Source of the DNA: Actinomycetes bacterium
Lineage (GTDB): Bacteria > Actinomycetota > Thermoleophilia > BMS3ABIN01
Assembly (NCBI GenBank): GCA_021790115.1
Contig: JAJYIM010000011.1
Span: 1-48,380, forward strand
Direction: 5' to 3'
DNA length: 48,380 bases
Part shown: positions 1 through 48,380 of the stretch, one piece after another
Layout of the letters: every line of letters starts with the position of its first letter
Numbering within the stretch: position 1 is the stretch's first letter
Notes under the pieces: generated by a model
The model's database searches: none
What the model saw: only the letters and a program-made list of their open reading frames with translations
What the model was told of the DNA's origin: nothing
Translations under genes and position numbers: made by a program

Positions 1-597
1 CGGGTCATCAAGTGTGCCGCCGCAAACAGGCTTCATTGCAATGATGCCAACGTCAAGCTGCCGCGCCAGCGGCAGCAGCTCTTCCTCCGATTCGCGGTCA
101 ACAACGTTAACAGGCGCCATCACCGTGTCAAACTGGCTGGTTCTTATCGCCTCCACCAGCACGGACGGCCGGTGGCCGGTTACGCCTATAAAGCGCACCT
201 TCCCAGCCTGCTGCGCTTTCTTTAGCGCCTCCAGGGCGCCGCCGGGAGCAAGAACCTTGTCAAGCTGTTCCCGGGACTGAATGGCATGGATTTGATAAAT
301 GTCAATGTAGCCCGTCTGAAGCCGGAACAAACTCTGATCTATTGCTTTGCTCATTTCCCTGGCGCTGCGTGCGGGAGATTTTGTCGCCATCACAAACCGG
401 TGCCGGCCTTGTTGCAGCGCCTGGCTCAGCTTTGCCTCGCTGTCTCCATATCCCTCGGCGGTATCGGCAAAATTGATGCCGCCCGCCAGGCAGGCGGCAA
501 TGACCTCACGTGCCTGCTGAGGCGGGATTTTCATTAAAGGAATACCGCCCAGGCCAATCGGGGAAACTTCCAGATTTGTTCGTCCAAGCCGTGCCAT
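1..597 (-). CDS. aldo/keto reductase, C-terminal part beyond window
   Basis: The gene starts at an ATG (595-597) and runs off the left edge, so only the first 199 residues are seen. The opening residues MARLGRTNLEVSPIGLGG are the usual aldo/keto reductase N-terminus. The catalytic tetrad is visible: Asp45 and Tyr50 in FADTAEGYGDSE, Lys73 in ATKS, and a His near residue 105 in YQIHAI. The family reduces aldehydes or ketones with NADPH in the cytoplasm. The visible end (GIIAMKPVCGG) resembles AKRs that carry an extra C-terminal ferredoxin-like 4Fe-4S domain, but that part lies outside the window. Substrate cannot be inferred. Transcribed in the same direction as the flippase upstream, 107 bp away. 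Confidence 0.88.
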   Translation of the reverse strand, partial: MARLGRTNLEVSPIGLGGIPLMKIPPQQAREVIAACLAGGINFADTAEGYGDSEAKLSQALQQGRHRFVMATKSPARSAREMSKAIDQSLFRLQTGYIDIYQIHAIQSREQLDKVLAPGGALEALKKAQQAGKVRFIGVTGHRPSVLVEAIRTSQFDTVMAPVNVVDRESEEELLPLARQLDVGIIAMKPVCGGTLDDP

Positions 598-704
598 ACG
601 TCAAAAGAGAGATTATTGCCTTCTTGGTTAGCGTACCATAAAAAAGGGGCATCGGCCTTTGGCGCCGCTGTCTTGACAGCCAGGAATGTGACGGCAGCGA
701 TTTG

Positions 705-2138
705 TCAATCAACTGCTTCTTCCGGCTGGCCTTTCCTGCCGATCAGCATGATGCCGACCGCTGCCCCACTGTAAATCACGAGACCCGCCGCCAAGGCCGG
801 CCAAAGGCCTAGAGGCGCCGCCAGCAGCGCGGCCGCCGCCATCAGCAAGCCGCCAGCGGCCGGAAGCAGAAAAGCCCCCTTGAGGCCGTGGCCCGCGGCG
901 AGGATGGACCGGGCGAGCAGCCAATGCACCTGAATCAGCCAGGCCACGGTGGCGATCACCATGGCAACAGCCGCTCCTTTGACGCCAAATAAATAAATGA
1001 GGATAAAATCCATGACAACAATTGTCAGCGCCGTAACAACAGTGGCCACGGTGACCTGCTTTTCCCGGTCCGTAACAACCAAGGCGTTGAAACCGACAGT
1101 GACCATCATCAGGGCCGGGATTGACCAGATAAGTATCTGCAGGGCAATGATTGAATCGCCGTAAGTGGCCGGCATTAGAAGCCGGAACAGAGGCCCGGCA
1201 GTCATCGTGACCGCAAAAGCCACCGGCACCCCGGCGATGCCCACCATCCGGTACCAGAACCAGTTGATCCGCTCCGCAGCCTCCGGCTCTTCAGCAAAGC
1301 GGCGCGTCAACCCGGGAAGCAGCGTCCGCGACAGCACAATCGGCGCCCAGACAAAAAAGGAGAAGAATGAATAAGCGGCGTTATAAATGCCAACGTCTGT
1401 ATCGCCGCGCAGCGCCTCCATTATCAGCGTGTCGGCGCGGAAATAAACCAGGGTGGCGATGGCGCCCACGGCAAAGGGAATTGTGCCGCGCACAAACGCG
1501 GTCATCTCGGCTCTGGAACTCTTAAACGAGAATGTTGTCAAGCGCCAAGCTGTGTAGATCATGCGCAGGGCGCTCTCAATTACCATCCCCAGCAGAAACG
1601 CCGCCGTCACGGCTACCACCGAATAACCCAGCTTCAGAGCCGCGAAGCCGGCAGCCAGGTAAACAACCCGGCCTGCCACCGCAAACACCGCCGAGGCGCC
1701 AAAGCGCTTGAAAGCCGTGAAGATCATGTCAGTGGTAAAAATAAAGGAAGACATGAACGCTGCCGCCAGGCCCAGCAGGAGCACGTCCCTCCTGACCGGC
1801 TCCGGCCTAAACGCCAGCAAGGCCACCAGCACTGCCGCAGTCAACACCACGGAAGCAGCCAGTTGTAAAACCAGTATGATTCCCGCCGTACGGGAGCGGC
1901 CATTCACATCCCGGACGAGCGTGCGGGCGCCGTAGCGCGAGAGGCCGAAGTCGCCTAATGCTGACAACATGTCAACTGTTGCCAAGGTAAAGGCAAAGAC
2001 GCCGAAAAGCGGCGGCCCCAATCTGGCGGCTGCATAAAGCAGGAATGGCAACGAGGCCAGGCGCGTAAACAGCCGCGCCAGGAGCAGGTAACCGGAGTGC
2101 TTTAAAACCTCAAAATATTCGGGTAAATGCTTTTTCAT
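705..2138 (-). CDS. polysaccharide flippase, Wzx/MATE-like (oligosaccharide flippase family)
   Basis: A 477-residue polytopic membrane protein with about twelve to fourteen hydrophobic segments and almost no soluble domain. The N-terminus has the typical pattern of the polysaccharide-synthesis flippase family (YAAARLGPPLFGVFAFTLA, then LGDFGLSRYGAR), where a short helix follows TM1. Such proteins flip undecaprenyl- or polyprenyl-linked oligosaccharides across the cytoplasmic membrane. It is related in type to the flippase at 16223 but not close in sequence by eye. It lies alone at the edge of the glycan region, downstream of a repeat-rich gap. The glycan it moves is unknown. Confidence 0.85.
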   Translation of the reverse strand: MKKHLPEYFEVLKHSGYLLLARLFTRLASLPFLLYAAARLGPPLFGVFAFTLATVDMLSALGDFGLSRYGARTLVRDVNGRSRTAGIILVLQLAASVVLTAAVLVALLAFRPEPVRRDVLLLGLAAAFMSSFIFTTDMIFTAFKRFGASAVFAVAGRVVYLAAGFAALKLGYSVVAVTAAFLLGMVIESALRMIYTAWRLTTFSFKSSRAEMTAFVRGTIPFAVGAIATLVYFRADTLIMEALRGDTDVGIYNAAYSFFSFFVWAPIVLSRTLLPGLTRRFAEEPEAAERINWFWYRMVGIAGVPVAFAVTMTAGPLFRLLMPATYGDSIIALQILIWSIPALMMVTVGFNALVVTDREKQVTVATVVTALTIVVMDFILIYLFGVKGAAVAMVIATVAWLIQVHWLLARSILAAGHGLKGAFLLPAAGGLLMAAAALLAAPLGLWPALAAGLVIYSGAAVGIMLIGRKGQPEEAVD

Positions 2139-2436
2139 TTTAAATGCGCCGGGCTGCGGTGCTTCCGGCGGCAGCAGGCTGCCCCGGCAGCTTCAGGAGT
2201 TTGACACTTGGCCATTTTAGCTTTTCCCTCACCGGCTGCCAATCATTCAGGCACAGGGAAAGATCAGGACCATTCGTCGAATCAGTAATTAACGATTCTT
2301 TCTTTTTTGCGAAGGGTAAAAGGAATATGATTTTTTAAGAAGCCGGGCGTTTGCACAGGCTAAAAGCCTGTGCCTACTGCCGGTGTATAGCTGGTAGCTG
2401 GCAGGCTGGCCAGCCTGCCCGAATTCGGAGGCTCAA
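2139..2436. other. intergenic region with hairpin repeats
   Basis: This 298-bp gap separates the divergent flippase and small ORF. It holds an inverted repeat of the CACAGGCTAAAAGCCTGTG type at 2353-2373 and a separate perfect palindrome GGCAGGCTGGCCAGCCTGCC at 2400-2419, just before the ribosome binding site of the small ORF. An A/T-rich stretch around 2285-2340 may contain promoters, but no clear -35/-10 pair was found. Confidence 0.6.
2353..2373. repeat. REP-like hairpin, CACAGGC family
   Basis: An inverted repeat with core CACAGGCTAAAAGCCTGTG. It is the same palindrome, read from the other strand, as copies at 2891, 15139 and 38322. It could fold in DNA or RNA, and at this site would lie in the 5' leader of the small ORF. 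Confidence 0.8.
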
Positions 2437-2637
2437 ATGGAATACCGCGATCTTGAGCTGGAATTAAAAAGAGAGGCTTTGAAGGCGGCGGAGAAAGGCG
2501 GCAGCTGGAGCGCTGCAGAGGTTGCAAGGAAGCTGGAAGAAATTGCCTTTAAACTGAGCCAGATAAGGCACAGTCACGAGACCGGCATCAACGCCTCGAT
2601 GGGAAAGCGGTCAGGCACAAAGCCGGAATCCCTCTGA
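2437..2637 (+). CDS. small hypothetical protein (66 aa)
   Basis: I do not recognise this protein. It starts at an ATG with a good ribosome binding site (GGAGG at 2427-2431, 5-nt spacing). The first 45 residues are charged and strongly helix-forming (MEYRDLELELKREALKAAEK, then a second amphipathic helix AAEVARKLEEIAFKLSQI), followed by a short unstructured basic tail. There is no signal peptide or membrane segment. It is the only plus-strand gene in the first 10 kb and is flanked on both sides by hairpin repeats. The strong ribosome binding site and non-random composition argue for a real gene. A small regulator or structural peptide is possible, but no function can be assigned. Confidence 0.55.
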   Translation: MEYRDLELELKREALKAAEKGGSWSAAEVARKLEEIAFKLSQIRHSHETGINASMGKRSGTKPESL

Positions 2638-3033
2638 CAATGCCCAGACGCCAAACTGGCTCCGGACAACCTTCGGCTATTAGGCTGTCCCGGAGCCGCC
2701 AGCGCCCCGTCAAGAACACCTGATGGATTTCTTGAGCAGTTTCTTTATATTTTACAACAAGGAATTTAAAAAACATGATGCAAATTAAGCATTTCTTTAG
2801 GATTAATTAACCATAGTAGAAAATATCATAGCTTCAATCGCCCGCAGGCTTTTAGGTAGGCGCAGGCGCCTGTGCAGATGAGGGCGGCGGGCACAGGCTT
2901 TTAGCCTGTGCAGATGAGGGCGTGTTGTGCGTAAAGCAAGCCGCCCAAAGGCAGGCTAAAAGCCTGCCATCTACCAAGCCTGCCATCTACCTGTCTGTGG
3001 ATAAATGAAGCCTGCCATCTCCATCAACCACTG
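2638..3033. other. repeat-rich intergenic region downstream of radical SAM gene
   Basis: This is a 396-bp gap without a credible gene. The first 200 bp are ordinary. The section 2843-3016 is a composite of hairpins and direct repeats related to the block at 15112-15246. It lies between the convergent small ORF and the radical SAM gene, so its hairpins could act as bidirectional transcription stops. Confidence 0.6.
2843..3016. repeat. composite CACAGGC/GGCAGGC hairpin repeat, left copy
   Basis: The block contains CACAGGCTTTTAGCCTGTG (within 2891-2911), the spacer motif CAGATGAGGGCGTG, then GGCAGGCTAAAAGCCTGCC (2950-2968) followed by tandem AGCCTGCCATCTACC units. The same motifs in the same order and orientation occur at 15112-15246. 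The two copies bracket the radical SAM/aminosugar gene block between them. Confidence 0.8.
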
Positions 3034-4518
3034 TTACCCCGTGTTAGCGGCGCTGCGCATTCCTTTAAGCAGCCACCAGTCCAGAGGAAAACCCCAGAAC
3101 TGGCGCCGGCAGCGGGCGGCGCTGATGACGCTTGCTGCCGAAACGTAAGCGCGGCGCATACGGCTGCAGGAGGCGCGGCGGCGCACCCACTCGGAAGGAT
3201 AACCGTAAACCAGATAGAACTCTCGCTGGCGCTGATGGTTCTGAAATCCCTTGCTCATCCAGGGTAGGCTGCCGGCCACAGTGTTGAAGGAAGCCCACTC
3301 CTCGAGCGACTGCGGCTGGCGCATCCCCAGCCCGGCCGCCTTTTCATACAAGGCATTTCCTGGCGTGGGCGCGTAAAAATGAAGCTGCGAGTTGTATTCG
3401 CCGACGATTTTTGACACTTTCTCCATCACCCGCCATGTCTGCTCGATCTCCGCTTCCGTCTCACCGGGGAAGCCGACAATGAAACTGTAGGTAATCTTGA
3501 TGCCATGGCGGGTGGCGGCGCGCGCGGCCGCGATGATGTCCTCGGGGCCGATGTCTTTCTGCATCGCCTCAAGCTGTGACTCAGAGCCGCTTTCCGCCCC
3601 CACCAGGAACGCCCACAGGCCGCTCTGTTTTAAAGCGGTGAAGGTCTCCTGGGAAAATTTGTCCAACTGCGGCGCCCGCGCGTTGGCGGCCCAGCCCAGC
3701 CGCATCCTGTGCTCGATCATGCCCTTGGAAATCTCCCGCGCCCGCCACTCGTTGACAAAATAAGTAGAATCAAAGTACATGACCCCATTGACATCAAGGA
3801 AGCTTTGCAGGAACTCCAGGTCAGAGAGCACCCGGTCGGGCGTGTACGCTTTCCAGCGGCGGCCGTAGACAAGCGGCTCGGCGCAAAACTGGCAGCGGGC
3901 CGGGCAGCCCTGGCTGGAGACATAATTGATGGAGCGGCTGCCGACATGCATGTTGTTTAGATATTGCCGCGGGCTGCGCAGCTTCTCGTACGGCAGCCGC
4001 GGAAACTGGTTTATGTCGGCAACCGGCCGGTCCGGGTTGGAAACAGTCTCGCCGCCGCGGGTGAAGGTAATGCCGTCAACATCGGTAAAGTCCTCGCCCT
4101 GGCTCAGCTTGCCGGCAAGCTCCAGCATCGTCGGCTCACCCTGGCCGCGCACAACGGCGTCCGCATGCTGATTGCGGCTGGTCTGCTCCGGCAGAATGGA
4201 GGGATGATAGCCACCCCAGACAATCGGCAGCTTCATGCCGGCGGCGCGCACCGCCCGGGCAGCCTCGAGGCCAAAATGAATCTGTGGCCCTGTCATGCAG
4301 CTGACGCCAAGGAGGAGGGAGTCCCGGCATGACTCGACCAGCAGATCCAGCCAGCGCGGCTCAACGTTCGCGTCAATCAAAGCGACATCATATCCCTCGG
4401 CAAAGAGCGGCGCCGACACTGTCAGGAGCGGCAGCGGCGCCCACGTCCAAGGGTGGTACCCCTTGCCAAAATGATTGCGCGGGTAGAGAAGGACAACCTT
4501 TTTTGGTGTGCTCATCAC
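3034..4518 (-). CDS. cobalamin-binding-domain radical SAM protein (1)
   Basis: A 494-residue class-B-type radical SAM protein. Residues 1-145 form a Rossmann-like B12-binding domain (VVLLYPRN at the start, WGGYHPSILP near 101-110, then VVRGQGEPT). The radical SAM barrel follows, with the 4Fe-4S cysteines C205, C209 and C212 in SSQGCPARCQFCAEP. A later GFPGETEAEI motif is typical of the family. Members methylate unactivated carbon or rearrange lipids, cofactors and antibiotics; the substrate here is unknown. The C-terminus is unusually rich in Arg and Trp. It is the last gene of a minus-strand run beginning with the cupin at 10.5 kb, 36 bp after the GT39 gene, which suggests it acts on the same lipid or glycan. 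Confidence 0.85.
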   Translation of the reverse strand: MMSTPKKVVLLYPRNHFGKGYHPWTWAPLPLLTVSAPLFAEGYDVALIDANVEPRWLDLLVESCRDSLLLGVSCMTGPQIHFGLEAARAVRAAGMKLPIVWGGYHPSILPEQTSRNQHADAVVRGQGEPTMLELAGKLSQGEDFTDVDGITFTRGGETVSNPDRPVADINQFPRLPYEKLRSPRQYLNNMHVGSRSINYVSSQGCPARCQFCAEPLVYGRRWKAYTPDRVLSDLEFLQSFLDVNGVMYFDSTYFVNEWRAREISKGMIEHRMRLGWAANARAPQLDKFSQETFTALKQSGLWAFLVGAESGSESQLEAMQKDIGPEDIIAAARAATRHGIKITYSFIVGFPGETEAEIEQTWRVMEKVSKIVGEYNSQLHFYAPTPGNALYEKAAGLGMRQPQSLEEWASFNTVAGSLPWMSKGFQNHQRQREFYLVYGYPSEWVRRRASCSRMRRAYVSAASVISAARCRRQFWGFPLDWWLLKGMRSAANTG

Positions 4519-4554
4519 TGTCTTGCCTGCCGAAGTTTCACATCCGCCGGGGGC

Positions 4555-6210
4555 CTATGCCGGCTGCAACTGAAATATCAGCGTCTCTTGATCCGTTCCC
4601 GGCCGCACCCGGTCAACCAGCTTCCACTCCGGGTGCGCAAGGGCCGGCTGGGACAGCCGCGACAGCGTCGGCCGCCAGTCAGCCAGCTCCTCCTTGCTGA
4701 TCACAAGATAGTCAATGTGCTGATACCTTGCGTATGCGGTAGTTTTGTCATAAGTATCATAAGGGAGCAGGTACGCCGTGCCCCCAGAGTAAAATGCGGC
4801 GCTGTATTCCCGGCTCAGGATTCGTTTGCCTTCACCCGCCGTTTGCTTGATATACTCTCCGGCACCCTTATAACCAACGGGATAACTTTGCTTTACCACT
4901 GTCACGGCCGAGAAAAGCAATAAGGGGAGCAGCACAATGGTCCCAATTATCCAGGGCGTCCATCTCTGCAGGTAAAGCTGTCTGCGTTGGCTAAAGTTAA
5001 GCGCGACTGTCTCCCTGCCCCATTTCTCGACCCTTTTCCATCCTTGTGCAATCCAGATCATCAACAATGGAACAAATGGCATGAAGAAACGGTCGTGGGC
5101 GTACATGGCCAGGATAAGCAGGACAGGGGCCATCATTAACAAAAAGTATCCTGCACCGGCAGCGCGGCGGCGAGTCCAGCCGCTGGCGAATAACCCCAAA
5201 CCCAGCAGGGGAAGCAACCAAAGAGGTATAACTTTGCCAAGGACACTGGAATAAAAAATGAACGTTTGTTGGACAAATATTTTTGCGCTCACGAGTGGAT
5301 GGTGAATAAAAATTGTCAAGGGATCGCCCTGGTCCGTTAGAGTATCCAATTTGATTTGCCCATTAGCTGCAATGCTTAACTGATCTTTCTCCCAGTCAAG
5401 CGTATTAAAGCGCAGGTGATTCACTGCAGCATAATAGTTTCCTTGCGAAATTTTGCCGCTGTACGTCCATTTGCCGAGCTCGGCATGCAGGAAAATAACA
5501 TACGGCGCTGCAAAAACCAGAAATAAAAGCAGGAACACGGCCAGGGCCCGGGTCATTTGCCGCCAGGCGCGGCGCGCCAGCCCAATAATCACGGCAAGCC
5601 CCGTCAGTACCACGAGATAGTAGACCACCGATGGGTTGGCGAGATAAGCGAGCCCCAGCGCCACCCCTGCCAGCGCCCCAGGGAGCATGCTCCGGTCCCG
5701 CAGCATACGGTAACCGAAGAGAATGGCCATCAGCAGGAAAAAGATGTAGGTACTTTCTGAATAAATGCGGGATGAATAATCAACAAATAGCGGCGTTACC
5801 GCCATCAGCGCCGCCGCCATTAAGCCCGTTCGTTTGCTGAATAGCTCAGCGCCCAAGAGATATGTTGGGATCAGGAGCAGGCTGCCAAAAACGGTAACGA
5901 CAACATGCGCAGCCATCACGTAATGGTGAATCAGCACGGCGAGGCCAGCAATATAAAAAGAAGGCAGCGGCGAAAAATGAGTTGACGTTGAACCACTAAT
6001 GTCCAGCAATCCATGGCCGCTGGCCAGGTTCCGGGCCATACGCACGTATGCTGTCTCATCCAGCTGGATCATCGGCCGGGTCAGCGCCGCCGCCACCCGG
6101 ATCACAAGAGCCGCCAGCACCAGCAAAAACAAAATCCTGCCGGGAGTAAAAAATGACGCCCTGCCGCTGCGGGCCGGGATATCGGTTTTGGAGGATAAGT
6201 TACTGTTCAC
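4555..6210 (-). CDS. GT39 (ArnT/PMT-like) glycosyltransferase, membrane-bound
   Basis: A 551-residue GT-C-fold membrane protein. After the first membrane helix (about 27-45) comes the acidic loop IQLDETAYVRMARNLASG, with D51-E52 in the position of the catalytic Asp of the ArnT/PMT family. About ten to twelve further hydrophobic segments follow, then a soluble C-terminal domain from about residue 440. The family moves a sugar from a polyprenyl-phosphate donor to a lipid, protein or glycan on the outer face of the membrane. It sits between the DUF2079 gene and radical SAM gene 1 with short gaps (30 and 36 bp), so it is probably co-transcribed. The donor could be the product of the GT2 enzyme at 8091. 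Confidence 0.85.
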   Translation of the reverse strand: MNSNLSSKTDIPARSGRASFFTPGRILFLLVLAALVIRVAAALTRPMIQLDETAYVRMARNLASGHGLLDISGSTSTHFSPLPSFYIAGLAVLIHHYVMAAHVVVTVFGSLLLIPTYLLGAELFSKRTGLMAAALMAVTPLFVDYSSRIYSESTYIFFLLMAILFGYRMLRDRSMLPGALAGVALGLAYLANPSVVYYLVVLTGLAVIIGLARRAWRQMTRALAVFLLLFLVFAAPYVIFLHAELGKWTYSGKISQGNYYAAVNHLRFNTLDWEKDQLSIAANGQIKLDTLTDQGDPLTIFIHHPLVSAKIFVQQTFIFYSSVLGKVIPLWLLPLLGLGLFASGWTRRRAAGAGYFLLMMAPVLLILAMYAHDRFFMPFVPLLMIWIAQGWKRVEKWGRETVALNFSQRRQLYLQRWTPWIIGTIVLLPLLLFSAVTVVKQSYPVGYKGAGEYIKQTAGEGKRILSREYSAAFYSGGTAYLLPYDTYDKTTAYARYQHIDYLVISKEELADWRPTLSRLSQPALAHPEWKLVDRVRPGTDQETLIFQLQPA

Positions 6211-6240
6211 TGCAGATCCTTATCGAAATTGTAGCGTTAT

Positions 6241-8103
6241 TCATCCCGTTTTATGAAACAGCCTGATGCCGTCCTGCTGGAAGATCAGCCTGTAGGGCGT
6301 CCCCGGCGCAGTCAGGAACGCGAAGGCGCCGGCATCATTGTACATGGAATTGCCAAACGGTTTTACCAGCACATAATCAGCCGGCAGGCGGTCGATGCCC
6401 TGCGGGAGGCGGTCCGGCGGCTTGGGGGCCTCCCACAACAGAGGGTCGTAGAGGCCCCAGCGCGCCGGTACATGCGATAGCGCCCGACCGTCATTGGAGG
6501 CAAATGAAGCATCAGGCGGCACCATCGCCAGCGCCTTGGTCAGGGCGGCGGCGTCGGCAGGAGGTCCCTTGGGCAGAAAATTAACCCAGATGTGCGCAGA
6601 AGCTGCCACAGTGATGACGATGACCAGCGCAATCGCCGTAGCTGCGATCTTCTCTTTGCCGGGCAGCCGCTTCTGTATCCGGCCGATCAGGCCGGCGATG
6701 GTCAGCCAGAAGGCAGCGACGACCAGCACCGAGTAATGGGCGATGCCGCCGGCGACACCCGAAGGGTCGGTGCCCCGGAGAATGTTAATGGCGATATTTG
6801 GCAGCGCAAACAGGCTTGCGATGCCAGCGAACGGAAGAACTATTCCTTCAGGCGCCAGCAGGTTGTAGATGTAACTGGCCTGTAGCCGCCTTACTTCCTC
6901 AAATGAATAGATCGGGTGGAATATCAAAGTATGAATCATGGCGGTGAAGCTGTCGCCGAGATGGCCGTAATAGAGCGCGAACATATTGTGTACGATTGTC
7001 AGCTTAAAGATAATCAGCACCGCGGCGCCCCAGGCCAGGCCCAGCGCCAGAGGCGCCAGCACCCACTTTCCCCCCCGGCGCCAGATCAGGGCCAAAAGGC
7101 CAAAGATGAGCGCCGCCGGTACGAAATCCTCTCGCACCGAGACGGTGATTACAAGGAAAGTGAAGAAAAGGCCAAAGCGCCGCTCAAGGAAAAAATAAAA
7201 AGCAGCAAAGAAAGGCGCAGCCACAAAGACGGTCTCGTAACCCGAGGTAAATGGCTGGGCGGCAATCTCGGGATGAAACAGGAACGCCACCGCCAGCAGC
7301 AACCCCGCGGTGGCGCTGGCGGTCAGGCGGCGGACGCAGTAAAAAAGCGGCAGGGCCGCCAGGGCCAGGGCGAGGACGCGTAACATCAGGTATGTCTGCG
7401 GCTCCTGCCGGAGGGCGTAGAAAGGCAGGACGAACACCAGCAGGAAGGGTGAGACATGCGTGCTCAGGTAGGTATTGGAGGTAATCTCCAGCCCGGCAGA
7501 GTAAAAAATATGGCCGCGGAGGCTGGCCCAGAGCGTCTGGTTGTACTGCGCCAGATCGGCGTGATAAAAAGTATTGTACCAATGGTATGACAGGAAGACC
7601 AAAAAAGTAAAAACAACGAAGTAAAGGCCCGCTGCCGCCAGCAGCAGCATCAGGGCGCGCCGTTCTATGAAGTCCACCAACGCTTTAGCCCGCCCCCAGA
7701 AGAACAGCAACTTGAGAAGCACGCTGCCGGCCAGCGCCAGCCCCAGCAGCCAGGCGGTCAGGGCAAGGACGTGGACTGAGGAGTTCCCTTTCAGGAAGAG
7801 GCTGCTCACCCAATGGCTAAAATAAGGAGCGGAAATCGGCAGGATAACAAGCGGCAGCCAGGAAAGGGCGACCCTGTTTGAAATTTCCAGGAAGGGCCGC
7901 TTAAGCGCTTCTGCCAACAGCCCCGTTTCCAGCGCCCAGGCTCCCAGCAGCGCTATTCCTGCGGCTGCCGCCAGCAGCCCCCGGGAAACCCCGTAGTGCT
8001 TCAAGGCGCCGGCAACAGACCAGAAAAAAATCGACGTGCCGGCGGCAAACAGCACCGGTAGCGCCAGCAGCCAGTATTTGCGGACGAAACTCATAAAGGG
8101 CAC
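6241..8103 (-). CDS. DUF2079 multi-spanning membrane protein
   Basis: A 620-residue membrane protein with about fourteen hydrophobic segments. The DUF2079 signature is visible at about 175-200 (NTFYHADLAQYNQTLW), with an acidic residue (D183) in a loop after a membrane helix, as in GT-C glycosyltransferases. Many DUF2079 proteins are found with polyprenyl-phosphate sugar enzymes, but their activity is not established. The soluble C-terminal section (about 520-620) probably faces outside. The start overlaps the preceding GT2 gene by 13 bp, which suggests translational coupling. Role inferred from context: a second lipid-linked sugar transferase. Confidence 0.82.
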   Translation of the reverse strand: MPFMSFVRKYWLLALPVLFAAGTSIFFWSVAGALKHYGVSRGLLAAAAGIALLGAWALETGLLAEALKRPFLEISNRVALSWLPLVILPISAPYFSHWVSSLFLKGNSSVHVLALTAWLLGLALAGSVLLKLLFFWGRAKALVDFIERRALMLLLAAAGLYFVVFTFLVFLSYHWYNTFYHADLAQYNQTLWASLRGHIFYSAGLEITSNTYLSTHVSPFLLVFVLPFYALRQEPQTYLMLRVLALALAALPLFYCVRRLTASATAGLLLAVAFLFHPEIAAQPFTSGYETVFVAAPFFAAFYFFLERRFGLFFTFLVITVSVREDFVPAALIFGLLALIWRRGGKWVLAPLALGLAWGAAVLIIFKLTIVHNMFALYYGHLGDSFTAMIHTLIFHPIYSFEEVRRLQASYIYNLLAPEGIVLPFAGIASLFALPNIAINILRGTDPSGVAGGIAHYSVLVVAAFWLTIAGLIGRIQKRLPGKEKIAATAIALVIVITVAASAHIWVNFLPKGPPADAAALTKALAMVPPDASFASNDGRALSHVPARWGLYDPLLWEAPKPPDRLPQGIDRLPADYVLVKPFGNSMYNDAGAFAFLTAPGTPYRLIFQQDGIRLFHKTG

Positions 8104-8831
8104 ATGTATTGCTTGTATTTCAGCCGCACTGCAATGATGCGCTTAAGATAATTGATGCCATGACGGGCAAACACGATAAGCCCCCCGGCTGACTTGGAGC
8201 GGCCGCGCATGCGGTCGGAAAATACGTAGCCTACCTCCTGGATGCTGAAGCCGCGCAGGCCCGCCAGGCAGAGGAACTCGATGCAGTATTCGCCGTGGCC
8301 GCCGGCCGGCAGCGGCGCGCTTGCGAAGACATCCCGGCGCGCGGCGACAAAGCCGCTGTCATAATCCCTGACCTTGACCGGCAGCAGCAGATTCGCAAGC
8401 CGGTTAATAAACAAGCTGGTCAGCACGCGCAGCTGTGGCCTCAGGTCCCTGCCGCCCGGGGCGTAACGCGAGCCGACGGCGATGTCGGCTCCGGCCCGGA
8501 TGGCTCCGGCCAGCCGGGCCACATCTTCCGGCGGCATGGACAGGTCGGCGTCCATCCAGGCAATGATTTTTCCTTTCGCTTCATCTATGCCACGATTAAG
8601 CGCTGACGCCAAGCCACGCTCTCCCCGGCGCCGGATCACCCTGGCGCCGGCGCCGGCGGCAATCTGCCAGGTCAGGTCCGGCGAATCATCGTCAACGACG
8701 AGGATCTCAGCGCTGGGTACTGCTTTCTTGAGTCTTGCAATCATGGCGGCAATATTTTCCGCCTCGCAGAATGTCGGCAGCACGATCGAAATTTCGGGGT
8801 CGCCGTCAGGCGGCGCTGTGTCGTTGGGCAT
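8091..8831 (-). CDS. GT2 glycosyltransferase, dolichol-phosphate mannose synthase-like
   Basis: A 246-residue GT-A-fold enzyme without membrane helices. The nucleotide-binding motif is ILVVDDDSPD (43-52) and the metal-binding DxD is in MDADLSMPPE (93-102). A conserved AVGSRYAPGG follows, which is characteristic of DPM1-type enzymes that load a sugar from a nucleotide donor onto polyprenyl phosphate on the cytoplasmic face. A GGAG ribosome binding site precedes the ATG. It overlaps the DUF2079 gene by 13 bp and follows the DegT gene by 85 bp. The likely role is to make the lipid-linked donor for the GT39 and/or DUF2079 proteins, as ArnC does for ArnT. Confidence 0.87.
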   Translation of the reverse strand: MPNDTAPPDGDPEISIVLPTFCEAENIAAMIARLKKAVPSAEILVVDDDSPDLTWQIAAGAGARVIRRRGERGLASALNRGIDEAKGKIIAWMDADLSMPPEDVARLAGAIRAGADIAVGSRYAPGGRDLRPQLRVLTSLFINRLANLLLPVKVRDYDSGFVAARRDVFASAPLPAGGHGEYCIEFLCLAGLRGFSIQEVGYVFSDRMRGRSKSAGGLIVFARHGINYLKRIIAVRLKYKQYMCPL

Positions 8832-8854
8832 TGAGGCTCCGGTTTACCACTCCC

Positions 8855-8898
8855 TAAAATTTATCCCAAAAGGCACATTCTGCTGCGGCCGGCTGCAA
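8855..8898 (-). mobile_element. half copy of the palindromic MITE-like element
   Basis: A decayed single end of the element described at 41145: the terminal sequence, with several changes, followed by GCACATTCTGCTGCGGCCGG and GCTGCAA. The other end is missing. It lies in the 85-bp gap between the DegT and GT2 genes. Confidence 0.6.
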
Positions 8899-8916
8899 TC
8901 TGCACAAGTTAACAAG

Positions 8917-10032
8917 TTACTGAGCAGCAACCTCACGAATGGCATCCGCAACAGTCTTGATCTGGACGCTGTCAAGATGGCTGCTTGATGGCAGGTACAA
9001 GCCGCCGGCGCCCAGTTCTTCGGCTACCGGCATGGCGCCGCTGGCGTCCGGCCGGCCGGCCTTAAGTTTGCTGTAAGCCGGCTGCAGATGCAACGGATGG
9101 AAAAAAGGCCGCGTGCCAATGCCGCGCCGCCGCAGCTCTGCCATTGCCTGGTCACGGCCGGCCGGGAACTCTGGGCCCAGCACGACGCCGTACATCCAGT
9201 AGGAACTCTTCGCCCAAGGCGCCTGCGGCGGTGTTTCCACGCCGGGGGTGCCGGCCAGCAGCCGGTTATAGCTGGCGGCGTTTTGGCGCCGCATTTCTAC
9301 CAGCTTTTCGGCGGTTTCTGTCTGCGCCAGACCGATGGCGGCCTGGATATTTGTCATCCGGTAATTAAAACCGACATCCTCGTGCAAAAAGCGGGGGGCG
9401 CCAAAGCAGTGGTTTTTGAGGCTGCGCAGGCGCGCGGCCAGAGCTGCATCCGAAGTGGTGACGGCTCCACCTTCGCCAGTGGTAAGAATCTTGTTGCCGT
9501 AAAAACTAAATGCCGACATGAGGCCGATAGAGCCGCAGCGCCTGCCTTTGTATTCGGCCCCGTGTGCTTCAGCGCTGTCCTCGATGATGGCAATGCCCCG
9601 CGACTCGCCTATGTCAAGCAACGGATCCATATCAACGGGATGGCCATAAGTGTGCATGGCGATGATGGCGCGCGTGCGGCTGCCAACAGCAGCAGCAACC
9701 TGCCCCGGATCCATTGTCCATGTTTCACGACTTGAATCAACAAACCTGGGCGTTGCGCCTGTATAAATCACCGCGTTGCCAACCGCGATCATGGCAAAGG
9801 AGGGAATGATCACTTCATCGCCGGGGCCGATTTCCAGCGCCGCCAGGGCCAGATGCAGCGCCGCCGTGCCGCTGGAGCAGGAGACGCAGTATTTGGCGCC
9901 GCAAAATCCGGCAAAGGCTTCCTCGAAGAGGCCAATGTACTTTCCGCCCGAGGAAATCCAGTTTGTCTTCAGGCAGTCGCCGACGTACTCTGCCTCCCGG
10001 CCCAAGAGGGTCGGCTCACAGACTGGTATCAT
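8917..10032 (-). CDS. DegT/DnrJ/EryC1/StrS aminotransferase, perosamine synthase-like
   Basis: A 371-residue PLP-dependent sugar aminotransferase (fold type I). The PLP lysine is K181 in FSFYGNKILTTGEGG and the cofactor-contacting Asp is in EDSAEAHGA (151-159); CSSGTAALH (52-60) forms the phosphate-binding region. The GNKILTTGEGG form is typical of enzymes that put an amino group at C4 of a 4-keto-6-deoxy sugar (perosamine synthase and relatives; ArnB belongs to the wider family). The start overlaps the upstream cupin gene by 17 bp. No nucleotide-sugar dehydratase is in the window, so the keto-sugar substrate must come from elsewhere. Confident on family, moderate on sugar position. Confidence 0.9.
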   Translation of the reverse strand: MIPVCEPTLLGREAEYVGDCLKTNWISSGGKYIGLFEEAFAGFCGAKYCVSCSSGTAALHLALAALEIGPGDEVIIPSFAMIAVGNAVIYTGATPRFVDSSRETWTMDPGQVAAAVGSRTRAIIAMHTYGHPVDMDPLLDIGESRGIAIIEDSAEAHGAEYKGRRCGSIGLMSAFSFYGNKILTTGEGGAVTTSDAALAARLRSLKNHCFGAPRFLHEDVGFNYRMTNIQAAIGLAQTETAEKLVEMRRQNAASYNRLLAGTPGVETPPQAPWAKSSYWMYGVVLGPEFPAGRDQAMAELRRRGIGTRPFFHPLHLQPAYSKLKAGRPDASGAMPVAEELGAGGLYLPSSSHLDSVQIKTVADAIREVAAQ

Positions 10033-10579
10033 CCGCCATGCCTTTCAGCGGCCGCTTGTCCTTGCCCCTGGTCTGATAAGGACCCTGTTTAACTTCAATG
10101 ATCTTGGTGTCTTCCAGCAGCTCGATTTTGTGCCCCATTAGCAACAGGATTGAATCGCCGGCGCCCACTTCCACGGTTGAAAACAACTCCTCTTCACGGT
10201 CAAAGAGGTCCACCCGCAGCCGGCCGCGCTCAACATAAAGAAATTCCTGAATCGGCAAGTCAACCGGTTCGGCAATGCTTTTGTGAACATGGGCGGCAAT
10301 GACTTCGCCGGCCGGGCGGATGTGAACGCCAACCTGAAGGTTGTATTCCTTGGGCGTGGGAAAATGCAGGCCGGGTTCATCAAGATGGCTGCGGATGATA
10401 ATCGCCAGGATATCATCACCATCGCGAATAAATTCTGTCGCCGGCCCTGCTATTGCCTGCCTCCCCCTTTTGCCGCGCAAAACATCACCAATATAAACTC
10501 GTGACCGAGAGACCTCAATTTTATCACAAGGCGAAGCCGCCGGGGCGCCGCTGGCATGCCCGCATTGACGCCAAGGCAA
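10016..10579 (-). CDS. cupin-domain protein associated with aminosugar synthesis (start uncertain)
   Basis: The conserved part is a single cupin barrel of about 140 residues: metal-ligand histidines in AAHVHKSI, then QEFLYVERGRLRV, GAGDSILLL and HKIELLEDTKIIEVKQGPY. Similar proteins occur beside sugar aminotransferases and sialic-acid-type gene sets; their reaction is not settled, and isomerase or binding roles are possible. The coordinates use the longest frame, beginning at a TTG with no ribosome binding site. The first 33 residues look non-coding. A TTG at 10480, or a non-standard start just after the strong GGGGGAGG near 10460, is more likely. It is the first gene of the run down to 3034 and overlaps the DegT gene by 17 bp. 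Confidence 0.75.
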   Translation of the reverse strand: MPWRQCGHASGAPAASPCDKIEVSRSRVYIGDVLRGKRGRQAIAGPATEFIRDGDDILAIIIRSHLDEPGLHFPTPKEYNLQVGVHIRPAGEVIAAHVHKSIAEPVDLPIQEFLYVERGRLRVDLFDREEELFSTVEVGAGDSILLLMGHKIELLEDTKIIEVKQGPYQTRGKDKRPLKGMADDTSL

Positions 10580-10639
10580 ATGCTGTGTGCTAGAGTATGC
10601 CGGAACCTGAAAAGCGGGCTTTTTCAGTGAGCCGGATCC

Positions 10640-11071
10640 ATGATCCTAATCATCATAATAATCACAGCCTTGGCCAACCTGGCCGACGTCATGCTTAAAA
10701 TCGGCGCCAACCACGCCGGCGGTTCGTTAAGCGACCCGTTCGCCATTTTCCTGACACCGTGGATCTGGCTGGGAGCTATCCTGGGGATCAGCGCCATGGC
10801 GATGTGGGTCTACGTTTTGGGAAGGCACCAGATCAGCATCGCTTACCCCGTATTCGCGGGTCTGGGATTTGTCAACGTTACGCTTGCTTCGTGGCTCTAT
10901 TTTCATGAACAGGTCTCGGCGCCGCGGCTGGCCGGAATCTGCCTGATTCTGGCCGGCATCGTCCTCGTTCATTTTCAGTCGCACCGGCAGGCGGCACCGG
11001 ATGCAGACGCGCCCGCCCGGAAGCCTGCCGCCCGGGCCGCTGCCTCCGGTGCCGAAAATGGGAACAGCTGA
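10640..11071 (+). CDS. SMR/EamA-type small membrane protein, ArnE-like half-transporter
   Basis: 143 residues with four hydrophobic helices in the first 112 residues (MILIIIIITALANLADVMLK is helix 1), followed by a hydrophilic Ala/Pro/Arg-rich tail of about 30 residues. The pattern matches the small multidrug resistance fold (ISIAYPVFAGLGFVNVTLAS for the third-helix region, LAGICLILAGIVLVHF for the fourth). Two such genes overlapping head to tail usually encode a heterodimer. In a block with a GT2 synthase, a GT39 transferase and a sugar aminotransferase, the best analogy is ArnE/ArnF, which flip polyprenyl-phosphate-aminosugar. A drug or amine exporter is the alternative. It is transcribed away from the cupin operon across a 60-bp gap. 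Confidence 0.75.
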   Translation: MILIIIIITALANLADVMLKIGANHAGGSLSDPFAIFLTPWIWLGAILGISAMAMWVYVLGRHQISIAYPVFAGLGFVNVTLASWLYFHEQVSAPRLAGICLILAGIVLVHFQSHRQAAPDADAPARKPAARAAASGAENGNS

Positions 11072-11435
11072 CGTGCTCACCGTAAAGATCATCCTTGTGC
11101 TGCTGGTGTCGGCAACGGCCTCCCTGGGAAATTCGCTGCTTAAAGCAGGCGCCGGCGGCCGCCGGGAAGAGCTGCTCCGTCTGCGTCAACTGCCGAGAAC
11201 ATTCCTGAGCCCCGCCGTTCTGGGAGGAGTTTCTGCTTACGGCGTCTCGCAGCTTCTCTGGATCACGCTGCTGAGGATCGTCGACCTCTCGCTGGCATAT
11301 CCGCTGCAGATTGGCCTTAATTTCATCCTCATCATGCTGGCGGCCCGTTGGTATTTTAAAGAGCCGCTCGCTCCGGGGAAGCTCCTGGGGATAGGGTTGA
11401 TATTTGCCGGGATAATCACCGTGGCGGCGGCGTAG
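11058..11435 (+). CDS. SMR/EamA-type small membrane protein, ArnF-like half-transporter
   Basis: 125 residues with four hydrophobic helices and a loop of about 35 residues after helix 1. The ATG at 11058 is preferred over an upstream start at 11001 because the intervening residues are a Pro-rich shadow of the preceding gene. It overlaps the first SMR gene by 14 bp, typical of coupled translation of a two-subunit transporter. Conserved features are ATASLGNSLLKAG in helix 1, LSLAYPLQIGLNFILIMLAA in helix 3 and LGIGLIFAGIITVAAA in helix 4. It ends 29 bp before the convergent radical SAM gene 2. Role as for its partner. Confidence 0.75.
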   Translation: MGTADVLTVKIILVLLVSATASLGNSLLKAGAGGRREELLRLRQLPRTFLSPAVLGGVSAYGVSQLLWITLLRIVDLSLAYPLQIGLNFILIMLAARWYFKEPLAPGKLLGIGLIFAGIITVAAA

Positions 11436-11464
11436 TGGAACGTCAGCGTGGTGGGACGTGACTG

Positions 11465-12886
11465 CTACACCCAGGTGAGAAAGTCCTTGACCATGCGGGC
11501 AAAATTGGCCACATCGGCCGGCCGGCGAATCTTCCTGACCGAGTTGAGCACCACATGCGGCTGGCGGTAAAACTGCCGGTAGGCCCGCTCGCGGGCGGCC
11601 ATCACCTGCCTTGCTTCGAGCTGCGGCGTAGTGATCACAGAGAAATTCTGCTCGAAGAACTTCCAGTCGGCGGCCTCCTCGATCCAACCGCTCTCGACGC
11701 AACGGTCGTAGAGCCTAGAGCCGGGGAAAGCCACGGCGCAGTAAAACTGGACGTAGTCAAGCTTGAGGAACTTGGCAAAATCGATGGTTTCCTGCATTGT
11801 TTGTTCCGTCTCGCCGGGAAAACCGAGAATGCAGTGGCCGGTTACCTCCAGTCCCGCTTCCTGAGCCATGCGGACGGCGTTTACAGACTGCGCCAGGGTG
11901 GTGCCCTTGCGCACTGAGTCAAGCACATTCTGATCGCCGCTCTCGATGCCGTAGCCGATCATCCAGCAGCCGGCCGCCTTGATTTCCTTCAGCAGCTCGG
12001 CCGAGACTGTGTCAACGCGGCTGTTGCAGACCCAGTCCACGTCAAGCCCCCGCTGCGTGATCTCGGCGGCCGTTTCCATGGCATATTCCTGATCATTTGT
12101 AAAAGACTCTGACCAGATAAGGAAATCACGGATGCCGAACTGCTTGCCGGCCCACTGCATCTCATCCACGATGCGCTGGGGCGACCGCTTGCGCAGGCGC
12201 GCCCCGTAATAGATTTTGTTGGCGCAGAAAGTGCAACCGTAGGGGCAGCCGCGCGCAGTTGCAACCAGCAGGAAAGGCTTGCCGCTAAACGGCAGACTGT
12301 AAAGACGAGTGTCAACAAGATCCCAGGCCGGAAACGGCAGCTCGTCAAGATCGGCGATGAAAGACCGCTTCTCGTTTTCGTGGATAACGCCGGCTCCGTC
12401 GCGCCAGGAAAGGCCTGCCACGGAGCCCAGCTCGCTGCCGTCCCTGAGCGCCAGCGCCGCATCGCGGATGGTGAACTCCGGTTCGCCGCGGACGGCCATG
12501 TCAAGGTTCGCGTCCATCTCAAAACAGGACACGGGCAGGGCGCTGGGGTGAATGCCTATCGCCAGCGACTTCGCCTGGGGCCGCGCCTCCTTAACCAGCG
12601 AGGCGACAGCGACGTCGCTGTCAATGGACGGGGTGGCGGTGTTGATCACAACCAGCGCCGGCTCCCATTCGCTGATGACTTGCCTAAGGCCGGCCACATC
12701 GATGTCCTCAACGCTGCCATCAACCAGCTTGACCTCCATGCTCTGCTCCCGCAGCACCGCGGCCGCCGTCGCCAGGGAGACAGGCGCCCAGACGGCTGTC
12801 CAGGCGCCGGTGCGCTGCATGCAGCGGCCTTCCCGAACGACGTTGACGCCCTCAACCGGCGGCGGATTTAAAAATAAAACTCGCAT
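11465..12886 (-). CDS. cobalamin-binding-domain radical SAM protein (2)
   Basis: A 473-residue protein with an N-terminal B12-binding fold (RVLFLNPPP at 2-10; GIHPSALP at 111-118; VRGEPEFTI at 132-140) and a radical SAM barrel. The cluster cysteines are C214, C218 and C221 in TARGCPYGCTFCANK. GYGIESGDQNVLDSV and GFPGETEQTM are standard barrel motifs for this class. The C-terminal 80 residues form the variable accessory region. The reaction is unknown; the class includes lipid and glycan-antibiotic C-methylases. It lies 87 bp downstream of radical SAM gene 3, with an A/T-rich gap that could hold its own promoter. Confidence 0.85.
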   Translation of the reverse strand: MRVLFLNPPPVEGVNVVREGRCMQRTGAWTAVWAPVSLATAAAVLREQSMEVKLVDGSVEDIDVAGLRQVISEWEPALVVINTATPSIDSDVAVASLVKEARPQAKSLAIGIHPSALPVSCFEMDANLDMAVRGEPEFTIRDAALALRDGSELGSVAGLSWRDGAGVIHENEKRSFIADLDELPFPAWDLVDTRLYSLPFSGKPFLLVATARGCPYGCTFCANKIYYGARLRKRSPQRIVDEMQWAGKQFGIRDFLIWSESFTNDQEYAMETAAEITQRGLDVDWVCNSRVDTVSAELLKEIKAAGCWMIGYGIESGDQNVLDSVRKGTTLAQSVNAVRMAQEAGLEVTGHCILGFPGETEQTMQETIDFAKFLKLDYVQFYCAVAFPGSRLYDRCVESGWIEEAADWKFFEQNFSVITTPQLEARQVMAARERAYRQFYRQPHVVLNSVRKIRRPADVANFARMVKDFLTWV

Positions 12887-12973
12887 GCAATCGCCTTCAT
12901 TTCATCAAGAAATGATTATCCAGTCTTTGATTAAAAACCAGCAACATTCAGAAATAGAAATTAGAAACCGAGT

Positions 12974-14350
12974 TTAAGTGCTGTAATGAACCAGAGCTTT
13001 AACAACTTCTTTTATCTGGGCGGGGCGCGTGTGGTGCGCCAAGTGCCAAAGCTGCCGCGGCCTGCCATAGAAGCTAAAGACGGAGCGGCGCTGCCACTTG
13101 TTAAGCGCCGCGGCGTCCAGCTCCCCCATCGGAAACGGCGTGAAATAGTTAAAGGCGCTATAGTCAATTTCATTACCATTGCCACAGCCCAGCAAGTATT
13201 TCCGAAAAATATCGGAACCGGGCAGCGGCGCCAGCAAGGCAAAATTAGCACGGTCCAATGGCATCCTGCGAGCGAACCTGATCGTTTCCTTAATTGTGTC
13301 AACCGTCTCACCCGGCAGGCCGACGATGAAAAAACCGTGGGTCTCGATATTATGCCTCTTCACCATCTCAATTTTGGCCGCCACATTGTCAAGATCCAAC
13401 TTCTTGTTGTTATGATCGAGGATCGCTTGGCTCCCCGATTCAATGCCAAAAGCAAGACCATAACAACCAGAGCGCTTCATCAACCGCACCAGCTCATCCG
13501 TGAGCGAGTCGACGCGCACGCCATTGGGAGTGCACCAAACAATATCAAGGCCGCGGCGGATGACCTCCTCGCAAATGGCAGCCGCATGGCTGGCCTTGAG
13601 CGTGAAATTGTCATCCTCAAAATGGATCTCCTTTACCTGGTAGTCACGCGCCAGCAATTCGATCTCGTCGACAACGTTGCCATATGAGCGTGTGCGCCAA
13701 CCCCGCCCCCACAGTGTGGTCGAGGCGCAGAAATTGCAGTCAAAGGGGCAACCACGGCTGGTCATCACTGGTGCGACAGGGAACTTTTTGTGCAGAAGTT
13801 GATGTGACAAATCGGGGTACGTACGCGGATCAATCAGGTCCCAGGCGGGAAACGGCAGCGAGTCCAAATCATTTATGAAAGGTGCGCGCGGGGAGCAGGC
13901 CGCACTGCCGCCCTGGTAGTGACAAAGGCTGGGAATCCCGTCATCGACTAGCATGCCTGAGGCGACCCGGTCAACAAGCTCAGGAAAAACATGTTCCCCT
14001 TCGCCTATCACCCCCAAGCCGACTTCCAGGTTTTCAAGAGCATCTTCCGGAAGGGCGGTGATATGCGGCCCGCCAACTACCAGCGGCAGCTCCGGCCGGC
14101 GGGCCCTGATTGCCCGGATCAATCTGCGGGCCGGGAGGTACGCGGTGCTAAGAACACTGACGCCGATGAGGCCGGGAGCCTGCTTAAGAACAGCAGCGGC
14201 CGCACTTTTGCCTCCAAGCCGCAGCTTCGCCAGGTCCACGATTGCCGGTTCATGCCCCCTTTTTCTTAAACTTGACGCCAGATAACCAAGACCCAGCGGC
14301 GGCGTAACCGTATGGGCTTTGGAGTTGGGAGCGACGAGGACTACGCGCAT
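12974..14350 (-). CDS. cobalamin-binding-domain radical SAM protein (3)
   Basis: A 458-residue protein with the same architecture as the other two but diverged from them. The B12 domain begins RVVLVAPNS and contains VTPPLGLGYLASSLRKRGH (15-33) and GGPHITALPEDAL (93-105), close to the hopanoid/lipid-modifying branch of the family in general pattern. The cluster cysteines are C201, C205 and C208 in TSRGCPFDCNFCAS. FGIESGSQAILD and GLPGETVDTI follow. The start is 9 bp after the GT2 gene at 14360, so the two are almost certainly co-transcribed. The substrate is probably the product of that transferase or a shared lipid, but this is inference. Confidence 0.86.
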   Translation of the reverse strand: MRVVLVAPNSKAHTVTPPLGLGYLASSLRKRGHEPAIVDLAKLRLGGKSAAAAVLKQAPGLIGVSVLSTAYLPARRLIRAIRARRPELPLVVGGPHITALPEDALENLEVGLGVIGEGEHVFPELVDRVASGMLVDDGIPSLCHYQGGSAACSPRAPFINDLDSLPFPAWDLIDPRTYPDLSHQLLHKKFPVAPVMTSRGCPFDCNFCASTTLWGRGWRTRSYGNVVDEIELLARDYQVKEIHFEDDNFTLKASHAAAICEEVIRRGLDIVWCTPNGVRVDSLTDELVRLMKRSGCYGLAFGIESGSQAILDHNNKKLDLDNVAAKIEMVKRHNIETHGFFIVGLPGETVDTIKETIRFARRMPLDRANFALLAPLPGSDIFRKYLLGCGNGNEIDYSAFNYFTPFPMGELDAAALNKWQRRSVFSFYGRPRQLWHLAHHTRPAQIKEVVKALVHYST

Positions 14351-14359
14351 AACCTTGAA

Positions 14360-15049
14360 CTACCTAACCAGGTTCTTGATCAGGCACCAGACATACCTGT
14401 GCCACACCTTCCACACGACAATTTGGGAATCACCGCTCTTGCGCCGGTATTCGTGGGTTGGAACCTCGGAAACCCTAAATCCCTGCTTGAGGCATTTCAT
14501 TATCATTTCCTGCTCGATCGTAAAAATGTCCTCTTCAAGCATGATAGACCGGGCTGCCCTGGTGGAGATAGCCCGGAAGCCGTTCTGGCTGTCGGTCAGT
14601 TTGACATGCCAGCGGTAGTTGATCGACAAGGTAATAATAGAGCTGCCGGTGCTGCGGATAAATTTGCCGATGTCGCCAAACAGCTCGTCACTGCCGCCCG
14701 TCCAGCGAGAGCCGACCACGAGGTCAGCCTCGCCCGCCAGGACGGGAGCGGCCAGCGCCGGGATTTCTTCGGGGTCGTGCGAGCAGTCGGCGTCGATGAA
14801 AACAAGCACGTCGCCTGCCGCCACCTCGATTGCCTTGCGAATGCCGTCGCCTTTGCCATACCCTTCATCGAGAAAGACCTTGGCGCCTAAAGCCCCGGCC
14901 AGTTCGCGGGTGCGGTCTGTTGAGTGGCCGTCGATGAGAAGCGTCTCATCGGCAAGCGGCATCACCGCGCGGACCACTTCCTCGATGGTCTCTTCCTCGT
15001 TGCGGGCTATGACAGCAACGGAGAGCTTGACAGAGTTCTTATTATTCAT
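14360..15049 (-). CDS. GT2 family glycosyltransferase
   Basis: A 229-residue soluble GT-A enzyme: VAVIARNEEETIEEVV at the N-terminus (11-26), LLIDGHSTDRT (37-47), and the DxD motif in VFIDADCSHDPEEI (83-96), followed by VVGSRWTGGSDELFGDIGK. It lacks the C-terminal membrane helices of some DPM1 relatives. It is similar in type to the GT2 at 8091 but not a close copy. First gene of a minus-strand pair with radical SAM gene 3 (9-bp gap). The upstream region holds the right-hand composite hairpin repeat. The likely activity is transfer of a sugar to polyprenyl phosphate. Confidence 0.85.
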   Translation of the reverse strand: MNNKNSVKLSVAVIARNEEETIEEVVRAVMPLADETLLIDGHSTDRTRELAGALGAKVFLDEGYGKGDGIRKAIEVAAGDVLVFIDADCSHDPEEIPALAAPVLAGEADLVVGSRWTGGSDELFGDIGKFIRSTGSSIITLSINYRWHVKLTDSQNGFRAISTRAARSIMLEEDIFTIEQEMIMKCLKQGFRVSEVPTHEYRRKSGDSQIVVWKVWHRYVWCLIKNLVR

Positions 15050-15111
15050 AGCATTCAGGCGTAATTATCACCTCGTTAAGAGTAACATAATCAATAATCG
15101 TAACTGCAATA

Positions 15112-15246
15112 GGCCGGTAGGCACAGGCTTTTAGGTAGGCACAGGCTTTTAGCCTGTGCAGATGAGGGCGTGTGCGTAGATAACTCTCCCAGAGGCAGGC
15201 TAAAAGCCTGCCATCTACCAAGCCTGCCATCTACCAAGCCTGTGCA
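15112..15246. repeat. composite CACAGGC/GGCAGGC hairpin repeat, right copy
   Basis: It contains GGTAGGCACAGGCTTTTA twice, the palindrome CACAGGCTTTTAGCCTGTG (within 15139-15159), CAGATGAGGGCGTG, the palindrome GGCAGGCTAAAAGCCTGCC (15194-15212) and tandem AGCCTGCCATCTACC units. The order and orientation match the left copy at 2843-3016. It fills most of the gap between the GT2 gene and the phosphorylase gene. Confidence 0.82.
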
Positions 15247-15257
15247 AGCATCCAGAA

Positions 15258-16034
15258 TCAGGCGGGAATATTGGGCGAGGCGAGGAAGCCTGTAATCCCC
15301 TCAACGAATGCATCGCGCTCCTTGCCGCGGATAACCCCCGACGTCTCATTGCGGATGGGGCTGTCGGTGACCAGCAAAGCCATGGCGGCCTTCATGCCCA
15401 TATAGGCTGCCAGGGCAAAAAGGCTGGCCGCTTCCAGCTCAACGCCAACAAACCCGTCCGCATTCCAGGAATTAAGCAGCTCCTCCGTCTCGCGGAAGAC
15501 GGCGCCGGTAGTTACAATCTGCCCACGGTAGATTTTTTGCCCCCTGCGCTCCAGAAATCCGGCCAAACTCGCCGACAGGGCGGCGGCGGCAATCATTTGA
15601 CCAAATTCGAAACCGTAGTGAGGCGACAGGCAGTCGCCGGCCTTGGCGGCCTCGGGAATGATTATGTCACCACAATTGATCTCTTCCTGCAGGGCGCCAC
15701 ACGTGCCCAGGCCGATGATCGTGTCGGCGCGCGTCAGCGACAGGCTGCGCATGACGCCCTCCAGGATCACGGTCCCCGGCGGCACGCGCACATAGCCGAC
15801 CAATCGATCGCCAATAAAGCCGCTGTAAAGAGTGCCGAAATGCTCGTGCTTTTTCAGCAGCGGACTAAGAAAGTCGTCGCCGAAGGCAAATACAACCGTC
15901 CGCGGCCTGAAGGCGTGCGGATCACTCCCCTGAAACACCCAGCGCTCAGCGACAAAGCGGATGAATTTTTGTTCCCAGTTCAAGGCAACTTTGGTTTCCG
16001 GCTTCCGGCTTCCGGTTAAAAAATATGACTTCAA
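15258..16034 (-). CDS. nucleoside phosphorylase family protein (PNP/UDP phosphorylase fold)
   Basis: A 258-residue protein with the PNP_UDP_1 fold. The phosphate- and base-binding strand is TIIGLGTCGALQEEINCGDI (105-124), and the ribose-binding Glu is in GVELEAASLF (197-206), in the place of the MEME/MEA motif. The family cleaves nucleosides with phosphate to sugar-1-phosphate and base. The particular nucleoside cannot be read; uridine phosphorylase-like and purine types share these motifs. The gene stands alone between a repeat block and the divergent flippase. An earlier ATG than 16034 is not available in frame before the intergenic region. Confidence 0.82.
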   Translation of the reverse strand: MKSYFLTGSRKPETKVALNWEQKFIRFVAERWVFQGSDPHAFRPRTVVFAFGDDFLSPLLKKHEHFGTLYSGFIGDRLVGYVRVPPGTVILEGVMRSLSLTRADTIIGLGTCGALQEEINCGDIIIPEAAKAGDCLSPHYGFEFGQMIAAAALSASLAGFLERRGQKIYRGQIVTTGAVFRETEELLNSWNADGFVGVELEAASLFALAAYMGMKAAMALLVTDSPIRNETSGVIRGKERDAFVEGITGFLASPNIPA

Positions 16035-16222
16035 GCCGGAGGGGACGTTTCCTGAAGCGGTTCGGCTCGCGGGCCACCCAGGCCACGCCCCTTCTCACAG
16101 TTAAACGCCTTCCAAACGGGCCTCTCCCGCGAACGCAAGCGGAGAAAAATGTCCCCTCCGGCGACGGGTCGCGCCTCATTTATTCTTCCATTCCTCGTCA
16201 ATCGTCGATATATTACCAGCAA

Positions 16223-17719
16223 ATGTCTCAACCACCTAGAGACCGGGTGGAATCCAGGCCCGCCGAAAACAGCCGGGTCCCTCTTAACGCCGCCCTGCTC
16301 AGCTCGGCAAAATTCATCAGGACCGTAATCGGTTTCCTCTTTTTCCTCTTCCTGGCCCGGAGATTGGGTCCCGACACGTTTGGCAAGTATATGTTTGCCT
16401 TCGCCCTGTCGGAGATCTTTTCCATTGTCGGCGATATCGGCCTGCATGAATATTGTATTCGCGAGCTTGCCCGCCGGCCGCAGCAGCTTCGCGAGCGGCT
16501 GGGCGGCATCCTGGCCTTAAAAACCGTGCTTTCCAGTATTTCGGCGCTGGTGATGATCGCCATCACGCCGCTGATGGGGAAAGACGCCTCCACTTCCATG
16601 GCCGTGGCCGCCTTTGCCCTGGCGCAGATCGGCTACTCCTGGTTTTATGCATCAACTATCGCGTACTCAGTCAAACAGGACCTGCACATCCAGGCTTTTA
16701 TCTGGCTGCTGCAAAAAGCGCTGTTTGCCGGAGCCGGCGTGACTGTGCTTTTAGCCGGCCGCAGCTTTGTCGCAGTCGCCTTCAGCAATACGCTTGTGCA
16801 GTTCTTTATCGGCGCGCTCGCCATTTTGATTGCCTGGAAGAAATATGGCCATTTTGTTTTAGCCCTGGACCGGAAGCGCTGGCTGGGCTACCTGAAATCA
16901 GCGCTGCCATTCGGCCTCATCGTCGCCTTCTACCTGGTTTATTTCCGCATCGACAGCGTCATGGTTTCCTTTTTCCGGGGAGACGTGGAAGTGGGCCAGT
17001 ACGGCGCCGCTTACAACCTTGTCTCTGCCTTGATGTTCCTGCCCTCAGGCCTGGTGGCGGCCATGTTCCCCAAGCTGGCGGGTGAATATCGCTCCCCTGA
17101 CGACTACGTCGATGCCCCCTTCCAAAGGGCGGCCCGCTGGCTGCTGGCGGTGTCGCTGCCGATGGCGGTGGGCGGCTGGCTGCTGGCGGCCCCTTTGGTG
17201 ACGCTGCTGCTGGGCCCGACCTACCGGCCGGCGACGACAGCGCTGGCGGTGCTGGTCTGGACCCTGCCGGTGTGGTTCATCACCTTCCTCCAGGGCAACA
17301 TGCTCACCATCATCGAGCGCCAGCGGGCAGTGGCCTGGGTGGGGCTTGTTAACATGCTTCTGAATATAGGCATGAACCTTGTCATTATTCCGGTTTATGG
17401 CTTCACGGGGGCGGCGGTGACGACCCTGCTTACCGAAATCGCCGGCCTTGTGCAGATGTTTTACCTGCTTAAGAAAAACATCTCCCTGGCAGGCACTGCT
17501 ATGACTGCGCTCAAGGTGGCTGTCCTGACGACAGCGATGGCTTTGCTGATTCTTCTTATCCGTGACAGAATACATGTGCTGGCTGTGGTCGCGGTGGCGG
17601 CGGCGGCATACGGCGCCGCGGCGCTGGCGCTGGGAGTCATCCCGCTATCGGAGATTTCAGGCCTGTTAAGCCGCGGCCCCAAACCTGGAGAAGACGAGAT
17701 TGGACCACTGGAACCGTAG
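16223..17719 (+). CDS. polysaccharide flippase, Wzx/MurJ-like
   Basis: A 498-residue polytopic membrane protein. The frame is open from 16025, but the ATG at 16223 (residues MSQPPRDRVE) is chosen because the upstream 66 codons are basic and unlike a membrane protein and overlap the divergent phosphorylase gene. The N-terminal pattern FIRTVIGFLFFLFLARRLGP, then GKYMFAFALSEIFSIVGDIG, is the standard Wzx start. About twelve helices are predicted by eye. It flips a polyprenyl-linked repeat unit, most likely the one begun by the phosphotransferase at 20175. It ends 134 bp before the convergent GT4 gene. Confidence 0.87.
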   Translation: MSQPPRDRVESRPAENSRVPLNAALLSSAKFIRTVIGFLFFLFLARRLGPDTFGKYMFAFALSEIFSIVGDIGLHEYCIRELARRPQQLRERLGGILALKTVLSSISALVMIAITPLMGKDASTSMAVAAFALAQIGYSWFYASTIAYSVKQDLHIQAFIWLLQKALFAGAGVTVLLAGRSFVAVAFSNTLVQFFIGALAILIAWKKYGHFVLALDRKRWLGYLKSALPFGLIVAFYLVYFRIDSVMVSFFRGDVEVGQYGAAYNLVSALMFLPSGLVAAMFPKLAGEYRSPDDYVDAPFQRAARWLLAVSLPMAVGGWLLAAPLVTLLLGPTYRPATTALAVLVWTLPVWFITFLQGNMLTIIERQRAVAWVGLVNMLLNIGMNLVIIPVYGFTGAAVTTLLTEIAGLVQMFYLLKKNISLAGTAMTALKVAVLTTAMALLILLIRDRIHVLAVVAVAAAAYGAAALALGVIPLSEISGLLSRGPKPGEDEIGPLEP

Positions 17720-17815
17720 TGAAGCACACCGGATTGTTGTCGCTGGACTCTGGCTAACATCAAAAACCGTCTTTAAGATCGCAAGGCGCGGCATTTCGAA
17801 AAATATTTTTGGGTT

Positions 17816-17849
17816 TTATCCAGAATCCAGCGTCCAGAATCCAGCATCT
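17816..17849. repeat. ATCCAGCGTCC/ATCCAGCATC short repeat
   Basis: A short run of degenerate copies of ATCCAGAATCCAGCGTCC in the 134-bp gap between convergent genes. A similar run is found at 41396-41423. It is simple low-complexity intergenic sequence; no function is apparent. Confidence 0.5.
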
Positions 17850-17853
17850 GTTT

Positions 17854-18933
17854 TTACATCTTGCCTTTTATGAATGCGGCGATCTCTTGCTTGAACCTCT
17901 CCTTGGAAAACCGGGCGGCGTGCCTGCTGATTTTTGCCGCGTCAAACTTTAGGCCGGCAAACTTCTCCACGGCCTGCATCAGCGAAGCCGGCGACGGCTC
18001 ACCGAAAAAGACGCCTGTTTTGCCATCAACGACGCTCTCCAGCAGCCCGCCCCGGCCCAAGCCGATTACCGGCCGACCGGCGGCCATCGCCTCCACCGGC
18101 ACCATGCCGAAATCCTCTTCCCCGGGAAAAATGAGCGCCCGGCAGCGCCCCAACAGCCGCGGCAGTTCTGCTTCTGTCGCATACCCGGCGAACTCGATAT
18201 TTGGCCCCGCCATAGCCTCGAGCCGCCTGCGCTCAGGCCCGTCGCCAACTACTTTTAGCCGCAGACCCAGGCGGTTAAACGCCTCAACCGCCAGTTCGAC
18301 GCGCTTGTAGGCAACAAGCCGGGAAACAACCAGAAAATAATCATCCTGCTTGTCAATAACAGGAAATCTTTTCACGTCGACAGGAGGATTGATAACGGCC
18401 GCCTCGCGCCGGTAATACTTGGCAATCTTGGCAGCCACGTTGCCGGAATTGGCGATGAAATAATCAACCCGGTCAGCGGCAAGCCGGTCCCAGAGGCGCA
18501 GGTAATGCAAGAGCACGTCGTTGCCCGCCTTGAAGGCCTTGTTGACATGCTGAATACGCGTGTCCAGATGCGGCTCCCAGGCATAGCGCAGCGGCGCATG
18601 GCAGTAACAGACGTGCAGGGTCCCCGGCCCGGTAAGCACGCCCTTGGCGCAGGCCGAGCTGGAAGAGATCACCAGGTCATAGCCGGAAAAATCAAACGAC
18701 TCAAAAGCAAGCGGGAAAAGCGGGATGTATTTCTGGGCGATGCGGTGCAAAAAAGGGAGTCTTTGCACAAAGGAAGTCTCGACTTTCCAGTCAAGCATCT
18801 CCTGCGGCAGGTTGCGGCTGGAGCGAAACGCCGTGTAGACACGCGCCTGCGGATAAATCTCCAGTAGCGCGCTGACGACCCGCTCGGAACCCCCGAGGGT
18901 GGTGAGCCACTCATGCGCGATGGCAACTTTCAA
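17854..18933 (-). CDS. GT4 family glycosyltransferase (1)
   Basis: A 359-residue GT-B-fold retaining glycosyltransferase. The N-terminal domain starts KVAIAHEWLTTLGGSERVV, with the glycine-rich acceptor-side loop. The donor-binding C-terminal domain has FLVVSRLVAYKRVELAVEAF and the EX7E motif in EEDFGMVPVEAMAAGRPVIG. There is no membrane segment, so it acts on the cytoplasmic face. The family often adds mannose, rhamnose or related sugars to a lipid-linked chain. It is divergent from the nucleotidyltransferase-like gene across 144 bp. Sugar specificity is not readable. Confidence 0.88.
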   Translation of the reverse strand: MKVAIAHEWLTTLGGSERVVSALLEIYPQARVYTAFRSSRNLPQEMLDWKVETSFVQRLPFLHRIAQKYIPLFPLAFESFDFSGYDLVISSSSACAKGVLTGPGTLHVCYCHAPLRYAWEPHLDTRIQHVNKAFKAGNDVLLHYLRLWDRLAADRVDYFIANSGNVAAKIAKYYRREAAVINPPVDVKRFPVIDKQDDYFLVVSRLVAYKRVELAVEAFNRLGLRLKVVGDGPERRRLEAMAGPNIEFAGYATEAELPRLLGRCRALIFPGEEDFGMVPVEAMAAGRPVIGLGRGGLLESVVDGKTGVFFGEPSPASLMQAVEKFAGLKFDAAKISRHAARFSKERFKQEIAAFIKGKM

Positions 18934-19077
18934 TCTCTTTTTCCTTTGCTGGCAACGGCGCCGGCGCCGCCCCTTTCGTCCGGCGGCTGATGCCTCATTG
19001 GGGGGGCCGGCCGGTTTGAGAATTGCCGCCTGAAAGCATATACTTTTTTTAATCAGATATCAGCCGTCACGGTAACG

Positions 19078-20037
19078 ATGAATCCTTCTTCAGAATCCGC
19101 CCCCACTTCGACAAAATCCTCCCCGTCCGTCACCGAGCGGGCCTGGGACGAAGCAATCATTAAATCGCTTTGTTATTCGGACATTTTTGGCTTCCCCATG
19201 ACCCTGGAGGAAATCGTCCGCTTTGCCCAGGTCAAAATAACTGCCGCCCAGGCGGCGGGCAGGCTGACAAATAGCGAAACCCTGGGTAAGATTGTCAAAG
19301 AGCGCGGCGGCTACTATTTCATTGATGGCAGGGAAGGCAATTGCGGGCTGCGTCAAGAGCGGGAGGCCGAATCCAAAAAGCAGCTGAAGACAGCGCTCAA
19401 GCGGCTGATCCCCATCCAGGGAATCCCCTTCCTGAGGATGGCCGCCATCACCGGCGCTCTGGCGGCGTTTAACTCGCCGGCCGGGGATGATATTGACCTG
19501 CTGATCATCACTTCCCGCAGCCGCACCTGGACGGCGTATCTTTTTCTCCGCCTCTGGCGCCGTTTTGGCCATAATCCTGATATTTGTTTCAATATCTTCC
19601 TGACGGAAGGGGACCTGACCTTCCGCAACGAGAATCTTTTTTTCGCCCGCGAAATCCTGGGCTCGCTGCCCGTCCTCAATAATGGCGCCTTCGAGGATTT
19701 TGTTGGCGCCAATCCCTGGATTTTTGACATTTTCCCTTCTTTTTTTGCCGACCCCGTCCGGCAAGGATACAAGCTGCCGCTCAGCCCCCGCTGGCGCCGG
19801 CGGCAGCGGCGGCTGGAGTTCCTCTTAACAGGGCCGCTGGGAGACCTGCTGGAGCTGGTGGCGCGCAAGACACAATCCCGCATCCTCATCAACGCCGCTC
19901 CCGACGCCGCCATGGGCGCCCGCTGCAACCGGATCAAGCTGCACAAGCACGACAACCGGTCGCCGATTCTGGACAAATACGAGCAGCGTTGCCGGGAGTG
20001 CATCGCCAGATACCGTGACCTGGCCGGGAGCGTTTAG
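19078..20037 (+). CDS. nucleotidyltransferase-fold protein in polysaccharide region
   Basis: A 319-residue soluble protein. The N-terminal 80 residues form a winged-helix-like region (IKSLCYSDIFGFPMTLEEIV). At 126-145 there is a nucleotidyltransferase-type motif: TGALAAFNSPAGDDIDLLII, where the G-A pair and the DDID acidic cluster (137-140) match the metal site of the pol-beta superfamily. Proteins of this shape occur beside glycosyltransferases in Gram-positive and candidate-phylum genomes, but I know of no assigned function. The stop codon TAG (20035-20037) lies inside the end of a MITE-like element, so the present C-terminus may be an insertion product. It could modify a small molecule or a partner protein with a nucleotide. 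Confidence 0.72.
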   Translation: MNPSSESAPTSTKSSPSVTERAWDEAIIKSLCYSDIFGFPMTLEEIVRFAQVKITAAQAAGRLTNSETLGKIVKERGGYYFIDGREGNCGLRQEREAESKKQLKTALKRLIPIQGIPFLRMAAITGALAAFNSPAGDDIDLLIITSRSRTWTAYLFLRLWRRFGHNPDICFNIFLTEGDLTFRNENLFFAREILGSLPVLNNGAFEDFVGANPWIFDIFPSFFADPVRQGYKLPLSPRWRRRQRRLEFLLTGPLGDLLELVARKTQSRILINAAPDAAMGARCNRIKLHKHDNRSPILDKYEQRCRECIARYRDLAGSV

Positions 20038-20091
20038 AATCTATCTCAAAAGGCATATTCTGCTGCGAACAGCATTCTGAGATAGATTCTT
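20036..20091 (-). mobile_element. short (deleted) MITE-like palindromic element
   Basis: The ends read TAGAATCTATCTCAAAAGGC and, inverted, TCTGAGATAGATTCTTA, with the core ATATTCTGCTGCGAACAGC between them. This is the long element of 41145 with its middle removed. A TA dinucleotide lies at each end. The left TA forms part of the stop codon of the preceding gene. Confidence 0.8.
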
Positions 20092-20174
20092 AGAACCTGC
20101 CGGGATAGGCTCTTATCATTATCCGTCAGCAGCATTATGTTTCACAGGATTTAACCCGGAACTCGAAACTCTTC

Positions 20175-21602
20175 TCACGCATTGCGGTCAATAAACGTAA
20201 ACATTGTCTTTAGCACAATCTTGATGTCAAACCAGGGGCTCCAGTTCTCGATATAGTAAAGGTCATGCTCAATCCGCTCCGCGATGTCCGTGTCGCCCCT
20301 GAGGCCATTTATCTGCGCCCAGCCCGTCAGGCCCGGCCGGACGCGGTGGCGGGCGCCATAAGAGGGAATTTCCCGGGTAAATGTCTGCACGTGCTCGGGC
20401 CGCTCCGGCCGCGGCCCCACCAGGCTCATCTCACCCCTGATCACGTTTATCAACTGAGGTAGCTCATCAATGCCAAGCGGGCGGATGACGCGGCCCACGC
20501 GGGTGCGGCGAATGTCGCCCGGAGTCGTCCAGCCGGCCTTGCCTTCCTCTGCGTCCTTCCTCATCGAGCGGAACTTGAGCATCTCAAACGGCCTTTCCTT
20601 GCGACCCAGGCGGGCCTGCCTGTAGAGCACCGGCCCCGGTGAGTCGAGCCTGATCGCCAGCGCCGTCAACAACATCAGTGGCGAAAGAATAATCAAGGCA
20701 AACAGGGAAACAACAACGTCCATGGTGCGCTTGGCCAGGGCCTGCAGGCCGGTGATGCTGGTCCGTTTCAGGCCGATGACCGGCAGGCCGCGGATGTGCT
20801 CAACGCCTACCCGGTCACTAAACACCTCATACAGCCGCGGCACCATTGTAAATTCAACATCGTAAGGCCGGCAGCGCTCCATCAGCTCCACAATGCGCTC
20901 GTGGCTGTCCTGGGAAAAAGCCACCACCATATGCTGGATATGATATTGCCGCAGTATCTCTTCCAGCTTTTGATAATCATTAAATACGTGGCAGGATCCG
21001 AGCGCGGCTGCCGCCTCGGTCGGCTGCTCATCAAGGAATCCCACCAGGCGCAGGCCCAGCGTCGGGTTGCGCATGACCTTGCCGGCGCAGGCCAGGCCAA
21101 CCTGGCCGGCACCCAGGACGAGGGTGTTTTTTACATACCAGTTATGGCGCCGTCCCCACCTAAGCAGTTGATAAACCACAAAGCGCACGACTGCGACCAG
21201 CACAATCACGCAGAGCCAGGAAAGCACGATGATATTGCGCGAATAATGAGTCGGGGGAAATACAGGCACCGTCGCCAAGAGCAGCAGCATCGACGCTTCC
21301 GTGGCCGCCGAGATGATCATCGGCAGCACTTCCAGCACGCTCAGGTTGAGGCGGAAACGGTAAAGGCCGTGCAGCTTGAACAGCAACCAGTACAGCGGCA
21401 GAATAATGAGGCTGACAGCCATGTAAAAGGCGATTGACGGCTGCTCAGTGCCCGGCGCGACGCTGACGTACCAAACCCCCATCTGAAAGTAAATGGCAAA
21501 AGCCAGCCGGTAACCCAGCAGCACTCCCAGGAGATCTCCCAGGATCAGGGCAAAATGGGAAAACCGGTGCGAAGTAATAAATCTGTTTGCTTTCCTGAGC
21601 AA
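20175..21602 (-). CDS. polyprenyl-phosphate sugar phosphotransferase (WcaJ/WbaP type)
   Basis: A 475-residue initiating enzyme. The N-terminus has four or five membrane helices. The middle is a CoA-binding/Rossmann-like domain (NTLVLGAGQVGLACAGKV). The C-terminal catalytic sugar-transferase domain starts KRTMDVVVSLFALIILSPL and contains GPVLYRQARLGRKERPFEM, KFRSMRKDAE and DELPQLINVIRGEMSLVGPR. It transfers a sugar-1-phosphate, commonly glucose-, galactose- or a deoxyaminosugar-phosphate, from a nucleotide sugar to undecaprenyl phosphate, starting the repeat unit. It is divergent from the GT4 gene at 21710 and is the only initiating transferase in the window. Confidence 0.92.
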   Translation of the reverse strand: MLRKANRFITSHRFSHFALILGDLLGVLLGYRLAFAIYFQMGVWYVSVAPGTEQPSIAFYMAVSLIILPLYWLLFKLHGLYRFRLNLSVLEVLPMIISAATEASMLLLLATVPVFPPTHYSRNIIVLSWLCVIVLVAVVRFVVYQLLRWGRRHNWYVKNTLVLGAGQVGLACAGKVMRNPTLGLRLVGFLDEQPTEAAAALGSCHVFNDYQKLEEILRQYHIQHMVVAFSQDSHERIVELMERCRPYDVEFTMVPRLYEVFSDRVGVEHIRGLPVIGLKRTSITGLQALAKRTMDVVVSLFALIILSPLMLLTALAIRLDSPGPVLYRQARLGRKERPFEMLKFRSMRKDAEEGKAGWTTPGDIRRTRVGRVIRPLGIDELPQLINVIRGEMSLVGPRPERPEHVQTFTREIPSYGARHRVRPGLTGWAQINGLRGDTDIAERIEHDLYYIENWSPWFDIKIVLKTMFTFIDRNA

Positions 21603-21709
21603 GAATGGGCACCCATGCTTATTCTAGCTGCTTTTGCAAAGGGTTTCATAGACAGCTTTTGACACTCTTGATTTTGTCGGAGCTATGCGCTGAATGCTAA
21701 AATCACGGC

Positions 21710-22834
21710 ATGCTTCATGTTGGCATAAATGGGCGCTCGCTTTTCCGGCAACCGACCGGCGTGCAGCATTATGCCCGCGAGATAACCCGGACTTTGTGTG
21801 AGATCAAACCGGACGACGTCAGCATCAGCGTCTTTGCCGGCCGGGAGGGGCGCGGCAAGGAGCCGTCCCTGCCGCTTCAGACCGGCGCTGTTCCCGCAAA
21901 CGGTCCCTTAAGGGGAATTGTCTGGGAACAGACAATCCTCAAGCGGATGGCAGCAAAAGTCGGCATTGACATCCTGTTTAACCCGGCGAACGTGGCGCCG
22001 CTGAATTCGCCTGTCCCCAGCGTCATTACAATTCACGACCTCTCTTTCCTGTTGTTCCCGGAATATTTCTCCCGCCTGTTTGCTTTTTATTACCGGACGC
22101 TCATCCCCCGGATTGCAGCGCAGGCCCGGACCCTCATCACCGACTCGAACAATACAAAACTGGACCTTGTCAATCACCTGAATCTGCCGGCCGGAAAAAT
22201 CAGAGTGGCGCCGCTGGGAGTGTCGCCACATTTTCGCCGGCGCATTACAAAAAAAGAGCTCGAGGAGGTGCGCCGCCGCCACAGCCTGCCGCCGCGTTTT
22301 TTCCTTTCCATCTCAAGCCTGGAGCCGCGTAAAAACCTGCGGCGGCTGGTGGGAGCTTACAGCCTCCTGCCGCCGGCCGTGACAGATGAATACGCACTTG
22401 TGCTGGCCGGCGCCGGTAACCGCATCTTTGCCAAGCCCGGGCTAACTGAAGCAATAGCCCGGCTTGATCATGGCTCAGCCGTTGTCACCGGCTACCTTCC
22501 CGCCGAGGATTTGCCCGCAGTCTACCGGATGTCAGCGGCGCTCGTATTCCCGTCGCTTTACGAAGGGTTTGGATTGCCCGTACTGGAGGCAATGGCGGCC
22601 TCCACGCCGGTGATCACTTCGGACCGGTCATCACTGCCAGAAGTGGCGGGCCACGCCGCCGTGCTCATTGATCCGGAAAACACGGAAGAGATAGCCGCCG
22701 CCATGGAGCTGATCGCCACCGATTCCGGCACCCGCACCCTGCTGGCCGAGCGGGGCAAAAAGAGGGCGGCGCTGTTTACCTGGGAGAAAACCGCAAAAAT
22801 GACGCTTGAGATTTTGCGGGAGGCGGCAGAATGA
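21710..22834 (+). CDS. GT4 family glycosyltransferase (2)
   Basis: A 374-residue GT-B enzyme. The N-terminal domain has INGRSLFRQPTGVQHYARE and TIHDLSFLLFPEYFSR. The donor domain has SLEPRKNLRRLVGAY and the EX7E motif in YEGFGLPVLEAMAASTPVIT. No membrane segment or clear ribosome binding site precedes the ATG at 21710; the 107-bp divergent gap holds a TTGACA at 21659 with only a weak -10. This GT4 subgroup commonly transfers mannose in capsule and exopolysaccharide pathways. It resembles the GT4 at 24615 in motifs, so the two may add successive related sugars. Confidence 0.88.
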   Translation: MLHVGINGRSLFRQPTGVQHYAREITRTLCEIKPDDVSISVFAGREGRGKEPSLPLQTGAVPANGPLRGIVWEQTILKRMAAKVGIDILFNPANVAPLNSPVPSVITIHDLSFLLFPEYFSRLFAFYYRTLIPRIAAQARTLITDSNNTKLDLVNHLNLPAGKIRVAPLGVSPHFRRRITKKELEEVRRRHSLPPRFFLSISSLEPRKNLRRLVGAYSLLPPAVTDEYALVLAGAGNRIFAKPGLTEAIARLDHGSAVVTGYLPAEDLPAVYRMSAALVFPSLYEGFGLPVLEAMAASTPVITSDRSSLPEVAGHAAVLIDPENTEEIAAAMELIATDSGTRTLLAERGKKRAALFTWEKTAKMTLEILREAAE

Positions 22835-22864
22835 TGGTTTCAGGTTTCGGCGCGGAGTTCGAAA

Positions 22865-24637
22865 CTACAAGCCCGGAGCCTTCCTTTTGTAATCCAGCCA
22901 GGCAATCAGTCCCAGCAAGGCAAAGAACAGGAACAGCACGCCTGTCTGCCAGAGGAAATAATCGGCCAGCCCGTGGCCCACGTAGGCCGCCAGTGCGACC
23001 ATGAGCGCCAGGGCAACCAGGCGGTATGAAATCTCCATCGACCGAGCCCGCGCCAGCCTGAGCAACACCCAGGCCGCCCATCCCAGCAGGAAAACCATGG
23101 CCGCCAGCCCCACCGCTCCGGTGTTGGCCAGCGCTTCCATGAAAATGTTGTGCGTGCGGATGCGGCTGTCCGGGGACACATTGATGTAGCGGGGATACTG
23201 GTTGCGAAACTGGTCCGGCCCCACCCCGAGCAGCGGATGATCTCTCCACATTTTCAGCGCCGCCCGCCAGAGCTGGCTGCGGGGAGTGAAGTCCTCGTTG
23301 GGAAGAGTTTCGTTAAACTTGGCCGCCGGCTGGGTGGGAACGAATCCCCGGCTGCCACCGGCATTCATCTGAAGCGGCACCTGCAGCCCGCTGACGCCCG
23401 CTGCTGAAAAAGCTGTTCTGTGAACATGGATCATGTCAAACTCGAGGATGTAACTCCCGGCTTGAGCCGGAGTGATAAAACTGATTTTTTCATTGACCTC
23501 TGCGCCCGGGGAAATTGCACGCGGCATGTAAGAGATCAGAAAAGGAACGTCATCGTCCTCCGTGCCCTGCGGATACCGGACCCAGCGGTAATAGGCGTCG
23601 ACTTCATCATCAGACCCCTTCACGCCCCAGGTTATCGTTCCCGTGTTCCTGATATGCACCAGGGCTGAATATTGCTGCTTTAACTTCAGTGATGAAGGAA
23701 AGTCAATAAGCGTATATACGGCGCCGTAATGATTTGTTTGCTGGCGCAGGCCCAGCCTGGCGGCCATCTTCCCGCTGAAAAGCGCTGATCCGCCGAGGAA
23801 CACCAAAAACAGCAGCGCCACAACGGCAAACGTGCTCCACACCCGCCGGCCGTAACCAAAGACGGCCGCCAGCAGCGCCCCGATTAAAAACGAGGCCGGC
23901 GTCGCCACCATGCCGCTGCGGGTAAAGGTGAACAGTTGCACCAAAAGAACAGCTGTTGTGCCGGCGGCGGTCGCCAGCGCCAGCCACCAGCGCTTGGTGC
24001 CACTCCTTTGCCGTCCTGTCAACCAGATCCCCAAAACCAGCGCCACCGGCAACGCCAGCTCCAGGTACATTGACAGGGCGGTAGGGTAAGGCAGAGTCGA
24101 AGCAACGCGAACGTTGTAAAATGCTCCAAATGTGCTAACTTCTTCCTGGAACGGGGATAAAATCTGGCTCCACGTCACAGGCATCAGAAAATTCTCAAAC
24201 AGGCCGACAGCGGCAACAATCAATACTGCCGCCGTGACTGCGCCCGCCACCACCAGATGCGAGCCGGCTCGCCTCGGAAGACGCGAGATGCCAAAATAAA
24301 CTCCCCCGGCATAAATAAAGCGCAGCGCAAATTTAAAAGCTTCAGTTTTATCTGCCGCTGCCGGCACCGAGATAAAATTGCTTGCCAAAAATAAAAGCAC
24401 GGCCACATCAAGAGCGCGGCGCGACAGGAAAGAACGGACGCCGTCTCCCAGCGCCCAGGCGATGACGGTGAGAAAAAAGAGGACCGCCGCCAGCTTCGTG
24501 GTCGTCAGGTTAAAAAACCCCAGGTCGACGACGGGCTGGCGAACTTCAAAGGCAGTAAAGAAAACGGCGACAGAGGCGCCGGCGAGGACGAGCCTGGCGC
24601 GCCCGCTGATGGAGTCACTTCTTTGCGCTAGCGGCAT
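22865..24637 (-). CDS. O-antigen ligase/polymerase family protein with inserted Ig-like domain
   Basis: A 590-residue membrane protein with about ten to twelve helices. The ATG at 24635-24637 is chosen because upstream codons only shadow the neighbouring gene; the genes overlap by 23 bp. The Wzy_C signature is clear: KMWRDHPLLGVGPDQF (463-478), then RIRTHNIFMEALANTGAVGL (492-511) with a conserved His. Between the helices ending near 285 and this motif lies an unusual soluble insert (about 310-425), with ALVHIRNTGTITWG, a charged loop, ISPGAEVNEKISFITPAQAG and SYILEFDMIH. This is the pattern of an NBR1/Ig-like beta-sandwich and would face outside. The protein should polymerise lipid-linked repeats or ligate the glycan. 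Confidence 0.85.
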   Translation of the reverse strand: MPLAQRSDSISGRARLVLAGASVAVFFTAFEVRQPVVDLGFFNLTTTKLAAVLFFLTVIAWALGDGVRSFLSRRALDVAVLLFLASNFISVPAAADKTEAFKFALRFIYAGGVYFGISRLPRRAGSHLVVAGAVTAAVLIVAAVGLFENFLMPVTWSQILSPFQEEVSTFGAFYNVRVASTLPYPTALSMYLELALPVALVLGIWLTGRQRSGTKRWWLALATAAGTTAVLLVQLFTFTRSGMVATPASFLIGALLAAVFGYGRRVWSTFAVVALLFLVFLGGSALFSGKMAARLGLRQQTNHYGAVYTLIDFPSSLKLKQQYSALVHIRNTGTITWGVKGSDDEVDAYYRWVRYPQGTEDDDVPFLISYMPRAISPGAEVNEKISFITPAQAGSYILEFDMIHVHRTAFSAAGVSGLQVPLQMNAGGSRGFVPTQPAAKFNETLPNEDFTPRSQLWRAALKMWRDHPLLGVGPDQFRNQYPRYINVSPDSRIRTHNIFMEALANTGAVGLAAMVFLLGWAAWVLLRLARARSMEISYRLVALALMVALAAYVGHGLADYFLWQTGVLFLFFALLGLIAWLDYKRKAPGL

Positions 24638-25736
24638 CGCGGAGAATGTCAAGGGTCCTGGCCGCCGCTTTCTTCCAGCTAAACAGGGCGGCGCGCTCAA
24701 GCCCTTTTGCTTTCAGATTGGCAGCCAGGTCTTTGTCGCCCAGCACTTGCTTTATCTTGTCCGCCAGCTCATCGGCGTCCAGAGGGTTGACATAAAGGCC
24801 GGCCTCACCCACCACCTCGGGCAGAGACGAGCCCTGGGAAACTATGACCGGCGTGCCGGAGGCCATCGCTTCCAGCGGCGGCAGGCCAAATCCCTCATAC
24901 AGGGAAGGGTAAATCAAAGCCGCTGCGCCACGGTAAAGAACCGGCAGGTCACGGTCGCGGACATAGCCGGTAATATGCACCTTCCCCAACAGCTCCCGCC
25001 GCTCCAGCTCATCAAAAATTGCCTGGGCCATCCAGCCCCGGCGCCCCGCCAGCACCAGATGCACATCAGGAAAATCACCGGTGACCTTGTCGAACCCTTT
25101 GATCAGCAGATTGATGTTCTTGCGCGGCTCCAGGGTGCCCACAAAGAGCAGATAGGGCTTGACGATGCCGTAGCGGTCCAGGGCTTCCCTGTCCCCCGGG
25201 CCGGTGTTGGGGCTGAACTCTTTTGAAACCCCTTCGTGGACGACCTCCACCTTGCGGTTGCTGACGTTCATTAATCTGATCAGATCAAGCTTTGTGTTAT
25301 TGGAAACAGCAATGATGCGCCAGCTGCGCTTGACGGAAACCGGCACCAGGCTGCGCGTCCAGATGACATTGCGCAGCGAGTGGGTGCGGGGGAAGAGCTT
25401 AAAGGAGAGATCATGAATTGTCAGAACCATCGGGCAGGGTGCGGTAACTGCAAGCACAAAATTGGTGAAGAAGCAGACGTCGATCTGATGCTTTTTCAAC
25501 AGCAGCGGCAGGATAAACTGCCGCCACGGCTCCTGATAACGTAAATGGCTGCGGACGATGACAACACCGGGCCTACCGGCCATGTCCTGCTCAAAGCCGT
25601 TATTGCGGTTGCTAAAAAGGTAAAGCTGCTCGTGCGGCTCCAGCAGGCCAACCATCTCATTGAGCACATTATAGGTATACCAGTCCACGCCGCTCTTGGT
25701 GGACTGGATAACAGATAAATCTACTCCAATTCGCAT
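24615..25736 (-). CDS. GT4 family glycosyltransferase (3)
   Basis: A 373-residue GT-B enzyme. The N-terminus has [20 protein letters not shown] and [18 protein letters not shown]. The donor domain has [18 protein letters not shown] and the EX7E motif [20 protein letters not shown]. It is close in layout to the GT4 at 21710. It lies directly upstream of the ligase/polymerase gene, overlapping its start by 23 bp, so the two are co-transcribed. The ATG at 25736 is preceded by A/T-rich sequence but no strong ribosome binding site. Confidence 0.88.
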
Positions 25737-25868
25737 TTAATGAACACCAAATTTGTTTTTTCTGATAGGCAGGCATCGCTTGCTATGCCTTAACATGTTA
25801 CCCGTTTTGTTACATGAATAAGTTGCAAGGCCTGCTTTTTTTATTCTAGCGGCTACTGGATTTTAAAT

Positions 25869-25934
25869 CTACTTGCGGGCAAGAGCCTGCCGGGAAAGCC
25901 CAAGGGCGGCGGCCGTCTGCCCGGGCCGTTTCCA
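25869..25934 (-). pseudogene. possible remnant of a Fis-type helix-turn-helix, in frame after the LCP stop
   Basis: Directly after the LCP stop codon (TAA, 25935-25937), and in the same frame, the next codons read WKRPGQTAAALGLSRQALAR and then Lys-stop. The QTAAALGLSRQALARK part matches the C-terminal Fis/NtrC-type helix-turn-helix (AA..LGLSR..L..K). It is too short to be a gene. It may be a decayed fragment or chance similarity. Nothing else was found in the 198-bp gap 25737-25934. Confidence 0.3.
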
Positions 25935-26990
25935 TTAGCCGCTGCCGGTAGAGGCAAGAAAATTATTCAGTATTTGCTGATTTTGACTTTCGTCCAGCAC
26001 CACGAAGTCAACGCCACCTATCATTTTTGGATTACCGGCCAGCACAAATTTGTGATTGCGCTCCGCCGGCGTGCGAAACTTGTCCCATCCCAGGCCAATC
26101 AGGTCCGTCATCGACATATCAGTGACCATATTGTCAATGATGGTTGGCGCCACCAATGGCATTTTGATTATATTTACGGGACTCGTCATCTTCTGCTCCA
26201 GCGCCTGCATGAACTGCTGTTGCCTCGCCATCCGGTGAAAATCATCATCGGAATACCGGACACGCACATAAACCAGGGCGCGGTTCCCATCCATGTGCTG
26301 CGGACCGGCATTAAAATGCACCTGGGTCCAGCCCAGGCCTTGCGGATATTGCGAATCGATCGCGCTGGGCACGTTGATGTCAACACCGCCGAGGCTGTCC
26401 ACGATCGCTGGGAAACCGGAAAAGTCCATCTCGACAACATGATGAATGGGAATGCCGGTCAACTGCTCCACCACCTTGATCTGAAGCGCAGCGCCGCCGT
26501 AGCTGTAAGCAGAGTTAACCTTGCCCTGCCCGTAACCGGGAATATCTACGAGCGAGTCCCTGGGAATGGAGAGCTGTGAGATTGACTTGGTGCCGCCATC
26601 AACCCGCATAACAAGCAGCGTATCGGCCCGCGACGATTGCTCGCCGGGCCGCTTGTCGCTGCCGATAAAAAGAATGTTTTCAGGGCCGCCCGTGTAGGGC
26701 GCCAGCGCCTTAAGGGCCTGGGGATCCACCTTGCCGTTGCTGGCGGCAACGGCGCGGTCGAGCCGCCAGAAAGAGATAGCCGCCGCCGCCAACAGCAGCG
26801 CCAGGAGGGCCAACAGCGCAATTGCCACCTTCTTGCGCCAGCTGCGCCGCTGGCGCTGCGGGCGGCCGGGCCTGGAATCAGGCGCGGGTTTTGCCGCGGG
26901 CTCAGCGCCGGCGTTTAGCGGCTGGCTCCGCTTCAGGCGCGAACTCTTGTACTTGGTATAAGGTTTGTCTGGTTTTGACTCGTTTTCCAA
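25935..26990 (-). CDS. LytR-CpsA-Psr (LCP) family cell-wall glycan ligase
   Basis: A protein of about 351 residues with a basic, Pro-rich cytoplasmic tail, one membrane helix (57-78, KVAIALLALLALLLAAAAIS) and an external LCP domain. Conserved LCP elements are NILFIGSDKRPGE, the Arg/Asp in SSRADTLLVMRVD, QLSIPRDSLVDIPG and DSLGGVDINVP. The family transfers polyprenyl-linked polysaccharide or teichoic acid onto peptidoglycan in Gram-positives, which fits its place beside polymer genes. The frame is open to an ATG at 27185, but that extra part looks non-coding, so a TTG at 26990 is preferred; the start is uncertain. Confidence 0.87.
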   Translation of the reverse strand: MENESKPDKPYTKYKSSRLKRSQPLNAGAEPAAKPAPDSRPGRPQRQRRSWRKKVAIALLALLALLLAAAAISFWRLDRAVAASNGKVDPQALKALAPYTGGPENILFIGSDKRPGEQSSRADTLLVMRVDGGTKSISQLSIPRDSLVDIPGYGQGKVNSAYSYGGAALQIKVVEQLTGIPIHHVVEMDFSGFPAIVDSLGGVDINVPSAIDSQYPQGLGWTQVHFNAGPQHMDGNRALVYVRVRYSDDDFHRMARQQQFMQALEQKMTSPVNIIKMPLVAPTIIDNMVTDMSMTDLIGLGWDKFRTPAERNHKFVLAGNPKMIGGVDFVVLDESQNQQILNNFLASTGSG

Positions 26991-27171
26991 CTTTAACGCA
27001 ATTATTAACCGACGCCGGCGGCGGGCATCCCGTTGAAATGGCCTTTTAAAATAGATTTTTAAGGCAAGACGCTGCCTGCAGTCTTGCAGGAAAAAGGCGA
27101 AGGTGCAAGGAACCCCGGCTGACGAAAGGCCGGCAGCAGCAAAAGGAGATAGATAAGAACTGGGCCGCCGC

Positions 27172-27738
27172 CTACAGAATGACAAACTGAAAGATCAGAT
27201 GATATGCCACAACGGCGCCGTAGCAGGCTGTTACCGCCATCATGCCGTGGCGGGCCAGCGGCAGACGCCAGCACCGCCAAAGAAAAACCGCGCCGGCGGC
27301 GACCAGCACAGACTTCATCAAGATCGCGACAGCGGGACCCTGATTAAAAATGCCCGACATCAGCGGGTTTGCCTCCACGGCGCCCAGGGAAAGGGCGCGC
27401 CAGGTGAGCAGGGCGTCCAGCAGGTTAAAGACTACCAGCGCCAATGCCAGCAGTAGCGGCAGCGCTGCTGAAACCCTGGGAAGAACGGCAGCCCGGGGCA
27501 TTGCAACAGCGTCTCCTGCCAACTGGAGCAAATTGGGAGCCGGGTCATGATAATAGCGCCGCTCCTGAAAGCGCGGGCGATAAGCGCCCGCCCGCTGCCT
27601 GCGCCTGTCTGGAATCAAGTGGCGGCATCGTTTGCAGAGTGCGTCGCACCCAAAACGGATGTTGCTATTTGCCGAGCAAACCAGCGCTGCTGCTTCCACA
27701 TACCCTCCAAAAGCGGTTTTCTTGTTTATTTGTACCAC
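27172..27738 (-). CDS. DUF5658 membrane protein with Cys/Arg-rich N-terminus
   Basis: The C-terminal 105 residues have three or four membrane helices in the DUF5658 pattern: FNLLDALLTWRALSLGAVEA, then NPLMSGIF and a conserved Lys in LMKSVLV. The function of DUF5658 is unknown. The N-terminal 79 residues begin from a GTG and include CDALCKRCRHLIPDRRR and FQERRYYHDP, resembling a short zinc-knuckle/basic linker. An ATG at 27501 would remove this part. The ERR-rich linker looks like real protein, so I keep the longer form with caution. It could be co-transcribed with the LCP gene downstream. Confidence 0.65.
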   Translation of the reverse strand: MVQINKKTAFGGYVEAAALVCSANSNIRFGCDALCKRCRHLIPDRRRQRAGAYRPRFQERRYYHDPAPNLLQLAGDAVAMPRAAVLPRVSAALPLLLALALVVFNLLDALLTWRALSLGAVEANPLMSGIFNQGPAVAILMKSVLVAAGAVFLWRCWRLPLARHGMMAVTACYGAVVAYHLIFQFVIL

Positions 27739-27865
27739 TTGCGCCGGATTTACTCAATCCGCCACAAGGCTTTTTATCCCGCGGCTCTGGCATGCGCCGG
27801 CTAATTCCTCTGCTCATCATTGAAAACCACGGCGTGTTTATGTAAACTCGCTCCGCTTCCTGATC

Positions 27866-28831
27866 ATGAATGCCACCTCTGAAAAAATTGTCATTGGCGT
27901 TGACCTGGGCGGCACCCATACTGCCGCCGGCCTCGTCAACGGGCGGCTCGAGGTTCTGGCGGCGGAGAAGCAAAAGACTGTCAAGTCGGACCAGGAAGCA
28001 TTGCTAAAGAGCATCGTCTCCCTCGTGCGCGGGTTGCTTGACCATTCTCACGCCCCTGTTGCCGCGATCGGCTTTGGCATCCCTTCCATGATTGACCAAG
28101 CTCATGGCCGTGCCGTGATGTCCGTAAACATCCCCTTGGCCGACGTCGACTTTGTCACCTATATGCAAAACCGGCTGGAACTTCCAGTGTTTATCGATAA
28201 TGACGCCAACGTGGCCGCGCTGGCGGAGCTGCGCGCCGGCGCCGCCCAGGGGGCCAAACAGGCGCTGATGATTACGGTCGGCACAGGCATCGGCGGCGGC
28301 ATCATCATTGACGGAGAAATCTACCGGGGCGCAACCGGCAGCGCTGCTGAACTTGGACATATTGTCATTGACGTCAACGGACCTCCGTGCCAGGGAGCCT
28401 GCCCCAATAACGGCTGTTTTGAAACAATGGCCTCGGGGACGGCGCTTAACCGTTACGCAAAAGAGCTGGCGGCCGGGCAGCCCGGCTCGGCGCTGGGACG
28501 GACGCTAAAAGATGGCCAGGCCGTTGACGGGGCGCTGGTGTCCCGGCTGGCGCATGAGGGTGATCCCCTGTCCCTCCAGGCAATGGCGAAAATCGGTTTT
28601 TATATTGGTGTTGGCGTAACCAGCCTGGTTAACGTATTTAACCCCGAGGTTTTCGTGCTCGGCGGCGGCATCATGGAGGCCGGCGGCCTGATCCTGGACC
28701 CGGCCCTTGCATACCTGCGGGGGAAAGGCCTTAAACCCAACCGCGACATTGTCAAGGTCGTCAGGGCACGGTTTAGGGCAGAGGCGGGCATGATCGGGGC
28801 GGCCTGCCTGGCGCTGGATGCTGAAATTTAG
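27866..28831 (+). CDS. ROK family sugar kinase (glucokinase-like)
   Basis: A 321-residue protein. The ATP-binding start is VIGVDLGGTHTAAGLVNGR (9-27), the catalytic region has VFIDNDANVAALAE, and the second glycine-rich motif is TVGTGIGGGIIIDGEI. The ROK zinc site is visible as GHIVID, then CQGACPNNGCFE. No N-terminal helix-turn-helix is present, so it is a kinase rather than a repressor. It phosphorylates glucose or a similar hexose in the cytoplasm. It precedes gmk but is separated from it by a MITE-like element, so co-transcription is doubtful. Confidence 0.9.
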   Translation: MNATSEKIVIGVDLGGTHTAAGLVNGRLEVLAAEKQKTVKSDQEALLKSIVSLVRGLLDHSHAPVAAIGFGIPSMIDQAHGRAVMSVNIPLADVDFVTYMQNRLELPVFIDNDANVAALAELRAGAAQGAKQALMITVGTGIGGGIIIDGEIYRGATGSAAELGHIVIDVNGPPCQGACPNNGCFETMASGTALNRYAKELAAGQPGSALGRTLKDGQAVDGALVSRLAHEGDPLSLQAMAKIGFYIGVGVTSLVNVFNPEVFVLGGGIMEAGGLILDPALAYLRGKGLKPNRDIVKVVRARFRAEAGMIGAACLALDAEI

Positions 28832-28900
28832 CCCCTGGAATTTGCAGCCATGGTAAGTAGCCGGCCGTCCGGCGCCGGGACTTTGGCCTTCCTTCCCCTT

Positions 28901-29084
28901 TAGAATCTATCTCAGAAGGCTGTTCGTAGCGAGGCCGAGCGAAAAGACGATGGGCAAGGACGCAGGAGTAAAATGCCCGCAGCCGTACCCGTTGCGGTAC
29001 GGCCTGGACTTTTTGCTCTTAAGGACGCCGCCCATCGCCTTTGCAGCCGGCCGCAGCAGAATATGTCTTTTGAGATAGACTCTA
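28901..29084 (+). mobile_element. long MITE-like palindromic element
   Basis: The ends are AGAATCTATCTCAGAAGGC and, inverted, GTCTTTTGAGATAGACTCT. Inside are GATGGGCAAGGACGCAGGAG, a perfect CCGTACC/GGTACGG hairpin, TTTTTGCTC and GCCCATCGCC, so most of the element can fold on itself. It has the same plan as the copy at 41145. TA lies at both outer ends. It carries no gene, but its right end contains the ATG used here as the gmk start. Confidence 0.87.
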
Positions 29085-29677
29085 AGTCCTCAGCCCACGG
29101 CGGTGCCCCTCCCACTCCCGGCCGGCTGGTGGCTGTCTCCGGCCCGTCCGGCGCCGGCAAGGGAACTCTGATCGGCAAGGTATTGCCACGCCTCAGCAAT
29201 ACGGTTCTTTCCAAATCCGCAACTACCCGCCCCTGCCGTCCTGATGAGCGCCAAGGGCGTGAATACTACTTCCTCACGCAGGCAGAGTTTGAAAAGCAGG
29301 TCAAAGAGGGAGATTTCATCGAATACGTCAAGTATGGCTCTAATTATTATGGCACGCTTAAGAGTGAAGTCGAAGCAAATTTGCAGTCGGGACGGAACGT
29401 TATTGTGGAGATTGAGCTGGAAGGCGCCCGCAGCTTCCGCCGGCAAATTCCCGGGTCAGTCCTCATCTTCATCGCACCTCCTGATTTCGAGGAATTACGG
29501 CGCCGGTTGACGAAAAGAAGCACGGAAAGCACTGCCGCAGTTGACGCCCGGTTGGCCCGGGCCCGGGCAGAACTTGCGGCGCAGAGAGAATTTGATTACA
29601 TTATAGTAAATGACTATGTTGATAAAGCGGCCGATGAACTGGAAAATGTGATCCGGACGGTTTTGAAGGAGGTTTGA
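29063..29677 (+). CDS. gmk: guanylate kinase
   Basis: A 204-residue enzyme that phosphorylates GMP to GDP. The P-loop is GPSGAGKGTLIGKVL (26-40); SATTRPCRPDE and GREYYFL form the GMP-binding part; GSNYYGTLKSEVEANLQSG and IVEIELEGARSFR follow as usual. The ATG at 29063 lies inside the right terminal repeat of the MITE-like element, so the first eight residues (MSFEIDSK) are element-encoded. The frame is open further up, but only through the element. A GTG at 29129 is possible but would start very close to the P-loop. It is followed by rpoZ with one base between stop and start. Confidence 0.93.
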   Translation: MSFEIDSKSSAHGGAPPTPGRLVAVSGPSGAGKGTLIGKVLPRLSNTVLSKSATTRPCRPDERQGREYYFLTQAEFEKQVKEGDFIEYVKYGSNYYGTLKSEVEANLQSGRNVIVEIELEGARSFRRQIPGSVLIFIAPPDFEELRRRLTKRSTESTAAVDARLARARAELAAQREFDYIIVNDYVDKAADELENVIRTVLKEV

Positions 29678-29678
29678 G

Positions 29679-29909
29679 TTGAATAAGCCCAGGATAGACG
29701 CCCTGTTGAACAAGGTTGACTCCAAGTATGCATTGGTATCATTGGCGGCCAAGCGCGCCCGTCAAATTAATAATTACTATCGCAGCCGCGAAGAAGGCAG
29801 CATTGATGATATCCCGCCGCCGTTGATCGACACGAGAAGCAAGAACATCCTCACGATTGCCCTGGAAGAAATTGCGGCGGGCAAGATTTCGTATCGTTAC
29901 CGCGTCTAA
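29679..29909 (+). CDS. rpoZ: RNA polymerase omega subunit
   Basis: A 76-residue omega subunit that helps beta' fold and assemble. KVDSKYALVSLAAKRARQIN (12-31) is the conserved core and LTIALEEIAAGKISYRY the C-terminal part. The start is TTG, set by a strong AAGGAGG at 29666-29672 with 6-nt spacing inside the end of gmk. The gmk-rpoZ pair is the usual actinobacterial arrangement. The stop codon is at the junction with a partial MITE-like element. Confidence 0.94.
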   Translation: MNKPRIDALLNKVDSKYALVSLAAKRARQINNYYRSREEGSIDDIPPPLIDTRSKNILTIALEEIAAGKISYRYRV

Positions 29910-29972
29910 AGGACGCCGCCGACGGCCTTTGCAGCCGGCCGCGGCAGAATATGCCTTTTAAGATAGATTCTA
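29908..29972 (+). mobile_element. right half of the MITE-like element
   Basis: From AAAGGACGCCGCC through TTTGCAGCCGGCC to ATGCCTTTTAAGATAGATTC and TAA, this matches the right-hand third of the long element. The left part is absent. It begins at the rpoZ stop codon (TAA, 29907-29909). The remaining 90 bp up to coaBC contain only a Gly/Arg-rich shadow frame. Confidence 0.78.
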
Positions 29973-30064
29973 AGCCGGCCGTCCCCAGAGCCCGGGCTTG
30001 TGGGCGGGCGCCCGCCGCTGACGGCGGTCGCCCGGCATGATGTTTCATCAGTACTCTTATTAAT

Positions 30065-31276
30065 ATGAGTCAGACAAGCCGTAAAATCGTTCTGGGAGTT
30101 ACGGGCAGCATCGCCGCCTGCAAGTCGGTGGAGCTGGCCCGCCTGCTGGCGGGCGCCGGCCATGATCTGCGCGTTATCCAGACTGATGCCGCCCGTCGCT
30201 TTGTCGGTGAGGCGGCCCTCGGTGCTGTCAGCGGCCATCCTGTCGCCGGCCGCCTTTTTGATAACACGTCAGAACCAGTCTTTGCCCATATCGAGCTGGC
30301 CCGCGCCGATCTGCTGCTGGTGGCGCCGGCAACGGCAAACACAATCGCCAAGATGGCCGCCGGCATGGCCGACAACCTGCTTTTGGCCACGTATCTGGCA
30401 GCAGAATGTCCTGTTGTTGTCTGCCCGGCGATGAATCATCACATGTGGCATCACCCCGCCGTTAAACAAAATGTAAAACTGCTTATGCAGCGTGGCGTCA
30501 CGATTATCCCCCCGGATGCTGGCGAGTTGGCCTGCGGCGAGACAGGAGACGGCCGCCTGCCGGAGCCGGAAGCCATTTTTTGCAGGATACAGCAACTGCT
30601 GGGTGAAGAAATAGTCGGTGATCTTGCCGGCCTGCGGGTGCTGGTCACAGCAGGCGGGACCAGGGAGCCAATTGATGCGGTCAGATTTATCAGCAACAAG
30701 TCAAGTGGGAAGATGGGGTTTGCCATCGCGGAGGCGGCCTGCATGCGGGGAGCGGCGGTGACGCTGATCGCGGCAAACTGCTCCTTGCCGCGCCGGGCGG
30801 GGATCCGCTACGTTGACGTCTCCACGGCGGCGGAGTTGCGGGCCGCCCTTGAGGCGGACGTTGACGCCTGTGATGTTCTGATAATGGCTGCGGCCGTTTC
30901 AGACTATATGGTTTCGGGCAAGCAGACAATGGGAAAACTTGAACGAAAAAGTAAAATTAACTTGCAACTGGTAGAAACCGGTGATATTGTCTCCAGCTTA
31001 GAAAGGAATAATACAAGTGGTCTAAAGGTGGGCTTCGCGGCTGAATACGGCGGGGACAAACTGGAGCGGGCGCGGCGGAAGCTGAGGCGCAAACAATTGG
31101 ATATGATTGTATTTAATGACATTTCAAGGTCAGATATCGGATTCGAAAGCGACGACAACGAGATAACTATTTTGACCGGCGACGGCAAGGATGTCCATGT
31201 TGGCAAAACCAGCAAAGCTGAATGCGCGCACCGGATTCTGGATCTGGTGGCGGCCAAGGGCCGAGGACAAGGATGA
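30065..31276 (+). CDS. coaBC: bifunctional phosphopantothenoylcysteine decarboxylase/synthetase
   Basis: A 403-residue fusion for coenzyme A synthesis. The N-terminal CoaC half (about 1-185, FMN-dependent) has GVTGSIAACKSVELARLL, the active-site His75 in FAHIELARADLLLVAPATAN, the PAMN motif at 121-124 (CPAMNHHMW) and Cys157 in GELACGETGDGR. The C-terminal CoaB half (about 190-395) has VLVTAGGTREPIDAVRFISN and SSGKMGFAIAEAA, and a later FAAEYGG. It has no visible ribosome binding site and follows rpoZ as in many actinobacteria, where metK would come next; here metK is absent and the H1-like gene follows. Confidence 0.94.
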   Translation: MSQTSRKIVLGVTGSIAACKSVELARLLAGAGHDLRVIQTDAARRFVGEAALGAVSGHPVAGRLFDNTSEPVFAHIELARADLLLVAPATANTIAKMAAGMADNLLLATYLAAECPVVVCPAMNHHMWHHPAVKQNVKLLMQRGVTIIPPDAGELACGETGDGRLPEPEAIFCRIQQLLGEEIVGDLAGLRVLVTAGGTREPIDAVRFISNKSSGKMGFAIAEAACMRGAAVTLIAANCSLPRRAGIRYVDVSTAAELRAALEADVDACDVLIMAAAVSDYMVSGKQTMGKLERKSKINLQLVETGDIVSSLERNNTSGLKVGFAAEYGGDKLERARRKLRRKQLDMIVFNDISRSDIGFESDDNEITILTGDGKDVHVGKTSKAECAHRILDLVAAKGRGQG

Positions 31277-31287
31277 TCAGGCACTTT

Positions 31288-31384
31288 CAGTCCGAAGGAC
31301 TGTCAGGCAGCCGGCCGGATGGGCCGGCGGGAAATAGTTGGGAAGCCCAATGGGGGCTTCAATCAGATCCCCGCAATTGCGGGG
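31288..31384 (+). promoter_or_regulatory. three successive hairpins in the leader of the H1-like gene
   Basis: Three inverted repeats lie between the coaBC stop and the H1-like start: CAGTCC/GGACTG (31288-31302, 3-nt loop), GAAGCCC/GGGCTTC (31342-31360) and the perfect 16-bp palindrome CCCCGCAATTGCGGGG (31369-31384). The last ends six bases before the ribosome binding site (AGAGAGGTAGGG). None has a T tract, so they look like leader structures or an operator rather than a terminator. Confidence 0.4.
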
Positions 31385-31405
31385 CGCGACAAGAGAGGTA
31401 GGGTT

Positions 31406-32149
31406 ATGGATAAGATTTATACGGATCAGGATTTGTTAAACGCCCTCAAGAAAGCCAGCAGGGACGGGCTGATGGGCCCGACTTATCACGGTTATCTCAA
31501 GGGCCCAAACAGGCCCAGCGCCGAGGCCATCAGAGCCAGGTTTGGCGGCTGGACCAACGCCGTCCGCAAGGCAGGCATGATTCCGGCAGCGCGGCGGACC
31601 AAGGATGAAATGAAGCGACTGGTCAAGCTGGGCAAGGTTGATGCGAAGTATCCGGCCTTGCGGATGGGCATGAGCGTGCGTGAACTCAAGGTGACCGTTG
31701 GTCTTGAGAAGCCGCGCAAGCCTACGAAAGAACGCTATATTGATGAAGGCGCCCGCATCGCCAAAAAGCTGGGGCGCGCTCCCAATTTTCATGAATTTAA
31801 CCGGTTCACCAAGACGGTTACCGCCTGGAACCCGTACCGGCTTTATGGCCGTGACTGGAAGGCCTTTAAACGGGATGTGGAAAAAGCCCTAAAACTGAAA
31901 GGCGCTCCTGTCAAGGCAAAAGCCAAGCCGAAGGCAAAAGCCAAGCCGAAGGCCAAAGCCAAGCCGAAGGCCAAGGCCAAGCCGAAGGCCAAGGCAAAAG
32001 CCAAGCCGAAGGCCAAAGCCAAAGCCAAGCCGAAGGCCAAAGCCAAAGCCAAGCCGAAGGCCAAAGCCAAAGCCAAGCCGAAGGCCAAACCGAAAGCCAA
32101 ACCGAAAGCCAAACCGAAAGCAAGGGCAAAGGCAAGAAGCAGGAGATAA
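31406..32149 (+). CDS. H1-like DNA-binding protein: HNH-associated repeats plus lysine-rich tail
   Basis: A 247-residue basic protein; the ATG at 31406 has a good ribosome binding site, and the earlier frame from 31319 is not used. Residues 9-57 (LLNALKKASRDGLMGPTYHG to RFGGWTNAVRKAGM) match the small helical repeat found beside homing endonucleases (HNH-repeat type, RFG.W..A...AG). A second diverged copy covers about 112-160 (GARIAKKLGRAPNFHEFNRF to YGRDWKAFKRDV). From about residue 164 to the end is a tail of Lys-Ala-Lys-Pro units, like eukaryotic H1 and some bacterial nucleoid proteins. No nuclease motif is present. It probably binds DNA without sequence preference through the tail. Confidence 0.75.
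   Translation: MDKIYTDQDLLNALKKASRDGLMGPTYHGYLKGPNRPSAEAIRARFGGWTNAVRKAGMIPAARRTKDEMKRLVKLGKVDAKYPALRMGMSVRELKVTVGLEKPRKPTKERYIDEGARIAKKLGRAPNFHEFNRFTKTVTAWNPYRLYGRDWKAFKRDVEKALKLKGAPVKAKAKPKAKAKPKAKAKPKAKAKPKAKAKAKPKAKAKAKPKAKAKAKPKAKAKAKPKAKPKAKPKAKPKARAKARSRR
31915..32140 (+). repeat. tandem repeat encoding the KAKPK tail
   Basis: About 225 bp of AAG/AAA, GCC/GCA and CCG codons in a 12- to 18-bp repeat (for example AAGGCCAAAGCCAAGCCG). The coding strand has almost no T. Copy number is likely to vary by slippage in steps that keep the frame. Confidence 0.85.
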
Positions 32150-32173
32150 TCAAGCCGACAAGTTTTGTTTGCA

Positions 32174-32195
32174 GGGGCGCAGGAAACTGCGCCCC
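32174..32195 (+). terminator. GAAA-capped hairpin downstream of the H1-like gene
   Basis: A perfect 9-bp stem GGGGCGCAG/CTGCGCCCC with a GAAA tetraloop, 24 bases after the H1-like stop. It has only TT after it, so it is a weak intrinsic terminator, or an RNA-stabilising 3' hairpin. Confidence 0.45.
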
Positions 32196-32277
32196 TTGCG
32201 CTGCGCAGATTCTCCTTGTGTGTAGCGCATTCGTTTGGTATCTTCCAAAGTGGAATGTAATATCTGCGAGAGAGAGA

Positions 32278-32514
32278 ATGCGCTGTCTTTGCCACAAAAA
32301 AAACGGCCGCCAGCGGGATGCACGCCCCGGGGGCGGGTTAGGGTTAAAGAAACACACACGCCGTCCGGCGCTTAGGACCGTCTTGTTTGGCATGCTTCTG
32401 GGCCTCGGGCTGGGGCTTTTGTTTGCTCCCAAGCCGGGACCGGAAACGATCAGCTCGCTGGCCGGGAAAAAAAGAAGGCTGATGGAAAAACTGATCCGGA
32501 AGCTGCCGGTCTAG
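32278..32514 (+). CDS. YtxH-like small membrane protein
   Basis: A 78-residue protein with a basic N-terminus, one Gly-rich hydrophobic segment (TVLFGMLLGLGLGLLFAP) and a KPGPETISSLAGKK tail. The G..LGLLFAP.PG.ET pattern is that of YtxH/gas-vesicle-like stress proteins, whose role is unclear. An earlier start at 32218 is possible; the ATG at 32278 has AGAGAG before it. The first part (CLCHKKNGRQ) is unlike the family and could be untranslated. Confidence rests on the membrane segment and tail. Confidence 0.5.
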   Translation: MRCLCHKKNGRQRDARPGGGLGLKKHTRRPALRTVLFGMLLGLGLGLLFAPKPGPETISSLAGKKRRLMEKLIRKLPV

Positions 32515-32615
32515 CCGGCAATCAGAAGGCCTTTTTCCGGCAGATATTCCTGTTTTTCTGTTTCTCCGCGCCGCCCCTTTTTGCGTTGCCGGCGCCGTTC
32601 TGTCTTTTCTCGCTG

Positions 32616-32626
32616 CGTGCTATCAT
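32616..32626 (+). promoter_or_regulatory. extended -10 promoter candidate for uvrC
   Basis: TGCTATCAT gives a TGn extension and a -10 with five of six consensus bases, 41 bp upstream of the uvrC ATG. The -35 is poor, as is common for extended -10 promoters. Confidence 0.35.
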
Positions 32627-32667
32627 AATTTGGAATGACTCCTCCATTTTGCTTCATCTGATATTTC

Positions 32668-34563
32668 ATGCCATCGCTTGACCAGATGAAAAACAGCGCC
32701 ACAAAAGACACCAAAAACATCGGCGGCATCCGCCGGCTGCTTGCCTCTTTGCCGGACAAGCCGGGCATCTATGTTTTCCGGGACGCGGCGGGCAGGCCGC
32801 TTTACGTTGGCAAAGCTGCTTCGCTTAAAAAGCGGGTCCGCTCCTATTTCCGGGCAGGCGGCGCTCGAGACGAACGCATCGGGCGCATGCTCAGGCGCGT
32901 GCGCGACTTTGACTTTGTCGCCGCCGCCAATGAGACCGAAGCGCTGTTGCTTGAATCCAATTTTATCAAGCATCACCATCCTCCTTTTAACATCATGCTC
33001 CGCGATGACAAGTCGTATCCTTACGTGGCCATTACCCGCCGGGAGGAATTTCCGCGGGTGTTCCTCACCCGCAAGCCGCACCGGCCCGGCGTCGCCTACT
33101 TTGGCCCGTTCACAAGCGCCGGCAAGGTGCGTCAGACGCTTGAGATTCTCGGCAAGGTTTTTCCTTACCGCAAGTGTCACGGAACGAGGCCGGGGCGGCG
33201 CACCGGCAGCCCCTGCCTTAATTATCATATTGGCCTTTGCCTGGCGCCCTGCGCCGGCAAGGTGGATGCGGAAGCCTATGGCTGCTTGATTAAGCAGGTG
33301 GAAAGGCTTCTGTTCGGCCATGCCGGCAGCCTGGAAGCGGATATCGCCGGGTCCATGGAAAAAGCTGCCTCCGCCCGGCGTTACGAGGAGGCTGCTTTTT
33401 TGCGCAACCGTCTGCTGGCGCTCCGGCATCTGCTGGAGAATCAGCAGGCCAGCGCCGTCGGCCTAGGCAGCCTCGACGTGATTGGCCTCTTCAGTAAAGA
33501 CGATCATGCCAATATCCAGGTGCTGCAGGTCAGGGACGGTCTGCTCAGCAACCGCCGCAGCTTTTTTCTGAAAAATGTTTCCGGCGAGGAACAAGGCGAG
33601 ATCCTTGAACAATTTATCATTCAGTACTACTCGCTTCCCATTGGCCTGCCGGCCGAAGTAGTAGTGCCGGCGGATTTTGGCGAGCCCGAGGCCATCAGGA
33701 TTTACCTGTCAAAGATAAAGGGCTCCAGGGTTGATGTCAGGCAGGCTGTGCGGGGCAAACGCCGCAAGTTGAGCCTGATGGCGGCACAAAACGCAGAGCT
33801 GGCCTTAAAGCAGGACATTCTCCGCGGAGAAGAAAAACGTGCCCGCCCCGCGCGCTCGCTCGCGGATCTCAAGGACAGCCTCGGACTTGACCGCCTGCCG
33901 CTGCGGATCGAGTGCTATGATATTTCCAATACGGCCGGCGTGCATTCGGCCGGCTCGATGGTGGTTTTTGAGGCCGGACTGCCACGCCGCAGTCATTACC
34001 GCAAGTTCAGTATTGGAGCAGCGGGTCCCGACGATTATGCCATGATGGCCGAAGTTATCCGCCGCCGTTTTTCCCGCAAGCGCCCCGGCCCCGGCGGGGC
34101 AACAAAAGCCGATGAAAGTTTTGCTGAGCTTCCCGACCTGGTCCTGGTGGATGGCGGCGCCGGCCAGGTCTCGGCAGCCACGGCGGCGCTGGCGGATCTG
34201 GGCCTGAGTGAGATTGCCGTCGCCGGGCTGGCGAAAAAGCGGGAAGAGGTATATTTGCCGGGCCGGCGCGGCCCATTGATCCTTCCGCCCGGCTCTTTCG
34301 GCCTGAGCCTGCTGATCAGGATCAGGGACGAAGCTCACCGCTTCGCCCTTGCTTTTCACCGCCAGCGCCGCGGCCGAGAGCTTTCCAGCTCCATTCTTGA
34401 TGAGCTTCCCGGTGTTGGCCCTTCCCGTAAACGGGCAATCCTGGAGCATTTTGGCTCTCCCGAGAGGTTTATGGAAGCCGGCAGGGACGAGCTGGAAGCT
34501 GTCCCCGGCCTGCCGGCCAAAGTCGCAAGGGAGGCGTACGCAATTGTTCACAAATTGGGATAG
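32668..34563 (+). CDS. uvrC: excinuclease ABC subunit C
   Basis: A 631-residue nucleotide-excision-repair nuclease that cuts on both sides of the lesion bound by UvrB. Domains in order: GIY-YIG nuclease (KPGIYVFRDAAGRPLYVGKA, 31-50); four cysteines C170, C183, C191 and C195, matching the iron-sulfur cluster site; UVR domain (ARRYEEAAFLRNRLLAL); RNase H-like nuclease (RIECYDISNTAGVHSAGSMV, later LVDGGAGQVSAATAAL); and tandem helix-hairpin-helix at the end (ELPGVGPSRKRAILEHFGS, AVPGLPAKVAREA). Complete. It heads the conserved uvrC-rapZ-yvcK-whiA order, here with an alkyltransferase inserted. Confidence 0.96.
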   Translation: MPSLDQMKNSATKDTKNIGGIRRLLASLPDKPGIYVFRDAAGRPLYVGKAASLKKRVRSYFRAGGARDERIGRMLRRVRDFDFVAAANETEALLLESNFIKHHHPPFNIMLRDDKSYPYVAITRREEFPRVFLTRKPHRPGVAYFGPFTSAGKVRQTLEILGKVFPYRKCHGTRPGRRTGSPCLNYHIGLCLAPCAGKVDAEAYGCLIKQVERLLFGHAGSLEADIAGSMEKAASARRYEEAAFLRNRLLALRHLLENQQASAVGLGSLDVIGLFSKDDHANIQVLQVRDGLLSNRRSFFLKNVSGEEQGEILEQFIIQYYSLPIGLPAEVVVPADFGEPEAIRIYLSKIKGSRVDVRQAVRGKRRKLSLMAAQNAELALKQDILRGEEKRARPARSLADLKDSLGLDRLPLRIECYDISNTAGVHSAGSMVVFEAGLPRRSHYRKFSIGAAGPDDYAMMAEVIRRRFSRKRPGPGGATKADESFAELPDLVLVDGGAGQVSAATAALADLGLSEIAVAGLAKKREEVYLPGRRGPLILPPGSFGLSLLIRIRDEAHRFALAFHRQRRGRELSSSILDELPGVGPSRKRAILEHFGSPERFMEAGRDELEAVPGLPAKVAREAYAIVHKLG

Positions 34564-34597
34564 GCGCAAACAATCAGGGCGGGCCGGCGCCGGCTGT

Positions 34598-35134
34598 TTG
34601 CGGCAGGTAACGGTAACGTATCCGACGCCTTTTGGACATGGCTTCCTGGTTTGGAGGGACGATTTGCTTGTGGCGCACCGGCTGCCTGACAGGCGGCGGC
34701 AAGCGGCGGCGGGAATCGAGGATGCGCCCGCCGGCGCCCGCGGCCTGGCGCAGTTGCTTGAGCAATATTTTTCCGGCCGGATTGCCAAGTTTGAAATTTC
34801 GGCTCTTCCCCTGCAGAGGTCAGGCTGGACGCGGTTTCAGGATAGCGTGGCCGAAGCCCTGGCTGCCGTCCCATATGGAGAAACCCGCAGCTACGCAGAC
34901 CTGGCGGCAAGCGCGGGGCACAGGCGCGCATGGCGGGCAGTCGGCAGTTTCATGGCGCAAAACCCTTATCCGATAATTCTTCCATGCCACAGGATTATCA
35001 AAAGCGGCGGCAGCCTGGGGGAATATTCTGCCGGCGCCGCCTGGAAAAAAAGACTGCTTGAGCTGGAAGGGGCCAAAGAGCCTGTTTTGCGGCTCCAAGC
35101 CGAAGGCCTGGAAACTGTCACTATTAACAAATAG
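34598..35134 (+). CDS. methylated-DNA--protein-cysteine methyltransferase
   Basis: A 178-residue O6-alkylguanine repair protein. The active site is PCHRII with acceptor Cys130; the helix-turn-helix and arginine finger are in VPYGETRSYADLAASAGHRR and AWRAVGSFMAQNP; SGGSLGEYSAG follows. It removes alkyl groups from guanine by suicide transfer. The frame is open far upstream within uvrC, but the protein similarity begins at TVTYPTPFG, so the TTG at 34598, 34 bp after the uvrC stop, is chosen. Having it between uvrC and rapZ joins two repair genes. Confidence 0.9.
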   Translation: MRQVTVTYPTPFGHGFLVWRDDLLVAHRLPDRRRQAAAGIEDAPAGARGLAQLLEQYFSGRIAKFEISALPLQRSGWTRFQDSVAEALAAVPYGETRSYADLAASAGHRRAWRAVGSFMAQNPYPIILPCHRIIKSGGSLGEYSAGAAWKKRLLELEGAKEPVLRLQAEGLETVTINK

Positions 35135-35235
35135 ACTCTTGCGTGAGGTCAAGAATTAATCTTAAAGGTTTTTCGTAGCCTAATTATTTCCTGAACCGGG
35201 GAAAAACCGGCAGGCGTTATGGCATAGGAGGCAGA

Positions 35236-36126
35236 ATGGCAGGCAAGACGCGGCGCCGTGGGCAACATGGCGTTGAGTTGACCTTGATCACGGGCCTCTC
35301 GGGGGCCGGAAAGTCACATGCGCTGGCAGCTTTCGAAGATGCTGGTTTTTTCAGCATTGACAATTTGCCGCCGCAAATGATTCCGGCGGCGGCGGAGCTG
35401 TTTTCCCATGAAGGCAGCAAGGTGGAAAAGGTCGCCGTGGTCAGCGACGTCAGGGGCGGGCAGTATTTCGAGGAGATCGACCGCTGCCTGAATGAGCTGG
35501 ACAGCAAGGGCATGACATACCGCCTGCTTTTTCTGGAGGCTGCCGACGAGGTTCTCCTGCGGCGCTTCCAGGAAACACGGCGTCCCCACCCGCTCGCCCC
35601 GAATGGCAACATCCCCGAAGGCGTCAGGCGCGAGCGAAAGATGCTTGCCGGCCTCAGGCAAAGGGCGGAATGGGTTATCGATACCACTGAAATGAACGTG
35701 CATGAGCTCAGGAGCGGGATTGTCGAGAGCATTGTGCCGGCGGGCACGATGGGCCTCGTTGTTACCCTGGTTTCCTTTGGTTACAAGTTTGGGGCTCCTC
35801 TTGGCTCCGATCTGATATTTGATGTGCGATTCCTGCCAAACCCAAATTACGACCCCAAGCTGAAACCCCTCACCGGTGTTGACAAGTCGGTGCGGGACTA
35901 TGTAATAAACACGCAGGCAAGCAATCTGTTCTTTGAGCGCCTGATTCCCTTGCTGGATTACCTGTTGCCCATGTATGTCGGTGAAGGCAAATCAAACCTC
36001 ACAATCGGTTTTGGCTGTACGGGAGGACATCACCGCTCAGTGGCGATCGTTGAGGAGTTGGCCAAGCACTACCGCAGCCAGAGTTATAACATCATTATCC
36101 GGCACAGGGATATTGGCAAGGACTGA
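35236..36126 (+). CDS. rapZ: RapZ/YvcJ-type nucleotide-binding protein
   Basis: A 296-residue P-loop protein. Walker A is GLSGAGKS (20-27), followed by FEDAGFFSIDNLPPQMIP. The C-terminal domain has the usual GFGCTGGHHRSVAIVEELAK and ends in NIIIRHRDIGKD. In enterobacteria RapZ controls GlmS through small RNAs; in Gram-positives and actinobacteria the same protein lies with yvcK and whiA and its role is less clear. The ATG has a GGAGG ribosome binding site. A MITE-like element lies between it and yvcK. Confidence 0.94.
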   Translation: MAGKTRRRGQHGVELTLITGLSGAGKSHALAAFEDAGFFSIDNLPPQMIPAAAELFSHEGSKVEKVAVVSDVRGGQYFEEIDRCLNELDSKGMTYRLLFLEAADEVLLRRFQETRRPHPLAPNGNIPEGVRRERKMLAGLRQRAEWVIDTTEMNVHELRSGIVESIVPAGTMGLVVTLVSFGYKFGAPLGSDLIFDVRFLPNPNYDPKLKPLTGVDKSVRDYVINTQASNLFFERLIPLLDYLLPMYVGEGKSNLTIGFGCTGGHHRSVAIVEELAKHYRSQSYNIIIRHRDIGKD

Positions 36127-36171
36127 AAACCCGGATGGTGGATGGTGGACATTGGGTATTGGAGAACCCCT

Positions 36172-36229
36172 AAGAATCTATCTCAAGAGGCTGTTCGCAG
36201 CAGGATGTGCCTTTTGAGATAGGTTCTAA
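36172..36229 (+). mobile_element. short (deleted) MITE-like element
   Basis: Ends TAAGAATCTATCTCAAGAGG and, inverted, CTTTTGAGATAGGTTCTAA, with the core CTGTTCGCAGCAGGATGTGC. It separates rapZ and yvcK, genes normally close together. Confidence 0.8.
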
Positions 36230-36274
36230 ACCTTTAAAACTCAAGTGGGAACCCGGAAGCGCTGATCACGAACT

Positions 36275-37249
36275 ATGAGTTCTAAAAATGGTCATTTTGA
36301 CTCCGAGCCGGAGATTGTTGTTATTGGCGGCGGCACCGGGCTGGCCACGCTGCTGAGGGGGCTGAAGCGCTTGACCGGCAGGCTCACAGCGGTGGTGGCT
36401 GTTGCTGATGATGGCGGCAGCTCCGGCCGCCTGCGGCGGGAGCTGGACATTCAGCCACCCGGTGACATCCGCAACTGCCTGACCGCCTTGGCAGAAGACG
36501 AGTCGTTGCTGAGCAAGTTGTTTCAATACCGGTTCGAGGACGGCCCCCTTTCCGGCCACAGCTTCGGCAACCTGTTCCTGGCGGCGCTGACCAAGGTTAC
36601 GGGTGATTTTGAGGAAGCGGTGAAACTTTCCAGTACTATTCTGGCGACCCGGGGAAAGGTTCTGCCGGCAACCCCGGAGACAGTTTCGTTAAAGGCTGAG
36701 CTTGAGGACGGGCGGCAGGTAGATGGCCAGTCAGCTATTGCCGGCTCGGGTGTGTCTTGCCGCCGCGTCTGGCTTCATCCTGATGGGGCCGCGGCGACGA
36801 AGGCTGCGCTCGAGGCAATCCGGGCCGCCGATATCATCGTCATCGGTCCCGGGAGCCTCTTTACCAGCATTATTCCAAACCTGCTTATCAAGGACATCGC
36901 CAGAGCAATTGGTGAGGCCGGCGGCCGGCGGGTGTTTGTTTGCAACGTGATGACCCAGCCCGGCGAGACGCTGGAATTTACGGCGGCTGATCACCTGGCG
37001 GCCCTGCTGGCTCATTCACAGGCGGGAATTGTAGACACAATTTTGGTCAACGGGGTCTCGCCTCCGGATGACGTTATCCAGCACTACCTGACGACCGGCG
37101 CCGGCCCGGTGCTGATAGATGAGCCGCGCCTGAAGCAGATGGGCGTGGATGTGGTACCGGCCGACGTCTGCTCAGCCGGGGATTATTTCCGTCACGATAG
37201 TGACCGGCTGGCGCATGCCATTATGTCACTGCTGTCACCGCAAAACTGA
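36275..37249 (+). CDS. yvcK: YvcK/CofD-like protein (gluconeogenesis factor)
   Basis: A 324-residue CofD-like protein. The N-terminal binding site is VVIGGGTGLATLLRGLKRL (15-33), followed by VADDGGSSGRLRRELDIQPP (43-62) and GDIRNCLTAL. It continues with LEAIRAADIIVIGPGSLFTS and VFVCNVMTQPGET. YvcK binds UDP-GlcNAc and is needed for cell-wall homeostasis and gluconeogenic growth in Bacillus and mycobacteria. It has no visible ribosome binding site. It lies between rapZ and whiA as in most Gram-positives. Confidence 0.94.
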   Translation: MSSKNGHFDSEPEIVVIGGGTGLATLLRGLKRLTGRLTAVVAVADDGGSSGRLRRELDIQPPGDIRNCLTALAEDESLLSKLFQYRFEDGPLSGHSFGNLFLAALTKVTGDFEEAVKLSSTILATRGKVLPATPETVSLKAELEDGRQVDGQSAIAGSGVSCRRVWLHPDGAAATKAALEAIRAADIIVIGPGSLFTSIIPNLLIKDIARAIGEAGGRRVFVCNVMTQPGETLEFTAADHLAALLAHSQAGIVDTILVNGVSPPDDVIQHYLTTGAGPVLIDEPRLKQMGVDVVPADVCSAGDYFRHDSDRLAHAIMSLLSPQN

Positions 37250-37329
37250 CTTGGCGCTCTTGGTTCGGAATTCTTGCTTCGTAACGTTTCGTTTCTTCTA
37301 CATTCCAGAATCCGTATTTCGCACTCGGC

Positions 37330-38280
37330 ATGTCTTTTACAATAACAGTTAAACAGGAGCTCAACCGCGTCCGCGCCGAGCGGCCATGTTGCCGCACGGC
37401 TCAGCTTGCCGCCATGTTCCGGGCGGCAGGCAGCTTTCACATTAAGGGCCGGGAACGCTATGGGCTGGAGGCCTCTTTCAGACTCTCGGCGACTGCCCGC
37501 AGCGCTGTGGCGCTGGTAAAATCTTTCCAGCTTCCCGTTGAGATCAGGGTCAGGGAAGAAAAGAGGCTGCGCCGGCACAAGTGTTTTGAGATATATCTTG
37601 AGGGCGGCAGCCGCTTTGTCCAGTTTCTGAATGAGATCGGCATCCTTTCCGATGGAATGTCCTTGCGTAAAACCACGCCGCCGCGGGTGATCAAGCGCCA
37701 GTGTTGCCGAAGCGCTTTTCTGCGTGGTGCGTTCCTGGCGGGCGGCTCGGTGAGTGAGCCGGGCTCGTCGGCGCACCTGGAAATTTGTGCCGGCGGCGCG
37801 GCGTTCCTGGCGACCGTGCGCGAAGCCGCAACCGGGCTCGATATCAGCTTGAGCAAATCCGTTCGCAGGCAGCGCGGGTTCGTATATGCAAAAAACCTGC
37901 AGGTGGTGCGCGACTTTCTTGTCAGGACCGGAGCCCATGAAGCGGCGCTAAAGTTCGAGCAGCAGGCCATCATGGCGGCGGTGCGGGAGGATGCGAACCG
38001 CCGCGCCAACTGCGACCATGCCAACGCGGCCCGCTGCAGCAGGGCCGGAGCCCGCCAGGTGCGCGCCATTAAGGCATTGCGGCGCTCCGGCGCCTGGGAT
38101 AATCTTGACCCTGGCTTGCTGGAAGTAGCTGAGCTGCGTTTGCTGCACCCGTCAATGACGATGATGGAACTGGGCCTCAAGGCGGCGCCGCCGCTTAGCA
38201 AATCTGCCGTCAATCACCGCCTCAGGCGGCTGCTTGAGATTGCCGGGCGCGGCCCGGCAGGCAACAAACAAGCACGGTAG
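37330..38280 (+). CDS. whiA: WhiA DNA-binding regulator
   Basis: A 316-residue protein with an N-terminal LAGLIDADG-homing-endonuclease-like domain without the catalytic residues (about 1-210; note CCRSAFLRGAFLAGGSVSEP) and a C-terminal helix-turn-helix (DPGLLEVAELRLLHPSMTMM, then LSKSAVNHRLRRLLEIA). WhiA regulates sporulation in Streptomyces and cell division or metabolism in other Gram-positives. It begins with an ATG lacking a ribosome binding site. The stop is followed immediately by two CACAGGC hairpins that may end the transcript. Confidence 0.94.
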   Translation: MSFTITVKQELNRVRAERPCCRTAQLAAMFRAAGSFHIKGRERYGLEASFRLSATARSAVALVKSFQLPVEIRVREEKRLRRHKCFEIYLEGGSRFVQFLNEIGILSDGMSLRKTTPPRVIKRQCCRSAFLRGAFLAGGSVSEPGSSAHLEICAGGAAFLATVREAATGLDISLSKSVRRQRGFVYAKNLQVVRDFLVRTGAHEAALKFEQQAIMAAVREDANRRANCDHANAARCSRAGARQVRAIKALRRSGAWDNLDPGLLEVAELRLLHPSMTMMELGLKAAPPLSKSAVNHRLRRLLEIAGRGPAGNKQAR

Positions 38281-39466
<1,186 letters not shown>

Positions 39467-39489
39467 AAGCGGATATTGGATAAACCTTC

Positions 39490-40665
39490 TTGAAAAAGAC
39501 CGTCAAGGACATAGACGTTGACAACAAGCGCGTCCTTGTCCGGGTAGATTTCAATGTGCCCCTTAAGGGCGGACGTGTTGCTGATGACACCAGAATCAGG
39601 GCGTCGCTGCCGACGATAAATTTTCTGCGCAAGCACAACGCGCGCGTTATTCTCATCTCTCATCTGGGACGTCCCAAGGGATTGGAAAAAAACCTGTGCA
39701 TGGATCCGGTGGCGGACCGCCTCTCCGGCCTCCTGGAGGCTCCGGTAATGAAGCTGGATGACTGCGCCGGCCCCGATGTGGAGTCCCGCCTGGCCGGGCT
39801 GAAGCCAGGTGAGGTTGCAGTACTGGAAAACAGCCGTTTTTTCCCTGGCGAGAAACAAAATGATCCCAAATGGGCAGAAAACCTGGCCAGGCTTGCCGAC
39901 ATCTACGTCAACGACGCATTCGGCACCATCCACCGCGCTCATGCATCCACTGCCGGTGTGGCGGCATATTTGCCCGCCGTCGCCGGCCTTCTGGTGGAAA
40001 GTGAGCTTAAGCAGCTCTCGCGCCTGATAAACAATCCCGAGCACCCGTTCGTTATCATCCTTGGCGGAGTCAAGGTTTCCGATAAGGTAGGGGTCATCAG
40101 CCGCTTTCTGGGTTTCGCCGACGTCATTCTTGTTGGCGGCGCCATGTGCTTTTGTTTCCTGAAGGCAGAAGGGGTTGACACTGGCGCCTCCAAAGTGGAG
40201 GAAGAGGCCGTTGGCGCTGCCGCGGCGGCCTTGGAAAAGGCGAAAGGGTCAAAGTGCCGCATCCTGTTGCCGGCCGATTTAGTTGTAGCCGGCCGCTTCG
40301 ACGCCGCCGCTGAGACGATGGTAGTGGCGGCGGACCGGATCCCCTCAGGCTGGATGGGTCTTGACATCGGTCCTGCCACGGTCACCGCCTTCACTGCTGA
40401 GATCGGGGCTGCCCACACTATTTTTTGGAATGGCCCCATGGGCGCATTTGAAATGGAGCCGTTCGCCGCCGGCACACGCGCGGTTGCCGAGGCTGTGGCC
40501 TCTGCCGGCGCCCTCACAGTCACCGGCGGCGGCGACACCGTGGCGGCGGTGAATCAATTTGGGGTGGCCGGCCTGATTGACCACGTCTCCACCGGCGGCG
40601 GCGCCGCGATGGAATTTCTGGAAGGGAAGGAGCTGCCCGGTATCTCGGTGCTCGCCGACAAGTGA
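39490..40665 (+). CDS. pgk: phosphoglycerate kinase
   Basis: A 391-residue enzyme producing ATP from 1,3-bisphosphoglycerate. The N-terminal substrate domain has RVLVRVDFNVPLKGG (14-28) and LISHLGRPKG; the middle has NDAFGTIHRAHAST; the C-terminal nucleotide domain has FWNGPMGAFE and GGGDTVAAVNQFG. It starts with TTG. No tpiA follows, though it does in many actinobacteria; instead a MITE-like element and the candidate RNA come next. Confidence 0.96.
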   Translation: MKKTVKDIDVDNKRVLVRVDFNVPLKGGRVADDTRIRASLPTINFLRKHNARVILISHLGRPKGLEKNLCMDPVADRLSGLLEAPVMKLDDCAGPDVESRLAGLKPGEVAVLENSRFFPGEKQNDPKWAENLARLADIYVNDAFGTIHRAHASTAGVAAYLPAVAGLLVESELKQLSRLINNPEHPFVIILGGVKVSDKVGVISRFLGFADVILVGGAMCFCFLKAEGVDTGASKVEEEAVGAAAAALEKAKGSKCRILLPADLVVAGRFDAAAETMVVAADRIPSGWMGLDIGPATVTAFTAEIGAAHTIFWNGPMGAFEMEPFAAGTRAVAEAVASAGALTVTGGGDTVAAVNQFGVAGLIDHVSTGGGAAMEFLEGKELPGISVLADK

Positions 40666-40670
40666 GGATT

Positions 40671-40739
40671 AAAAATCTATCTCAAGGCACTATCTCAAGG
40701 CATATTCTGCTGCGAACAGCCTTTTGAGATAGATTCTAA
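40671..40739 (-). mobile_element. short MITE-like element with partial duplication of one end
   Basis: The left end contains CTATCTCAAGGCA twice in tandem, then ATATTCTGCTGCGAACAGCC and CTTTTGAGATAGATTCTAA. It is otherwise like the copy at 20036. Confidence 0.8.
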
Positions 40740-40795
40740 CAACTTTTGTTAATGGATCTCGTCTGATCGATCACAAATTGTAATAGGCTACCCCT

Positions 40796-40824
40796 TTTAA
40801 TTTTTACGAAAAGTGGTATATAGT
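40796..40824 (+). promoter_or_regulatory. promoter candidate for the structured RNA
   Basis: TATAGT (40819-40824) as -10 with TTTTAA (40796-40801) 17 bp upstream as a weak -35. Transcription would start near 40831, just before the closing stem of the RNA. Confidence 0.45.
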
Positions 40825-40830
40825 TATAAG

Positions 40831-40976
40831 CAGCCCCAAGGAGTCGGAAAGGCCTATTGGAGGTCAACGCGAAAGCGTTAAGTCGAGGAAATGCGGAACC
40901 AAAAAAGCCGCAAAGTCCGATGAAACTTAACGAAAGCGAAAACCAGGGATAATAGGCAGTGAAGGTTCCTTGGGGT
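40831..40976 (+). ncRNA. candidate structured non-coding RNA (~145 nt), class unknown
   Basis: The ends form a perfect 9-bp stem: CCCCAAGGA (40834-40842) with TCCTTGGGG (40967-40975). Inside, GCCTATT (40852-40858) pairs with AATAGGC (40951-40957). A GAAA-capped hairpin AACGC/GCGTT is at 40866-40879, and TGCGG/CCGCA forms a hairpin at 40892-40912. TCGGA (40844-40848) can also pair with TCCGA (40916-40920), which would make a pseudoknot, and GGAACC (40895-40900) can pair with GGTTCC (40964-40969), competing with the outer stem. The remaining single strands are A-rich. A promoter precedes it and a T-rich tract follows. It does not match tmRNA, RNase P, SRP RNA or the common riboswitches as I know them. 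Confidence 0.65.
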
Positions 40977-40998
40977 TTCTCTTGCCTCTTTTTAGCTG
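40967..40998 (+). terminator. T-rich tract after the structured RNA
   Basis: The 3' strand of the closing stem is followed by TTTCTC and, after TTGCC, TCTTTTT. Together with the stem this could end transcription of the RNA. Confidence 0.45.
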
Positions 40999-41144
40999 TT
41001 GCCGGGTGTCCTCTGTTTTTCCCGGGCGCGCTTTCGGTGCGGGAAGCCGCTGGTCATCCCTGATTCCCGGTTTTCACCCCAGCTAATTGCCTTTCATGTT
41101 GTCACTCTTCTTTTTCTGACATACAATCCTGGAGTCATATCCTT

Positions 41145-41329
41145 TTAGAATCTATCTTAAAAGGCAGTTCGTAGCGAGGCCGAGCGAAAAGGCGATGGGC
41201 AAGGACGCAGGAGTAAAAAGCCCGCAGTCGTACCCGCTGCGGTACGTCGAGGACTTTTTGCTCCGAGGACGCCGCCCATCGCCCTTGCAGCCGGCCGCAA
41301 CAGAATATGCCTTTTGAGATAGATTCTTA
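41145..41329 (+). mobile_element. long MITE-like palindromic element (reference copy)
   Basis: About 185 bp. Ends AGAATCTATCTTAAAAGGC and GCCTTTTGAGATAGATTCT; nested inner inverted parts GGCGATGGGC/GCCCATCGCC and GTACC/GGTAC around CGCTGC. TA lies outside both ends. It has no coding capacity, so a transposase would act in trans. The same plan occurs at 28901 and, in reverse, at 48237. Confidence 0.87.
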
Positions 41330-41395
41330 GCTGCACCGGAAACTATAGCCCCTATTCGCTCCCTGCCAATGTTGAGGTGGGTTTGGGTTTGATTT

Positions 41396-41423
41396 TATCC
41401 AGCGTCCGGAATCCAGCATCCGC
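41396..41423. repeat. ATCCAGCGTCC/ATCCAGCATC short repeat
   Basis: A short degenerate repeat resembling 17816-17849, placed just downstream of the phasin-like gene's stop. No function is apparent. Confidence 0.45.
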
Positions 41424-41424
41424 T

Positions 41425-41793
41425 TTACGTCGGCTCTTCTTCCTCGGTCTGGGTCATTACGAAGCCGGTGTCCGGCTCCTCCACCCTGGCTCTCTTTCCG
41501 TAGACCTTTGCCTCCAGCACCGCAATGCGGCGCCCCAGGTCATCAACATGTGTGCGGCCGGCAATGCCCATCGCCCGCAGCGTATCCTGGTAGGCGTCGG
41601 AGAAACGGCCCGCCACCTGGGAACCCTCTCTTTCGGCGCTTGCCACCGCTTGATCAACAATTTTCTGGCCCTCTTCCCTGGTTAGCTGGCCCCGCTTGAC
41701 CATCTCATCCACCAGCTCGTTAATTTTCTCCCTGGTCAGGGACGCCGCGCCAATTCCCAACAGCAGTATTTTTTCTATCAAGCTCTCGGCCAT
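41425..41793 (-). CDS. phasin-family/granule-associated-like coiled-coil protein
   Basis: A 122-residue helical protein. Residues 4-17 are hydrophobic (SLIEKILLLGIGAA), followed by the EF-like segments REKINELVDEMVKRGQLTRE and EGQKIVDQAVASAERE that are typical of the PhaF/PhaI phasin type. A coiled coil (LGRRIAVLEAKVYG) precedes an acidic tail. Phasins coat polyhydroxyalkanoate granules, but many homologues occur without such granules and are stress-related. The ribosome binding site AAAGGAGGAG is strong. It is the last gene of the array down from acuC, 24 bp after otsA. Confidence 0.75.
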   Translation of the reverse strand: MAESLIEKILLLGIGAASLTREKINELVDEMVKRGQLTREEGQKIVDQAVASAEREGSQVAGRFSDAYQDTLRAMGIAGRTHVDDLGRRIAVLEAKVYGKRARVEEPDTGFVMTQTEEEEPT

Positions 41794-41817
41794 TGGCTCC
41801 TCCTTTCGGGATACGCA

Positions 41818-43299
41818 TTAACCAGACATTTTATTCTTTATATCAACAAACTGCCCATCAATCCATTTGTGGATGTCATTATGTTTGACCGTGTTTTTAA
41901 TCATACCCGCCTGCTGCTTTTTCTCATCCTCGGTCATGGTGAGAGCCTGGTAGATGGCCTGCGCCTGATTCTCCAGATCAAAGGGGTTGACGGAGATGCA
42001 AAATTCGCCCAGCTCCTCGTGGGCGCCGGCATTTTCTGAAAGAATGATGACGCCGTTACGCTCATTGACAAGCCCCGCCTCCTTGGCAATCAGGTTCATG
42101 CCGTCATAGATGGCGTTGACCATCAGCACGTCGAACTGTTTGTATGCAGCCACGGACCGGTTAAAGTTGTCCTGCATGCGCAAGTCGATAGGCATCCAGT
42201 TGGGAGCGCCGTGCTTGGTATTAATTACCTCGACGACCCGCATGATCTTCTCGCGGTACTCGACGTACTCTTCCACATCTTCCCGGGAAGGCTGCAGCAG
42301 CGCCAGGAAGCTGAGGCGCTGCTTGAATTCGGGGTGCTGGTCCAGGAACAGGTCAAAAGCCTTGAAGCCACGGACGATATTCTTCGACAGGTCCATGCGG
42401 TCAACGCGCAGGAGCAGGTACTGCCGCCTCAGCTCCTTGATCTTTTCTTCCTCCGCCAGCACCGGGGCGCTGACGGCCAGGCGCTCGAACTCCGCGCAAT
42501 CAATGGAAATCGGGTAGGCCCGCACCCAGACCTCCCGGCCGCCGGCAATCACGGACGAATTCTGGTGATCGGCCTCGAGCCCGAGCAGTTCCTCGCAACT
42601 GACCAAAAAATTGCGCACGTAACGCCTCGTATGGAAAGCAACAATGTCGTTGGCCAGCAGGCCACTGATGATCGCGCTGCGGATCTGCCTGGGCAGCACC
42701 CGCCAAGAATCCGACTGGGGCCAGGGGATGTGAACAAACTGGTGCAGGAAAGCGTCGGGATGCCGGCGGCGCACCAGGCCGGGACATGTATAGAGGTGGT
42801 AGTCATGAAACATCACTACCGGCCTTTCTCCGCGGCGGCGCCCAAGCTCGTCCGAGACAGCATCGGCAAATTGCCGGTTCACGACCAGGTAACCACGCTC
42901 CCAGGCCTCCATCTCGCTTTGCCGGATATCGGGGGCAACGGACAAATCCCAAAGGTAGTGCTGAATGAACCAGATCATGGGATTAGCGATGATGCTGTAA
43001 TAGAGATGGTAGGTATCCTGGTCAATGTTGACAAACCTGAGGCCAAGCCTCTGGTCCGCGTGGCTAACATTTACGCGGCCGCCGCCGGCCCCGAGGCTGA
43101 CCTCAGCATCCTCTGCCGTCATGGCGCTGGCGATCCAGGAGACGTCACAGGAAGCGGCCACTCCCAGGAGGGCTGTTACCAGTCCGCCGCCGCCGCGGAC
43201 CGTTGTCAGCTCTCCTGATTCGTCACGGGTGTACGAGATCGGCCCCCGGTTGGACACCAGAATCAGCTCGTTTTCAAAAGGGCACTGTTCCATAATCAT
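41818..43299 (-). CDS. otsA: trehalose-6-phosphate synthase (GT20)
   Basis: A 493-residue GT-B enzyme making trehalose 6-phosphate from a nucleotide glucose and glucose 6-phosphate. The N-terminus has LILVSNRGPISYTRDESGEL and TTVRGGGGLVTALLG (32-46), the glycine-rich loop that binds the sugar phosphate. RVDRMDLSKNIVRGFKAFD and GMNLIAKEAGLVN are C-terminal donor-site motifs. A trehalose-phosphatase (OtsB) is not in the window. It lies 19 bp after the TreT gene, so two trehalose routes are made together. Confidence 0.92.
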   Translation of the reverse strand: MIMEQCPFENELILVSNRGPISYTRDESGELTTVRGGGGLVTALLGVAASCDVSWIASAMTAEDAEVSLGAGGGRVNVSHADQRLGLRFVNIDQDTYHLYYSIIANPMIWFIQHYLWDLSVAPDIRQSEMEAWERGYLVVNRQFADAVSDELGRRRGERPVVMFHDYHLYTCPGLVRRRHPDAFLHQFVHIPWPQSDSWRVLPRQIRSAIISGLLANDIVAFHTRRYVRNFLVSCEELLGLEADHQNSSVIAGGREVWVRAYPISIDCAEFERLAVSAPVLAEEEKIKELRRQYLLLRVDRMDLSKNIVRGFKAFDLFLDQHPEFKQRLSFLALLQPSREDVEEYVEYREKIMRVVEVINTKHGAPNWMPIDLRMQDNFNRSVAAYKQFDVLMVNAIYDGMNLIAKEAGLVNERNGVIILSENAGAHEELGEFCISVNPFDLENQAQAIYQALTMTEDEKKQQAGMIKNTVKHNDIHKWIDGQFVDIKNKMSG

Positions 43300-43318
43300 C
43301 CAGAAGCCCGTGGCTGTG

Positions 43319-44551
43319 CTATCCCTCCATCTCCACGAACAGCTTCAGATAATCCCGAAGCAGCCTGGGAGCAAGAAAATGGGCGCGCACGTGCTCTTTC
43401 CCGGCCCGGCCCATTTCCCTTGCCTCTTTAGGGTGATCGAGAAGCCACATGCAACGCTCGGCGCACTGCTCCACGGAATCAACCAGGAAGCCGGTCTTGC
43501 CATCTTGAACCTGGGTCGGGATGCCGCCGACGTTGCCGCCGATAGTAGGCTTGATCTTCCACAGTGCTTCGCTTACCGTCAGCCCAAATCCTTCCCGGAT
43601 CGACTTTTGGATGACGACGTCTGCCCGCGACTGAAAAGCATTAACCTCCAGGTTGCCCACGTTATTAAGATTTGACAAGATGAGCACGTCGCTGTCATCG
43701 CCCGCATGCTCAACCGTGTTGGTGAAGAAACTCCATCCTTCCGGGTCGTCCGTCGCCATCGACCCCACCAGCGCCAGCTGAACGGAGGCAAACTCTTTTT
43801 TTACCATCTTGTAGGCATCGATCACGCCCAGCGGGTCTTTCCAGGGGTCAAAACGGGAAACCTGTAAAAGTAGCGGCGGGCCGGGCTCCAGCCCGAACTG
43901 GCTGACGACGTAGTCGGCATCTTCCGGCGATAACGCCATGTTTTTTGTCGACAGCGGATCGATCGCGGGCATGAATATGCGCACGGGAATCTGCAGGCCG
44001 GAGAAAATATATTTATCGATGCTGAAAATAGCGGCATCATAAAGCTGGATATAAGGAAGCAGGTAATCAGCAAGCTCCCGGTGCGGAGAAGACGTATCGA
44101 TATGGCAACGCCAGATCCACTTGGCTCCCAGGTCGCCGGCAAAATGACGCAGCAATAACGGCTGCGGATCATGAACGACAATGAAATCAAAACTGCCGCC
44201 CAGCGACTGGGTGGCGGCGCGGCTCTGCTCTTCATAAACCTCTCTTTGAGCCTGCTTCAGGCCGGCGGGGCTGCCCTGGAGGCAGTTGTGGATGACCTTG
44301 GTCGCTTCGTAAAATTCCTGGGGCGCCATGATGACACGCCAGTCAGCGTCCAGGCCGACATCCCGCATTAGCGGCACCAGCGTATAAAGAATCTCGGCGA
44401 CGCCGCCGCCAAACGAGGTGGCGTTGATGTGAAGGATCCGCTTCCCTTTGAGAGATTCGGCCAGGCTCCTGATTTCTTCAATCAACGGTTTTATCACCAC
44501 GCTTTGATAGTCGGCCAATGACTTATGGCCTACATGAACTTCTTGCAGCAA
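43319..44551 (-). CDS. treT: trehalose synthase, TreT-type glycosyltransferase (GT4)
   Basis: A 410-residue GT-B enzyme. The N-terminal part (LHINATSFGGGVAEILYTLV, then LVPLMRDVGLDADWRVIMAP) is distinctive of TreT, which joins a nucleotide glucose to glucose in one step and can run in reverse. The donor domain has LLQVSRFDPWKDPLGVIDAY and the EX7E motif in REGFGLTVSEALWKIKPTIG. It starts with TTG after a strong GAGGAGG. Known mainly from thermophilic archaea and Thermotoga, with actinobacterial members. Located in tandem with otsA. Confidence 0.88.
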   Translation of the reverse strand: MLQEVHVGHKSLADYQSVVIKPLIEEIRSLAESLKGKRILHINATSFGGGVAEILYTLVPLMRDVGLDADWRVIMAPQEFYEATKVIHNCLQGSPAGLKQAQREVYEEQSRAATQSLGGSFDFIVVHDPQPLLLRHFAGDLGAKWIWRCHIDTSSPHRELADYLLPYIQLYDAAIFSIDKYIFSGLQIPVRIFMPAIDPLSTKNMALSPEDADYVVSQFGLEPGPPLLLQVSRFDPWKDPLGVIDAYKMVKKEFASVQLALVGSMATDDPEGWSFFTNTVEHAGDDSDVLILSNLNNVGNLEVNAFQSRADVVIQKSIREGFGLTVSEALWKIKPTIGGNVGGIPTQVQDGKTGFLVDSVEQCAERCMWLLDHPKEAREMGRAGKEHVRAHFLAPRLLRDYLKLFVEMEG

Positions 44552-44652
44552 AAAGCATCCTCCTCAAAAAAAAGCGAAATCCATTGAAGTCAATTTGCCA
44601 GGCTGGCGCGTCCGGTTTCACCGGGAATTATTGGCGGCCCGGATACTTCGCT

Positions 44653-45756
44653 TTAACCGCCTGCAGGCTTCAACTTCCCTCCACCCGCGCTGGCAGTTTG
44701 TACGATATTTAAATCTTCACCGCAGAAGCCGCAGTAACCTTCTCTGACGTTCAAGATTTCTGTCCGGTAACCGTCCCGGCGAATAACCACGCGCCTGCAG
44801 TTTGGACAAACGGTATTCTCGCCCAAGTGGCCGGGCACATTGCCAATGTAAACGAACTTGAGCCCCTCCTCGCGCCCGATCTCCATTGCCCGCTCCAAAG
44901 TATCAATCGGCGTTGCCGGCAGGTAATCCAGCTCCAGATAAGGGTAAAAACGGGTCACGTGCCAGGGAGTCTTCTCTCCCAGCTTGGCGGCTATCCAGGC
45001 GGCAATGGAACGCAATGTGGCTTCATCATCATTGATAGTTGGTATTATATTTGTTATTATTTCGACATGGCAGCCATGCCTGTGCTTGGCGGCAACCGCG
45101 GCATCGAAAATAGGCTCGATATTCCTCAGTTTTGCCAAAAACCGGTATGTCTCCGGCTTGAATCCCTTGATGTCAACGCGGTAAGCGTCAAGCAGCGGCC
45201 CCACCAGGTCCAGAGCTTCTTGAGTAATATAGCCATTTGTGACAAAGACGGTGTAAAGATGCGGCTGCTGCCCGTGGCAGGCACGGGCGCCGTCAATCGG
45301 GTATTCCAGCCAGATGGTTGGCTCGTTATAAGTCCAGGCGACGCCCTGGCAATTAGTGTTTTCCGCGATAACAGGCAGTTTTTCCGGCGGCAGGTCACGG
45401 AGCTGACCGCCGTCTTCCAGGGCATCGGCATGCGCGATCTGCCAATTCTGGCAATGGACGCAACGCATATTGCAGCCAAGGGTGCCTAGCGACAACACGC
45501 TGGTGCCGGGATAAAAATGAAAAAGCGGCTTCTTCTCAATCGGGTCGGCCACCACCGTGCAGACTTTGCCGTAAATGAGAGTATAGCATTTGCCGCCAAC
45601 GTTCTTCCTGGTTTTGCAAATTCCGAGGCGCCCTTCGGCAATGATGCACAGGCGCGGACAAACGTAGCATTTAACCTTGCCGTCGGGGCGGGTTTCGTAT
45701 AAGAGTCCTTCGTGAAGATTAGTGGTCACTTGACTAAAATTTCCGCTTGATAGCAT
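44653..45756 (-). CDS. AmmeMemoRadiSam-type radical SAM protein
   Basis: A 367-residue radical SAM protein of the pyruvate-formate-lyase-activase-like type. The start ATG at 45756 is chosen because upstream codons are Arg/Pro-rich shadow. The N-terminal cysteine set is C30, C33, C37 and C47 (KCYVCPRLCIIAEGRLGICK), and the radical SAM cluster is C95, C99 and C102 (GTLGCNMRCVHCQNWQIAHA). It also contains CPNCRRVVIRR and GYCGFCG near the C-terminus. The family is named for its link with AMMECR1 and Memo proteins, neither of which is in this window. Its reaction is not known to me. Confidence 0.9.
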   Translation of the reverse strand: MLSSGNFSQVTTNLHEGLLYETRPDGKVKCYVCPRLCIIAEGRLGICKTRKNVGGKCYTLIYGKVCTVVADPIEKKPLFHFYPGTSVLSLGTLGCNMRCVHCQNWQIAHADALEDGGQLRDLPPEKLPVIAENTNCQGVAWTYNEPTIWLEYPIDGARACHGQQPHLYTVFVTNGYITQEALDLVGPLLDAYRVDIKGFKPETYRFLAKLRNIEPIFDAAVAAKHRHGCHVEIITNIIPTINDDEATLRSIAAWIAAKLGEKTPWHVTRFYPYLELDYLPATPIDTLERAMEIGREEGLKFVYIGNVPGHLGENTVCPNCRRVVIRRDGYRTEILNVREGYCGFCGEDLNIVQTASAGGGKLKPAGG

Positions 45757-45842
45757 TAGTGGTTGCTGCCCTTTAGGGGGGCTTTCCAAACTTGGAGCCC
45801 GTCGCAAAAGACCCATCCTGCTGCGGCGGCGCAGCGAACAGC

Positions 45843-46808
45843 CTACCCCGGCAGGCGCCCGGCTTTCAACTTGGCGATTCCCGCGTCCACGGCGGCAACT
45901 ACCTTCGCTGCCAATTGAGGATTGGACGCTGCTATGCAGGACATCTGGTACTCCGCCGCCGATCCCAGCAGCAGGTGCCCGTTCAGCGAGCACCCCCGTC
46001 CATCGGCAAAAAATGCCCCGCTTTCCCTGGCAATCAGCCCTGCTGCAGCCAGATCATGAGGAGAATTGTTAAGGATTGCCCCCTTGCCCACTTCCTCAAA
46101 AAGAACTCTCGTCTCTGGAACCTCGTCAATCATCCTAGGCCCGATGTCAATGTAGGCATCAAGCTGTCCGGTGAGGATGCGGGTGATAGAGAACGTGGCG
46201 CTGCCCAGGTCGAAGACGGCGCCGTCAACGGACGACATGTCAACAAGATCTCCGAGAACCTCAAGGAGCGCCCGCGCCGGCCGGCCGCGAAAACCGATTG
46301 TCCAAAAAAGGCGGGCAAGCTCAGTATTCTCTGACAAGACAACCGGCACCGCCTCGCCTGCGGCAGTTGTGATGGAAACGCCGCCGCCGCGCACGGCTGT
46401 AAACAGGCAGCCGCTCTTAATCTCTCGCAGGCAGCCGAAGACAACGTCACCCATCGTTGGCTCCTGTTTGAGCTCCGCTACCGCTATCGAAACCATGGCG
46501 CCTTCCAGTCCCGCGGCCGCGGGCCTGGTGCCATCGACAGGATCGACAATCAGGATATGCTCGGGCTCGCCAAACTTGAGCAACCCCCGGTCTTCAGAGT
46601 ACATCGCCACGTTGGCTCCCTGCTCCTGCAGGTAACTGACCAGGAAGTCCTCCGCCAGCTCGTCAATGGCGAATGTGACATCGCCGCCGACAGCCGTGCC
46701 GGCATGAGCGCGAGCTTCCGCCCGGCCCAGTTGCGGCAAAATCTTTTTCCTGATGGCCGCCGAGAGGTCGACCGCCAGCGCTTGCATGTTGATGGAGGCG
46801 CGGGTCAC
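45843..46808 (-). CDS. inositol-monophosphatase-family protein
   Basis: A 321-residue protein of the Li-sensitive phosphatase superfamily. The metal-binding Glu is in YSEDRGL (70-76), and the core motif is LIVDPVDGTRPAAAGLEG (86-103), where Asp89 and Asp92 bind metal. VFGCLREIKSGCLFTAVRGG and a late LAAAGLIARESGAFFADGRG complete the pattern. The family includes inositol-1-phosphatase and bacterial FBPase/PAP phosphatases. Arg95 instead of Asn after DGT hints at a different substrate. It lies between acuC and the radical SAM gene in one array. Confidence 0.85.
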   Translation of the reverse strand: MTRASINMQALAVDLSAAIRKKILPQLGRAEARAHAGTAVGGDVTFAIDELAEDFLVSYLQEQGANVAMYSEDRGLLKFGEPEHILIVDPVDGTRPAAAGLEGAMVSIAVAELKQEPTMGDVVFGCLREIKSGCLFTAVRGGGVSITTAAGEAVPVVLSENTELARLFWTIGFRGRPARALLEVLGDLVDMSSVDGAVFDLGSATFSITRILTGQLDAYIDIGPRMIDEVPETRVLFEEVGKGAILNNSPHDLAAAGLIARESGAFFADGRGCSLNGHLLLGSAAEYQMSCIAASNPQLAAKVVAAVDAGIAKLKAGRLPG

Positions 46809-46898
46809 GGCGGATAGTATACATTATTTCCCAGGACACAAAGGATGCGCCAGCGGCGCAGCATAGAGCGCCTGCGTGTCCCCGGCAACCCATGTTCC

Positions 46899-48074
46899 TC
46901 AGGATGCGCCCACGATCGGGAAAACTGTCTTCTTTATCCGTTCGATAGACTCACGGGCGGCGGCGCGGGCTTTTTCACGCTCCTGAGCCGGAACCGGCGG
47001 TTCTTTTTCCTTTACCAGGAAAGTGGGCGCGGGACCTTGCTCAAAGCGGGCGCACTCCCGGCGCCACTCTTCAGGAATACGATCATCCAGCCGCCTGCCG
47101 GCCATCACGGCCATCAGGATTGTCCAGGCGCGGGGCACGGTTGTATAAGACTGATAGCCGCCGCCGCCAAGCGCCAGCCAGCGGCCGCCGGCCAGCTCGT
47201 GAACAAGCCGGTGCTGCAGCCGGAAAAGCTCCTGAAACCCATCCATTGTCAGGGAAAGGTGTGAAAGCGGGTCAGACCAGTGGGCGTCGCAACCGTTTTG
47301 CGTTAAAAAGATGCCGGGCTGAAACGCCCGGGCCAGCGGCACGACCAGCTCATTAAATACCTCAAGGTAGACATCATCGCTGGAAAAGGGAGAAAGCGGT
47401 ACGTTTACGGCATATCCCTTGCCGCCGCCCTTGCCGATATCGCCGGCAAACCCGGTGCCCGGGAACAAATACGCGCCAGATTCGTGGATGGAAATCGTCA
47501 GCACCTGGCTGTCGCCTTCAAAAACATATTGCACCCCGTCGCCGTGATGCGCGTCGATATCCAGGTAAAGAACCCGGGCGCCGTAGCGGGCCTTAAGGTC
47601 GGCAATAGCGATAGCCGGGTCGTTATAAATACAAAAACCGGAAGCCTTCGCCTCCAGGGCGTGGTGGAGCCCGCCTCCCATATGAAATGCATGGTCCAGA
47701 CTGCCGTCCATGATCATCCGGCCCGCCTGAAGCGCTCCGCCCACGGCAGTAGCGGCAGCCGCGTGCATGCCGGCAAAAACGGGGTTGTCGCCGGTTCCCA
47801 GGCCCCAGCCGGGGGCGGCCAGCTCCTCGGCCCCGGGGGCGCTGAGCTCCTTAACCTTTTCTATGTAGGCAGGATCATGAACAAGTGCAAGCTCATCGTC
47901 TGTAGCCGGTCCAGGCTCAACCAGCCGCACATCATCAAGCAGTCCGTAATCGCGAATGAGCTCATAGGTCAGGGCCAGCCGCACCGGCTTCATTGGATGC
48001 CAGGGACCGAAGTCATATTTTTCGTAGCTGTCGCTGTAGATGAGGGCGCAGGAATGAGACACGGGACGGTTCAA
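46899..48074 (-). CDS. acuC: AcuC-like histone-deacetylase-fold protein
   Basis: A 391-residue Zn-dependent deacetylase-fold protein. The N-terminus has YSDSYEKYDFGPWHPMKPVR, the catalytic His pair is in MGGGLHHALEAKASGF (131-146; H136-H137), the metal site is in YLDIDAHHGDGVQYV (D173, H175), and TQNGCDAHWSDPLSHL follows. AcuC deacetylates acetyl-CoA synthetase in Bacillus; general protein deacetylation is possible. The TTG start used lies in a heptanucleotide repeat; a GTG at 48062 is an alternative closer to known starts. First gene in the minus-strand array down to the phasin. Confidence 0.9.
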   Translation of the reverse strand: MNRPVSHSCALIYSDSYEKYDFGPWHPMKPVRLALTYELIRDYGLLDDVRLVEPGPATDDELALVHDPAYIEKVKELSAPGAEELAAPGWGLGTGDNPVFAGMHAAAATAVGGALQAGRMIMDGSLDHAFHMGGGLHHALEAKASGFCIYNDPAIAIADLKARYGARVLYLDIDAHHGDGVQYVFEGDSQVLTISIHESGAYLFPGTGFAGDIGKGGGKGYAVNVPLSPFSSDDVYLEVFNELVVPLARAFQPGIFLTQNGCDAHWSDPLSHLSLTMDGFQELFRLQHRLVHELAGGRWLALGGGGYQSYTTVPRAWTILMAVMAGRRLDDRIPEEWRRECARFEQGPAPTFLVKEKEPPVPAQEREKARAAARESIERIKKTVFPIVGAS

Positions 48075-48100
48075 AGTTCAAAGTTCAAAGTTCAAAGTTC
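48070..48100. repeat. TTCAAAG heptanucleotide tandem repeat
   Basis: About 4.4 copies of TTCAAAG, overlapping the start of the acuC frame. It is simple-sequence DNA that may change length. Beyond it, 48110-48157 is A/T-rich with no gene seen. Confidence 0.85.
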
Positions 48101-48157
48101 TTAAAAATAATATTTCATTTTAATTTTTTGTCAATGAGACGAGAACGGCGGGGAATC

Positions 48158-48200
48158 AAAAAAGCGCAAATGCGCAGAGACGCGCCGGGCGCGTCTCTGC
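48158..48200 (-). terminator. strong hairpin with T tract on the minus strand
   Basis: A perfect 12-bp stem GCAGAGACGCGC/GCGCGTCTCTGC with a CGG loop (48174-48200). Read on the minus strand, it is followed by a short GCGC/GCGC hairpin and six T residues (48158-48163). It would stop transcription coming from beyond the window before acuC. Confidence 0.55.
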
Positions 48201-48236
48201 AAAGGGCATTCCTGCTGGAGCAAACAGTTTAGCCTA

Positions 48237-48380
48237 AGAATCTATCTCAAAAAGCATATTCTGCTGCGGCCGGCTGCAAAGGCGATGGGCGGCGTCCTCG
48301 GAGCAAAAAGTCCTCGACGTACCGCAGCGGGTACGACTGCGGGCTTTTTACTCCTGCGTCCTTGCCCATCGCCTTTTCGC
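48237..48380 (-). mobile_element. long MITE-like element, opposite orientation, cut by window edge
   Basis: Starts TAAGAATCTATCTCAAAAAGC followed closely by ATATTCTGCTGCGGCCGGC and GGCGATGGGCGGCGTCCTCG, the reverse of the 41145 copy. The remaining end lies beyond the window. Confidence 0.83.

Follow-up and report, generated by a model that had tools for sequence, protein, structure and literature searches.

Directly 3' of the gene for phosphoglycerate kinase (pgk) in a member of the Thermoleophilia (GenBank assembly GCA_021790115.1, contig JAJYIM010000011.1, of which the whole analysed stretch of 48,380 nucleotides is called the window here), a preliminary description made from the letters alone had proposed a compact, strongly folded RNA of unknown class with its own promoter. 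The questions raised by this locus are whether an RNA gene is present there, to which family of RNAs it belongs, and whether it acts upon a neighbouring gene or in trans.

The RNA1 locus and its distribution

The gene, which we will refer to as RNA1, occupies positions 40830-40978 of the window on the (+) strand and is about 145-150 nt long. Its upstream neighbour pgk (39490..40665, + strand) matches the Pfam PGK model with an E-value of 1e-147, and the next gene on its 3' side, which encodes a phasin-like protein (41425-41793), lies on the opposite (-) strand. No open reading frame of at least 60 amino acids is found within 40666-41376, in agreement with the earlier description of this region as free of protein genes.

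By blastn, RNA1 is present in a single copy in its own genome and has matches in other members of its family, where full-length homologues were identified in 14 of the 19 genomes. A covariance model (R1) built from these 14 homologues matches the window at 40829-40978 (+) with a score of 138.6 bits and an E-value of 2e-30; the window copy is part of the training set, and the E-values from all covariance models built in this analysis are rough. In the same class, this model also finds related copies (E <=1e-11) in a second family, where 18 genomes have up to six copies each; it finds none in the other listed families. In two samples of the phylum, consisting of 296 and 396 genomes, the matches were confined to these two families, plus three weak relatives that are described in the last section. 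The named genome records containing the exact core pattern are Thermoleophilia/Actinomycetota metagenome-assembled genomes (MAGs), and nearly all of the genomes that were searched are likewise MAGs. A phage or plasmid origin was also considered, but RNA1 matched none of the 50,697 phage records and none of the 72,556 plasmid records searched, and its exact pattern matched no viral contig. Pattern matches in Xanthomonas dyei (L079) and in a MAG of the Eubacteriales (L077) are both missed by R1 and were taken to be due to chance.

Upstream of the outer helix of the predicted structure (P1, see below), the window contains a -10 box, TATATA (40817..40822, + strand; context GGGTATAAT), with no clear -35 element. 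In the aligned upstream regions of all 14 family homologues, an GGGTATAAT-like -10 box is present at a constant distance of about 8-12 nt 5' of P1, and the copies from the second family carry TTGACA..TACAAT/TAGAAT at the -10/-35 position 5' of P1. Directly 3' of P1 there is a T-rich tail, TTTCTCTTGCCTCTTTTT (40976..40995, + strand), which is a possible intrinsic terminator; such tails follow P1 in most homologues and that of the window copy is modest. Both the -10 box and the T-rich tail noted in the preliminary description are therefore present, and with the box kept in the homologues the transcription of RNA1 from its own promoter, also claimed there, is predicted. As the window copy has no clear -35 element and only a modest T tail, we infer its expression from its relatives. 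The fixed genomic positions of RNA1, together with the maintained -10/P1 spacing and T tails, argue for a free-standing gene, the transcript of which would both start and end at P1.

Predicted structure of RNA1

The minimum free energy (MFE) of RNA1 is -56.0 kcal/mol, compared to -33.8 +/- 3.6 kcal/mol for 200 dinucleotide shuffles, none of which was as low (z -6.1), and the strong folding claimed earlier is thus borne out. The consensus helices, whose pairing probabilities are 0.88-1.00 when the window sequence is considered alone, form an unbranched rod consisting of P1 (13-15 bp), P2, P3, P4, an internal loop, and P5 with an A-rich loop. These helices were compared in an alignment of the 14 family homologues (A1), an alignment of the second family (A3), and joint alignments of 35 and 42 rows.

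The 5' strand of P1, GCCCCAAGGAGTC (40833..40845; this and the strands below are all on the + strand), which is near-invariant in sequence and common to the paralogous RNAs described later, pairs with GGTTCCTTGGGGT (40964..40976). In the window P1 contains nine Watson-Crick pairs (40834-40842/40967-40975), which is the 9-bp closing stem reported previously, and it extends to 13 pairs (40833-40845/40964-40976) when G-U pairs are counted. P2 corresponds to the 7-bp inner stem of the same report and joins GCCTATT (40852..40858) to AATAGGC (40951..40957), with both-side changes in three of its seven pairs in A1 and in all five of five in the second-family alignment. In P3 (40862..40870 with 40936..40944), the MFE structure pairs GGT (40862-40864) with ACC (40942-40944) and CGC (40868-40870) with GCG (40936-40938); the outer part covaries in A1. 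P4 is formed by CGTTAAGT (40876..40883) and ACTTAACG (40925..40932), and the P5 hairpin, TGCGG-AACCAAAAAAG-CCGCA (40892..40912), is paired in 100% of the cells of A1.

Of the two hairpins noted in the preliminary description, both sequences are present, but the GAAA-capped one (AACGC-GAAA-GCGTT, 40866..40879, + strand) is not conserved and is mutually exclusive with the conserved P4: at least five contiguous pairs of P4 are formed in 30 of 35 homologues, whereas any local hairpin of at least five pairs occurs in 10 of the 35. Similarly, the 6-bp alternative pairing, in competition with the closing stem (GGAACC, 40895-40900, with GGTTCC, 40964-40969), is found in the window, but it is complete in only 4 of the 14 family homologues and the switching role suggested for it is not supported. 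A tiny ORF with a ribosome-binding site (GGAGG-AA-ATG-CGG-NNN-TAA), seen in many homologues, was also considered. As its spacing is too short, its ATGCGG is changed to AAACGG in L006 and L007 with compensation across P5 (AACGG/CCGTT), and the window copy has no early stop, the ATG is assigned to P5 and this candidate was rejected. A kink-turn next to P1 was likewise set aside, as by eye the purine-rich loop there misfits the consensus.

Between P4 and P5, the strands AGGAAA (40886..40891, +) and AAGTCC (40913..40918, +; AGTAC in nearly all relatives) face each other in an internal loop of the sarcin-ricin/loop E type. A GGAA/GAAA strand is present in all 42 rows of alignment A6 and RGUAY faces it in 39 of them, and the G-C pair expected to close such a loop is invariant in the family. 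The arrangement of GGAA facing AGUAC next to P5 matches the known consensus for the bulged-G (sarcin-ricin, loop E) module, this being a match of sequence and not a solved structure. The bulged-G motif is a generic structural module and not an RNA family, and it occurs here as a two-strand internal loop, with AGUCC in the window copy. A search of the open literature for this loop motif yielded no paper. The window copy is the sole one of the 42 aligned that has AGUCC (C for A), nearly all others having AGUAC; this copy may be subject to drift, or a plain G-C pair may form at this place.

Conservation and covariation

In alignment A1, standard pairs are formed in 96.0% of the cells, as compared to 33-53% when the partners are slid by 1-3 columns, and both sides have changed in 17 of the 36 pairs. 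For the second family, where the structure was predicted on its own alignment, the corresponding values are 97.5% versus 35-50%, with both-side changes in 17 of 33 pairs. In the joint alignment the structures of the two families coincide column by column, and the same rod is obtained independently from each of them. Covariation was assessed by our own R-scape-like test, which is simpler than R-scape and is based on an APC-corrected G statistic and a null preserving the tree and the substitutions. The z of the mean score of the structure pairs against this null was 9.0 (A1), 11.7 (A3), 15.8 (joint, 35 rows), and 13.7 (joint, 42 rows). The individually significant pairs (E <=0.05) were few and all within the structure; the per-pair test is underpowered within single families, where it gave no significant pair in A1 and one in A3. 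P4 pairs in up to four orientations, and three pairs reach E <=0.01 against the tree-preserving null. Of the pairs that never vary in A1, seven (of 15) belong to P1, none (of 16) to P2-P4, and two (of five) to P5; other P1 pairs covary. The stems are thus kept in the homologues of RNA1 and in our test they covary beyond the tree-preserving null, and RNA1 shows what is expected of a structured noncoding RNA gene, viz. a conserved structure with compensatory changes beyond phylogeny.

These results also bear on the suggestion that the locus is a transcribed but functionless inverted repeat, e.g. a part of mobile palindromic elements. RNA1 is indeed flanked by palindromic, MITE-like repeats at about 40669-40739 and 41144-41329 with CCTTTTGAGATAGATT ends. 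Repeats of this kind also lie elsewhere in the window, in which their end sequence is matched 13 times versus 0.04 expected. However, RNA1 is in single copy by blastn, occurs at the same place in the relatives, and covaries. This explanation, which is refuted by the covariation and synteny, is hardly credible.

Paralogous RNAs sharing the P1 helix

Sequence comparison indicates that RNA1 is a member of a set of paralogous RNAs with a common outer stem P1, a relationship overlooked in the preliminary description. Its own genome, where RNA1 is on contig C6, contains at least two further P1-sharing genes, RNA3 and RNA4, and another type, RNA2, is a tandem copy located about 100-250 nt 3' of RNA1 in nine family loci (L005-L008, L010-L012, L014, and L015). 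RNA2 (e.g. L010:1818-1972) has a TTGCC..TAGAAT promoter and a branched interior. RNA3 is found in its own genome at C37:17963-18100 (L176:1501-1638, on the (-) strand in L176), beside a UPF0182 gene. It is convergent with this gene in the 12 loci compared, near murJ (the other loci being L118, L121-L123, L125, L129, L130, L169, L170, L173, and L174), and its promoters are TAAA..CGATA-like, presumably resembling sigma-28/WhiG sites. RNA4, also of the P1 type, is located at C3:36781-36898 (L133:1501-1618, on the (-) strand in L133). In all of its 11 loci (the others are L136-L142, L148, L152, and L153) it is 200-350 nt 5' of a DAHP synthase gene. In several genomes it has an extra hairpin 5' of P1, and in L152 nothing more than a short hairpin is enclosed by P1. 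The same P1 closes the RNA2, RNA3, and RNA4 types and their interiors differ. P5 and the bulged-G loop are common to RNA1-RNA3, whereas what RNA4 has in common with these is mainly P1, together with the purine loop (GGA/GAAGG) located above it, and hence P1 is the common denominator of the set.

Comparison with known RNA families

A search of the window against Rfam 15 at gathering scores gave no match, including to tmRNA, RNase P, SRP, riboswitches, OLE, ROOL, and GOLLD. At E-values up to 10, the region 40660-41360 has just two chance matches to eukaryotic families, both outside of RNA1, and in the relatives' copies Rfam likewise gave nothing on the RNA. The assignment of RNA1 to an unknown class in the preliminary description agrees with these searches, but its suggestion of a raiA-type kinship does not. 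Like RNA1, the raiA motif RNA (ModT) is a structured bacterial RNA from a free-standing gene with a promoter, its function is unclear, and it occurs in the same phylum. However, its model (RF03072; 209 positions, gathering threshold 101.3 bits) has pseudoknots and a different sequence, and it gave no match in the region at E-values up to 10 and none in the genome. RF03072 was found in 75 of the 198 phylum genomes searched and in none of the Thermoleophilia class genomes. As the search succeeds in so many genomes of the phylum, its absence from this class is informative, and the sequences look unrelated. In open papers we found nothing on noncoding RNAs of Thermoleophilia, where unpublished or subscription-only descriptions could exist. 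As judged by Rfam 15 and the open papers, nothing tested places RNA1 in a known family, and it is new at the level of RNA family.

Two types of known RNAs resemble RNA1 and its paralogues in their overall plan. The first is 6S RNA, which is also rod-shaped (150-190 nt) and encoded by a free-standing gene. The canonical 6S RNA of this genome is a separate gene (G000:C58:3328-3484; L131), and 6S was present in all 20 relatives searched, in 18 of them above the Rfam cut-off. An identity of RNA1 with 6S (RF00013) was rejected, as this covariance model has no match in the window and the genome's own 6S is located elsewhere. A broader proposal would be that RNA1 binds RNA polymerase in the manner of 6S or Ms1 RNA, as a rod that mimics promoter DNA and belongs to a paralogous set with different promoters. 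The similar size of the rod is in keeping with this, as are the several paralogues per genome with sigma-A-type (RNA1, RNA2) and sigma-28/WhiG-like (RNA3) promoters. However, as a canonical 6S already exists, RNA1 has no match to RF00013 or to another Rfam family, and it lacks a single large bubble and contains several small internal loops, such a role seems quite improbable.

The second type is the Y RNAs, which are bound by the Ro (TROVE) protein by means of a conserved outer stem. They share with the RNA1 set the constant terminal stem, the variable interior, and the presence of several paralogues. In contrast to the Y RNAs, the RNA1 set occurs where the TROVE protein (PF05731) is absent: it was found in none of the 19 family genomes, a control search being positive in Deinobacterium, and no Y RNA of Rfam was matched. 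It is accordingly very improbable that these RNAs are Y RNAs bound by Ro.

Gene neighbourhoods and cis or trans action

RNA1 adjoins pgk in 7 of the 14 family loci, including the window, and in 12 of the 14 a gene for an AMIN-like lipoprotein is located 3' of it in the same direction. The window has lost this neighbour and has palindromic repeats in its place. In the second family the neighbours vary (an alpha/beta-hydrolase gene, mutM, a histidine kinase gene, a transporter, and others) and they are often convergent with the RNA, mutM being an example of a next gene that is converged upon.

The AMIN-like gene suggests that RNA1 could act in cis on the downstream gene, as a leader or attenuator in which P1 is the terminator, and it is in line with this that RNA2 ends about 40 nt 5' of the AMIN-like ORF in L010 and L014 and that RNA4 precedes the DAHP synthase gene in its 11 loci. 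However, the next gene in the window is on the other strand, and, as the neighbours in the second family vary and are often convergent, a common cis target is unlikely. The competing GGAACC/GGTTCC pairing that was tested is not conserved. A leader or riboswitch is expected at a constant place 5' of one type of gene on the same strand, and RNA1 does not have such a placement. We consider this explanation unlikely for RNA1, and a cis role is possible for some copies, viz. those with the AMIN-like gene 3' in the same direction and RNA4. Trans action is favored by the opposite-strand gene next to RNA1 in the window and by the convergent orientation of many second-family copies and of RNA3 relative to their neighbours.

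One form of trans action would be that of a base-pairing small RNA, regulating mRNAs by antisense pairing through its unpaired purine-rich segments. The free-standing gene, promoter, and terminator-like tail would suit such an RNA, and one of the purine-rich segments contains GGAGG. However, the conserved unpaired stretches are located in internal loops of the bulged-G type between covarying helices, unlike typical open seeds, and we regard this mode of action as improbable.

Proposed function and significance

From the gene, its structure, conservation, signals, and paralogy, all obtained here by computation, we infer a partner, its binding, and an activity as follows. As the most likely explanation, with somewhat less than even confidence, we propose that RNA1 is a noncoding RNA from a free-standing gene, about 145-150 nt in length, which would be transcribed from its own sigma-A-type promoter and act in trans, docked through P1. 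The sequence of P1 is nearly fixed, which suggests an additional constraint such as recognition by a protein, as would be usual for such helices. The near-invariant P1, common to RNAs with different interiors, would then be the place at which a single partner, most probably a protein, docks on all of them, and the interior (P4, the bulged-G loop, and P5) would give each RNA its specific activity. The paralogous RNAs might compete for, titrate, or guide this shared partner, and their different promoters may determine which RNA is present under which condition. The conservation of P1 could alternatively result from its dual role as the initially transcribed region and the stem of the terminator. 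A common function of the paralogues is an assumption of this proposal, as their interiors differ considerably.

Free-standing structured RNAs that are kept across bacterial families are rarely dispensable, and RNA1 is such an RNA without a catalogued family, in a host class that is a deep and mostly uncultured actinobacterial lineage. If P1 is a docking site, the paralogous set would provide a direct route to the RNA-binding partner, and, if true, it would add an example from bacteria in which a single constant stem is used by several RNAs with different promoters. By analogy with Ro and the Y RNAs, these RNAs might even represent a new class of ribonucleoprotein RNAs, a counterpart of the Ro-Y system without Ro, in which paralogous noncoding RNAs with interchangeable interiors, under different sigma factors, would dock a shared protein through a constant, sequence-specific P1; we hold this wider reading to be possible and rather doubtful.

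The class so conceived might extend to other actinobacterial lineages. The three weak matches of R1 outside the two families, L052:1501-1678 (-), L053:1501-1676, and L054:1501-1677, have E-values of 0.0015-0.008 and are from two other families of the phylum. None of them matches Rfam. Each is a rod of about 177 nt, richer in AT, which shares P1 (GTCCCAAGAAG..CTTCTTGGGAC) and has a TTGACA promoter and a T tail, and the three resemble one another across families.
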